IMG/VR virus record: IMGVR_UViG_3300035183_000286
Span: 1-39,608 of that record
Origin: a virus
DNA: 39,608 nt
Direction: 5' to 3' (one strand)
Part shown: positions 1 through 39,608 of the stretch, in pieces
Numbering within the stretch: position 1 is the first letter of the stretch
How the letters are laid out: every line of letters begins with the position of its first letter
Made by a program: the position numbers and the translations under genes
The notes under the pieces: generated by a model
Seen by the model: the letters and a program-made list of their open reading frames with translations, nothing else
Told to the model about the DNA's origin: nothing
The model's database searches: none

Positions 1-24
1 CCCCAGCACAATACGGTGTTCCAT
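1..24 (-). CDS. Prohead protease, N-terminal 8 codons (cut by window edge)
   Basis: ATG is the complement of 22..24. The reading frame leaves the window and is found complete at 38858..39448. A GGAAGGAG Shine-Dalgarno sequence lies upstream, inside the end of the portal gene. This is a duplicate piece produced by the circular overlap, not a second gene. Confidence 0.85.
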
Positions 25-184
25 TGCGGCTACTCCTTCCGCCAGAGTGTTTCGATAGTCATCAGCGCGTCCTCAAGGACCGCCCCGGCGTCCGGGTCGC
101 GGATCGTCCGGGTGATCAGGGCCAGCAGGACCGGCTCGGTGAGATCGACCTTGCCGCCGCCCCGGAGTTCACAGAGCCCGTTGG
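1..184. repeat. Left copy of terminal overlap (circular closure)
   Basis: Matches 39425..39608 base for base except positions 29 (g here, a in the other copy) and 57 (a here, c there). It covers the start of the prohead protease (complement of 1..24) and the end of the portal gene. The simplest reading is a circular or circularly permuted genome whose assembly overlaps itself; the two differences point to variants in the sampled population. The position 57 change is silent in the portal and position 29 lies between genes. Confidence 0.9.
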
Positions 185-1601
185 CGTAGGCCAGGAGCGC
201 CGGCTGCAGCGCGCCACGGGCGTAGGCGTCCCCGCCGGTCCGCTCCTCGGCCCGCCGACGGATCCGCGCGATCGCGTCGCCGATCGTGAACGACGCCTGC
301 ATCCGGAGCGCCTTCCGCCCGCCGTCGTTGGGCGTCCCGCTACCGGCCGGGACCGGCGGCGCGCCCGGATCGGTCTTCGGCGTCGGGTCCGGCGGAGGCG
401 CGTCGATCGGCTGGGTATTCATCGCCACGCGCGGGGTTGCACCGCCGTCGACCGGGGGCAGGTTGTCGAGTTCACGCGCCTCGTTCACCGAGAGCGACCC
501 GGAAGCAAGTCGAATCGACATCGACTGCGCCCGGCTCATGGCATCGGCCCGCAGCAGCCCGTCGAGATTGTGCTCAAGGTACAGGCCGTCTGCCCGCTCC
601 TGGTCGGTCAGCAGGGCCAGCCCAAACGCCTGTTCGAGCCGGACCGCCCGTGGCCGGATCGTGTCGACGACGTACTCGATACCCTGATGCTCGATATTGT
701 TGTTCGTTGACCGGAGCAGGCTCTGCAGCTTGTGCGGCGGCATCCGGAGCATCCGGGCGATCTCTTCGATCTGGAATTGCCGCGACTCGAGGAACTGCGC
801 GTCCTTCTGATTGAAGGCCATCGCCTCCCAGGTCACGCCTTCCTCGAGGATCGCCGTCTTGAAGGCGTTGGCGCTTCCCGACTGTCGCGATTCCCACTGC
901 GCCCGCAGCTTGTTCGTCGCGTCTGCCGAGAGCTTGCCGGGGTGCTTGAGCACTCCGCCCGGGCTCGCATTGTTGGCGAAGAACTTGCCGGCGAACTCAT
1001 CCGAGGCGAGGCTGATCGACAGGGAGTTGCGGAAGTTCTCGGCCGCCGAGATGCCGACATACCCGCCGTCCGAGAAGCCCTTGAGGTGCAGAATCTCGGA
1101 ATCCGCGTAGACCTCAGTCGTCCCGTACTGATTCGTGTACTTGTACCAAAGCCGGTCGTCGTCAGCCAGCAAGACCTGCATCCGGCTGGGGTGCAGCGGA
1201 TAGAGCCCGGTCACCTCGCCGGCGCCGTTCCCCTCGATGTAGGCGTACGCGTTCCCGCGGCAGACCATCCAGCCAATGAGGAGCTCGCGGAACTCCATCG
1301 GTGTTTGATACGGGTTCGGCTTCGTCGTGTTGAGGAGCGCGTAGGCCCGATGGTTGCGGACCCGATCGCGGCTGCCGTCGGGCTTGCGGCGGTAGAGCGG
1401 AAGGGGCAGGCTCGCCAGGTCTTCCGCGATCGCCCGGACCCCCGCGAAGAACGCCGGGATACTCTGCGCCGACTCGACCGTGACCCGCTTCCCCGCGATC
1501 CCCGGCAGGCCGCCCAGTGCGTCGAGGAGCCAGGTCGACGGGTTCGCCAAGGTCGAGGTCGGCGCGGCCCGGGTCTCGAGGAACCGCCGGAGTAGACTCA
1601 C
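30..1601 (-). CDS. Phage portal protein (HK97 family)
   Basis: This 523-residue protein should form the dodecameric ring at the capsid vertex through which DNA enters and leaves and to which the tail connector binds. The N-terminal two thirds carry HK97-type portal features: an early segment with SIPAFFAGVRAIAEDLASLP, a mid segment with P-LHPSRMQV, and NNNIEHQGIEYVVDTIRP near residue 300. The C-terminal 130 residues are Pro/Asp-rich then helical, as is common for the clip/barrel part. The start is GTG at 1601, overlapping by 4 nt the stop of the small membrane gene upstream. The protease follows directly across the window edge, giving the standard terminase-portal-protease-capsid order. Confidence 0.93.
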   Translation of the reverse strand: MSLLRRFLETRAAPTSTLANPSTWLLDALGGLPGIAGKRVTVESAQSIPAFFAGVRAIAEDLASLPLPLYRRKPDGSRDRVRNHRAYALLNTTKPNPYQTPMEFRELLIGWMVCRGNAYAYIEGNGAGEVTGLYPLHPSRMQVLLADDDRLWYKYTNQYGTTEVYADSEILHLKGFSDGGYVGISAAENFRNSLSISLASDEFAGKFFANNASPGGVLKHPGKLSADATNKLRAQWESRQSGSANAFKTAILEEGVTWEAMAFNQKDAQFLESRQFQIEEIARMLRMPPHKLQSLLRSTNNNIEHQGIEYVVDTIRPRAVRLEQAFGLALLTDQERADGLYLEHNLDGLLRADAMSRAQSMSIRLASGSLSVNEARELDNLPPVDGGATPRVAMNTQPIDAPPPDPTPKTDPGAPPVPAGSGTPNDGGRKALRMQASFTIGDAIARIRRRAEERTGGDAYARGALQPALLAYANGLCELRGGGKVDLTEPVLLALITRTIRDPDAGAVLEDALMTIETLWRKE

Positions 1602-1774
1602 GTCGGGGCCTTCCCGCCCGGCTCCGTCCGCGCCAGGACCAGCCCGGCCAGCCCGAGCGCCACCCCGCCAATGACAAAGGCGGCAGCCCGAGAGAACAGG
1701 CTGACGCCGTAGACGATCGAGAGGACGCCCAGGCCGAGACAGAGATCGGCGGCGATCTGGCGGAACCGATGCAC
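1598..1774 (-). CDS. Small two-helix membrane protein between terL and portal
   Basis: A 58-residue protein starting at GTG 1774, with GGGGAG 8 nt upstream; a longer frame exists but would run back through the terL end and the terminator. It has two hydrophobic segments (about residues 10-26 and 31-48), the second being Gly/Ala/Leu-rich, and ends in a polar tail. Function is not recognised. It sits in an otherwise strict terL-portal order, immediately after a strong hairpin terminator, and overlaps the portal start by 4 nt. A second small membrane gene at 26119..26448 lies behind a hairpin sharing 19 identical bases, so the pair may be regulated alike. A pinholin or superinfection role is only a guess. 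Confidence 0.6.
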   Translation of the reverse strand: MHRFRQIAADLCLGLGVLSIVYGVSLFSRAAAFVIGGVALGLAGLVLARTEPGGKAPT

Positions 1775-1798
1775 CGGCAAGGTCTCCCCGGAAAAAGC

Positions 1799-1831
1799 GA
1801 CGGGCCGCGTCGTCAGTGACAGCGGCCCGTC
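1799..1831 (-). terminator. Rho-independent-type terminator after terL
   Basis: Perfect 10-bp inverted repeat GACGGGCCGC / GCGGCCCGTC (1799..1808 and 1822..1831) with a 13-nt loop. On the minus strand it is followed by GCTTTTT. It lies 54 bases after the terL stop and just before the small membrane gene, so portal transcription must come from read-through or a local promoter. Confidence 0.75.
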
Positions 1832-1842
1832 GAGCAGGCTCG
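1824..1842. repeat. 19-nt element, copy 1 (second copy at 26501)
   Basis: The sequence ggcccgtcgagcaggctcg is identical to 26501..26519. It contains one arm of the terminator stem plus a small CGAGC-CT-GCTCG inverted repeat. Both copies lie a short distance upstream of a small membrane protein gene on the minus strand. Confidence 0.7.
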
Positions 1843-1884
1843 AAATCCTATGGCACTCAAGATAGCTATCCGGTTCCCGCCACG

Positions 1885-3690
1885 CTACAAGAACACGATC
1901 CCCCGCTCTTCGTAGACCGACCGCTGCTCCGGGCTCGCGATCAGCCGGTTGAGCCCCATGAGCGCCGCGACGACCCCGTCGATCCGCTTCGCCGCCCGTT
2001 TCGGCTTGACCGGCCGGATCCGCCCCGACTCGTCCGTCTTCACCGCGACGTTCTCGATACACCAGCGCATGAGCGGGCTGGCCTTGCCGTGCACGATGCG
2101 TCGGTTCCGGAGCAGCGCCTCGAAGACCTGGGCCGGTTCGGACAGGTACTTGTAGCCCTGCAGGATCTCAACCATCCGATAGCCCTCGCCCGCGAGCTTC
2201 GGGGCGATATCCGACGCGAAGGCCGGGTCATAGCCCACTTCGCCCCGGATCAGCCCGAGCCGCGGCCCGACGTCCCGCACAATGTCCCGAAAGACCCGGT
2301 CGTAGTCGATCATTCCGCCATCGGTCACCCGGAGTACCCCGAGGTCTGCCCAGCGGTCATATTGCACCCGGTCCTGTTTCACCCGTTCATCGAGCGTGTC
2401 CTTCGGCAGCCAGAAGTGCGGAACGATGTGCAGCCGGTAGTTGAGGCTGATCACCTTCGGCGCCGGCTGCTGGCCATCCTCGGTCCGCTCCTGGGCGAGC
2501 TGCGCCGTCACCGCCCCCGCCTCGATCGGCTCGCGGAAGACCGCCACGAACGCGGTCAGGTCGTACCGCTGCGAGAGGTCGAGCCCGCAGCCCACATCGA
2601 GCCCGGCGAGCACCGTGTCGGGCGGCAGGTCCGCGGTGCAGGCGTCCCACCACTCGACCGGCAGCCACGCCACCGCCTGACTCACCCAGCGATTGAGGTG
2701 ATACCGGAGGAAGTCGTTCCGTTTCCGGGGCTCGAGGGCCGCGGCCTTTGCCTCGCGCCGGAGAAAGTCCACGTCGACCGTCACGCCCAGGCCGGGGTTC
2801 ACGCGCGCCCAGACTTTTTCACTCTGCCAGTCCTCGTCCGGCTGCGCCTCGAAGACCACCGGAAGATACGTCTCGTCGAGCGAGGGGTCTTTGATTATCC
2901 GCTTCGCCATCTCCCATTCCTCGAAGCAGATGGATTCGTCATCGTCACCCGCCGTGGTCAGCATCGCCGTGAGCGGTTGGGTCCGCTTGCCGGTGCCGCG
3001 GTGGAGCGACTCGAACAACTCGCGCGTCCGCTGCGCGTGGAACTCGTCGAAGATCAGCCCGGACGGCCGCGGCCCATGCGAGCCCCGGACATCGGCCGAC
3101 CGGACCTCGAACTTCGAGTTCGTCGACCGCGCCAGAATCTGCCGGGTGTATGGCGTGCACTCGCGGAGCAGGTCGGGCACCCCGTCCCCGTCCAGGTCTG
3201 CCGACTGCTCGACCATCATCTTCGCGTCGTTGAAGAGAATCTTCGCTTGCTCCCGGTCCTTCGCGACGGCGTAGACCTCGGCGCCCGCCTCGCCGTCGAT
3301 CAGGGTCAGCTCAAGAGCGATCCCCGACCCGATCGGTGACTTTCCGTTGCCCTTCGGAATGGCGAGGAAGAGCGTCCGGAACCGCCGCAGCCCAGTCGCG
3401 ACGTGCTTCCAGCCGAAGAGCGGCCGGACGATCAGCCATTCCTGGTAGTCGAGCAGCGTGAAGGGCTGGTCGGTATGCCGCCCGCGCTGATGCCGGAGAT
3501 AGGTCGGGAAGAACTCGACGCGCAGATCGGCTGCCGCCTGGTCGTAGAAGTATCGGCCGTCTGCCGACTCCCAGCGTTTCCGCTTGGCCGACCAAGCCGA
3601 GGCGATCTCGATCGTGACGCCCGGGTAGCGTTCCGCTGGCGAGCGACCCGCGCCCCACCAACCTTTAGCGCGGGGGACGGTCTTCGGCAT
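1885..3690 (-). CDS. terL: Terminase large subunit
   Basis: A 601-residue packaging motor: an ATPase that translocates DNA into the prohead, plus a nuclease that cuts concatemers. The Walker A-like segment PKGNGKS is at residues 112-118 and Walker B (LIFDE) at about 212-216, followed by a C-terminal RNase H-like nuclease region that opens with LAGLDVGCGLD (acidic residues expected at the catalytic site). Length is normal for the family. ATG 3690 is used, 33 bases after the terS stop. Family resemblance is to terminases of HK97-like siphoviruses; the exact packaging type is not decided by the protein alone. Confidence 0.95.
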   Translation of the reverse strand: MPKTVPRAKGWWGAGRSPAERYPGVTIEIASAWSAKRKRWESADGRYFYDQAAADLRVEFFPTYLRHQRGRHTDQPFTLLDYQEWLIVRPLFGWKHVATGLRRFRTLFLAIPKGNGKSPIGSGIALELTLIDGEAGAEVYAVAKDREQAKILFNDAKMMVEQSADLDGDGVPDLLRECTPYTRQILARSTNSKFEVRSADVRGSHGPRPSGLIFDEFHAQRTRELFESLHRGTGKRTQPLTAMLTTAGDDDESICFEEWEMAKRIIKDPSLDETYLPVVFEAQPDEDWQSEKVWARVNPGLGVTVDVDFLRREAKAAALEPRKRNDFLRYHLNRWVSQAVAWLPVEWWDACTADLPPDTVLAGLDVGCGLDLSQRYDLTAFVAVFREPIEAGAVTAQLAQERTEDGQQPAPKVISLNYRLHIVPHFWLPKDTLDERVKQDRVQYDRWADLGVLRVTDGGMIDYDRVFRDIVRDVGPRLGLIRGEVGYDPAFASDIAPKLAGEGYRMVEILQGYKYLSEPAQVFEALLRNRRIVHGKASPLMRWCIENVAVKTDESGRIRPVKPKRAAKRIDGVVAALMGLNRLIASPEQRSVYEERGIVFL

Positions 3691-3723
3691 TCCGGAGCCG
3701 GCACGAGAAGGGCGGCCTTAGGC

Positions 3724-4116
3724 TCACTTCGCACCACCGAAGAATCGCGACCGCGCCTCACCCGGTGCCGCCGCCTTGCCCGGCTTGTGCTTCACCTTCG
3801 AGCGGTCCGCAGGGCTCAGCCCAAACTTACCCATGAGCGCATACAGGTTCTGAAACTCGACCTTGTTCAGCTTCTCCCGCCGACTCTTCGCCCAGAGCTT
3901 CACCAGCAACTCAAGGCCGAGCTCGTCCGTCGCCTTGAGCGCCCCGTTCGGGAAGTCGCGCCTCACCTTCTCCCACAGCTCGCGCTCCATCGGGTCGATC
4001 CCGGGATAGTCGCCAAGCGGCGCGTCGACCCGCACCGTCTCCGCCGCGCGACGGTCGCGATCCTTCCGGCCGCCCTGATAGCCACCCGTCAGCGCGAGAC
4101 TCGTTGTCCTACCCAT
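3724..4116 (-). CDS. terS: Terminase small subunit (P27-like)
   Basis: A 130-residue protein from ATG 4116; an upstream TTG at 4146 is possible but less likely. Basic and helical, it has the pattern of P27-type small terminases: a basic Gly/Arg N-terminus, then a central W-x-x-VRRDFPNG-like segment, and a basic C-terminus (KVKHKPGK). It recognises the packaging site and recruits the large subunit, which follows 33 bases downstream. The assignment rests on size, position directly before terL and the helical pattern. Confidence 0.85.
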   Translation of the reverse strand: MGRTTSLALTGGYQGGRKDRDRRAAETVRVDAPLGDYPGIDPMERELWEKVRRDFPNGALKATDELGLELLVKLWAKSRREKLNKVEFQNLYALMGKFGLSPADRSKVKHKPGKAAAPGEARSRFFGGAK

Positions 4117-4310
4117 GACGACTTTCCCCGTTTCCGTTCGGGCCAAAACTGGTCGTCGCGCGCGCGAAGCCCCCCCGCAGGGCCCCCCGCAGGTCCGTGA
4201 AGGATTGACACGTCCCCTCCCGTGGACACCGGAATAGTTGACCGGGTAGTTGTCGTCAGGTACTCCGTCACGCGCTCAGAGACGGCTGGGGGGCGGACTG
4301 TCGGGCAGCT
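4117..4310. other. GC-rich non-coding gap before terS, candidate packaging site
   Basis: No convincing gene is visible in these 194 bases. On the minus strand, 4150..4200 carries two tandem copies of CCTGCGGGGGGC (the second slightly altered) followed by an alternating GCGCGCGCG run. The position directly upstream of terS is where cos sites of HK97/lambda-type phages usually lie, so this is a candidate for the cos or pac site; no cut position can be seen. Confidence 0.35.
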
Positions 4311-4673
4311 TCACCGCTTCCTCCTGTTCCCAAAGGCCCCATCCAGTGCCGCCGCCTCGCTCGAATTGCACTGACGGCAGCTGCCGACAAGGTTCCGCAT
4401 TGTGTTCTTCCCGCCGCTCTTCCTGGGTATAATATGCGCCGCTGTGGTCGATCGCGCGCCCGTGCAGATGCGCCGCAGCCGGCAGATCGGGTCGCGCTTG
4501 AGCACCTTGGCCCGCACCACCTCCCAGCGCCCGTCCCCGTCATCCTGATCATACCCACGGTCGCGGAAGTGCGGCCGCGCCTTCCGCGCCTGGTCCTCGC
4601 GGCGATGCACGGGGCAGGGTGCGAGGCGTCGGCAGCCCGAATGCGAGCACGGTCGAGGCAGTCTATCCGGCAT
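4311..4673 (-). CDS. HNH endonuclease next to terminase
   Basis: A 120-residue protein starting at ATG 4673 (a TTG-type extension to 4709 is possible). It has an N-terminal zinc-type cluster (C-x4-C-x5-C around residues 9-20) and a core HNH motif, with AAHIIPRK as the first H and CRQCNSS as the metal-binding end. Such nucleases beside terS/terL are known to assist specific DNA cleavage during packaging in HK97-like phages. It overlaps the preceding gene by 11 nt and is separated from terS by the GC-rich candidate packaging region, which fits that role. Confidence 0.85.
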   Translation of the reverse strand: MPDRLPRPCSHSGCRRLAPCPVHRREDQARKARPHFRDRGYDQDDGDGRWEVVRAKVLKRDPICRLRRICTGARSTTAAHIIPRKSGGKNTMRNLVGSCRQCNSSEAAALDGAFGNRRKR

Positions 4674-4926
4674 CGTCTTCCCATGTCTCGACCCGGAGCC
4701 ACGCCCCACACCGGCGATCGGGGCACCGGGTCAGATGAACGCTGGCCGGGGCTGGCCTCGCGTCGGGCGCGTCGGCGCCCTGTAGGCACACGCGAGCCCG
4801 TCCGCGTCTTCCCATTTGGCCGATCGGCGTATCGCAGTGTCGGGCAGGCAAAGACGGATGCGATGCGGGACAGCGCATCAACTCTCCCGGACCATAATTC
4901 CGGCACACACAGGCGGCGGCTGTCAT
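4663..4926 (-). CDS. Cys-rich small protein, probable zinc binder
   Basis: An 87-residue protein from ATG 4926 carrying eight cysteines, including CVCRNYG near the N-terminus, HCDTPIG in the middle and a C-terminal CPDRRCGAWLR knuckle. The C-terminus looks like a small zinc ribbon of the kind that gives a second mRNA- or DNA-contact module. No family was recognised. It overlaps the HNH gene by 11 nt and its start lies on the stop of an interrupted micro-ORF (4923..5000). Confidence 0.65.
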   Translation of the reverse strand: MTAAACVCRNYGPGELMRCPASHPSLPARHCDTPIGQMGRRGRARVCLQGADAPDARPAPASVHLTRCPDRRCGAWLRVETWEDDAG

Positions 4927-5000
4927 GCCTCGGTCTCCTTCGTCTCGTAGTCCTTGGCCCGGCCTAGCCAGCAACGGCCCTACTCCTCGATGCGCTCCAT
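4923..5000 (-). pseudogene. Micro-ORF interrupted by an in-frame TAG
   Basis: ATG 5000 has one of the strongest Shine-Dalgarno sites in the window (TAGGAGGAAC, complement of 5007..5016), yet after MERIEE the frame meets TAG (4980..4982). It then continues open for 18 codons with normal GC-rich third positions to a TGA that overlaps the next ATG by 4 nt. It may be a 6-residue leader peptide, an amber-interrupted small gene, or a consensus error in a 25-residue gene. Confidence 0.35.
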
Positions 5001-5074
5001 CTACCGGTTCCTCCTAAAAACTCGCAGTGCAGGCGGACGCCGTTCCTCCGTTCGCCAGCCTTGGGGCGTGGGGG

Positions 5075-5293
5075 TCAGACATCGGGCAGTCCCTCCGTGA
5101 TGAACCGCACCATCGCCTCCGCCTGGATCGCGGTGAGCAGGTTGGTCCCGACCGAGTCGCGCCGATACTCGTACTCGGTGCCTACGTTGCCAATCGGCCC
5201 GGCGTAGCTAATCCCACCATCCGGGTTGAAGTCGGCAGGCAGCTTCCACTGAAGGAAGCGGTCCACCATGTGCTTGATCTGCTGTTCCGTCAT
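5075..5293 (-). CDS. Conserved phage small protein (WKLP-DF-PDGG type)
   Basis: A 72-residue protein from ATG 5293. It contains HMVDRFLQWKLPADFNPDGG followed by a short segment ending in GTNLLTAIQAEAMV. This MVDRFLxWKLPxDFxPDGGI pattern is familiar from small proteins of many phages and prophages, where it has no assigned function. The start overlaps the previous gene's stop by 4 nt, so it is translated in the same accessory operon. Confidence 0.8.
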   Translation of the reverse strand: MTEQQIKHMVDRFLQWKLPADFNPDGGISYAGPIGNVGTEYEYRRDSVGTNLLTAIQAEAMVRFITEGLPDV

Positions 5294-5811
5294 TCCCTTC
5301 CTCCGTTCGCCAGCCGGGCCGCATTGATGGCATCGGGGGCGCCTGCGGGTAGGGCGGCGCGGGCCGCAGTCGTGGACGGAGAGTCGCGATAGCAGAAATC
5401 CGCTTCGCATTCCGCGCAGATGCACTCGGCACCCGTCTCGCAGTAGCGCCCTGGCCCGACCGGTGTCTGCACCACGACGCCGAGCCGCTCTGCCTCGTCC
5501 TGAATGTCGCCGCCATCCCAATCGCCGCCTTCGCGGCATGCTTCCAGCGCCTTGAGGCCGAGCAGGGCCAGCGGGGCTAGCGCCTCCCGGAGCCGGGCCA
5601 GCTCCGCCCGGTCGCGCTCACGCTCGGCCAGCAGGGCGGTGAGCCGGTCCAGCAGGGCCGCTTTCGCCGCCTCAGCCCGATCCGCCTTCGCGTGGTCGAA
5701 GTCGCGCCGCTCAGTCGTGACGCCCAGCTCGAAGCCCGCTTGGCACAGTTGCAGGACGAGCTTCTCCAGCGCGGCCCGGACCGCGTCCACCGGGGCGGGG
5801 CTAGTCGGCAT
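5290..5811 (-). CDS. Coiled-coil protein with Cys cluster
   Basis: A 173-residue protein from ATG 5811. The first 100 residues are helical and highly charged (an Ala/Glu/Arg/Leu-rich stretch), typical of a coiled coil. The second half has the cysteine cluster CETGAECICAECEADFC, suggesting a metal site. Function not recognised. It overlaps the upstream gene by 11 nt and the downstream gene by 4 nt. A scaffold or regulatory role is possible, but nothing in the sequence decides it. Confidence 0.7.
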   Translation of the reverse strand: MPTSPAPVDAVRAALEKLVLQLCQAGFELGVTTERRDFDHAKADRAEAAKAALLDRLTALLAERERDRAELARLREALAPLALLGLKALEACREGGDWDGGDIQDEAERLGVVVQTPVGPGRYCETGAECICAECEADFCYRDSPSTTAARAALPAGAPDAINAARLANGGRE

Positions 5812-5971
5812 GGGCCTTCCCCTCGCATTCATCGCAGCGCACCGGCTCGATTGGTTCGGGCGGGAACGGGGAGAGTTGGGCAAGTCCGATGAACCAGCGC
5901 CCCGCCCGCAGCCCGAACCAGCGGGCCGTCTGTGCCGTGACTACCACTTCCACCTTCAGTTCCTTTGCCAT
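5801..5971 (-). CDS. Small conserved-type phage protein (56 aa)
   Basis: Begins at ATG 5971 with MAKELKVEVVVTAQTARWFG and ends with a CDEC knuckle followed by a polar tail. It is likely one compact beta-rich fold; no function recognised. The start lies inside the end of heptad-repeat gene 1 (16 nt overlap) and its stop overlaps the coiled-coil gene by 11 nt, so it belongs to the same transcript. Confidence 0.65.
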   Translation of the reverse strand: MAKELKVEVVVTAQTARWFGLRAGRWFIGLAQLSPFPPEPIEPVRCDECEGKAHAD

Positions 5972-6477
5972 GCGTTCGTCCCCCCTGCCGGTGTCAGCGC
6001 CGCAAACGTCTGTGGAGGTGTGGTCCCCAGCGTGCAGGTGTCGCCGTGCCATGCCACCGTCACATTGCCGCACTCCGCCAGCACGGCGTTGAGCCATACG
6101 AGCTGGCCCTCGGCCCGGAGCGTGGCGCCCTCGGCCCGGAGCTTGGTGCCCTCGGCCCAGAGCTTGGCGCCCTCGGCGTGGAGCGTGGTGCCCTCGGCCC
6201 AGAGCTTGGTGCCCTCGGCGTGGAGCTTGGCGCCCTCGGCGTGGAGCTTGGCGCCCTCGGCGTGGAGCTTGGCGCCCTCGGCCCGGAGCCTGGTGCCCTC
6301 GGCACAGAGCTTGGTGCCCTGGGCCCGGAGCTTGGTGCCCTCGGCCCAGAGATCGTCGCCCTCGGCCCGGAGCTTGGTGCCCTCGGCCCAGGGCTTGTCG
6401 CCCTCGGCCCAGAGCTTGTCGCCTTCAGCATGGACCCGTGCCCGTTCCTGCCAGGCCTGCGTCAGTCGGTCACTCAT
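5956..6477 (-). CDS. Heptad-repeat protein 1 (16 repeats)
   Basis: A 173-residue member of a five-gene family. Layout: a fixed N-terminus MSDRLTQAWQER, 16 tandem 7-residue units of the form [ADTS]-K-L-[WRHCY]-A-E-G (residues 13-124), then a fixed C-terminal module (LVWLNAVLAECGNV, then a WHGDTCTLG segment). Here the tail is extended by 13 residues. The DNA repeats every 21 bp with almost no silent variation. Function unknown; no signal peptide or membrane segment. The Shine-Dalgarno site (AGGGGAG) and start region are shared with the paralogues. Units 6-8 (TKLCAEG, TRLRAEG, AKLHAEG) recur as a block in protein 4. Confidence 0.8.
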   Translation of the reverse strand: MSDRLTQAWQERARVHAEGDKLWAEGDKPWAEGTKLRAEGDDLWAEGTKLRAQGTKLCAEGTRLRAEGAKLHAEGAKLHAEGAKLHAEGTKLWAEGTTLHAEGAKLWAEGTKLRAEGATLRAEGQLVWLNAVLAECGNVTVAWHGDTCTLGTTPPQTFAALTPAGGTNAWQRN

Positions 6478-6495
6478 GCGTCTCCCCTGTCGGTG

Positions 6496-7005
6496 TCAGC
6501 CGCGCGCCCCGGACCCGAACACCACCATGGCGGACGGGAAGGGTGCGCCGGTTCGTGCATCGCCAAACTTGAGGCGGCCCCGGATAAAGGTGATCTCCCC
6601 CTTCATCGCATAGTCGTGCCACCATGCGGTGTCGGTGCGAGCCGGAACAAGGCAGACCACCTTGCAGCCGCGCCGCGACTCCTCCAGCGCCTTTGCCATC
6701 CACGCACCGATCGTCTCACCGTAGGGCGGATTCATCCAGCAGCGCGGCCCATCGGCTAGCCAGTCGCGCGTAAGGCCGTCCTCCTCTACGGTGTAGAACT
6801 TGGGGCGCTTCGCGTTTGCCTCGCTGGCGCACACGTCTAGATCGAACGGGCCGTGCTGTTCCGCCAACTCGCGAAAGGTCCGCATCGGCGTAGCCCAATC
6901 GTCCGTCGCCGACGAGAACGCCACGCGCCCCAGAAGTCGTTCATGCCCTGTCCCCCCCGTATCCCGGAAGGTCGGCTGGTAGTACCTCGGTAATGCTGCG
7001 CTCAT
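6496..7005 (-). CDS. DNA N6-adenine methyltransferase (phage Dam family)
   Basis: A 169-residue protein of the phage N-6-adenine methyltransferase family, which transfers a methyl group from S-adenosylmethionine to adenine in DNA. From about residue 30 it reads FSSATDDWATP, then FDLDVCAS, and the catalytic NPPYG at 92-96; the C-terminus ends in the usual FPSAMVVFG strand. The first seven residues (MSAALPR) are identical to the start of the WPTP protein encoded inside the cytosine methyltransferase gene, because the DNA upstream is a duplicate of that region, so the N-terminus is chimeric. A native start near residue 30 is possible. Confidence 0.88.
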   Translation of the reverse strand: MSAALPRYYQPTFRDTGGTGHERLLGRVAFSSATDDWATPMRTFRELAEQHGPFDLDVCASEANAKRPKFYTVEEDGLTRDWLADGPRCWMNPPYGETIGAWMAKALEESRRGCKVVCLVPARTDTAWWHDYAMKGEITFIRGRLKFGDARTGAPFPSAMVVFGSGARG

Positions 7006-7213
7006 CCACCTCCCCAGGCGCGATCAGGTGGTCTTGCCATCAGCTCCCGCAACCAGGCCGCGCGGGCAAACGGGTCGAACTCGTTGTAGTAGGCGCTCAT
7101 CGGTGTCAGCGCCCAAACGTCTGCGGCGGCTCGGTGCCCAGCGTGCAGGTGTCGCCGTGCCATGCCACCGTCACATTGCCGCACTCCGCCAGCACGGCGT
7201 TGAGCCATACGAG
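6984..7213. repeat. Direct repeat, copy A (methyltransferase 5' end plus heptad-gene 3' end)
   Basis: About 230 bases closely matching 9925..10150. It contains the last 36 codons of a heptad-repeat gene, a short spacer and the first codons of the cytosine methyltransferase and of the WPTP frame. Differences include a 3-bp insertion and a 1-bp insertion that breaks the methyltransferase frame in this copy. Confidence 0.85.
7002..7100 (-). pseudogene. Truncated duplicate of cytosine methyltransferase N-terminus
   Basis: From ATG 7100 it reads MSAYYNEFDPF, then AWLRELMA, matching the first 21 residues of the intact methyltransferase at 10037. An extra A in the ATGGCAAGACC segment (intact copy ATGGCAGACC) then shifts the frame, which stops at 7002. 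The duplicated region continues in the other frame as the start of the Dam gene. It is a recombination scar, not a functional enzyme. Confidence 0.8.
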
Positions 7214-7441
7214 CCCGCCCTCGGCCCAGAGCTTGGAGCCCTCGGCCCGGAGCTTGTCGCCCTCGGCCCAGAGCTTGGCGCTCTCGGTGTAGAGCTTGGC
7301 GCCCATGGCCCGGAGCTTGTCGCCCTCGGCGTAGAGCTTGTCGCCCTCGGCCCGGAGCTTGTCGCCCTCGGCCCGGAGCTTGTCGCCCTCGGCCCTGAGC
7401 CGTGCCCATTCTTGCCATGCCTGCGTCAGCCGGTCACTCAT
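7106..7441 (-). CDS. Heptad-repeat protein 2 (9 repeats)
   Basis: A 111-residue paralogue from ATG 7441. It has the same 12-residue N-terminus (one change, W for R at residue 12), nine units (mostly DKL[RYW]AEG, two degenerate: DKLRAMG and AKLYTES), then the conserved C-terminal module. The two degenerate units make this the most decayed array. It overlaps by 4 nt the stop of the frameshifted modification-type gene upstream and is followed by the truncated methyltransferase copy. Confidence 0.8.
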   Translation of the reverse strand: MSDRLTQAWQEWARLRAEGDKLRAEGDKLRAEGDKLYAEGDKLRAMGAKLYTESAKLWAEGDKLRAEGSKLWAEGGLVWLNAVLAECGNVTVAWHGDTCTLGTEPPQTFGR

Positions 7442-7987
7442 GCGCCCCCCCCGTATTCGGCCTTGCCCCGTGCCCCCCGGACCTTCGGGGCGCTCATTGC
7501 CCGCACCGGCCCGAAGCGGGTCTGCCATGCCTCCGTCACGCCGCCCGTTCCCGGATAAAGATCATCGAACGTGTCCCCCTCGCGTGCGCCAAGCAGTTCA
7601 AACAGCCACAGGTTGAACGCGGCGGGTTTTGCGCCTGACAATCCGCGTTGCAGCGTAATATTGGCGCTCACCCAGTCCCGTACCGTGGGCCGGTCCCGCT
7701 CCCCACTTCGCGCCGGGCTGTAGATCACCGGCTCCCACGCATACGCCGGGTTGACGCCCGGCTTGAATGACGCGAACGGCTTCACCCACGCCGCGACCCG
7801 TGCGCCCTCTGGCGCGAGCGGCAAGAATTACCCGGAGGCTGGGCGAGCTGAGCGAGAGCGCCCAGCCGTGGTACTCGGCCAGCGTCCGGAACAGGTCCGC
7901 ATGATCGACCTCGGCGCAGCGCGGGTCGTGCGCGTAATGCTTCCGCGCCTGCCCGAGATAGGGCGGATCGGCGTAGGCGAGCCTCAC
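7438..7987 (-). pseudogene. Phage DNA-modification-type protein, split by a +1 frameshift
   Basis: Two frames join into one protein of about 182 residues. The first part (GTG 7987) starts RLAYADPPYLGQARKHY and runs to SPSLRVIL; the second, in another frame, continues PLAPEGARVAAWVKPFASFKP and ends with a DLYPGTGGVTEAW motif. The combined protein resembles a family of phage proteins with a DPPY motif, probably methyltransferase-related. The shift lies at about 7820..7830, where ATT CTT GCC must be read with one base skipped. This could be a sequencing slip, a decayed gene or genuine slippage on CTT. A second +1 site on CTT exists at 17339. Confidence 0.7.
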
Positions 7988-8042
7988 CGTGCGGTCCCCC
8001 CGCGCCCGGCCCGACGCGCGGGGGTCAAGCGACCAGGCCCCT

Positions 8043-8070
8043 TGCGCGATGAGGGCAATTGCCCTATACT
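8043..8070 (+). promoter_or_regulatory. Plus-strand promoter with palindromic operator
   Basis: TTGCGC (8043..8048), 16-base spacer, TATACT (8065..8070). Between and overlapping them is the perfect 14-bp palindrome AGGGCAATTGCCCT (8052..8065); half of it recurs downstream as AGGGCAAT (8083..8090). The arrangement suggests repression by a dimeric DNA-binding protein, plausibly the HTH protein encoded by the second gene of this cassette. Confidence 0.65.
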
Positions 8071-8118
8071 TATGGCGTGTTCAGGGCAATCCCGCCCGAC
8101 CTCAAAAGGAGTCACCCT

Positions 8119-8400
8119 ATGCCGTTCCAGCCCCGCCCCAACGCCCTGTATCTCTGCGACAACGGTCAGTGCCTGTGCGGCCTGCATTTGGGGTCGAGCG
8201 CCAAGCATACCGGCCACGACATCAGCGGACAGGCGATCTACCAGATTCAGCCCCGTGACCATGAGGTCGGTACCCCACCGTTCAAGTGTGAATCCTGCGG
8301 CGCCACGTTCGGCCGCTCGGTCAAGGCCGGAGTAATCCGCCCCGTACTGGTCCGCTACAAGGCCAAGGGAAATACCGATGTCTTCGACTACGCCTCCTGA
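8119..8400 (+). CDS. Zinc-ribbon-like protein, first gene of plus-strand cassette
   Basis: A 93-residue protein from ATG 8119 with a good AAGGAG site 8 bases upstream. It has an N-terminal CDNGQCLCG cluster (residues 13-21) and a central CESCG knuckle, so probably a zinc-binding fold; no family recognised. It is one of very few genes on the plus strand, set between two minus-strand modification genes, with its own promoter and operator. That makes it look like an independently expressed cargo (moron) or a regulatory pair with the overlapping HTH gene. Confidence 0.75.
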   Translation: MPFQPRPNALYLCDNGQCLCGLHLGSSAKHTGHDISGQAIYQIQPRDHEVGTPPFKCESCGATFGRSVKAGVIRPVLVRYKAKGNTDVFDYAS

Positions 8401-8566
8401 CCTGCTGCGCCGTGCCATCGAGGCCAGCGGCATGAGCGCCCGCCAGTATGCGGCCACGGTGCTGCTGCGCGACGAGCGCACCGTCCGGCGGTGGTTAGCC
8501 GGAGACTCACCCATCCCTGAGCCCGTCGTCCAATTCCTCAAGCGCCCTCCTGAGCGCCCCGACTAG
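8378..8566 (+). CDS. Small HTH DNA-binding protein
   Basis: A 62-residue protein from ATG 8378, overlapping the upstream gene by 23 nt. Residues 8-52 fit a helix-turn-helix of the Cro/CI or YdaS-like type: an LLRRAIEASGMSARQYA first helix pair, then RDERTVRRWLAGDSP as recognition helix and turn. It probably regulates transcription; the palindrome at 8052..8065 is the obvious candidate operator, giving autoregulation. The stop codon lies in a hairpin shared with the convergent cytosine methyltransferase end. Confidence 0.75.
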   Translation: MSSTTPPDLLRRAIEASGMSARQYAATVLLRDERTVRRWLAGDSPIPEPVVQFLKRPPERPD

Positions 8567-10037
8567 GGGCGCTTCTCACGTCAAGGTACGCTTCGATGAA
8601 CGCCGCGGCGACTTGCGGGACGATAGCATTCCCCGCACCCCGCAAGAGGCCCACGCGATTCGGCACGGCATGGGCTAGCGGGCTCAGTGCACTCACCGTG
8701 AATCCGTGCGCGTCAAGAGCCATGATGAGCCGACCTTGACCTTTTTTGCCAAGGGATCGCCAAACCGAATCCGCCGGGAGTTGTGTGTCCAGCACAGCCC
8801 GAGCTTCTGGGCAGGCTTCTCGCAATGCAGACAGGGCTTGCGTTGTCCGGTCGTCTTGTCGAAGTGCGGCGAATGCACCAGCCGATGACAGGAGGCGCAC
8901 AAGGTTTGCAGATTCGCCGGCGCGTTGTTCATCGGGTTCTCGTCCCGGTGATGGACATGCCGCTTCCTGGTTGAGCCGCATATCTCGCTGCCCATCTATC
9001 GCCCTCTCTTTCGTGTCACGCGCGTCCCCGCCAGCGACCATTCGGGCGGGTAGCCCATCAGATACAGACTGAAGTACGGCGAGAGTTGGCCGCGCTTTCC
9101 CGTCAGCGCAGGGGAGCCAGACGGCGGAGGACCAGAAACCAGCGCCACCGTCTTGCGGCTGCTGTCCGTGTTCCCCGCCGGGTTGTAGTCCTCCGTCTCC
9201 GGTGAGCCCGCCATCGGCGTCGGCCAGCCCGCCAAGCTGCTCGCCTGCCCCAGCGTCAGGCCGAACCCGTTCCCGTTCCCGTACTTCGCCTTCAACGCCT
9301 CCCGGCGCTCCTGCCAGGTCGTATCCCCATCGTTCTGCGGCCCGGCATTCGGCGTCGGCCAGCCGCTCACGACCTGCCACACCTGGCGCCCCAGCTTCGT
9401 GTCGCTGGTCCGAGGACTCGGCCAGCTCGCCAGGTGGGCTACCTGCTCGGTTGTCACCGTCGCCTTGGTGGCGTCCGGTCGCCGCCCCGTGGCGCTCGTT
9501 CCCTCGGGCCACGTCTGCCCGCCGCTCGGAGTTGTCGGACTCGGCCACGAACCACAGCCGTTGTCGGCGGTGGAACCCGCCGACGCTGTGTGCGCCCAAT
9601 ACGGTCGCCCCAACGGCGTAGCCTTCGCCTTCCAGGTCTGCCGAAACAAGGTCGAGCCAGCCGTGGCCAATCGCGCTTTCAACCTGCTCGCCAAAGACTG
9701 TGACAGGGCGGCACTCGCGGATGAGCCGAAACCATGCGGGCCAGAGATGCCGAGGGTCAGCGCCGGCCTCCCCTTTGCCAGCCGCACTGAACGGCTGACA
9801 GGGGCAGCTCCCGGTCCAGACGGGTTGGTCCTCAGGCCAGCCGGCGAGCCGTAGGGCGTAGCTCCATCCCCCGATGCCAGCGAAGAAATGGCATTGCGTG
9901 TATCCCACAAGGTCGCTTGGCTGGACCTCGGTAATGCTGCGCTCATCCACATCCCCCGGCGCGATTAGGTGGTCTGCCATCAGCTCCCGCAACCAGGCCG
10001 CGGCAAACGGGTCGAACTCGTTGTAGTAGGCGCTCAT
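8538..10037 (-). CDS. DNA (cytosine-5) methyltransferase
   Basis: A 499-residue enzyme from ATG 10037. It has motif I FFAGIGGWSYALRLAG (51-66), catalytic loop GSCPCQPFSAAG with Cys80 (motif IV), motif VI-like FGEQVES (115-121), motif VIII HRRQRLWF (157-163) and motif X RGAGNAIVPQ near the C-terminus. The region between motifs VIII and X, where target recognition is expected, is Gly/Asp/Arg-rich and unusual because the same DNA carries two other frames (8996..9946 and 8693..8995). It probably protects phage DNA or modifies regulation. It follows heptad-repeat gene 3, whose stop is 5 bases upstream. Confidence 0.92.
   Translation of the reverse strand: MSAYYNEFDPFAAAWLRELMADHLIAPGDVDERSITEVQPSDLVGYTQCHFFAGIGGWSYALRLAGWPEDQPVWTGSCPCQPFSAAGKGEAGADPRHLWPAWFRLIRECRPVTVFGEQVESAIGHGWLDLVSADLEGEGYAVGATVLGAHSVGGFHRRQRLWFVAESDNSERRADVARGNERHGAATGRHQGDGDNRAGSPPGELAESSDQRHEAGAPGVAGRERLADAECRAAERWGYDLAGAPGGVEGEVRERERVRPDAGAGEQLGGLADADGGLTGDGGLQPGGEHGQQPQDGGAGFWSSAVWLPCADGKARPTLAVLQSVSDGLPARMVAGGDARDTKERAIDGQRDMRLNQEAACPSPGREPDEQRAGESANLVRLLSSAGAFAALRQDDRTTQALSALREACPEARAVLDTQLPADSVWRSLGKKGQGRLIMALDAHGFTVSALSPLAHAVPNRVGLLRGAGNAIVPQVAAAFIEAYLDVRSAPSRGAQEGA
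8553..8573 (+). terminator. Hairpin between convergent genes
   Basis: AGCGCCCC (8553..8560), loop GACTA, GGGGCGCT (8566..8573), followed by TTCTC on the plus strand. It ends the plus-strand cassette and overlaps the HTH stop codon; the convergent methyltransferase stops at 8538. The T-run is short, so strength is uncertain. Confidence 0.5.
8693..8995 (-). CDS. HNH endonuclease encoded in a second frame of the methyltransferase gene
   Basis: A 100-residue frame from ATG 8995, directly after the TAG of the WPTP frame, with GAGAGGG upstream. It has a clear HNH core: CGSTRKRHVHHRDENPMNN, then NLQTLCASCHRLVH, and a second CxxC pair (CLHC, C-TH) that would complete zinc binding. Such small HNH proteins nick or cut DNA and often travel as homing-type elements. 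It lies wholly inside the C-terminal part of the cytosine methyltransferase gene, in another frame of the same strand. The matched metal ligands argue that it is real rather than a shadow. Confidence 0.75.
   Translation of the reverse strand: MGSEICGSTRKRHVHHRDENPMNNAPANLQTLCASCHRLVHSPHFDKTTGQRKPCLHCEKPAQKLGLCWTHNSRRIRFGDPLAKKVKVGSSWLLTRTDSR
8996..9946 (-). CDS. WPTP-motif protein overlapping the methyltransferase frame
   Basis: A 316-residue frame from ATG 9946 (a second ATG two codons upstream), same strand as the methyltransferase but another frame. It resembles a protein family seen with phage cytosine methyltransferases: STLFRQTWKAKATPLGRPYW near residue 105, repeated W-[PS]-[TS]-P segments (SWPSP twice, GWPTP twice) and a C-terminal LYLMGYPPEWSL. 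I know no established function. Family recognition is from memory. Where this frame reads GWPTPMA the enzyme frame reads LADADG, so both are constrained by the same bases. The HNH frame follows immediately. Confidence 0.65.
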   Translation of the reverse strand: MSAALPRSSQATLWDTRNAISSLASGDGATPYGSPAGLRTNPSGPGAAPVSRSVRLAKGRPALTLGISGPHGFGSSASAALSQSLASRLKARLATAGSTLFRQTWKAKATPLGRPYWAHTASAGSTADNGCGSWPSPTTPSGGQTWPEGTSATGRRPDATKATVTTEQVAHLASWPSPRTSDTKLGRQVWQVVSGWPTPNAGPQNDGDTTWQERREALKAKYGNGNGFGLTLGQASSLAGWPTPMAGSPETEDYNPAGNTDSSRKTVALVSGPPPSGSPALTGKRGQLSPYFSLYLMGYPPEWSLAGTRVTRKRGR

Positions 10038-10150
10038 CGGTGTCAGCGCCGAAACGTCTGCGGCGGCTCGGTGCCCAGTGTGCAGGTGTCGCCGTCCCAT
10101 GCCACCGTCACATTGCCGCACTCCGCCAGCACGGCGTTGAGCCATACGAG
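9925..10150. repeat. Direct repeat, copy B (intact heptad-gene 3' end plus methyltransferase 5' end)
   Basis: Counterpart of 6984..7213. Here the methyltransferase frame is intact. The heptad-gene 3' portion (about 110 bases) is also shared with the other three heptad genes, giving five homologous recombination targets in 6 kb. Confidence 0.85.
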
Positions 10151-10336
10151 CTGGCCCTCGGCCCAGAGCTTGTCGCCCTCGGCCCAGAGCTTGGCGCCCT
10201 CGGCCCAGAGCTTGGCGCCCTCGGCCCGGAGCTTGGTGCCCTCGGCCCAGAGCGTGGCGCCCTTGGCCCAGAGCGTGGCACCTTCAGCACGGAGCCGTGC
10301 CCGTTCCTGCCAGGCCTGCGTCAGTCGGTCACTCAT
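10043..10336 (-). CDS. Heptad-repeat protein 3 (7 repeats)
   Basis: A 97-residue paralogue from ATG 10336. It has the 12-residue N-terminus, seven units dominated by Trp at the fourth position (ATLWAKG, ATLWAEG, AKLWAEG twice, DKLWAEG), then the C-terminal module with WDGDTCTLG. Its start overlaps the stop of heptad gene 4 by 8 nt and its end is 5 bases from the methyltransferase start, so the three are co-transcribed. Confidence 0.8.
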   Translation of the reverse strand: MSDRLTQAWQERARLRAEGATLWAKGATLWAEGTKLRAEGAKLWAEGAKLWAEGDKLWAEGQLVWLNAVLAECGNVTVAWDGDTCTLGTEPPQTFRR

Positions 10337-10817
10337 GCGTCTCCCCTGTCGGTGTCAGCGCCGCAAACGTCTGCGGCGGCTCGGTGCCCAGCGTGCAGGT
10401 GTCGCCGTGCCATGCCACCGTCACATTGCCGCACTCCGCCAGCACGGCGTTGAGCCATACGAGGTCGCCCTCGGCGTAGAGCTTGGAGCCCTCGGCCCGG
10501 AGCCTGGTGCCCTCGGCACAGAGCTTGGCGCCCTCGGCCCGGAGCGTGTCGCCCTTGGCCCAGATCTTGGCGCCCTCGGCACAGAGCTTGTCGCCCTCGG
10601 CGTGGAGCTTGGCGCCCTCGGCCCGGAGCCTGGTGCCCTCGGCACAGAGCTTGGTGCCCTCGGCCCAGAGCTTGGCGCCCTCGGCCCAGAGCTTGTCGCC
10701 CTCGGCGTGGAGCTTGTCGCCCTCGGCCCGGAGCGTGGTGCCCTCGGCCCAGAGCTTGTCGCCTTCAGCATGGAGCCGTGCCCGTTCCTGCCAGGCCTGC
10801 GTCAGTCGGTCACTCAT
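10329..10817 (-). CDS. Heptad-repeat protein 4 (15 repeats)
   Basis: A 162-residue paralogue from ATG 10817 with AGGGGGA upstream. Fifteen units follow the fixed N-terminus; two triplets are alike (TKLCAEG-TRLRAEG-AKLHAEG and AKLCAEG-TRLRAEG-SKLYAEG), the first shared with protein 1. This shows growth by duplication of multi-unit blocks. The C-terminal module is followed by a 10-residue read-out into the next gene's start. Confidence 0.8.
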   Translation of the reverse strand: MSDRLTQAWQERARLHAEGDKLWAEGTTLRAEGDKLHAEGDKLWAEGAKLWAEGTKLCAEGTRLRAEGAKLHAEGDKLCAEGAKIWAKGDTLRAEGAKLCAEGTRLRAEGSKLYAEGDLVWLNAVLAECGNVTVAWHGDTCTLGTEPPQTFAALTPTGETHE

Positions 10818-10835
10818 GCGTCCCCCTTGCCGGTG

Positions 10836-11087
10836 TTAGCGCGCAAACGTCTGCGGCGGCTCGGTTCCCAGCGTGCAGGTGTCGCCGTCCCATACCACCG
10901 TCACATTGCCGCACTCCGCCAGCACGGCGTTGAGCCATACGAGCTGGCCCTCGGCGTAGAGCTTGGCGCACTCGGCCCAGAGCTTGTCTCCCTCGGCGTG
11001 GAGCTTGGCGCCCTCGGCCCAGAGCTTGGCACCTTCAGCATGGAGCCGTGCCCGTTCCTGCCAGGCCTGCGTCAGTCGGTCACTCAT
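10836..11087 (-). CDS. Heptad-repeat protein 5 (5 repeats)
   Basis: The shortest paralogue (83 residues, ATG 11087): N-terminus, five units (one ending AEC instead of AEG), and the C-terminal module with one change (VVWDGD). With its siblings it shows that protein length is set almost entirely by the number of 21-bp units: 48 residues plus 7 per unit. It follows the PD-(D/E)XK-like nuclease gene by 18 bases. Confidence 0.8.
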   Translation of the reverse strand: MSDRLTQAWQERARLHAEGAKLWAEGAKLHAEGDKLWAECAKLYAEGQLVWLNAVLAECGNVTVVWDGDTCTLGTEPPQTFAR

Positions 11088-11105
11088 GCGTCTCCCCTGT
11101 GGTTG

Positions 11106-11513
11106 TCAGCCAGGCGCCCCGGTCCGGAGCGTCCTTGCCACCATCGCGACCGTCTCCTTGCGCAGCAGCTGTTTCGGTGTCGCCAGTAGCAGGCGCCAGC
11201 CGAGCTGGGCGCCGGCGTTCCGCTTCTCGTGGTCCTTCACGATCCCGCTCCCGCGTCCGTGCTTGCCGCCGGTCCAGACACCGCCATCCACCTCGAGCGC
11301 GACCAGTTGCTCCGGCCAGGCATAGTCCCACCGCCAGAGGCGCTCGCCGTGAAACCGGTATTCCGGCACCGGGGCCGGACAGCCGTGCTCCTGGCAGAGC
11401 GCCGTGAACGCCTCGCGGGTCCGGTCCGCCTTCTCCTGCGCCTGACGCGACTTCGCCTCGCGGATCTGCTTCGCCAGGCTGCCGCCCCATTCCAGCGAGT
11501 CGTCGAGGCTCAT
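11106..11513 (-). CDS. PD-(D/E)XK-like endonuclease
   Basis: A 135-residue protein from ATG 11513. A helical N-terminus is followed by a nuclease core: RWDYAWPEQLVALEVDGGVW, where D and E-x-D fit the acidic residues of the fold, then GKHGRGSG, a DHEKRN helix and GWRLLLATPKQL. This pattern is common in phage nucleases near replication genes, possibly in branch resolution or repair. It overlaps the preceding 46-residue gene by 4 nt and lies between the replication genes and the heptad/modification region. Confidence 0.8.
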   Translation of the reverse strand: MSLDDSLEWGGSLAKQIREAKSRQAQEKADRTREAFTALCQEHGCPAPVPEYRFHGERLWRWDYAWPEQLVALEVDGGVWTGGKHGRGSGIVKDHEKRNAGAQLGWRLLLATPKQLLRKETVAMVARTLRTGAPG

Positions 11514-11650
11514 GCGCTGAGCCTGCCCGACCCGGAGAGATTCCGGATGAGCGACTTGAGCGCGGTGAACGCCGGCTTCTCGCTCAGGTCGTACCGCAAG
11601 CAGGGCCCAGACGGGTAGACGCCGGTCAGTTCGACGCCCAGGCTGGTCAT
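11510..11650 (-). CDS. Small protein (46 aa) between replication and nuclease genes
   Basis: From ATG 11650, overlapping by 4 nt both the gene before (stop 11647) and the nuclease after it. The sequence has a tyrosine/proline-containing first half and a basic helical end (ALKSLIRNL). No family recognised; the double overlap is the main support for it being translated. Confidence 0.6.
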   Translation of the reverse strand: MTSLGVELTGVYPSGPCLRYDLSEKPAFTALKSLIRNLSGSGRLSA

Positions 11651-12201
11651 GGGGAGGTCGCTCCTGAGTGGTCCACATGACTGATCACGTCCCTCCCACG
11701 ATCGTCGGGCGCCGGGCTCAGTAACTGCCGCGCCAGCGCCCCAATCTGGTGCCACGTGCGATCCGACGCGGGCTCCCTGGGCTCGAACGTCTTCTTCGGC
11801 TTCGGCGGGTCAGGTATCGCCGCTTCCGGTTTGGGCCCGAGGTAGAAGGCGATAATGGCTTCGCGCCCCTGGGCAAGCACCTCGGGAGGTGGCTCAGGCA
11901 ATGGGGGCGGGGCGATCGCCGGCCCCGCATTCCGGGCGGGCCGCTGGCGCGCTTTCTCGTCCCGGCACAGGCCTAGCAGCGCGTCGAGCGACCAGATGCC
12001 GAACTTCACCGGGAGGGTCTCGATGGCCCGGGTAAAGGCGGCGCTGATCTCGGTGTCGGTGAACACCAGGACGTTGCTTTCCGATCGCCGACCGCCGATC
12101 GCGCGCCAGTAGACGGCGACCTGGCTCTCATTGGGCTCGAGTCCGCGGGCGGCGTAGAGCCGGTCCATCTGCCGTTGGAACCACTCCAGACGTTCGCTCA
12201 T
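11647..12201 (-). CDS. Replication-associated protein of unknown type
   Basis: A 184-residue protein from ATG 12201, overlapping the initiator gene by 4 nt. The helical N-terminal 85 residues (LEWFQRQMDRLYAARGLEPN, later FGIWSLDALLGLCRDEKARQ) are followed by a Pro-rich linker and a basic C-terminal region. There is no Walker motif, so it is not a DnaC-type ATPase. Position after the initiator would suit a lambda P-like helicase loader or an accessory initiation factor; this is inferred from context only. Confidence 0.7.
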   Translation of the reverse strand: MSERLEWFQRQMDRLYAARGLEPNESQVAVYWRAIGGRRSESNVLVFTDTEISAAFTRAIETLPVKFGIWSLDALLGLCRDEKARQRPARNAGPAIAPPPLPEPPPEVLAQGREAIIAFYLGPKPEAAIPDPPKPKKTFEPREPASDRTWHQIGALARQLLSPAPDDRGRDVISHVDHSGATSP

Positions 12202-13031
12202 GCGGCCCCTCGCTCATCCCGCTCCATCTGCTCGGCAATCTCCTTGGCGGACCGTCCGGACTTCCGCCGGGGTGGTGGTGGTGCCCCGGTCGGTTCCCGC
12301 ATCAGCGCCGCCACACAAGTCCGAAAGAACTTCGGGGTCCACTCGTGCTCCGGTTTGGTCATGAAGTCGCGGCAGGTGGTGGCCAGCTGCTCCACGCTGC
12401 ACGGTCTCCCACCCGGCAGGTCCAAGCCCTGCAGGCAGTTGGCGAGGATCGGCGTCCACGCATCGGCGCGCCCGCCTGGGACGTGCTCGAGAAACTCGGT
12501 GACGGCCCAGCGGGTGCCGCCAGTGTCGGGCAGTTTGTCCAGCAAGGACGCGAAACCGGACCGCGGCTGTGTGGGGTTTGTAGTTGGTTTGGTACCGGTA
12601 CCGGTATAGGCGTCCGAATGTCGCGGGCTTTTCGGTGGACCGTCTGCAGACGGTCCACCGAAATTTCTCGGATTGTCGGGGGGTTCGTCGTAGCCCCTGG
12701 CCCTGCGCTTCGCGTCTCTGTCGAGCCGTGCCCGGCGGAGGTGGCGACCGTTCCAGGCCCACCAGCCATTCACCACCCCGCCAACAGTGAAGCGCTCCCG
12801 GAAGCCCGCGGCGAACCGCCCGCGCTTGCCGCGCCAACGAGCCCACTCCTCGAGCGTGGTGTCGTCGACCTCGGAGAGATCGCCGGTCTCCATCTCGTGC
12901 CGAGCCATCCGGCCCCAGAGGCGGACCAGCGACATCGCCGCGGTGTCGGTTGAGACGCCGAGGTCCTTCCCGAAGGCGATCACTTTCGGGTCGTCCGCGA
13001 GGTCGACGGACACTGCCACCCAGTCGGTCAT
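12198..13031 (-). CDS. Phage replication initiator (winged-helix, DnaD/O-like)
   Basis: A 277-residue protein from ATG 13031. The N-terminal 85 residues (WVAVSVDLADDPKVIAFGKD, then AAMSLVRLWGRMARHE) match the winged-helix domain of phage replisome organisers; a low-complexity linker (residues 115-160) precedes a helical C-terminal domain with LATTCRDFMTKPEHEWTPKF. The linker-coding DNA contains a perfect 34-bp palindrome and a GGTACC tandem repeat. An origin lying inside the initiator gene is the arrangement of lambda O, so this gene may carry its own origin. ATGA overlap with the next gene. Confidence 0.75.
   Translation of the reverse strand: MTDWVAVSVDLADDPKVIAFGKDLGVSTDTAAMSLVRLWGRMARHEMETGDLSEVDDTTLEEWARWRGKRGRFAAGFRERFTVGGVVNGWWAWNGRHLRRARLDRDAKRRARGYDEPPDNPRNFGGPSADGPPKSPRHSDAYTGTGTKPTTNPTQPRSGFASLLDKLPDTGGTRWAVTEFLEHVPGGRADAWTPILANCLQGLDLPGGRPCSVEQLATTCRDFMTKPEHEWTPKFFRTCVAALMREPTGAPPPPRRKSGRSAKEIAEQMERDERGAA
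12591..12608. repeat. Tandem GGTACC repeat in initiator gene
   Basis: ggtaccggtaccggtata: overlapping copies of TACCGG forming a 14-bp self-complementary core. It lies 21 bases from the long palindrome, in the linker-coding part of the initiator gene. Possible iterons or initiator contacts. Confidence 0.5.
12630..12663. other. Perfect 34-bp palindrome, candidate replication origin
   Basis: Arms of 17 bases, TTTCGGTGGACCGTCTG and its exact complement, meeting at a central CTGCAG. It can extrude as a cruciform or bind a symmetric protein. It encodes NFGGPSADGPPK in the initiator linker, where the protein is under little constraint. Position inside the initiator gene favours an origin or an initiator binding site. 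Confidence 0.55.
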
Positions 13032-13310
13032 TTAACCCACGAGCCTCACGATGCGGGCCCAGAGTCCAGCGTTCTGGACCTCGAGCTCGGTCAGGCGGTG
13101 CCGGAGCTCTTCGACTTCCTGGCACTTGGCCAGGTAGGCGAGGCGCTGGTCGGCAAGAGCCAGCTCGGTGCGGGCAAGTAGTGAGACCTCCTCGCGGCTA
13201 GTCATACCTCGGTTCCTCCCGCCATTCAGGTAGCCTCGGTGAGCGTCCGGGTGACGGCGTCGAGCGGCAGGCTCAAGGGTCGACGAGAGGCGCAGGGGAT
13301 GGCTGCTCAT
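13032..13310 (-). CDS. Small coiled-coil protein upstream of initiator
   Basis: 92 residues from ATG 13310 (ATGA overlap with the preceding micro-ORF), or 57 residues from ATG 13205, which has a better GGGAGGAACCG site. The C-terminal 55 residues form a clear amphipathic helix (LARTELALADQRLAYLAKC, then EELRHRLTELEVQN), a dimerising coiled coil. The first 35 residues are basic and less convincing, so 13205 is the safer start. It ends directly at the initiator start. Confidence 0.65.
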   Translation of the reverse strand: MSSHPLRLSSTLEPAARRRHPDAHRGYLNGGRNRGMTSREEVSLLARTELALADQRLAYLAKCQEVEELRHRLTELEVQNAGLWARIVRLVG

Positions 13311-13393
13311 GCGACCGAAACGCCCATCTCAAGCGACATGGTTGCCCCCCCGGCGAGCGACTTCACGCGGCCCATCGGCTTGAGGCAGCTCAC
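13307..13393 (-). CDS. Micro-ORF (28 aa) in overlap chain
   Basis: GTG 13393 (GTGA overlap with the gene before, GGGGAGG upstream) to TGA 13307 (ATGA overlap with the next). The product is hydrophobic/basic. The support is the double 4-nt overlap, which recurs through this operon; there is no recognisable domain. Confidence 0.4.
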   Translation of the reverse strand: MSCLKPMGRVKSLAGGATMSLEMGVSVA

Positions 13394-13455
13394 TGGTCCT
13401 CCCCATTAAGGCGAAGACGCTCCGGCGTGTTGCCCCAAGAAAAGACGTGGGTCAC
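13390..13455 (-). CDS. Micro-ORF (21 aa) in overlap chain
   Basis: GTG 13455 overlaps the stop of the winged-helix gene by 4 nt; TGA 13390 overlaps the next GTG by 4 nt. The product begins MTHVFSWGNTPERLRLNGED. It may be a translated coupling peptide or a small functional protein. Confidence 0.45.
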   Translation of the reverse strand: MTHVFSWGNTPERLRLNGEDQ

Positions 13456-13781
13456 CGACGATCCCATACCGTAGCACTCCTCCCGCTCGCATTGGGTCGG
13501 CGTTTCCCGGTGTCAAACAGTTTCCCGTCCTGCTGAAGCTCCGTGATTCTGGGTCGGACCGCCAGGACCGTCTCCCCGATCGCAGCCGCGGCTTCATCGG
13601 CCGTCATGGGCCCTCTCCGGACGTACGCCGCTATCAGCTGGTCGCACAGCAGCTTCTTCCGGTCCGCGATCGCGTCTCTGGACGCCCGGCGGGTATCCGC
13701 CGGCGCCTCAGGGGCGAAGAGCGGCAGGTCGCTCGAGGACGAGCGGGGGAGGAGTTCGGGATCATCTGGGGCGGATCTCAC
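13452..13781 (-). CDS. Winged-helix DNA-binding protein
   Basis: A 109-residue protein from GTG 13781. After a disordered Pro/Ser-rich N-terminus it has a helix (AIADRKKLLCDQLIAAYV) and a winged helix: GPMTADEAAAAIGETVLAVR, then RITELQQDGKLFDTGKRRP, ending in SATVW. This layout is frequent in small phage regulatory proteins. It probably controls transcription or replication in the early region. Start spacing of 15 bases from the previous stop. Confidence 0.75.
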   Translation of the reverse strand: MRSAPDDPELLPRSSSSDLPLFAPEAPADTRRASRDAIADRKKLLCDQLIAAYVRRGPMTADEAAAAIGETVLAVRPRITELQQDGKLFDTGKRRPNASGRSATVWDRR

Positions 13782-13796
13782 GCGAATCGGCCTACT

Positions 13797-14066
13797 TCAT
13801 CCAGCCCGGCGCGTGCAGGTCGCGAACCATTCCTTCGGCTTCTTGAGCCCCAGCCGCCTCCCCCGCCCGTTGACGCTCGACGATGAGCGTCCGAGTGCCA
13901 GCGCCAGCAACGGCATCCTTCCGCCGGACTCCATCGGACCCCACTCACCCCAGCACCTTCCAGCCCTCGCCGAGAACTCGGCGGCGAACTTTTCCGCCGT
14001 CGCGCCGGCGCCCAGCGTGGCGATGTCGGCGATTTGCTCGGTGCGGGTGGTGGTGGCAGCGGTCAC
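13797..14066 (-). CDS. Hypothetical protein (89 aa)
   Basis: GTG 14066 with CCAAGGAGCACC upstream (good Shine-Dalgarno site). The Thr/Ala-rich start is followed by a helical stretch (KFAAEFSARAG), then a W-containing segment and a basic C-terminus (GRRLGLKKPKEWF). No family recognised; the basic tail could contact nucleic acid. Confidence 0.55.
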   Translation of the reverse strand: MTAATTTRTEQIADIATLGAGATAEKFAAEFSARAGRCWGEWGPMESGGRMPLLALALGRSSSSVNGRGRRLGLKKPKEWFATCTRRAG

Positions 14067-14221
14067 GGCAGGTGCTCCTTGGAAAAAGTGACGGCCTGGG
14101 AAAGGCCTCTTTCCTTTACGGTGGCGGACCCCGAGGAGACTGGCCCGTTCACCAACCCAGACCTTTGCGTGGCCGGTCCCCGACTGGGGAAGTCCCTTGC
14201 GAAGAGACCCGTACAAGTCAA
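14063..14221 (-). CDS. Possible small protein (52 aa, TTG start)
   Basis: Frame from TTG 14221 (TTGA overlap with the preceding micro-ORF) to TGA 14063 (GTGA overlap with the 89-residue gene). Polar, Ser/Thr-rich product. Support is the chain of overlaps only; the stretch also contains an imperfect GGCC-TTTCCCA-GGCC hairpin followed by five T's, so a regulatory reading is equally possible. Confidence 0.3.
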   Translation of the reverse strand: MTCTGLFARDFPSRGPATQRSGLVNGPVSSGSATVKERGLSQAVTFSKEHLP

Positions 14222-14316
14222 CACCGGCCGTTACTGTGGGCGGGGCTCTCCTGGGTGCACAGGACCCGCTGAGCCGCCGCCAGACATGGGGTAGTTAACG
14301 CCCGTTCCCTGCTCAC
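14218..14316 (-). CDS. Possible micro-ORF (32 aa)
   Basis: GTG 14316 with GGCGGGGAA upstream, ending at TGA 14218 that overlaps the next TTG. The product contains three cysteines. Weakly supported. Confidence 0.25.
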   Translation of the reverse strand: MSRERALTTPCLAAAQRVLCTQESPAHSNGRC

Positions 14317-14337
14317 GTGAACGAGTTCCCCGCCAGC

Positions 14338-14421
14338 CTACTTCCGCTTCCACGGCGGACCGACGACATCCCAGTACCGGTCTCGCCACCAGCGCCAGTC
14401 CATCCAGGCGGGCAGCCTCAC
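14338..14421 (-). CDS. Tryptophan-rich microprotein (27 aa)
   Basis: GTG 14421 overlaps the stop of the zinc-ribbon gene by 4 nt. The product has six tryptophans in 27 residues (WMDWRWWRDRYW core) and a basic end (PPWKRK). Such composition is unlikely for a random frame and suggests membrane-interface or nucleic-acid binding. Function unknown. Confidence 0.5.
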   Translation of the reverse strand: MRLPAWMDWRWWRDRYWDVVGPPWKRK

Positions 14422-14777
14422 CGCGGACTCCCACAGTGCCGGCACGTCTCGCCGGCCGAGATGCCGAGGCAGATGCCGCAGCGGCGCGGCAGGCTGGCCA
14501 CCTGCTGGCGCACCCGCGCCTCCTGGGCCTCCAGGTTCACCTTCTGGCGGGGCGTCAGGTGATTCGTGACGAGGTGGTCGAACTGCCCCTGCTGCTTCCG
14601 GGTCTCCGCCGAGGCCCAGATGGCCACCGCCTGCTTGGTGATCTCCTTCCCCGTCTCCTGCCGGAGGATGGCGACGACGTCCTCCTTCGAGTGGTGCGCC
14701 AGGAGCGCCAGTGCGCGATCCCGGATCACCCGTCCCTGCGCCGCCCGGGTTGGGTGGTCTCGAAGGGTCGACCTCAT
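14418..14777 (-). CDS. HTH plus zinc-knuckle protein
   Basis: A 119-residue protein from ATG 14777 (ATGA overlap upstream). Residues 20-55 contain a helix-turn-helix-like segment (DVVAILRQETGKEITKQAVA, then IWAS) and residues 95-117 a four-Cys zinc finger, CGIC-x9-C-x2-CG. Probably a DNA-binding regulator of the early operon. It lies between the membrane/coiled-coil gene and the Trp-rich microprotein. Confidence 0.7.
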   Translation of the reverse strand: MRSTLRDHPTRAAQGRVIRDRALALLAHHSKEDVVAILRQETGKEITKQAVAIWASAETRKQQGQFDHLVTNHLTPRQKVNLEAQEARVRQQVASLPRRCGICLGISAGETCRHCGSPR

Positions 14778-15079
14778 ACGTCGTAATCCCTCAGGTCGTC
14801 CACGTCGATCGGCTCGGTCACCAGCCGCTCCAACTCCTCCAAGGTCACGCGACCGGGTGCATACGTCGCCGCCTTCCGCTCCAGCGCACGGGCTCGCCAG
14901 AACACCGACTCGGCCAGCCGAGTCGATGCGATCTTTAACCAGAGGTCGGCGTCGTCTTCCGCCATCTTCTGGCGCCGCTTTGCCTCCGCCACGCGCTGCA
15001 TGGCGATCCGAAGGGTCAGGTAGAGGAACAGGGAGATGGCGAACCAGAAGACCGCGACGATCATCCAGAATGGTGTCAC
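14774..15079 (-). CDS. Membrane-anchored helical protein after SbcD
   Basis: A 101-residue protein from ATG 15079, overlapping the nuclease stop by 4 nt. One N-terminal membrane segment (PFWMIVAVFWFAISLFLYLT) is followed by a long charged helix (MQRVAEAKRRQKMAEDDAD onwards). The orientation suggests a cytoplasmic helix tethered to the inner membrane. It occupies the place where sbcC would be expected after sbcD, but it has no ATPase motif. Could tether the nuclease or be unrelated. Confidence 0.65.
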   Translation of the reverse strand: MTPFWMIVAVFWFAISLFLYLTLRIAMQRVAEAKRRQKMAEDDADLWLKIASTRLAESVFWRARALERKAATYAPGRVTLEELERLVTEPIDVDDLRDYDV

Positions 15080-16251
15080 GCCGCCACCTCGCTCTCGGTC
15101 GTGGCGGTCACGGCCCGGAGGGCGCCCGCCCCTGTTTCCATGAACGCTTCGCGGTCCATGCCTGGCGGCAACTGGCGCTTGGCCAGCGCCTCGGCCAGGA
15201 CCTGCTCGACGCTCTTCCCCCGGATCGAGACCCGCACGCCCAAGACCTCGATCTCCTTGTCCGGCCGGCGAAGGTCGAGGCGATAGAGGACCGCCTTCGC
15301 CTGGGTGCTGACGATCGCCCGGTGGTTCAGGCCCCGGCCGATCTCCACCGGCACGTTCTCGACGACCTGGCGGATCACGGCCCCCGCCACCTCGGCGGGG
15401 AGGTTGGCGGCGATCGCCTGGTCGAGATCCTGCGAGGTCATGCCCCGCGCGTCGATCGGCGGGAGATCATAGACCCGGCGTACGCACTCGATCGGTTGCC
15501 GAGTGACGGACCCGGTGGAGAGATCAGCCAGGAGCCAACCCTTCCCCTCGAGGCCGAGCTTGGCTTCATCGTGGATCTCGCCCCAGGCGTCGGTCGAGAC
15601 GTAGTCGAGGCTCCCCGCGTACCAGCAGCGCGGCGCCGCTTCCTGCTGGACGTGCCAGTGCCCCAGGGCCCCGTAGCTCCAGCCGCGGCCCAGCTCCTCG
15701 GCCGAGACGTCCATCGTCAGCCGCCCGATCTTGGCCAGCCAGCGCTTGGTCGGGGCGGGGACGTTCCCGTGGAGGAGGAGCACCTGGTGGGGCTCCGGTC
15801 CTTCGGGCGCGAGTCGCGGCCGGTCCGGGCTCCGGAGGGCCGCCTCGCTCACGGCCAGGACACTCAGGCCGAGCGACGGATAGACCACCCGCCTGGTCCC
15901 CAGTACCACGTCGCAGCCGATCTCGGTCAGGATCGAGAGGGGGGAGCCCAGGCACGCCTCCGGCGGACACTCATGATTGCCGGCGATGATGATCACCGGC
16001 GCGTCGGGCAGGGCCTGGCGGAGGCGCTTGAACTGCTGGAAGGCGAAGTGGACCACTAGGTTGCTGGGGCGGGGGACATCGTAAATGTCCCCGGCAACCA
16101 GCACGACCTCGGGCTCCGCGGCGATCACGCCGTCGACCGCTGCCTTCATGGCCCGCGCGCCATCATTCTCGCGCAGGTTGAGCCCATCCGGGGTGAACCG
16201 GCGGCCTTGGCGGTAGCCGAGATGCAGGTCGGCGAGGTGGGCGAGCTTCAC
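15076..16251 (-). CDS. sbcD: SbcD/Mre11-type DNA exonuclease
   Basis: A 391-residue metallophosphoesterase. Motifs appear in order: DLH (Asp8, His10), GDIYD (Asp55), GNHE (Asn92, His93), LHGN (His161) and GHWH (His198, His200), the complete two-metal site of Mre11/SbcD nucleases. It would process DNA ends or hairpins during replication and recombination. The usual partner SbcC/Rad50 was not found in the window. The start overlaps by 4 nt the candidate annealing protein upstream, linking end processing with strand annealing. An alternative is a host-derived anti-repair function. Confidence 0.9.
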   Translation of the reverse strand: MKLAHLADLHLGYRQGRRFTPDGLNLRENDGARAMKAAVDGVIAAEPEVVLVAGDIYDVPRPSNLVVHFAFQQFKRLRQALPDAPVIIIAGNHECPPEACLGSPLSILTEIGCDVVLGTRRVVYPSLGLSVLAVSEAALRSPDRPRLAPEGPEPHQVLLLHGNVPAPTKRWLAKIGRLTMDVSAEELGRGWSYGALGHWHVQQEAAPRCWYAGSLDYVSTDAWGEIHDEAKLGLEGKGWLLADLSTGSVTRQPIECVRRVYDLPPIDARGMTSQDLDQAIAANLPAEVAGAVIRQVVENVPVEIGRGLNHRAIVSTQAKAVLYRLDLRRPDKEIEVLGVRVSIRGKSVEQVLAEALAKRQLPPGMDREAFMETGAGALRAVTATTESEVAA

Positions 16252-17084
16252 TCGGCCGCGTCTCCCGCCTCGGGCTCCTGGCCGAGCTCCGCCTGCTGGG
16301 TCTGCTTCTTCCCCTTCCGACGCTCGAGGGCCTCATAGAGCTTGGGCACATCCTTCTGCCCTACCTCGCCTTCGCCGATCGCCTCCTTCACGAGCTCGGC
16401 GAGCTGGTCCTTGGTCTTGATCCCCGCGGCGCGCGCCTCGGCGTAGAACTTCTGGCGCTGCTCCTCGGTCCAGGGCTCGTCGGTCTCCGCCTCCGCCAGG
16501 TGCTGGAGCATGGCGTCCTCATCCTGGGTCGCGAAGAACGCGCTGGCGCCCGTCACTTCCTTGGTGGAGAAAGCGGCCGCCCGCTTCTCCGCCATGGCGA
16601 GGCACTGGTGCACCATCTCCCGCGCGTCCTTGTAGGTATAGCCCTTCCCATCCTTCCTCTCGAACCGCCTCTCCATCGTGTTGCAGTTGCCGGAGCGGGG
16701 GGCGGAGAGGCGTCCGACGCTGTCCTCGATCGCCACCGTGACGGTCACGGAGACGTACTCGGCGGTCTCGATAATCCGCGGATCCTCGACGTGGCGGAGT
16801 CGCAGGCGGAACAGATTGCGCAGCTCCTCCGCGCCCTGCTGATACAGGATCGGCTTGGGGAAGACTTCCCGGCCGTCCTTGGTCTTGGGGTTGCCGTAGT
16901 GCACGCCATCCACCAGGACCGTCTCGAGGATCCGGGCCATGCGCTTCTGGCGGGTAGCGATCTTCGCGAGGCCCTGCTCGAACTCGTCGTCGCTCAGGGT
17001 CGCCAGGTCGAAGCCGGCGCGATTGGCGAGGATGAGCTGCGTTGCTGCCTCGCGCTGCGTGTCCATGTCAGGGGTTGCCGTCAC
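16248..17084 (-). CDS. Candidate single-strand annealing / recombination protein
   Basis: 278 residues if GTG 17084 is the start, which has a GGGAGGAAGG site; ATG 17066 gives six fewer. The N-terminal half contains DGVHYGNPKTKDG, then LYQQGAEELRNLFRL, a pattern I associate with phage proteins near exonucleases that resemble Rad52/RecT-like annealing proteins; the middle has MVHQCLAMAEKRA and TGASAFFATQDED. The C-terminus is a charged helical tail. The neighbour is an SbcD-type nuclease, as expected for an annealing/nuclease pair. The family call is from memory and not certain. Confidence 0.55.
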   Translation of the reverse strand: MTATPDMDTQREAATQLILANRAGFDLATLSDDEFEQGLAKIATRQKRMARILETVLVDGVHYGNPKTKDGREVFPKPILYQQGAEELRNLFRLRLRHVEDPRIIETAEYVSVTVTVAIEDSVGRLSAPRSGNCNTMERRFERKDGKGYTYKDAREMVHQCLAMAEKRAAAFSTKEVTGASAFFATQDEDAMLQHLAEAETDEPWTEEQRQKFYAEARAAGIKTKDQLAELVKEAIGEGEVGQKDVPKLYEALERRKGKKQTQQAELGQEPEAGDAAE

Positions 17085-17365
17085 TCTTTCCCTTCCTCCC
17101 TGGGCACGCCTCGATGTGCCGGATGTGGCCGATGCCATTGGCGCGGTATTCCACTCCGCACTGTTCGCATTTCATCAGGTCAATGGGCCGCTCGGTTGCG
17201 AGCAGCGCCCGGCTCAGGGTCGCAACGAGATCCATGGGTTTCCGTCCTCCGCCATTGCTGGAGCAGCCGTTCCGCGTGGTCGGGTATGGTACCAGGGGGG
17301 CGATAAAGAGCCCCTCGTCCGCAGACCACCAGCAGTCAAAGCCGTTGTGGATTGCCGACGCTCAC
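17068..17365 (-). CDS. Zinc-finger protein, apparently made by RF2-type +1 frameshift
   Basis: GTG 17365 (GTGA overlap with the upstream stop, AGGAGG site) reads nine codons to CTT TGA C at 17335..17341. Skipping one base continues the open frame as DCWWSADEGLFIAPLVPYP and on to TGA 17068, 98 residues in all. The C-terminal part has a zinc-finger pattern, CEQCG-x12-HIRHIEAC. The heptamer CTTTGAC is identical to the frameshift site of bacterial prfB. Third codon positions are GC-rich throughout the shifted part. An internal ATG at 17235 with GGAGGA upstream could also give a 55-residue form. Confidence 0.6.
17336..17341 (-). promoter_or_regulatory. Candidate programmed +1 frameshift site (CTT TGA C)
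   Basis: CTT codon 17339..17341 followed by TGA 17336..17338 and C. It is the same heptamer that controls release factor 2 synthesis, where slow UGA termination allows tRNA-Leu to slip. No strong Shine-Dalgarno stimulator is seen just upstream. Confidence 0.5.
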
Positions 17366-17859
17366 GGTCCCTCCTGGTGGTGTACGCCGCCCTGAGCCCC
17401 TGGGGCAATTGTGTTGTTGGGGCAAAGCAGAACGCCCGCGACCTGTCCCCAGAAAAACTCACCGCCGCCCTCGCGGCACTCCGCCTTGGCGCACCGCAGC
17501 GCGACCGCCCGGGCGGCGGGCCCATACCATCCGCGCAGCTGAGACGCCGCGTCGTTCGGCGACCCTGCAACGAGGGACCGTATCGCCTCCGTCGATCGCG
17601 GCGACTCGGCCCCGAGTTGCAGGCAGCACTCGGGACATGCCACTTCCCACCCGCTCACCATCGTGTTGCAGCACGGACAGGGCTCGGCCAGACGGACTCC
17701 GCCGCTGGCAAACGCGGTGACGGTGAGGCCATAGGCGTCCCCCGTCACCACAAACGTCAGGCGGTGGCCCAGCGCGTCAGCGGCTTTCAGCCGCTCCAGA
17801 AACTCCGGATCCCCGATCTCGATCTGTGCGAGAAAGAGGCGGCGATCATTCGCGGGCAT
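17362..17859 (-). CDS. Zinc-ribbon protein of the early operon
   Basis: A 165-residue protein from ATG 17859. After an alpha/beta start (FLERLKAADALGHRLTFVV) comes a four-Cys cluster, CPCC-x11-CPECC (residues 61-79), then a helical stretch and a less ordered tail with further cysteines. No family recognised. It overlaps the RHH gene by 14 nt and the frameshifted gene by 4 nt. Confidence 0.7.
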   Translation of the reverse strand: MPANDRRLFLAQIEIGDPEFLERLKAADALGHRLTFVVTGDAYGLTVTAFASGGVRLAEPCPCCNTMVSGWEVACPECCLQLGAESPRSTEAIRSLVAGSPNDAASQLRGWYGPAARAVALRCAKAECREGGGEFFWGQVAGVLLCPNNTIAPGAQGGVHHQEGP

Positions 17860-18088
17860 CGGTCACCCCTGCGACGAGGCCGAGGGCCGCGCTCTCCTGG
17901 CGACTCACGGCATCAGCGATGACCATCCGTCCGTACTGCGACGCCTTCAGGTGAAGGCGGTCCGCCACGGCCTCAAACCGATGCTTCAGCTCTCGGGGGA
18001 CGGCGATGCTGATGGTCGCCCAATCGACCTCTCGCGCTCCACCGACCGGCGGAGCAGCATTCTCGGGGGGTAGGTCGTTGTGACTCAT
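17846..18088 (-). CDS. Ribbon-helix-helix DNA-binding protein
   Basis: 80 residues from ATG 18088 (a TTG at 18148 would add 20 residues). The disordered acidic/Pro-rich start is followed by WATISIAVPRELKHRFEAVA, then DRLHLKASQYGRMVIADAV, a beta strand and two helices fitting the RHH (Arc/CopG) fold, which binds operators as dimers. As the first gene of the early operon it probably regulates its own promoter; an AT-rich dyad lies at 18250..18270. Confidence 0.7.
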   Translation of the reverse strand: MSHNDLPPENAAPPVGGAREVDWATISIAVPRELKHRFEAVADRLHLKASQYGRMVIADAVSRQESAALGLVAGVTDARE

Positions 18089-18303
18089 AGAGATAGGTTC
18101 ATCCGTGACGAGACGTGAGCGTCCGAAAAGCACCAAGAACTGCGTCAACGTACATCTACTGACCTACACGCGCAAGAGTCGCCAAAAGGGGACACCTCGC
18201 GCGGTGTTGCGCCAGGCTCGCCATTCGGATGGTTGATTTATGAGTTACGGAGATATATCCGCTATATCTCGCGCGGGGCCCGAAAAATCCAGAGTTCCGT
18301 GCC
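18089..18303. promoter_or_regulatory. Early control region
   Basis: No clear gene between the RHH start and 18303. It is less GC-rich than the rest, with TTGATT (18233..18238) and an AT-rich dyad, and lies between the end of the late block and the start of the early block, where the early promoter is expected. I cannot place a convincing -35/-10 pair on the minus strand (weak option TTGCGC with TACGTT 17 bases on). Confidence 0.4.
18250..18270. promoter_or_regulatory. AT-rich dyad GAGATATA-N5-TATATCTC
   Basis: Perfect 8-bp arms (18250..18257 and 18263..18270) around TCCGC. It stands out in GC-rich DNA, upstream of the RHH gene; a likely operator. Confidence 0.55.
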
Positions 18304-18480
18304 TTGGCAGCCCAAATCATCGTGGCGCGGCACAGGGCCTATGTCGACGCGATTACAGGGGAGGGGGCCCTCAGCCAGTGTTCTCTCGCCGAGACTTTCG
18401 CCGAGGCGTCGGAGGAGTTGGGGGATGCGTTGAGGCGAGCCGGGCGAGTTGATCCTGAGCTTCGCCGGGCGGAAGGGTGA
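18304..18480 (+). CDS. Possible plus-strand small protein (58 aa)
   Basis: A frame open from 18244 to TGA 18480, with TTG 18304 or GTG 18322 as starts and no good Shine-Dalgarno site. The product is convincingly helical and acidic (VARHRAYVDAITGEGALSQC, then SLAETFAEASEELGDALRRA) with GC-rich third positions. It would be transcribed divergently from the RHH gene across the AT-rich dyad. It conflicts with the minus frame 18371..18505; only one is likely to be real. Confidence 0.4.
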   Translation: MAAQIIVARHRAYVDAITGEGALSQCSLAETFAEASEELGDALRRAGRVDPELRRAEG

Positions 18481-18505
18481 TGGGGGTCTCAAGCTCGCCG
18501 TTCAT
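18371..18505 (-). CDS. Possible small protein (44 aa) after spanin-like gene
   Basis: ATG 18505, MNGELETPITLPPGEAQDQL followed by a Pro/Arg-rich tail; no good Shine-Dalgarno site. It overlaps the plus-strand candidate in antisense. Weak. Confidence 0.25.
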   Translation of the reverse strand: MNGELETPITLPPGEAQDQLARLASTHPPTPPTPRRKSRRENTG

Positions 18506-18578
18506 CAGCTCAAGCAGGTAGCGTCCGGGGCGCTCTGTGCCTGGGTACTCTGGACCCGGGAGCGCGTGGCGGGGAAGG

Positions 18579-19193
18579 CTATCCCCTAACCAGCCGCCAG
18601 ACGTTGCAGCTCGCGCCGACCACGACCGCCCCGCCGCCCCCGATCGGATCCCAGCCGCCCGCCACATCCCCGACCCGACAGGGCCGCCGCGCCTTGGCCA
18701 AGTCTCGGGCGAGCTGGCCGACTTGGACCTCAATGCGGCCGAGCGAGTCCTCGGTCGACGCCAGCAGCGCCCGGAGCCGGCCGGTCTCGGCCCGCTCGTT
18801 CTCCCAGCCCCGGACGAGACTGTCCTGCAGAATCGAATCAGCCGTCACCGTCAGGTCGAGCAGCACCTCGGCCGCCTTGGACCGCGCGCGCCAGTAGTTC
18901 ACCGCGTTGACCGCCGAGTCAGGCGCGGGCGGGACGAGCCGGACCGAATCGCGCCAGACCGTCACCACGCGCCGGACCGAGTCACCCCGGGCCCCGAGCC
19001 GCACCCGAAGCGAATCGTTCACCGCCGAGAAGGCCGCCGACCGAAGCCGCGCCCGGTGCAGGAGGAGCCGGGCGTTCGCCACGTCGAGGCTGTCCGCCGA
19101 CGGGCTCGCCGGTCCGCCCGGCATGAGGCTGTGCACCAGGGCGACGAGGAGTGCCCCGACCAGCGCATAGACGAAGGCGGGCCGGACGGTCAC
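18579..19193 (-). CDS. Spanin-like membrane protein (Rz-type candidate)
   Basis: 204 residues from GTG 19193 (GTGA overlap; GTG 19205 possible). It has one N-terminal membrane segment (AFVYALVGALLVALVHSL) and a long helical periplasmic part with regular charged heptads (RLLLHRARLRSAAFSAVNDSL, later LRALLASTEDSLGRIEVQVG), ending in a Gly/Val-rich segment with two Cys. This layout is that of an inner-membrane spanin, the last lysis step in hosts with an outer membrane. Position at the end of the lysis/fibre block fits; no separate outer-membrane spanin was found. Confidence 0.6.
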   Translation of the reverse strand: MTVRPAFVYALVGALLVALVHSLMPGGPASPSADSLDVANARLLLHRARLRSAAFSAVNDSLRVRLGARGDSVRRVVTVWRDSVRLVPPAPDSAVNAVNYWRARSKAAEVLLDLTVTADSILQDSLVRGWENERAETGRLRALLASTEDSLGRIEVQVGQLARDLAKARRPCRVGDVAGGWDPIGGGGAVVVGASCNVWRLVRG

Positions 19194-19300
19194 TCTTTGC
19201 CCCACTTCCGTCGCGCCTCGGCCTGAGCCGCGGCGCGATCCTCTGCCACGTCGAGCGCCGAACGCACGTCCCAGCCCGAGAGCCCCCGGTCCCGGGCCAT
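19190..19300 (-). CDS. Small charged protein (36 aa)
   Basis: ATG 19300 overlaps the upstream TAA (TAATG) and its TGA overlaps the spanin-like start by 4 nt. The helical product is rich in Asp/Arg/Ala. No family recognised. Confidence 0.5.
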   Translation of the reverse strand: MARDRGLSGWDVRSALDVAEDRAAAQAEARRKWGKE

Positions 19301-19593
19301 TACGGCCACCTCGCGAGCGCCCACGCCGCGGCGATCATCGTCCCCGCATCCCAGAGCATTGCCCAGATCGGGTAACGAAAGCCGCGGGTCGTGTTGGCCT
19401 CGTCGACCGACAGGACCCAGAAGGCCGCGAGGAGCGTCGCGATCCGCATATCCCCGCGCGATCCCCACCAGAGCCCGATGCCGCCGACGAGATGCGCGGC
19501 GAGGTGCTGCCAGAAGCCGTCAGGCCACGTCCGGGGCCGGAAGATTTCGCGCAGGTCCCACTCCTCGAGGTCCAACAGGCGGCGAAGCTGCAT
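19300..19593 (-). CDS. Membrane protein (97 aa) in lysis block
   Basis: ATG 19593 (TGATG overlap). The hydrophilic N-terminal 28 residues are followed by three hydrophobic stretches: HLAAHLVGGIGLWWG, MRIATLLAAFWVLSV and IWAMLWDAGTMIAAAWAL. Could be a second holin, an antiholin or a structural membrane protein; the lysis-block position is suggestive only. Confidence 0.6.
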   Translation of the reverse strand: MQLRRLLDLEEWDLREIFRPRTWPDGFWQHLAAHLVGGIGLWWGSRGDMRIATLLAAFWVLSVDEANTTRGFRYPIWAMLWDAGTMIAAAWALARWP

Positions 19594-19985
19594 CAGGTCA
19601 CCTTGAGTTCGCCGGCGATGGCCAGCACGACCCGGTGCCAGCCCTTCTTCGTGGTCGCGTAGGTCCACTGGAAGAGAGCGACGTGCACCTCCTGCGCCTG
19701 ACTGGCATCCTCGAGCGCGTTGTCTGCGGGCTGCATCGTGTAGACCGCGGTACCGACGCCGCTCGGCGCGTCGTAGGTGTAGGTGCCGTTGTTCGTGTTG
19801 AGGATGTTCACCGCGTTCAGGCTGTTGAGCACGGCGCCGGTCGCTCGGTTGTAGAGCGTGAGTGTGAGGGCAGCGAGGGACGAGGGCGAGGCCCCCGCCT
19901 CGTCGCGGACCACAAAGGAGATTTTCGCGGTCCCCTTCTCGGCGATCTTCACCGGCCAGACCGTTTCGTTCGCGTTGGCTGCCAT
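19593..19985 (-). CDS. Virion structural protein, Ig-like/baseplate type
   Basis: 130 residues from ATG 19985. Beta-rich sequence with KIAEKGTAKISFVVRDEAG, then LTLTLYNRATGAVLNSLN and NTNNGTYTYDAPSG, resembling the small beta-sandwich proteins encoded among tail fibre genes. TGATG overlap with the next gene. Function as a fibre accessory is inferred. Confidence 0.55.
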   Translation of the reverse strand: MAANANETVWPVKIAEKGTAKISFVVRDEAGASPSSLAALTLTLYNRATGAVLNSLNAVNILNTNNGTYTYDAPSGVGTAVYTMQPADNALEDASQAQEVHVALFQWTYATTKKGWHRVVLAIAGELKVT

Positions 19986-19990
19986 CGCAC

Positions 19991-21103
19991 TTACCTCCCA
20001 GGTTCGACCAGCATGCCCGCGGCGGCTGGCCGCTGCACGTCGACATGCACCCCGACCGAGGCGCTCACCGCGACCAGCACCGCGCCGGGCTGGCTGACCG
20101 TGACCGCCTGCGCCCACGTGGCCCCGATCGGCGCGGCCGACAGGTCGATCAGGACTGCCGCGACCCGGGCGTCTCCACGGCCCCGCGCGCTCACCGCGCC
20201 GAGTCCGCTCAGGGTGGCGACGCCGCGCGCCTCACCCCGACCCGACGGCACGATCGCCGTCGCCCCGTTCCCAAGCCCGGTCTGACTGCGCGCCTCGCCC
20301 CGGCCGCTCGGCAGGAGCTGGCCCGTCCCGACGACCGTCACTGCCGCGCGCGTCTCGCCCCGGCCGATCGCGGTTACCGAGCCGACGCCGGTCAGCACCA
20401 CGGACGCGCGCGCCTCGCCGCGGCTTGCCCCGCTCAGGGCGGTTGCCCCATTCGCCAGCGAGGCCGCGCCCCGAGCTTCCGCGCGACCCGCCGCAGTCAG
20501 GGCGCCGGCGCCGGAGGGAGTCGCGCTGCCCCGCGCCTCGCCTCGGCCATTCCCCGCCACGGCCCCCGACGCCGTCGGCAGGACCGAGGCCCGGCTCTCG
20601 CCGCGGGTCTGTGCGCCGAGGCTGGTCGTCCCGTTCGTCAGGCTGACCGCGGCCCGGGCCTCCCCGCGCCCCGCGGGCAGGAGCGCCCCGGACCCGCTCG
20701 CGCTGGCCGTGCCTCGCGCCTCACCGCGGCTGACCGCGGCAACCGCCCCGGCACCCGTCAGGGCTACGGCGGCGCGACTGTCCCCGCGGCTCGCCGCCGC
20801 CGTGAAGCCGATCGCCTGCCCGGTCGCCGCCCCGCGCGCCTCACCCCTGGCAGACGGGAGGAGCGCCCCGGAGCCAGTGAGGAGGCAGCTCGCCCGGGAG
20901 TGTCCGCTCCCCGAGGCCGCGACCGCGCCGGTCGCACTGAGCAGGCCGACAGCGCGGGCTTCACCGCGCCCGCTCGCCGCAATGGTCGGGGTTGTAGCCG
21001 CGACCTCGAGAAAGTCCTGGTCGAGGAGCCCCTGCCTCCATGCGGGGTCAAGGGTTCCGTCGAGCGTCAGCTCGGCGTCAAGGAAGCCGGCGACGACGCC
21101 CAT
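19991..21103 (-). CDS. Tail fibre-like protein with 14 repeats of about 20 residues
   Basis: 370 residues. After a 35-residue start, residues 40-325 consist of about 14 copies of a 20-residue unit centred on [GAST]-R-G-E-[AST]-R followed by an Ala/Val/Leu strand and a Gly turn (for example SRGEARASVVLTGVGSVTAI). The regular alternation suggests a beta-solenoid or fibrous stalk. The C-terminus (GATWAQAVTVSQPGAVLVAV) looks like a small beta domain. It sits beside the Gly-rich adhesin, consistent with an elongated receptor-binding fibre. Confidence 0.6.
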   Translation of the reverse strand: MGVVAGFLDAELTLDGTLDPAWRQGLLDQDFLEVAATTPTIAASGRGEARAVGLLSATGAVAASGSGHSRASCLLTGSGALLPSARGEARGAATGQAIGFTAAASRGDSRAAVALTGAGAVAAVSRGEARGTASASGSGALLPAGRGEARAAVSLTNGTTSLGAQTRGESRASVLPTASGAVAGNGRGEARGSATPSGAGALTAAGRAEARGAASLANGATALSGASRGEARASVVLTGVGSVTAIGRGETRAAVTVVGTGQLLPSGRGEARSQTGLGNGATAIVPSGRGEARGVATLSGLGAVSARGRGDARVAAVLIDLSAAPIGATWAQAVTVSQPGAVLVAVSASVGVHVDVQRPAAAGMLVEPGR

Positions 21104-21107
21104 GTGA

Positions 21108-22445
21108 TCAGTAGGTGATCACGACGGCGTAGCCGTTCCCGCCGACACCGCCCGCGCCGCCGAGACCGGGGTTCATCCCGCACCCGCCACCGCCACCGCC
21201 ACCACCGCCCCGTCCGCCTGCGCCGCCCGCCGCGCCCGCCGTGCTCGCCGTCACGGTGGTACCGCCACCACCGCCCCCACCACCGCCGCGGGTCGAATCG
21301 CCCGCAGTGCCCGCGCCGCCAGCCGTAGGCGAGGCGCCGTCCGTGCCCGCGGCCCCGCCCCCGCCCGCGGTGTACGTATTGCTCTGTCCGCCCGCCGTCC
21401 CCGCGACGTTGGCCGGGGTCGCGTTATGGCTCCCGCCATGTCCGCCGCCGCCGCCCCCGAAGATGGAGCTGCCGCCAACGGCGTGGGTCGGGGTGGAGGT
21501 ACTGCCGCCGCCGCCGCCGCCGCCATACTCCGCGTTGTGGGTCGTGACCACGGTGATGGGGCCGTCCGAGCCAGTGCCGCCCCATACGCCGGTGACGCCT
21601 TTGGCGCCGGAGGGTCCAGGGAGTCCGCCATTGCCGACTGCGGTTGATCCCGTCGCGCCCGCGCCACCCGTGCCGCCGCCCCCGCCGCCCCCGCCCGCCA
21701 CGGCGGAGATCGCGCCGCCGCGCCCGCCACCGCCGCCGTAGGCCGTGGCGAACGTGCCGAAACTGGTGTTGCCGCCGATGCCGCCGTCCCCGCCCGCCGC
21801 GCCCGCCGCCCCGGGGATGCCGCCGGTGCCGCCCGCCCCCACGGTCACCGTGACGGTGGCGCCGAGATCTGCGGCGTTGTAGTGCTCGCGCCTGAACGCC
21901 CCACCGCCTCCCCCCGCGCCGCCCTTGGCGACGACAGCGGTTGCCAGCGAAGCGCCTGCCCCACCGCCTCCACCCGCCCCCCAGAGCTTGACGAACACGA
22001 CTTTCGGGGTGAACGCGGTCGGCTTGGTCCACGTGTTGGCGCCGGGCGTGGTGAACACCTGCACGTCAACCTGCCCCTGATTGCCGACATACATCACGCC
22101 GGTCGCGGTGAGGCGCATCCAGGTGCCCTCGACGCAGACCGCCGACTCGCCGGGCAGCAGGGTAATCGTCGTGCCAGGGTGATTGGTGGCGGACACGTCG
22201 CGCTGGACCTGCATCACCCCATTGAGCGACGCATCGAGGTTGATGATCTCGATCTTCTTCGCGTTCCGCACGCCGGACGCCGGCGCTTCACAAATCGTCG
22301 TCGTGGTCGCCGAGCTGATCGACGTGATCGTGCGACCCTGCGTCAGCGTCCCGCTGACGTTGTCCACCCAGTCAACAATCACCTTGAGCGAGGCGGCCGT
22401 CGTGGTGATCAGTTCGAGCGAGTCGGTCGTTGGCAGGTTGATCAT
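21108..22445 (-). CDS. Glycine-rich tail adhesin
   Basis: 445 residues. The N-terminal 130 residues form a beta-rich attachment domain (including ITLLPGESAVCVEGTWMRL), then FTTPGANTWTKP introduces the glycine-rich domain: long GGGGGGG runs alternating with short variable segments up to the C-terminal GYAVVITY. Gly-rich adhesins of this sort present variable loops on a polyglycine core and recognise host surface receptors in phages such as S16 (gp38). The variable segments are the likely specificity determinants. Confidence 0.75.
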   Translation of the reverse strand: MINLPTTDSLELITTTAASLKVIVDWVDNVSGTLTQGRTITSISSATTTTICEAPASGVRNAKKIEIINLDASLNGVMQVQRDVSATNHPGTTITLLPGESAVCVEGTWMRLTATGVMYVGNQGQVDVQVFTTPGANTWTKPTAFTPKVVFVKLWGAGGGGGAGASLATAVVAKGGAGGGGGAFRREHYNAADLGATVTVTVGAGGTGGIPGAAGAAGGDGGIGGNTSFGTFATAYGGGGGRGGAISAVAGGGGGGGGTGGAGATGSTAVGNGGLPGPSGAKGVTGVWGGTGSDGPITVVTTHNAEYGGGGGGGSTSTPTHAVGGSSIFGGGGGGHGGSHNATPANVAGTAGGQSNTYTAGGGGAAGTDGASPTAGGAGTAGDSTRGGGGGGGGGTTVTASTAGAAGGAGGRGGGGGGGGGCGMNPGLGGAGGVGGNGYAVVITY

Positions 22446-22460
22446 GCAAGAGCCGTCCTG

Positions 22461-23759
22461 TTAGGTGCGCCGTGGCCCCAACGGGGGCGGCAAGAGGCGA
22501 ATGTCGTAACCGTCTGTGAGCGGTTCGAGGTTGGGCGCGAGGGCGCTCGCAACAGACACCAGGTTCCCCGCCGCAAACCACGAAGTCTTGTTCGTGGTAT
22601 CGAAGCAGAAAATGCCCGGCGTTCCCCCGCTTTGGGGTCCGGTCGAGTCCGAGCTGTCGGACCCGAACAGGAAGCCGTTCCGGAACACCTCGATGGTGGT
22701 GGGCGAGGCACCCCGCGCGATAACGCGGATGTAGTCGCCTGTCGTGAAGGCCCCTGTCCCTGGGAACGAGATGGTGTTGAACGCACTGGCGGTAAAGCGG
22801 AAGATCGGCCCAGCTCCATTTGGGTCATAGCCGTAGGCGTTGCCGCCGGAGGCAGAGCACCGCACGAGGGCGCCAATGTCATTGGTTGCTGCCGAGGCTA
22901 TCCGGATTTCGCACCACTGATGGCCGTCCGAGGTCCATGTCCCGTCGGTGCGACGCATCGCGTTTTCGGTGCCCGCACTGACACCCCCCGCCTGATTGCT
23001 CACCCGCTGGAGATTGCCAAGCGTACCGAAACTTGCCCATGGCGCGGGCAGGGGATTCGCGTTACTGCCGACGAAATCGTCCGACACCTGCGTGTCGCCC
23101 GCCTGACGGAGCGTCACGGCATAAGTCATCGTGCGGTCGTTATTGCTCGCCGTGGCTGTGAGAGCTTTCGTCCCAGCAGTTGCCTTGGCAAAGCAGTGAA
23201 CCGCCCCACCCCGCGAGGTTAGCCCGCCGACCACTGCGACCCGCGCCATGTTGGTGCCTTCCACGTAGGCGGGCGAGGCAACCAAAGCGCCGACATCCAC
23301 GGTCCAGAGTAGGCACACCTGATTGTCCGTCGCCGGGGTCGCGTTCAAGGTGACGCCGTCCGCCCCGGTGCCGGGCGCTGCTTGCACGCTCACCGCGACA
23401 TCGTTATACGGCGTACCGGTCGCCACGGTGTAGGCGTCCTCGACGGCGAGGAGCAGGCCATCGTTCGCATTCGCGGAGAAACTGGCGGTGATCGTCGGAG
23501 CGGAGCCGGGGACTGCTGCGTAGCGAAACCACCAGATCGAGCCCTGCTCGTTACTGGTGGCGTCGGTATTGTCGCTTCCCGTGACTTTGGTGTAGCTGTT
23601 CCCGAACTGATCCTGCACGGAGTTGAGCGCCGGACTCGTCGCAGTAGAATACTGCACCAGCACCACCACCACGGCCCCAGCCCGAACATTGGCCCCGAGC
23701 GTCACCGCGATAGTGCTGGCCGCCGCCGTCAGCGACGTTCCCGCACCCTGAATAATCAT
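22461..23759 (-). CDS. Tail protein with lectin-like domain
   Basis: 432 residues from ATG 23759 (ATGA overlap). The first 220 residues are a beta-rich domain (AASTIAVTLGANVRAGAVVV, then VQDQFGNSYTKV). The second half, starting at VSDDFVGSNANPLPAPWASF, has the layout of a concanavalin/LamG-like jelly roll (GHQWCEIRIASA, later FRNGFLFGS). Probably carbohydrate binding on the tail tip or a side fibre. Confidence 0.65.
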   Translation of the reverse strand: MIIQGAGTSLTAAASTIAVTLGANVRAGAVVVVLVQYSTATSPALNSVQDQFGNSYTKVTGSDNTDATSNEQGSIWWFRYAAVPGSAPTITASFSANANDGLLLAVEDAYTVATGTPYNDVAVSVQAAPGTGADGVTLNATPATDNQVCLLWTVDVGALVASPAYVEGTNMARVAVVGGLTSRGGAVHCFAKATAGTKALTATASNNDRTMTYAVTLRQAGDTQVSDDFVGSNANPLPAPWASFGTLGNLQRVSNQAGGVSAGTENAMRRTDGTWTSDGHQWCEIRIASAATNDIGALVRCSASGGNAYGYDPNGAGPIFRFTASAFNTISFPGTGAFTTGDYIRVIARGASPTTIEVFRNGFLFGSDSSDSTGPQSGGTPGIFCFDTTNKTSWFAAGNLVSVASALAPNLEPLTDGYDIRLLPPPLGPRRT

Positions 23760-24013
23760 ACGGCCTTCCGACGACGCCAGCGGTGCGGCAGGGTCAGACC
23801 TATGATCGACAGATCGGGACACTGGTGCCCCTCAATGCGACCGCCACCACGAGTGACCCCCGCCACCAGCAGGAAGCAGGCGGCCTGTGCCGGATCGTCC
23901 CACCACGGCGCGAGCCCGAGCGAGACGGGCCACCGCCGCATCGTGCGCACCTGTGCCGGTGGGGCATTCTGATAGGGGCCACAGACCTTGCCCGACGTTC
24001 GCTGGTAGCTCAT
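23756..24013 (-). CDS. Small protein (85 aa) in tail-fibre block
   Basis: ATG 24013 and TGA 23756 both lie in 4-nt overlaps with neighbours. Contains GLAPWWDDPAQAACFLLVAG and a basic C-terminus. No family recognised; its place among fibre genes suggests a minor virion or assembly protein. Confidence 0.55.
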   Translation of the reverse strand: MSYQRTSGKVCGPYQNAPPAQVRTMRRWPVSLGLAPWWDDPAQAACFLLVAGVTRGGGRIEGHQCPDLSIIGLTLPHRWRRRKAV

Positions 24014-24102
24014 CGCTTGACCGACTGCGGCTTCGGGAGCTTCTGATTCTGTGGCTTCCCCTTGGGGAGCTGGATCGGTGGCTTACCCAGCTTGCGCGGC
24101 AC
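24010..24102 (-). CDS. Lys/Pro-rich microprotein (30 aa)
   Basis: GTG 24102 with GGGAGGTG just upstream; it lies across the end of the secreted-protein gene and ends in an ATGA overlap. It contains LGKPPIQLPKGKPQNQKLPK: about a quarter lysine, a fifth proline, no acidic residue. Confidence 0.45.
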   Translation of the reverse strand: MPRKLGKPPIQLPKGKPQNQKLPKPQSVKR

Positions 24103-24763
24103 GGTACACCTCCCACGGGTCGGGCAGGATCGAGTCGTGTGGGAACCACGGTCGCAACGTCAGACGCATCTGCTCGTAGCGGAGTCGCACGTCGCGGGCG
24201 GGGTCCGGACGGGATGCCGGGGTGGGTCCACAGGCTGCGGACTGGTTGCTCACCCCGGTCCAGGTGGTGCCGCCGTCCGTGGTGCTGTAGGCGCAGAACT
24301 GCTGCAGGCTGCCCCCCACCAGCGCGACTGTTTTCGGTGTTACCCGCAAGGCGGACAATTGCAGGCTATCCACCGTTCCAGTGGGCGGCAGCACTGGGCG
24401 CGTGTATAGCGCCCTGGCACATGGCAGCAGCGGCACGGCGAGCAGCCGCTTGTAGAGCGTGACGCAGGCGGTGACGGTGGCCGTGTCGCCTTCGGCCAGC
24501 GCGGGAGATGGCACCAGCCGCACCGGCCCCACCGTGGTCGCCACGCCGTTGACGGGGCCGGAAATCTTGACCCGTGCGGTGGGGGCGTTGCGTACACTGA
24601 ATAGGGTCACGGCGCTATCCGGAGTATTCTGGACCCGGAGGCCAAGAAGGGTGACGGTCAGGGTATCGCCGGCCGCCACCACGGCGAGGCGTCCGCCGGT
24701 CACGGTGGCGTTGGCCGCCGTACAGGCCGCGGCGGCGAGCAGGGCTGCAGCAAGGCGGCGCAT
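24083..24763 (-). CDS. Secreted Ig-like protein with signal peptide
   Basis: 226 residues from ATG 24763 (TGATG overlap). The N-terminus MRRLAAALLAAAACTAANA is a typical signal peptide; the AAAC segment is only a weak lipobox. The mature part is beta-rich with two Ig-like segments: GDTLTVTLLGLRVQN, then LRVTPKTVALVGGSLQQFCA and SNQSAACGP, which resembles a bacterial Ig-like (BIG2) domain with paired cysteines. Phage-encoded exported proteins can alter the host surface or periplasm; which applies here is unknown. Confidence 0.6.
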   Translation of the reverse strand: MRRLAAALLAAAACTAANATVTGGRLAVVAAGDTLTVTLLGLRVQNTPDSAVTLFSVRNAPTARVKISGPVNGVATTVGPVRLVPSPALAEGDTATVTACVTLYKRLLAVPLLPCARALYTRPVLPPTGTVDSLQLSALRVTPKTVALVGGSLQQFCAYSTTDGGTTWTGVSNQSAACGPTPASRPDPARDVRLRYEQMRLTLRPWFPHDSILPDPWEVYRAAQAG

Positions 24764-25449
24764 CACTCCTCCACCAGCGCCAGGGCCGACGCGGCGATCG
24801 TCGGCGTCACGCCGTTGGTCACCGCGAGTTTGATCATCTTCCACGCGAGCACGCCACCCGCCGCGGTGATGTCGAGTGTGGCACCGCCCTGGGTGGCGGA
24901 AATCGTCATGTCATTGCCCGAGACCGTCTTGACGAAGTAGATCGTCCCTGCCGTGATGCCGGTCGGCAGAGCATCCTTAGGCGGGGCGAAGAAAGCGACC
25001 TCGTCGTTCACCGCCACACCGGACAAGCCGGGGATGGTGATCACGTCGGCGGTCGTCGCGGTGCCCTCGCCGAGCTGGGTGCCGCACGGGCAGATGTAAT
25101 CCAGGGTGCCAGCGCCGGAGGTCGAGCGGCCGATGCCGACGAAATAGATGTTGTTCGGGCCGGCCGAGGTCGAGGCGGGGAACGCCTGAGCGTTCGCGTT
25201 GGTGACCTGGTTCCCCGAGACGGTCCACTCGGCGCCGCTCCGCGCGACCGACTTCCGCGCGTAGCTGGTGTACGTGGTCTCGCCCGTGGTCTGCGAGCCC
25301 GCCTCCCCGGGGTAGGTTTCGTGGAGCGAGAGGAAGAGACTTCCCGCCACGGTCGAGCCGCGCAGGCCGGTCGCATCGCCCACGTTCGCGACGGCCGCGT
25401 TCGTGAAGTAGTGGTTCAGCAGGTCGGTTTCCCAGCTGTTCGTCTTCAT
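24763..25449 (-). CDS. Virion structural protein (228 aa)
   Basis: Starts MKTNSWETDLLNHYFTNAAV and continues SLFLSLHETYPGE, a beginning I have met in structural proteins of environmental siphoviruses. Ser/Thr/Gly-rich and beta-predicted, with FVGIGRSTSGAGTLDYICPC near residue 110. Probably a minor tail or baseplate component. Follows the muralytic enzyme gene by 14 bases. Confidence 0.6.
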   Translation of the reverse strand: MKTNSWETDLLNHYFTNAAVANVGDATGLRGSTVAGSLFLSLHETYPGEAGSQTTGETTYTSYARKSVARSGAEWTVSGNQVTNANAQAFPASTSAGPNNIYFVGIGRSTSGAGTLDYICPCGTQLGEGTATTADVITIPGLSGVAVNDEVAFFAPPKDALPTGITAGTIYFVKTVSGNDMTISATQGGATLDITAAGGVLAWKMIKLAVTNGVTPTIAASALALVEE

Positions 25450-25463
25450 GGTGTCCGCTCCTC

Positions 25464-25868
25464 TCAGGCCATGCCGATGCCGCGAGCGATCTGCTCGTCG
25501 GTGTACGGCTGGCGTCCATTCTCATGGGCGATGATCGCTTTCATCAGCGCCGGGAAGTGCGTCGGGATGTCCAGCGGCTGATTCGGTGCGACACGCATCG
25601 CGGCAGCCACCGCCTGCACATACGCCTCGGTGTTGTTCTCAGTCGGAGGCGCCCATCGCTCGATGATCCCGCGGGCGGTCCGGAGGTTGTAGTGGTCGAA
25701 GTAGGTCCTGAGTGTCCGGAAGAGGGCGCGGAGCCCATACTCCGGCGACTCGAACTGCACGAAGGCGGGGTCGGTCTGCTCGGCCCGCATCCCGCGCCAG
25801 TCCTGCCCGTGCCGGATGTTGCCGGGGTTGTTGTTGCGGATGCCGCGCGGAATCAGGGCGTCGGTCAC
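25464..25868 (-). CDS. Muralytic enzyme (lytic transglycosylase-like endolysin)
   Basis: 134 residues from GTG 25868 (GTGA overlap with the holin candidate). It begins with RGIRNNNPGNIRHG and continues through GLRALFRTLRTYFDHYNLRT and IIERWAPPTENNTEAYVQAV, a pattern of a phage peptidoglycan-degrading family also found as virion protein P5-like enzymes. Expected to cut cell-wall glycan for lysis, delivered by the adjacent small membrane protein. No catalytic glutamate was pinned down by eye, though E-x8-N-N-T is conserved in my memory of the family. Confidence 0.7.
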   Translation of the reverse strand: MTDALIPRGIRNNNPGNIRHGQDWRGMRAEQTDPAFVQFESPEYGLRALFRTLRTYFDHYNLRTARGIIERWAPPTENNTEAYVQAVAAAMRVAPNQPLDIPTHFPALMKAIIAHENGRQPYTDEQIARGIGMA

Positions 25869-26122
25869 GGCGCGTCCCCCGGCCGCCGATACTTCACGAA
25901 GGGGAGCCACGCGGCGACATCGAGCACCTTCTCGCGGACGCCGTCAAAGAGCATGATCAGCAGGCCGCAGCAGGGCACTGCGAGCGCCACAATCACCGGC
26001 CAGGTAATCGCCGTGCCCTTCCAGATCAGCAGGGCCACAAGGGCGGAGATTGTCAGGAAGAGGAGCACGCCAGCGACGAACTTCATGACCGGCGTTGGGT
26101 CGTTGTGACTGTCTGGGCTCAT
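25865..26122 (-). CDS. Holin candidate (two membrane helices)
   Basis: 85 residues from ATG 26122. A polar 12-residue start, membrane segments FVAGVLLFLTISALVALLIW and WPVIVALAVPCCGLLIMLF, and a charged C-terminus. Size, topology and 4-nt overlap with the endolysin-type gene fit a class II holin. The upstream membrane gene (26119..26448) could be its antagonist. Confidence 0.65.
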   Translation of the reverse strand: MSPDSHNDPTPVMKFVAGVLLFLTISALVALLIWKGTAITWPVIVALAVPCCGLLIMLFDGVREKVLDVAAWLPFVKYRRPGDAP

Positions 26123-26448
26123 GATTCGCTCCGGGGCGCAAAGTACCGTTCCATCTGCTGATTATGCCGCCGCTGCTCGATCAGCCAGGCGTCGAAGGTC
26201 TTCGAGAGGTGCTCAATCGCGACGGTGGTCTGGGCCTGCCAGACGAGGTCTTCGCGGTCGGCGCTGCTGTCGTGGCGGGGGCGGAGCAGGGGGGTGACGG
26301 CGCGGATCAGGAGAGCCAGTCCGCCGAGCGAGATGCCGACGTTGCCGAGGGAGTTCTCCGGGCCGGGCGCTTCGGCGGTGGTCGCGACCCACAGGAGCGC
26401 CAGCAGCAGAAAGGCCGCTTCGGGGACGTATCGGCGCAGTCGCTGCAT
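26119..26448 (-). CDS. Membrane protein, possible antiholin
   Basis: 109 residues from ATG 26448 with GGGGGG upstream. Two hydrophobic segments (AAFLLLALLWVATTA and NVGISLGGLALLIRAV) followed by a charged helical tail (LVWQAQTTVAIEHLSKTFDA, then EQRRHNQQMERYF). It precedes the holin candidate with a 4-nt overlap. Upstream lies a hairpin sharing 19 bases with the terminator before the other small membrane gene at 1598..1774. Confidence 0.6.
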   Translation of the reverse strand: MQRLRRYVPEAAFLLLALLWVATTAEAPGPENSLGNVGISLGGLALLIRAVTPLLRPRHDSSADREDLVWQAQTTVAIEHLSKTFDAWLIEQRRHNQQMERYFAPRSES

Positions 26449-26477
26449 TGTGGTTACCCCCCGGCCCGTACACGCAA

Positions 26478-26507
26478 ACGGGCCACATCGCTTAGGATAT
26501 GGCCCGT
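26478..26507 (-). terminator. Hairpin before lysis genes
   Basis: 7-bp arms acgggcc (26478..26484) and ggcccgt (26501..26507), 16-nt loop; on the minus strand followed by only TTTG. May be a weak terminator or attenuator. Shares one arm and the flank with the strong terminator at 1799..1831. Confidence 0.45.
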
Positions 26508-26519
26508 CGAGCAGGCTCG
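26501..26519. repeat. 19-nt element, copy 2
   Basis: Identical to 1824..1842 over 19 bases; flanks differ at once on both sides. Lies upstream of a small membrane protein gene in both cases. Confidence 0.7.
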
Positions 26520-26709
26520 GCTCGGACTTCTTTGACGCCACCAATCTACAATGGTGACCCGTTCTCGCCTAGCTATGGGCTGCTCTGGAGGAGCGAGTCG
26601 CGCCCGGGGGCTGTCTCAGGGCATCGGAGGGGTTGATTTCATGGGGATAATCTGCCCCCGTCCCGAGAGACGGCAATTCCCACCCAGCCACCGGGTATAC
26701 GGGCGCGCC

Positions 26710-29358
26710 TCATTGTTGTGCATCGTCGATTTCCACCAACAGAGTAACGTAGGTGAAGAACGGATAGATGGTGACGGAAACCTGCGTCAGTGAGGCCTCG
26801 ATCACATAGGACGACCCGGTGCCAATCACCTCGGAGAGCGTTAGGTCGGCTTGGGTCGCGTTGTCGTCGGCCGTCAGGGTGGTCAACAACGTGGTGTCCC
26901 GGCGCAGCTTGAGGGTCCCCGCTCCGGCCAAGATCTGCTGCAAGTCGCTGATCATCCCGACGATGCGTCCGCCCAAGGCTCCCAGGTCGTCCGCGACCGA
27001 GGCGCTGGCCTCGCCCGCCGTCGTGCTGCTGGGAAAGAGGCCCGCCTGCGTCCCGAAGGCGTTGTAGGTCAGCCGCCCAGCATCGGCCGAGGTCTTCGGA
27101 ACGAATCTGGCCGCTTGGAATCTGACCGGCACAATCCGCCGCTTGGGCCCCGGAGCTGGCGGGACTGGCGCACTCGGCCGGGCGATCTTCCGTACATCGT
27201 CCGAGAGGTCTCCATCCCGGTTCGACAGGACCACGGTCGCCACCGCATCGTCTCCGGCCGGGCTCCGGAGCACTTGCCGCACCTGCAGGATCCGGGTGGA
27301 GGCGTCGATCCCCCACCGGGGGTCGTCGATGTCCACCGGCCCCCCGAGCGTCAGGTCGTCATACGGCCACCGCACCGGGTCCAGCCGGCCGAGGTCGAGG
27401 ATCTCCCCGTCATACCGCACACTCGGGAATTTCCCGGTCGACAACGCCAGGTTGACCGCCTGCCAGAGTTGGACCCCGCCCGAGCCTTCGAGGAACGCCT
27501 GCTGCCCCTCGCCCGCGCCGACCGTCAGTTGGGCCCGGTCGATGTAGAGGGTCGCTCCCGTGGCCCCGTCCTGGACGATCTGCACCTTCCCCACGGTCAC
27601 GCCGAGGTCTTTCGTCTTCCCGCCCGCGTTGGCGCAGTTCTGCCAGCCGAGGTCTTCCCAGGCTTTGCTGACCCCGGTCCCCGATGTTTTGAAGATGAAG
27701 ACCGGGCGGACCGTCGCCGAGGAGACCGAAACGGTCCCCGGGTCGGCGCTCAACTGATATTCGAGGGTCGTGCTGCTCGGGACCCGGCTCACCTTCCGGA
27801 TGCCATTGTAGCCGTCCGCCGTGGTCCCGCCGGTGATCCCCGCAACCTCGACATCCGCCCCCACCGTCAGCCCGTGGGCCGCACTGGTGGTGATGCTGAC
27901 CGTCGTGATCCCGCCGGCCGTCGCCCGCGTGGGCGTCCCCGAAATGCTGACCGTCGCCTTGCCGAGCACCAGCTGCACCCGGACCTTGGCCCCGTCCGTG
28001 TCATTCCAGAATCCGGCATAGCCAGAGGCGAACGGCCGGGCGTCGATCAGGTCGAGGGTCGCATAGGCCGTCTCGATCCCGTCCCCGTCGTTCACGGTGA
28101 CGACCTTGGCCGACTGTCCCCCGGAGCGCCACCGGCCGGCCGTGGTCTCCTTGTCGACGTTGTTCACCGAAAGCCGGGTCACCGAGGTCCCGCTCGGCAT
28201 CGTCACCGCCCAGGTATCGGGCGGGGCATTGGTGGCCGTCGAGTACGTCCGCATCCCCGGGTTGCTGATCAGGTTCACAGTCCCCGGGAGGTCGGGCCGG
28301 TTCAGGAACTTGTGAATCTTCCCGTAGGTCGTTTCCGACGAGGGGCTACTGAGTTGGGTCAGCGCCTGCCCGGTCGACCCCGCCGCAAACCGGACCGGGT
28401 CATTCGCGACGATGCCGTGGGCCGAGGCCGTGGTGATCTCATGATTGGCCAGCGTCGACGCGGTGACCTGGATCCATGCGCCATTGGGATATTTCTGAAC
28501 GTACAGGTTATTGAGCTGGTTGTCCTCGAGGATCGGCCCCGCGCCTCCCACTGGATCGACCAGACGGAGCGTGGTCCCACTGGGGGCACTCGCCACCTTC
28601 CAGACCGCATTCGCCAGCGTGGCGCTCACCCCATCCACGGACGCCCCGAGACCGGTCACGCGGGTCATCATCGGCACCGCGTCCTGTTGGCGCTTCACCC
28701 CGACGAGGTTCTTGCCGCTCTGCAAATACAGTCGGTTGGCTGAGGCCCCGATCTGCGTCAGGAAGTCGAGGCCCCATTGCGTGCCGCTGATCCGGTTCAG
28801 CCGAAACTCCACCTTGAGCGCCGCCGCCAATTGGAGACAGGCCTGCAACGGGGTGACGTTGCTATAAGTCATGTCGAGCGGGACGGTCGGGTCGACGGTC
28901 CCCGCAATGAACCAGGTGGCGCCAGCCGCCGCGAGCGAGGGGAGAATGAACTGGGACAGGTGCTGGCTGATCGTCAGACCGAGGGCATCGAACGTGAACA
29001 CGACCGAGCCGTCGGCTTCCTGCCGGTAGACCGGGCCCAGGTTGGCGAGGTCCACGTCCGGCCAGGCCGCGGTCACGCTTGAGGTCAGCCCCTGCTCACT
29101 GTCCTGCTCGTCCATTCCCTGAATCCGGTACTCCTCGACCGATCCGTCGCTCATCGTCAGCCGGATCACCCGGTTGGCCCGGATGTGATTCCAGGCGGTG
29201 GACAAGCGGGGTAATTCGACGATGATCTCATTGTCCCCCGCGCCGGGGACCGAACGGGACCGGGTGAGTCTTTGTACGTCGGGGATCAGGCCGAGCGCGG
29301 TGCCGCCGGCGGATTGCAGGTCGGTCCAGACATCAACCACCGAGAGGCGGGGGGCCAT
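26710..29358 (-). CDS. Tail hub / tail-associated protein (882 aa)
   Basis: The N-terminal 380 residues have the beta-rich layout of phage tail hub proteins (DNEIIVELPRLSTAWNHIRA, then VIRLTMSDGSVEEYRIQGMD), followed by fibronectin-like and carbohydrate-binding-like segments (MRTYSTATNAPPDTWAVTMP; VSISGTPTRATAGGITTVSI) and a helical C-terminal region near SVADDLGALGGRIVGMISDL. By order (tape measure, distal tail, lectin-like protein, this) it should be the central tail-tip protein. No catalytic domain is seen. Confidence 0.7.
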   Translation of the reverse strand: MAPRLSVVDVWTDLQSAGGTALGLIPDVQRLTRSRSVPGAGDNEIIVELPRLSTAWNHIRANRVIRLTMSDGSVEEYRIQGMDEQDSEQGLTSSVTAAWPDVDLANLGPVYRQEADGSVVFTFDALGLTISQHLSQFILPSLAAAGATWFIAGTVDPTVPLDMTYSNVTPLQACLQLAAALKVEFRLNRISGTQWGLDFLTQIGASANRLYLQSGKNLVGVKRQQDAVPMMTRVTGLGASVDGVSATLANAVWKVASAPSGTTLRLVDPVGGAGPILEDNQLNNLYVQKYPNGAWIQVTASTLANHEITTASAHGIVANDPVRFAAGSTGQALTQLSSPSSETTYGKIHKFLNRPDLPGTVNLISNPGMRTYSTATNAPPDTWAVTMPSGTSVTRLSVNNVDKETTAGRWRSGGQSAKVVTVNDGDGIETAYATLDLIDARPFASGYAGFWNDTDGAKVRVQLVLGKATVSISGTPTRATAGGITTVSITTSAAHGLTVGADVEVAGITGGTTADGYNGIRKVSRVPSSTTLEYQLSADPGTVSVSSATVRPVFIFKTSGTGVSKAWEDLGWQNCANAGGKTKDLGVTVGKVQIVQDGATGATLYIDRAQLTVGAGEGQQAFLEGSGGVQLWQAVNLALSTGKFPSVRYDGEILDLGRLDPVRWPYDDLTLGGPVDIDDPRWGIDASTRILQVRQVLRSPAGDDAVATVVLSNRDGDLSDDVRKIARPSAPVPPAPGPKRRIVPVRFQAARFVPKTSADAGRLTYNAFGTQAGLFPSSTTAGEASASVADDLGALGGRIVGMISDLQQILAGAGTLKLRRDTTLLTTLTADDNATQADLTLSEVIGTGSSYVIEASLTQVSVTIYPFFTYVTLLVEIDDAQQ

Positions 29359-29361
29359 GGG

Positions 29362-30666
29362 CTACCGCATCTCCGCCAGGGTACGGACGCCCGCGGCGAT
29401 CCTGATCGCCTGATAGGTACCCATGCCCGGTGCCCCGCCTCGGTCATTGATGGTCAGGAGGGAGTCCGACCACGCCGACGACAGGGGGTTCGCCGCCGAC
29501 ACCGTCGTCACAGACTCCGCCCCGCCGTTGATGCTTTGGCCGAGTTGGACGCTCCCGTCCGCGTTGAGTACCCCCCGTAGTTCAACAACCTGTCCGAACG
29601 ATGGCGCGGTAGCGAGCGTCACCTGGGCATCCGAGCCGCGTCGATGTATCATGGAGTAGAAGCCGCCGCTATCAAACAGGAAGACGGCCGCATTCGTCGA
29701 GGCCCCGATCCCAATCAGGCCGCCGGTAGCTGCCGCAATGGCCTGCCCCCGCTCGATCAACTTGAGATAGAACGTCATCGCCTGCGGGCGCAGCACCCAC
29801 GGATAGGTGAGCGCGTCCGCCGAGCGGGCGACCGTGCCCGTGGTCGTCTTGACGTAGCCGGTGGGGACCGGGCCGTTCTCAGCCTGCACCCCACCGACGA
29901 TCACATCCCCGGTATTCGCCACCGCGAGTCCGGAGGTCGTCGCAGGATAGATCTCGAGCTGATTGGTCTGCGCTGCCACAACGCCCGTCGCCTGCAGGCG
30001 GATCCGCCAGACCGGACTCTGGAAGAGCGGGTCGATCCCCCAGAACTCCGGGGTGAGAGCAACCCCGGTGCCACCGCTGGTCGAGACAATGGGCGTGCCA
30101 CCCGGACCCGAATTGGTGATCGTAGCGAGCAGCCGGTCCGCCGGCGTCCCGGAGGTCTGCCGGAGCCGTACCACCGTCACCCCGGACCCAAAGCGCCAGA
30201 AGAGCGAATGCGCCTTGGTGCCGTCGCCGGTGAACGTGATCACCTGACTGTAGCCCTCCAGCGCTGCCGCGGAGTCGTCGCCGATATCGTCGAGGCCCAA
30301 CGAGCCCAGCGTGATGGTCCCCGCCACCCTGGTCGGCGTCCCGATGGCCGCCCAGGTGGTCCCAAAGTTCTCCGACTGCAGGACGAGGTTAGTCCGGGCC
30401 GGGTCCAGTTGCAGGGCCAGGCTCTCGCGTACCCCATCGCCGTCCGCGTCCACCATGGCCCAGCAGGGGAGGGAATGCGGCGGGCTCCAGAGCCGTCCCT
30501 GCTGGGACGGCACCGCCCCACCGATCGAGGCTCGGCTGAACGTAGGCGCCTGGCCCGAGCGAGGCGTCAGGGTGCCGTCGCCCGCCTGCCAGTCAAACAG
30601 GAAGCGGCTCCGTCGCTGATTCAGGACGCGGGGCAGGGCCCCCGGCAGTCCGGTGCCCTTAGACAT
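29362..30666 (-). CDS. Tail-tip protein with lectin-like domain (434 aa)
   Basis: Starts at ATG 30666, overlapping the distal tail gene by 8 nt. The N-terminus has FDWQAGDGTLTPRSGQAPTF, followed by a jelly-roll-like region (TNLVLQSENFGTTWAAIGTP) characteristic of phage proteins with LamG/concanavalin-like domains; the C-terminal half (TFYLKLIERGQAIAAATGGL, then RGVLNADGSVQLGQSINGG) is a second such domain. Probably a surface-glycan-binding part of the tip. Confidence 0.7.
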   Translation of the reverse strand: MSKGTGLPGALPRVLNQRRSRFLFDWQAGDGTLTPRSGQAPTFSRASIGGAVPSQQGRLWSPPHSLPCWAMVDADGDGVRESLALQLDPARTNLVLQSENFGTTWAAIGTPTRVAGTITLGSLGLDDIGDDSAAALEGYSQVITFTGDGTKAHSLFWRFGSGVTVVRLRQTSGTPADRLLATITNSGPGGTPIVSTSGGTGVALTPEFWGIDPLFQSPVWRIRLQATGVVAAQTNQLEIYPATTSGLAVANTGDVIVGGVQAENGPVPTGYVKTTTGTVARSADALTYPWVLRPQAMTFYLKLIERGQAIAAATGGLIGIGASTNAAVFLFDSGGFYSMIHRRGSDAQVTLATAPSFGQVVELRGVLNADGSVQLGQSINGGAESVTTVSAANPLSSAWSDSLLTINDRGGAPGMGTYQAIRIAAGVRTLAEMR

Positions 30667-31465
30667 ATGTCCTCGGATACAGCGCGAGCAGCGTGCCTGC
30701 CGTGGTTTCGAGTGTCGGGCTGATCCCGTTCACCGGGTCGCCGTCCGCCGGGTCGAGCACGATCAGCCCGTCGCTCTTGGTGGTCCACTTGGCATAGCCA
30801 TCCGTCACCGTGCCCGACGCACTGTTGAGGATCACGCCGTTATCGGTGTCGATGTCGAGGAAGTCGGTCGCGCCATGGCTCGGGGAGAGCGTGAACCCCA
30901 TCACCGCCCGCACCACGCCGCCCGCATCCCGATAGGTGACCGACGCACTGGCCCCCGCCCCCATCAGCAGCAGCCGCGGCTTGACCGGGGCAGTGCCGAG
31001 CGGCACCGCGACGGCCGTCGTCGTGATCGGGCCCGCGGTGATCGCCGAGCGGTCGTACAGGTATGCGTCCGGGCACTGAAAGCGCAGCGTGATCTTCGTC
31101 GCGACCCGCCGGTACATCGCTTTGTACGGGCTCTCGACAATCCCCACCCGGTAGCCCACAGCGACCCGGGAGGCATTCCGTACGCTCCGCAGTTCCAGCA
31201 GGCCCCCGCTCAGCAATCCTTTGAGTTGGGTCAGGGCGGCATCAAGCGCCGTGGTGCTGGTCCGGATCAGGTTCCCCGTCACGGTGATCTGCCGCTCGGC
31301 CACCTTCGCTTGCCGGGCCGCCATCATGAGCGACCCCGCCAGCCCGCTCACCGCAGCCGTGGGCAGGTCCATGTCGGGCGCGTCGTCGAGTCCCAGGACT
31401 TCCTCGCAGGTAAACCCGAGGGTTTCGAGGTCCACATCGTTCACGTACAGGCTGGGCCGGGTCAT
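30659..31465 (-). CDS. Distal tail protein (Dit-like)
   Basis: 268 residues, ATG 31465 overlapping the tape measure stop by 4 nt. Size and position directly after the tape measure match Dit, the hexamer linking tail tube and tip. N-terminal strand-rich part (SLYVNDVDLETLGFTCEEVL) and segment TKITLRFQCPDAYLYDR, which corresponds to the PYK/decorated beta-sandwich junction of Dit proteins; C-terminal galectin-like half. Confidence 0.75.
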   Translation of the reverse strand: MTRPSLYVNDVDLETLGFTCEEVLGLDDAPDMDLPTAAVSGLAGSLMMAARQAKVAERQITVTGNLIRTSTTALDAALTQLKGLLSGGLLELRSVRNASRVAVGYRVGIVESPYKAMYRRVATKITLRFQCPDAYLYDRSAITAGPITTTAVAVPLGTAPVKPRLLLMGAGASASVTYRDAGGVVRAVMGFTLSPSHGATDFLDIDTDNGVILNSASGTVTDGYAKWTTKSDGLIVLDPADGDPVNGISPTLETTAGTLLALYPRTYV

Positions 31466-34299
31466 CCGTTCACCACCGTGTTACCGCCCTGAATCGCTCG
31501 CTTCCGCGCCCGCTCCCCAAGGCGCCGGTCGATGGCGTCCGCCGCATGGTCCCCCACCGTCCCACCGATGGCCTTAGCCGTCGCCTGGTCCGGGGCGCCG
31601 TAGACGTTGACTTCAATCACGATCGGGCCCCCGGCCGGGCTGAATGCATCCCCCAGCGCCGGCGGGGGTACCAGCACCAGCGGGGCCAGGAGATTCCGGA
31701 TGTCCGTCACTCCCGCCTCGATGCCGGCGAGGTGGATGTCGGCCGAGGTCAGGATGCCGGCCAGCCGATTCCCCGTGACCTCGGTGACCCCGGCGATCGC
31801 GCCGAAGGTGGTCGCGCCGCCACCGCCACTCTGGGAGCCATTGTCGATCTCCTTCACGCGTCGGTCAAGGTCGAGCAGGTACTGCCGCAACTCCTCGGAC
31901 GACAGCTTGCCGAGTTCGTCCGCCGTGAGCCCGCCGTTCTTGGTGTCCTTGCCGAGCCGGGAGTACGCCTCGGCAATCCGGCGCGCGGCCTCTTCCCGCC
32001 CCGCCTGGGTCGTGAGGTCGAGTCCTTCCAGCAGGCTCTTGATAAACGGGCTTGACTTCTCGCCGAGGGCCTCGAGTTGCTTGAGCTGCTCGATCGGGTC
32101 GGTGATGTCGAAGAGCTGAAACTGATCGTTCAGCATCTGCAACTGCCCAGCAAACGACTCGGCGAAGGCCCGGAAGTTGAGTTCGTCAAGGGCCTGCTGC
32201 ATCTGGCGCAAGGTATTGATGAAGTCGCGACTGGACGACGTGTTGAGCTGCAGATCGGGGTTGATGTCCTTGAGGATGTCCTCAAGCTCCTTCAAGGTCA
32301 GACCGAAGGGCCGGAGCAGCGCCGCGACCGCGTCGGGATCGAATCCCGCGCTGAACTTGCCCCGCCCGACCCCGCTCACCCCAGCCGCGAGCAACGCCCC
32401 GACCGCCTGCCGAGCGGTGCCGGCTTGCTGCCCGCTGGTCTGCGTGGTCAACGCCTTCGTCAGCTCATGGATGGCTTCGGTGTTCTGCTCCCGAATCTCC
32501 CGATCGCGCTTCGCGTCGGCCGACTCGCCCAAGAGCCCGCCCAGCACCGAGGCCACGCCGGCGCCGATCGTCAGCACCGACGAGAAACTCAGTCCGTTCT
32601 TGGCGACGACGCTCAACTCTGAGGCGACTTGGCCGATCCCTTCCAGGGCCTTCCCGACGTTCTCGTCAAGGACCCCGAACGCCTCGCCTAGCTGCACGGC
32701 ATCCCGGACCGCCCGCTGAATCGCGTCCGCCTGCTGCCGGACATGGTCGCGGGACTGCTGAACCCCCCGGTCCGCGTCAATCTGCGCCCGCTTGTACCGC
32801 TCCGCCTGGTCCGCGGCGCCTTTCGTCGCGTCTTCCAGTGCGTCGGCGTCCCCCTTGAGCTTGAGCGAACCCCGTTCGGACGTGGTGCCGAGCGTGGGCG
32901 TCAGGCCCTGGGTGATCGACTCCGCCTTGATCTGGGTCGCTAGGTCCTTCTGCAGCTGGGCGAATTGCTCCTCGAAGAGCCGCCGCTGATCCGCCGTCAG
33001 GGCCGCCGACACTTCCCGGTACTTGTTCTCCAACTCGCCCAGCGCGAGCGCCATGTCGTCGACGAGGGTATCCGACGCCTTCACCAGCGCGTCCCGGACC
33101 TCCTCGGAGAATTGGGCCGCCTTGGCAACCAGGGCCGAATCAATCGCGGCCGGCCCGCTTAGCCCGGTGCCGCTCAGCACGAGATCCCCGTTCGCATCCC
33201 GGCCGAAGTTGGGCCCTCCGGTCGACCCGGCGAACCCATGCCCCGGCCCCGACGTGCTGAGCGGTGCGGGCACGCTGGTGGTGGCAGGTCGGCGCTTGGC
33301 GATTTCCAACGCGCTCCGGACGTCCCCATTCGCCAGCGCCAGGGCGCCGGCCAGCGCTCGGCCGAGCCCGTCTCCGGTGAGCAGCGGGTCGGTCAGCAGG
33401 AGGATCAGCCGCTCGATCGGGGTAATGAAATAGGTGTTAATGGCGGACCCGCTCGCCCGCACCCGCTCGAGGAATCGCTCGCTGACCTGCGCCTGCATCC
33501 GCTCCACCGAGCCCGCCGCGGTCGCCGCCCGCTCATTAAGCCGCGCAATCTGGTCCGCGGTATTGCCAATGGCCTTGGGGAGTTTGTCGAAGCTGGCCCG
33601 GCCCTTGTCGAGCTCCTCCTTGAGCTGGGCCGCGGACTGCTTGGCGTTTTTGCCTTCCGCCACCAGCACCGAGAGCCGGCCGACGACGGCATCGAAGGAA
33701 ATGCCCGCGTCCTTGGCCGTCCGGGCGGACGCCTGCAAGGCCCCGAAAAGGTCTTCAATGGGGAATTTCCCCTCACTGACCGAAGCAAGCCGAGCGGCGA
33801 CCTTCTCCAAGTCCGCATCCGCCAGCCCGAACACGTCGAGCGCCTGGTCCAGCCCGGCCGCGACCTCGTCGAAGCTGGCCCCGGTGGCGTCCGCCGTTTT
33901 CTGGACCGTCTCAAACCGGGCCTTCAGGTGCTCCAGGTCGGCGACCCCTTGCCGAGCCACGGCGTTCAGCCCACCGAGCACGGCCTCTGACGAGAGTCCC
34001 TTCGAAGTGGCGAGGTCGTTCGCGACCTTCTTGAGGTCTTCGAGGCGGGCGGTTGCCCCCGGGACCACGGCGGCGATCTTCCTGGCCGAGGCGTCGAACG
34101 CCGCCGCCATCTGGGCAGCCTTGAGCGCGGCCGCCGCTGCTGCCGCCCCCAGGGCGCCAATCGCGACCAGGGTGTTTTTCTGGACGAACTCGGTGAGCCT
34201 GCCGAGCGCCCGCTGGTTATCCTGCAGGTCTCGCCGGAACCCCTTCGCGTTCGACTCAAACTCGACGAACAGTGTGGCCAGCCGAATCGAGCGGGCCAT
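31462..34299 (-). CDS. Tape measure protein
   Basis: 945 residues, the third-largest frame class in the window and mostly helical: coiled-coil N-terminus (FRRDLQDNQRALGRLTEFVQ), an Ala-rich hydrophobic stretch near 50-70, a region like phage-related tail-length proteins (SKGLSSEAVLGGLNAVARQG), central hydrophobic INTYFITPIERLILLLTDPL, and long charged helices. It sets tail length, is expelled at infection and may form the DNA channel. By the usual relation of about 0.15 nm per residue the tail would be near 140 nm; this is an estimate. Confidence 0.9.
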   Translation of the reverse strand: MARSIRLATLFVEFESNAKGFRRDLQDNQRALGRLTEFVQKNTLVAIGALGAAAAAAALKAAQMAAAFDASARKIAAVVPGATARLEDLKKVANDLATSKGLSSEAVLGGLNAVARQGVADLEHLKARFETVQKTADATGASFDEVAAGLDQALDVFGLADADLEKVAARLASVSEGKFPIEDLFGALQASARTAKDAGISFDAVVGRLSVLVAEGKNAKQSAAQLKEELDKGRASFDKLPKAIGNTADQIARLNERAATAAGSVERMQAQVSERFLERVRASGSAINTYFITPIERLILLLTDPLLTGDGLGRALAGALALANGDVRSALEIAKRRPATTSVPAPLSTSGPGHGFAGSTGGPNFGRDANGDLVLSGTGLSGPAAIDSALVAKAAQFSEEVRDALVKASDTLVDDMALALGELENKYREVSAALTADQRRLFEEQFAQLQKDLATQIKAESITQGLTPTLGTTSERGSLKLKGDADALEDATKGAADQAERYKRAQIDADRGVQQSRDHVRQQADAIQRAVRDAVQLGEAFGVLDENVGKALEGIGQVASELSVVAKNGLSFSSVLTIGAGVASVLGGLLGESADAKRDREIREQNTEAIHELTKALTTQTSGQQAGTARQAVGALLAAGVSGVGRGKFSAGFDPDAVAALLRPFGLTLKELEDILKDINPDLQLNTSSSRDFINTLRQMQQALDELNFRAFAESFAGQLQMLNDQFQLFDITDPIEQLKQLEALGEKSSPFIKSLLEGLDLTTQAGREEAARRIAEAYSRLGKDTKNGGLTADELGKLSSEELRQYLLDLDRRVKEIDNGSQSGGGGATTFGAIAGVTEVTGNRLAGILTSADIHLAGIEAGVTDIRNLLAPLVLVPPPALGDAFSPAGGPIVIEVNVYGAPDQATAKAIGGTVGDHAADAIDRRLGERARKRAIQGGNTVVNG

Positions 34300-34300
34300 C

Positions 34301-35158
34301 TCAGGCCGCGCCTTTCTTGCCCTTGGCCGACGCCATCGCCTGGGCCTTGGCGTCCGCCGTCAACGCCAGTTGGGCGATCCAGCTTTCGAGGGTCCAGTCC
34401 CGCAACAGGGTGCGACTGGGCACGCCGAGTTCGCTGGCTCCCGTCGCGCCGAGCGAGGCCCATGACTGCCGCTTCCCCTTGGCCCGTCCTCCGCCGATCA
34501 GGTCCGCCACCCGCGCCAACCGCACCACGGCAATACGTCGATAAGCCCGGAGGATGGACACCACATCCTGCGCCTCGAGCGTCCGGTACATCTTGGGTGC
34601 CGCCGGCGCATCCCGAGTCTCGGGGAACGGCAACCCCGGCCCCGGGTGGGTCACGATCCAGCAGAGGACCTGCTGCTGATAGGCGATCTCGGCGACCAGC
34701 TTCCGCCCCCAGGACGCTTGCGCCTCGGCTGGCAGGTCCTGCAACCGCTCGAGCGCCTCGGTCAGCCGCGCGAGCTCCCGGTCGCGTGCCTCCAAGTGCA
34801 GGAGCGTCTCGAAGCTCTTCGGGTGCACCTCGAGGCGGACCGGCCGACCCTGCTTCCGCCGGACCAACTCGACCGGCACCGGGGCGTGCCGGAGCGCGGC
34901 GAGCACGTCCGCCTCGGCCTTCGCGATCTCCGCGTCGGTCTTCTGCGGATCGAGCCGACCGCCCATCCGCGAGTATTGCGCGTAGCAGTAGATCCAGCGG
35001 CCGAGCGGATCCGGCTCCGGATTCTCCGAGCCGCCCGGCCAGTAGGCGTCCAGCTCCTGCGGGGTGGCAACGCCATCGCCGAGGACCTCGCGGAGCGACC
35101 GGCATTGCTCCTCAAGGCCCTCGGCGTCCCAGCGGGCGACCGCTTCAAACTCGGCCAC
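34301..35158 (-). CDS. Tail assembly chaperone-position protein (285 aa)
   Basis: GTG 35158. Lies between tail tube and tape measure, where siphoviruses encode assembly chaperones. Charged and helical (LEARDRELARLTEALERLQ), with a WGRKLVAEIAYQQQVLCWIV segment and a Lys/Ala C-terminus. No second frame extension is visible, so the usual G/GT frameshift is not supported; it may be a single-frame version. Assignment is by position. Confidence 0.5.
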   Translation of the reverse strand: MAEFEAVARWDAEGLEEQCRSLREVLGDGVATPQELDAYWPGGSENPEPDPLGRWIYCYAQYSRMGGRLDPQKTDAEIAKAEADVLAALRHAPVPVELVRRKQGRPVRLEVHPKSFETLLHLEARDRELARLTEALERLQDLPAEAQASWGRKLVAEIAYQQQVLCWIVTHPGPGLPFPETRDAPAAPKMYRTLEAQDVVSILRAYRRIAVVRLARVADLIGGGRAKGKRQSWASLGATGASELGVPSRTLLRDWTLESWIAQLALTADAKAQAMASAKGKKGAA

Positions 35159-35164
35159 GGGGGC

Positions 35165-35911
35165 CTAGTGGTCGAAGCTCGCGGTCGCGATCCGGGCGAT
35201 CAGGCCTCGCGCCTTGATGCTGATCGGAATGATCGCCGGCGCATTCCGGTTGTGGTCGATCGAGCCGTTGGCCTGGAACCGGGCATCGAGCATGTCGACC
35301 AGGACGTACTTGGCGTCATGGCGGAACCCGCGGAAGCAGATCACGCAGGTCGAGAGCACCGCGCTCGCCCCGTGGATGCTGTACGACCAGGGGTCGGCCG
35401 TGGTGCCGGTGCCGGTCTCGGTGTCCTGGCTGAAGCCGCCCATCAGGGCGAGGTTCAGGTTGTTGTAGCCGAGGAGCGGGATCGTCGCCTCGAGCGAGAG
35501 TGGGCCGTCGACGTAGGCCACCGGCAGGTCATCGACCGAGGAGAAGATCTCGGTCAGCTGCTTGCTCGGCGAGAGGGAGATGCCCGCGTCGGAGGTCTTG
35601 CCGAGTGGAATCTTCCTGGCCTCGACGAAGCGGGCGCCGGTCGACTGCGGGATCTTGGGCTTGAAGGTCACCGGCATGGTGGTCGCCACGACGCCACACT
35701 TGACCAGTTCGACCCCGCCGTCCCCGATGATGAAGGCCGGATCGTTGAGCGAGAAATTGGTAATGGCGGTCACACCGACCGTGGTCTCGGTGCCATCGCC
35801 CAACACCGGCGCGGTCGTGGTGGTATCGCCAATGGTGCCGGTCTGCAGCGTGTACAGGTCGGTCGAGATGTGCTTGCGCCAGAGTTCGGTGCCGTCGTTC
35901 TGCCGGGGCAT
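35165..35911 (-). CDS. Major tail tube protein
   Basis: 248 residues from ATG 35911 with AGGAGGGACA just upstream. Beta-rich with an ELWRKHISTDLYTLQTGTIG start, VTFKPKIPQ, SLSPSKQLTEIFSSVDDLPV and a C-terminal PIIPISIKARG-like strand. Thr/Gly-rich surface. Size, high-quality ribosome site and location after the connector genes fit the tube subunit that polymerises around the tape measure. Confidence 0.8.
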   Translation of the reverse strand: MPRQNDGTELWRKHISTDLYTLQTGTIGDTTTTAPVLGDGTETTVGVTAITNFSLNDPAFIIGDGGVELVKCGVVATTMPVTFKPKIPQSTGARFVEARKIPLGKTSDAGISLSPSKQLTEIFSSVDDLPVAYVDGPLSLEATIPLLGYNNLNLALMGGFSQDTETGTGTTADPWSYSIHGASAVLSTCVICFRGFRHDAKYVLVDMLDARFQANGSIDHNRNAPAIIPISIKARGLIARIATASFDH

Positions 35912-35928
35912 AATGTCCCTCCTGGTGG

Positions 35929-36471
35929 TTAATCGCCGCCCGGCAACCGCCGGCGGATTGCGTTCACTTGGACATCGACGAGCCGGTCGAGCCCGACGTC
36001 GTTGAGCGCCTGCTGCATGAACGGGCGGGCTGCGATCGTCTCATGGCGGACCTTCTTCGAGCCCCCCGCATTGCGCCGCTCCTGCCGCCGCGCCAGAGCC
36101 TGCTGCGAGGCTTTCTTGACCGACTTCGCCGCCCCGCTGAACAGGTTCTTCCGGCTCCGCGGGGTCGCCCCGTCCGCCTTCGTGTCGAGGCCGAACTCGA
36201 GAATCGGCGCGGTGAACGCCGTGAGCCCGACCCGCTGGGCGGCACCGACCGCCCCCGACACGATCGACTTCCGGAGCCGACCCGATTGCGTATGGGGCGG
36301 CTCGCCCGGCTCGGATGGCTTACCCTTCCCCTTCACGCCGAGGACCTTCCGGAGCCCGCGCTTCACCAGCGCCGCCGCCTCGACCATCTCCGGCTTTGTC
36401 GAACCGCCCATTTCCCGCAGCTCGCGCTCCAGCCGCTTGTTGACCGTCAGGAGCACCCGGCCGCCGCTCAC
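35929..36471 (-). CDS. Head-tail joining protein (HK97 gp10-like)
   Basis: 180 residues from GTG 36471 (GTGA overlap). Basic: KRLERELREMGGSTKPEMVE, then HTQSGRLRKSIVSGAVGAAQ, and RPFMQQALNDVG near the C-terminus. The GxLRxSI and ARPFMxxA pattern is the hallmark of HK97 gp10-type neck/tail-completion proteins. Follows the connector gene as expected. Confidence 0.85.
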   Translation of the reverse strand: MSGGRVLLTVNKRLERELREMGGSTKPEMVEAAALVKRGLRKVLGVKGKGKPSEPGEPPHTQSGRLRKSIVSGAVGAAQRVGLTAFTAPILEFGLDTKADGATPRSRKNLFSGAAKSVKKASQQALARRQERRNAGGSKKVRHETIAARPFMQQALNDVGLDRLVDVQVNAIRRRLPGGD

Positions 36472-37046
36472 AGCCTGGGCTCCCAGAAGAGGCGCGTCGC
36501 AGCCTCCCACTCGTTGACCAAGTCGGCTGGCAGAGGCAGCTCGTCCGTGCCGACCAGGCGCCGCTCGCTGCTCGCCTCGCCCGTGTTGCTCTCGCGGTAG
36601 ACCGACCCCGCAAAGCGCATGAAGAGCAGCTTGAGGTCGGCGGGCTGATCGGCCTGCGCGTCGTAGGTGATCCGCACATAGCCGGGCCGGTCCAAGTCGC
36701 CGAACGTGCCGCCGTCCACCCGGGCGACCCGCCGCGAGCCGACCGCGTACTGCAAGACCGTCGTGTCGCTTGGCGTCAGGGTCGCATCCCACGGGCTCGC
36801 ATAGCCCAGCGTGATCGCCGTCGCGAGCGCCGCGACCGGGTAGTCGGTGAAGAGGAGCGCCGACCCCGTCCCGTCCTTCACTTCGACCCGCCCGTTCTGC
36901 GCCGCCTGAAACGGCCGCTCGGAGCGGTTCGCCGCCCGAAGGAACTGCAGTTCGATCTGCGCGAGGACCGCCTCGAGCAGGATCGTGTCGGCGTCGGTGT
37001 CGCCGCCGAGAAACTCCTGCAGCTCCTCCAGGGACAGCAGGCTCAC
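36468..37046 (-). CDS. Head-tail connector (gp6-like)
   Basis: 192 residues from GTG 37046. Helical start (LSLEELQEFLGGDTDADTIL), typical of gp6-like DNA-packaging adaptors; mid part DYPVAALATAITLGYASPWD and GYVRITYDAQADQPADLKLL. Forms the adaptor ring below the portal. Between the 74-residue gene and the gp10-like gene. Confidence 0.8.
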   Translation of the reverse strand: MSLLSLEELQEFLGGDTDADTILLEAVLAQIELQFLRAANRSERPFQAAQNGRVEVKDGTGSALLFTDYPVAALATAITLGYASPWDATLTPSDTTVLQYAVGSRRVARVDGGTFGDLDRPGYVRITYDAQADQPADLKLLFMRFAGSVYRESNTGEASSERRLVGTDELPLPADLVNEWEAATRLFWEPRL

Positions 37047-37049
37047 GGC

Positions 37050-37274
37050 TTACCCGAGCGCCGCGGTCTCGCGCACCCGGTCGCCGCTCGCCACCAGCAC
37101 CAGCACGCCGCCCGCGATCAGCTGCTCACCGTGCGACCGGGGGAACTCGTCCGGGCCGTACTTCGCACCGAGGGTCACGACCTGCCCCTCGTCGTAGCCG
37201 CTGTGCGCATCGGCCCAGCTCGTCGCGAACCGATACCGCTCGACCTGGGCAGGCTTCGCGAACTGCACTTTCAT
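37050..37274 (-). CDS. Small protein between capsid and connector genes (74 aa)
   Basis: ATG 37274. Beta-rich with GQVVTLGAKYGPDEFPRSHG and LIAGGVLVLV; similar-sized proteins in this slot of HK97-like gene orders are minor head or joining proteins. No clear family. Confidence 0.65.
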   Translation of the reverse strand: MKVQFAKPAQVERYRFATSWADAHSGYDEGQVVTLGAKYGPDEFPRSHGEQLIAGGVLVLVASGDRVRETAALG

Positions 37275-37347
37275 GGCATCGCCCTCCGCAGAAAGACCGC
37301 GACCCCGGAGCCCGCCGCGGGATGCGGCGAGCCCCGAGGCCCCGGGA

Positions 37348-38643
37348 TCAGGTGGCCGACTGGACGAGCTGCTTGATCGGGTTGGTGCCAGCGTCGATCA
37401 GGTTGCCGTCGTAGCGCGCGAACGCCACGAAGCCGACCTGCCCCGCGTCCATGTACTTCTCGGAGAAGCGGAACAGGAAGACCGAGCGAACCTGCCGGAC
37501 GATGTACTTCGAGAAGTCCCCGAAGAGGATCGTCTTGGCGTTCGCCGCCGGCACCGCCATATCCTGGTTGATGAAGTAGGGGTACCCGTTCAGGGTGTCC
37601 TGAGTCCCTTCCTTCAGGCCCGACTGCCAGAGCGGCCGGTTCTGGCTGTCCTTGATCTTCTTGACGGACTTGAGCGTGGTGTCGTGCATCATGTAGGAGG
37701 ACCGGCCGCTGTTCCGATACGCCGGGTCGACCGAGTGCTCGAGGTCGATCAGGCCGTCGTAGGTGACTGAGGTAGTGTTGCCGGCCGGCAGGGTCACGCC
37801 GACCAGTGTCGCGGTGACGACACCGTTCGGCTGCGAGGAGCCGGTGCCGGTGGTGAACCGCTGGTTCAGGATGCGGCCGATCCGCTCGCCCGCCAGCTCG
37901 CCGAGGATGCTTTCGACCGAGAAGGCCGAGTCCTGCATGAGCTCGATGGAGACGAGCATCACCTTCGAGCTGTACTTGTAGGCGTTGAGGGTGACCGAGC
38001 CGAAGGTCACGTCCTGCTGCGCCGAGGTCGTATTTTCGCCGAGTTGCTCGCCGACCTGCGCAGTGTCGTTCACGGTCGGCCACGGCATCGCCGCGCCGGT
38101 GTCGGTCGGGAAGATGCGGGCCGCCTGCACCACGCCGGAGAACGACTTGAGCGCACGGTCGTACTCGCCCGAGAAGCCCTGCGGGACAGTGAAGCCGCCT
38201 GCCGCGCCGGTGCCGACGCCCTGCGCGCGGAGTTCGCGGATCTCGTCCTTGTCGGCGGTCCGGCCGCGGCTCTGCAGCAGCGACCGCTCCTCGGGATTGA
38301 GCTCGGCGATCCCGTTCACCGCCCACTTCCGGAAGACCTCGCTGTACCGCTGCTCGGCCGCCTTGGCGCTCTCCGGGGTCTCCGGGGTCGCGATCGCCCG
38401 GCTCTCCGGGGTGGCGACCGGCCGGCCGCGCTGCTCGGCCATCTCCTTCGCGAGCTGCTCGGTCCGCTCCTCCTTCTCGATCCGGGCCTTCAGCGCCTCC
38501 TGCGCCTGGTCGAGCCGGGTCCACTCGGCGTCTTCCTCGCCAGACAGGGCGCGATTCTCGGCCGCGGCCTTGTCGGTGAGGCCCTGCATCTTCTCGACCA
38601 GCTGGCCCCGCTCCTGCCGCAGCTCCTTCGCGCGATTCGACAT
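37348..38643 (-). CDS. Major capsid protein (HK97 fold, with scaffold domain)
   Basis: 431 residues from ATG 38643 with CGGAGAA upstream. The first 110 residues form a charged coiled coil (RQERGQLVEKMQGLTDKAAA onward), the delta/scaffold domain removed by the protease in HK97-type maturation. The shell domain follows: VPQGFSGEYDRALKSFSGVV, SIELMQDSAFSVESILGELA, LDPAY-like region, and C-terminal FSKYIVRQVRSVFLFRFSEK. The gene has its own promoter and a leader of about 180 bases with a long hairpin. Multimerises into the icosahedral shell. Confidence 0.95.
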   Translation of the reverse strand: MSNRAKELRQERGQLVEKMQGLTDKAAAENRALSGEEDAEWTRLDQAQEALKARIEKEERTEQLAKEMAEQRGRPVATPESRAIATPETPESAKAAEQRYSEVFRKWAVNGIAELNPEERSLLQSRGRTADKDEIRELRAQGVGTGAAGGFTVPQGFSGEYDRALKSFSGVVQAARIFPTDTGAAMPWPTVNDTAQVGEQLGENTTSAQQDVTFGSVTLNAYKYSSKVMLVSIELMQDSAFSVESILGELAGERIGRILNQRFTTGTGSSQPNGVVTATLVGVTLPAGNTTSVTYDGLIDLEHSVDPAYRNSGRSSYMMHDTTLKSVKKIKDSQNRPLWQSGLKEGTQDTLNGYPYFINQDMAVPAANAKTILFGDFSKYIVRQVRSVFLFRFSEKYMDAGQVGFVAFARYDGNLIDAGTNPIKQLVQSAT

Positions 38644-38831
38644 CGTCGGTTCTCCGGGCGACGGTGCCGACGAGCTGCAACGCAAAGGGCGCGCAGTCGA
38701 TGCGGCACCATGTTGGTCAATGGTGTCCGAATCGGTCTGCGCGCCCCGGGGGCCGCTGGTCCGTTCCGCCTCGGATCTCTCGCCCCGGCCGAGCCGGAAC
38801 GGGAGGGAGGCCCCTTCATCTTCGCGGGACT
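38644..38831. other. Untranslated leader of the capsid gene
   Basis: About 180 bases between the promoter and the capsid start with no gene. The dominant content is the long imperfect hairpin at 38687..38746. Confidence 0.6.
38687..38746 (-). promoter_or_regulatory. Long hairpin in capsid mRNA leader
   Basis: Outer perfect 10-bp arms gggcgcgcag (38687..38696) and ctgcgcgccc (38737..38746), then CGAT/ATCG, CGG/CCG and CACCAT/ATGGTG pairings closing on an 8-nt loop: about 23 base pairs in 60 nt. On the minus strand it is followed by TTTGCG, so a weak terminator, an RNA-stabilising or an RNase-processing structure are all possible. Confidence 0.65.
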
Positions 38832-38861
38832 ATCCTAACAACATGTCCCGCCGTGTGTCAA
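38832..38861 (-). promoter_or_regulatory. Promoter for major capsid gene
   Basis: On the minus strand TTGACA (38861..38856), 18-base spacer, TAGGAT (38837..38832). The -35 box overlaps the protease stop codon. Arms GCGGGAC and GTCCCGC flank the -10 box, giving a dyad that could be an operator. It would raise capsid mRNA above that of portal and protease. Confidence 0.65.
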
Positions 38862-39448
38862 ATCGTCAGCCGCCGCGCGTGCGTCTGCTTCGCGCGAATC
38901 TCCACCGGCACCGCGACCAGGACCCGCCGTTCCGCCTCCTCGGCCAGCCGCTCGAGACTCCGCGCCTCGACCGAGGTCGACGGGAACGCCGGGAACGTGA
39001 CCGGGCTGACCTCCGCCAGATCGACCCGGACAAGCGTCCGCGTCCGCTTCCCGTCGATCATCGCCCACTCGTCCCCGTTCTGCGGGACCGTGAAGCCGAA
39101 GGACATGCCGCGGATGTCGCCACGGGTCACCAGGGTGTGCACGTCGCGGCCCATCTGGGTATCCGGCAGGTCGAGCGAGAAGGTCAGCCCCTGCGAGTCC
39201 TCCTGCAGCCGGAGCGTCCCCGCCGACTTCCGGCCCAGCGGGAACGAACTGTCATGGTTCCAGAGCGCGACCTGATCCGCCGAGCCCAGCGAGTCGCGGA
39301 AGGCGCCGGGGGCGATCCGCTCCTGAAAGCGCCCCAGGATGTCGGCCGGGGTGTTGAAGACCGCGGCGTACCCGGACAGGCGGCGCGGGCTCTGCTCGGT
39401 GGCCGGTTCGGCGCGCACCTCGGCCCCCAGCACAATACGGTGTTCCAT
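38858..39448 (-). CDS. Prohead maturation protease (HK97 family, U35)
   Basis: 196 residues from ATG 39448, Shine-Dalgarno GGAAGGAG inside the portal end. The typical pattern is RRLSGYAAVFNTPADILGRF, then ERIAPGAFRDSLG, ALWNHDSSFPLGRKSAGTLR (catalytic His in NHD) and GDIRGMSFGFTVPQNGDEW (catalytic Ser), followed by EVSPVTFPAFPSTSVEAR. It cleaves the scaffold domain of the capsid protein during maturation. Normal length. The stop is inside the -35 box of the capsid promoter. Confidence 0.93.
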   Translation of the reverse strand: MEHRIVLGAEVRAEPATEQSPRRLSGYAAVFNTPADILGRFQERIAPGAFRDSLGSADQVALWNHDSSFPLGRKSAGTLRLQEDSQGLTFSLDLPDTQMGRDVHTLVTRGDIRGMSFGFTVPQNGDEWAMIDGKRTRTLVRVDLAEVSPVTFPAFPSTSVEARSLERLAEEAERRVLVAVPVEIRAKQTHARRLTI

Positions 39449-39608
39449 TGCGACTACTCCTTCCGCCAGAGTGTTTCGATCGTCATCAGCGCGTCCTCAA
39501 GGACCGCCCCGGCGTCCGGGTCGCGGATCGTCCGGGTGATCAGGGCCAGCAGGACCGGCTCGGTGAGATCGACCTTGCCGCCGCCCCGGAGTTCACAGAG
39601 CCCGTTGG
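39425..39608. repeat. Right copy of terminal overlap
   Basis: Same sequence as 1..184 with two differences (39453 a, 39481 c). See the left copy. Confidence 0.9.
39454..39608 (-). CDS. Portal protein C-terminus (repeat of 30..184)
   Basis: The last 50 codons of the portal plus the stop, cut by the window edge; identical in protein sequence to the left copy because the one difference inside it is silent (Thr ACG versus ACT). Confidence 0.85.
   Translation of the reverse strand, partial: NGLCELRGGGKVDLTEPVLLALITRTIRDPDAGAVLEDALMTIETLWRKE

Follow-up and report, generated by a model that had tools for sequence, protein, structure and literature searches.

A family of small phage proteins built of near-identical heptads with two variable positions per unit

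Results and discussion

Heptad genes of the window

The window, the whole 39,608-nucleotide stretch of viral DNA analysed, contains five genes on the minus strand whose products are arrays of tandem 7-residue units between short termini.

5956..6477, minus strand: p1, heptad gene, 173 aa, 16 units, 13-aa read-out tail (ORF and unit parsing)
6475..6502, minus strand: linker CTGACACCGACAGGGGAGACGCATGAG, with ribosome-binding site and p1 start; near-identical copies precede p3, p4 and p5 (sequence)
7106..7441, minus strand: p2, heptad gene, 111 aa, 9 units (ORF, unit parsing, DNA comparison)
10043..10336, minus strand: p3, heptad gene, 97 aa, 7 units (ORF, unit parsing, AlphaFold2)
10329..10817, minus strand: p4, heptad gene, 162 aa, 15 units, 9-aa read-out tail (ORF, unit parsing, AlphaFold2)
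10836..11087, minus strand: p5, heptad gene, 83 aa, 5 units (ORF and unit parsing)

Coordinates and unit-by-unit parsing (16 + 9 + 7 + 15 + 5, 52 heptads in total) agree with the first-pass annotation, which had described five paralogous genes with common termini. The shared C-terminal module has 36 residues. The 12-residue N-terminus, MSDRLTQAWQE[R/W], is indeed common to the five, with the correction that residue 12 of p2 is W and that its start region differs from the other copies at 4 of 36 nt. A proposed length rule of 48 + 7n residues is exact for p2, p3 and p5 (111, 97 and 83 aa); p1 and p4 (173 and 162 aa) exceed it by 13 and 9 residues of read-out tail, since a 1-nt insertion (TTTGCGGCGCTGA vs TTTGCGCGCTGA) shifts the frame beyond the stop, and the read-out runs into the linker carrying the ribosome-binding site of the next gene. 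The heptad genes abut or overlap one another, the stop of p4 lying within the start of p3, ATGAGTGA (an overlap of 8 nt), and each is preceded by a Shine-Dalgarno sequence of the AGGGGAGA/GGGGGG type. Antisense ORFs of 264-406 aa across the same DNA result from the 21-bp period; as relatives keep the termini solely in the AEG frame, the antisense frame is non-coding.

Two methyltransferase genes and a duplicated flank are interleaved with the heptad genes:

6496..6945, minus strand: N6-adenine methyltransferase (PF05869 Dam), neighbour; start approximate (Pfam domain)
6945..7105, minus strand: duplicated flank on the downstream side of p2, holding the C5-methyltransferase 5' end (MSAYYNEFDPFA..WLRELMA) as a truncated copy (sequence)
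8538..10037, minus strand: C5-cytosine methyltransferase (PF00145), neighbour (Pfam domain)
9880..10042, minus strand: corresponding flank on the downstream side of p3, formed by the intact C5-methyltransferase gene at its 5' end (sequence)

The functional link to methylation that had been read into this arrangement was not borne out. Downstream, p2 and p3 have about 100-160 bp of flank in common, with the C5-methyltransferase 5' end within it, so p2 moved together with a gene fragment, and the C5-methyltransferase was present in just 3 of the 34 records tested. A methyltransferase partnership was rejected on these two grounds; the interleaving is a local segmental duplication.

The family in other phages

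Searching with the window's own termini alone was insufficient and gave no close relatives; these were retrieved through a heptad DNA pattern. A second, degenerate DNA pattern, in part off frame, yielded little. The same plan, a W..R cap, KLxAEGx heptads and a (I/V)(I/L)E..GN..EW..C.L..GE.Y tail, was found on more than 40 uncultured viral contigs. Complete proteins have about 60-200 aa and consist of repeats and small termini only. Unit number runs from array-less to about 21 with both ends conserved, and in the family alignment the conserved residues are an N-terminal W and C-terminal G, W and C (W9, W121, W136 and C141 at 90% or more). Three genes occur together in L042, and two or three in L039, L091 and L092. 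With homologues that keep the termini in many phages and with multi-copy sets recurring, the proposal of a real paralogous family stands. Degenerate array copies also occur among the relatives.

A single relative was found among 50,697 phage records. This is an array-less member (MKSKIAKKETTLLLNFAWWVRMKLWAQAIIAAHSNIKLEW..ECHLETGEVFIP), an unannotated copy in a metagenomic genome (MW202524) and the only carrier of the tail module among annotated phage records. Cap and tail are therefore one unit, the role of this core does not require arrays, and annotation would miss the family. No member was found in the GTDB species genomes, where the single match (L046), a Shewanella fatty-acid-synthase-type protein, was rejected as a false positive; plasmid matches, also rejected, covered heptads only, in unrelated proteins. 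No Pfam or PHROG model describes the family outside the repeats, and a literature search found no paper describing a W..R cap/KLxAEGx/GN..W..C family. These helical heptad proteins are a previously undescribed family.

The neighbours in relatives are early DNA-metabolism genes (helicases, RecT/Bet/ERF, ParB-like, exonuclease, RusA/RuvC); no neighbour gene was conserved across relatives, which have a few loosely shared clusters only. In the window the genes lie between the early genes and the terminase, outside the tail module. Records related to the window through its neighbour gene or its terminase (L084-L089) lacked a heptad gene.

Register and predicted structure

The W-to-G spacing equals 7n + 2 in 37 of 38 genes (30/30, a further 6/7, and the array-less form, with 16 = 7 × 2 + 2), the exception being L048, and it is kept even in a copy with almost unrecognisable heptads. 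AlphaFold2 models of the monomers (mean pLDDT 93.5 for p3 and 89.7 for p4) predict with confidence a helical repeat rod and a C-terminal beta head. In the predicted register Leu occupies position d, Gly a and E g; the net charge of the units is near neutral. The models contain no superhelical solenoid, and Foldseek found no relative below E 0.1, only generic helical hairpins. In both models a hairpin turn sits in the exact middle unit (4 of 7 and 8 of 15). This hairpin may be an artefact of the modelling, since neither mirror pairing nor a preference for odd or even unit number was found.

Variation within arrays

The units of an array are near-identical in DNA, including synonymous sites, save for two codons, here called x (predicted position e) and b. 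Mean within-array heterozygosity was 0.394 at x (codon positions 1-2), 0.454 at b and 0.101 at four-fold sites, and x exceeded the four-fold sites in 40 of 42 genes (Wilcoxon p = 2e-8). Diversity at x and b is thus about four times the synonymous level, a contrast that serves as an index of selection and not as a fitted dN/dS, because array units are non-independent. The first-pass annotation had deduced selection for several versions at once from the amplified family; selection for differing versions is backed by this replacement excess, copy number alone not being the evidence.

The residues at x are chiefly R, W, Y, C and H, also K and Q; acidic residues are excluded and aliphatic or small ones almost absent. 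At b they are D, N, S, A, G and T. The x set is mostly connected by one-step transitions ([TC][AG]N in 433 of 474), and mutational bias therefore has some part in it. A CpG-deamination hot spot caused by the C5-methyltransferase was rejected, as the GCC|GAG CpG has remained untouched and the enzyme is missing from most relatives; in the internal units of the window both this CpG and the four-fold sites adjoining x are nearly invariant. Within a phage the same x amino acid has the same codon in 98% of pairs, codon choice differing between phages, and neighbouring units show no correlation. Old letters have therefore been shuffled, rather than fresh mutations acquired. The arrays of one phage use common letters in different order, and single-copy phages retain the same x/b diversity.

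Turnover of arrays is fast, as seen in p2 and p4, whose C-terminal modules differ at 0 of 99 nt, yet whose arrays cannot be aligned. The two ends of contig G032 carry 9- and 14-unit versions with flanks identical over 124 and 127 nt; they look like versions of one gene, less probably tandem paralogues. A viral scan for more such alleles returned the same contig only.

Interpretation

Our tentative reading, with a probability of about 0.4, is that the genes encode an early, variable-surface coiled-coil binding protein that evolves by unit shuffling and selection for diversity. Each would give a small cytoplasmic protein from the early (DNA-metabolism) region, with the plan observed: an N-terminal cap helix (W..R), heptads in unbroken register and, at the C-terminus, a short conserved module, the array being predicted as alpha-helical and the module as a beta head. 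The Leu (d) and Gly (a) positions would permit close packing of the helices with one another or with a partner, leaving a variable stripe of x and b residues on the outside. Homogenisation has acted on the array DNA, yet diversity persists at the x and b codons; recombination may shuffle, add and remove units, with selection keeping differing x/b combinations. Such a protein could be an adaptor or inhibitor for diverse or fast-changing partners, candidates being defence components and proteins of the host or of rival phages, and several paralogues would offer several specificities simultaneously.

The x/b heterogeneity might instead be an internal address code for self-assembly, in which only the correct register and paralogue pair and no foreign partner is involved. 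In the predicted register x (e) and E (g) do flank the Leu/Gly face, and the strict 7n + 2 spacing and the common letters in different order within a phage would fit; but single-copy phages have the same diversity, mirror and neighbour correlations are absent, and a code should persist among close relatives, whereas p2 and p4 differ fully despite identical C-terminal modules, which makes this unlikely. A role as spacer or ruler, in which the arrays fix the distance from cap to beta head and only unit number counts, is agreeable to conserved ends, a maintained register and arrays of none to about 21 units. It leaves the four-fold excess of x/b diversity unexplained, however, and the three-fold range of unit number inside one genome also speaks against it, so we hold it to be quite unlikely.

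Near-neutral or selfish turnover, with replication slippage tolerated by an early-region protein and x and b unconstrained, would account for tandem 21-bp units, a predominance of transitions at x and degenerate copies. Unconstrained sites should nevertheless vary at the synonymous rate and not at four times it, the near-invariance, in internal units of the window, of the four-fold sites adjoining x and of the GCC|GAG CpG is contrary to it, as are the restricted residues at x, and the spacing survives heptad decay; the proposal is improbable. No better placed is a nucleic-acid binder using x (R, W, Y, H, K, Q) as a one-residue-per-repeat code, for instance as a cofactor for the recombination or methylation enzymes encoded nearby: many of the residues used at x are of the kind that contacts nucleic acids, and DNA-metabolism genes are close by, but the units are near charge-neutral and neither the models (no solenoid) nor Foldseek (no relative below E 0.1) lend it weight. 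A virion or tail-fibre coiled coil is brought to mind by tblastn matches to heptads in the tail spikes or fibres of Flavobacterium phage immuto and Verrucomicrobia phage P8625 (30-40% identity over the heptads). These matches are limited to the heptads, in long structural proteins without cap or tail module, while the relatives' gene lies among replication and recombination genes and the window genes outside the tail module; as the heptad genes also do not belong to a tail module or a long fibre protein, where a trimeric fibre/adhesin stalk would be found, this origin is hard to credit.

Comparison with known systems

The best PDB sequence-profile match (larger alignment, E = 1.6e-5) was the streptococcal M6 coiled coil (PDB 9mmx), which likewise has Leu-at-d heptads and a non-hydrophobic a position. 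The match is limited to heptads with no common cap or tail, and M6, unlike the early phage proteins, is found on the surface. KLxAEG-like helical repeats are also present in PHROG 13113, to which 21 of 39 members have a match, and in the repeat-only PHROGs 3671, 9071 and 25468; all four are without function. The conserved C-terminal module had no PHROG match (best E 0.012), and the TubC_N docking domain (PF18563) reached at best 23.2 bits over 18 residues, below its gathering cut-off of 26 bits.

Designed protein diversification in phages is mainly known from diversity-generating retroelements and phase or tail-fibre switching. A retroelement was rejected here because no reverse transcriptase (PF00078) was found in the 34 records, several of which may be fragments (controls positive), and because each x residue has one codon per phage. 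Nor do the variable positions show all four bases, as A-to-N mutagenesis would leave them, the x codon being almost wholly [TCA][AG]N. The pattern points to a further route, in which the units of a very small helical array are shuffled and two positions are under selection; near-identical repeats with two changing positions are elsewhere linked to proteins recognising many different partners. It is conceivable, if somewhat doubtful, that phages hold here a modular recognition repertoire, in which homogenised 7-residue arrays with two hypervariable positions per unit, population reshuffling and paralogue multiplication let recombination, with no retroelement involved, create new binding surfaces, as a viral counterpart of the fungal high-internal-conservation receptors.

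The fungal HNWD NOD-like receptors (Podospora het-d/het-e) likewise have DNA-near-identical repeats, kept so by concerted evolution, with a few hypervariable codons per repeat (PMC12222747, PMC1805685). Low synonymous divergence between units together with hypervariable codons, the high-internal-conservation trait, was found in the phage arrays. The repeats there are WD40 blades, whereas the phage genes encode 7-residue helical units and no NLR, signalling or death domain: the proteins consist of repeats and small termini, with the NACHT/STAND domain of NLR architecture absent. The resemblance is one of mode of evolution, not homology. It probably extends to variation in unit number and to arrays that break short-read assemblies (PMC12222747, PMC1805685); contig ends fell within a heptad gene 14 times, against about 1.5 expected.

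Results and discussion

Five open reading frames on the minus strand were confirmed in the window sequence. A codon-by-codon parse gave 52 heptads (KLxAEGx), each array being bounded by a 12-residue N-terminal cap and a 36-residue C-terminal tail:

5956..6477, minus: p1, 16 heptads
7106..7441, minus: p2, 9 heptads
10043..10336, minus: p3, 7 heptads
10329..10817, minus: p4, 15 heptads
10836..11087, minus: p5, 5 heptads

The reading frames, unit counts and shared termini described in the first-pass annotation were thus borne out. A repeated linker around the gene starts, CTGACACCGACAGGGGAGACGCATGAG, holds the previous gene's stop, a Shine-Dalgarno sequence and the start; p1 and p4 are longer because a 1-nt insertion carries reading through it, and the p4 and p3 genes have 8 nt in common.

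The genes sit with the early genes on one side and the terminase on the other; the phage is tailed, its genome encoding both a phage major head protein and a tape measure. The first-pass annotation read the amplified family, interleaved with methyltransferases, as implying selection for several versions at once. Copies p2 and p3 have a common downstream flank, including the C5-methyltransferase start, so the interleaving arose through segmental duplication. Other features of the region were:

4311-4709: HNH endonuclease (PF01844)
7438-7824 and 7598-7987: ORFs in two frames, over which an adenine-methyltransferase-like reading (YADPPYLG motif) is split
8693-8995: HNH-like ORF within the C5-methyltransferase ORF, in another frame

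Neither of the split ORFs matched Pfam; from its sequence, 7438-7987 is possibly a frameshifted gene.

For the heptad proteins Pfam gave no family above its cut-off, and PHROG matches were confined to the heptads. IMG/VR was scanned for three consecutive KLxAEGx units, with x, b (the second variable position) and third codon bases left open, apart from R at Lys and Glu. This gave 37 loci, nearly all encoding the same cap-array-tail architecture, and a tail-profile search added further contigs; the relatives were found through a heptad pattern, and many records are fragments whose completeness is not known. The family alignment gave the consensus W..R for the cap and (I/V)(I/L)E.(Y/H)GN(I/V)..EW..C.L.(N/T)GE.(Y/F) for the tail. 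Homologues with conserved termini, the check proposed by the annotation, are therefore present, and on this sequence evidence the heptad proteins are a real family. In GTDB species genomes the three-unit heptad pattern had one match, a false positive. Multi-copy sets occur in L042 and L092 (three each), L039 and L091 (two each) and possibly contig G032.

The sole tail match among 50,697 phage records was ctKR88 (MW202524), a circular metagenomic podovirus present in three records of equal length from one source. Its unannotated 62-residue ORF joins cap to tail with no array, which indicates that the core protein consists of cap and tail, with the array as an expansion between them. This ORF lies in a stretch of about 1.4 kb that has no other genes (L083, 3938-5343; MW202524.1).

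Counted from the W of the cap to the G of the tail, the spacing was 7n+2 in every one of the 30 complete genes measured and in 6 of 7 further genes, one with heptads decayed almost past recognition; the array-less form also fits. Exact 21-bp gains alone would preserve 7n+2 as long as an array is perfect but would not do so once it has decayed, whereas an unbroken helix accounts for both cases. We read the register as Leu = d, Gly = a, Glu = g and x = e, in agreement with the M6 sequence alignment. AlphaFold2 with the family alignment (mean pLDDT 93.5 for p3, 89.7 for p4) gave, as monomers, two helices with a turn at the middle unit and three short strands after them. Neither mirror pairing nor unit parity supported the turn, and monomer folding of a repeat may have introduced it artificially; Foldseek gave no specific match. 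The predicted protein is a helical rod with a beta head.

In the 474 units surveyed, the residues K, L, A, E and G are fixed at 89-97%. Position x holds R, W, Y, C or H (rarely Q, K, S or N), and position b mostly D, N, S, A or G. Mean within-array heterozygosity was 0.394 at x, 0.454 at b and 0.101 at four-fold sites, and in 40 of 42 genes x was more diverse than synonymous sites; as array units are not independent, this contrast serves as an index rather than a fitted omega. Internal units in the window read CTC-xxx-GCC-GAG-GGC almost without exception, with TGG, CGG, CAC, TGT or TAC at x. Within a phage each x residue nearly always has one codon, the choice differing between phages. Residues at x are uncorrelated between adjoining units and only weakly associated with b inside a unit. 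These sequences are most simply explained by constant copying and reshuffling of a limited stock of unit letters, which erases neutral differences, together with selection that keeps x and b diverse.

Array turnover is fast compared with that of the termini. The tail DNA of p2 and p4 differs at 0 of 99 nt, yet their arrays cannot be aligned. Both ends of contig G032 carry apparently one gene, with 9 and 14 units and identical flanks of 124 and 127 nt. Overlaps of this size lie close to 127, a common assembly k-mer, as would be expected if two array alleles made an assembly bubble, though the ends could be two tandem paralogues. Compiled contig-end positions placed 14 ends inside a heptad gene against about 1.5 expected, a figure inflated by sampling via the gene itself and perhaps by unassembled arrays with longer repeats; no exact repeat in complete arrays exceeds 94 nt. 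Both ends of contig 3300032516_000022 (61.8 kb; L025/L045) break off in one heptad array, with 118 nt in common before diverging, likely another array polymorphism or an internal duplication. In the L069 phage, two more heptad proteins (L092, G041:C1:1500-8500, 1116-1487 and 5282-5743, minus) have termini unlike the main family's (e.g. ...LRADGVLVPDLPWDGVRLVFEETS), which suggests swapping of arrays onto other tails.

The sequences show the family, its register, its homogenised units with two hypervariable codons and an array turnover that outpaces that of the termini. We infer that diversity at x and b would be selected on an exposed stripe, which would imply recognition of variable partners; given the early-region position, host or defence proteins would be the candidates to consider first. 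In mode of evolution the fungal HNWD receptors come nearest: concerted evolution keeps their WD40 repeats alike, a few codons are under diversifying selection, and Illumina-based assemblies cannot rebuild them accurately (PMC12222747); the likeness is one of process, not of membership.

Neighbouring genes in the relatives encode helicases, RecT/Bet/ERF annealing proteins, methyltransferases, ParB-like proteins, exonucleases and RusA/RuvC. Among 34 records, a C5-methyltransferase occurs in 3, an integrase in 6 and a reverse transcriptase in none. A related phage has a replication-like protein (L086, 9135-9638, plus) that contains peptide repeats of a different kind, rich in proline and glycine (..GNPDKSPRGFSGEPRQIPAGILRG..).
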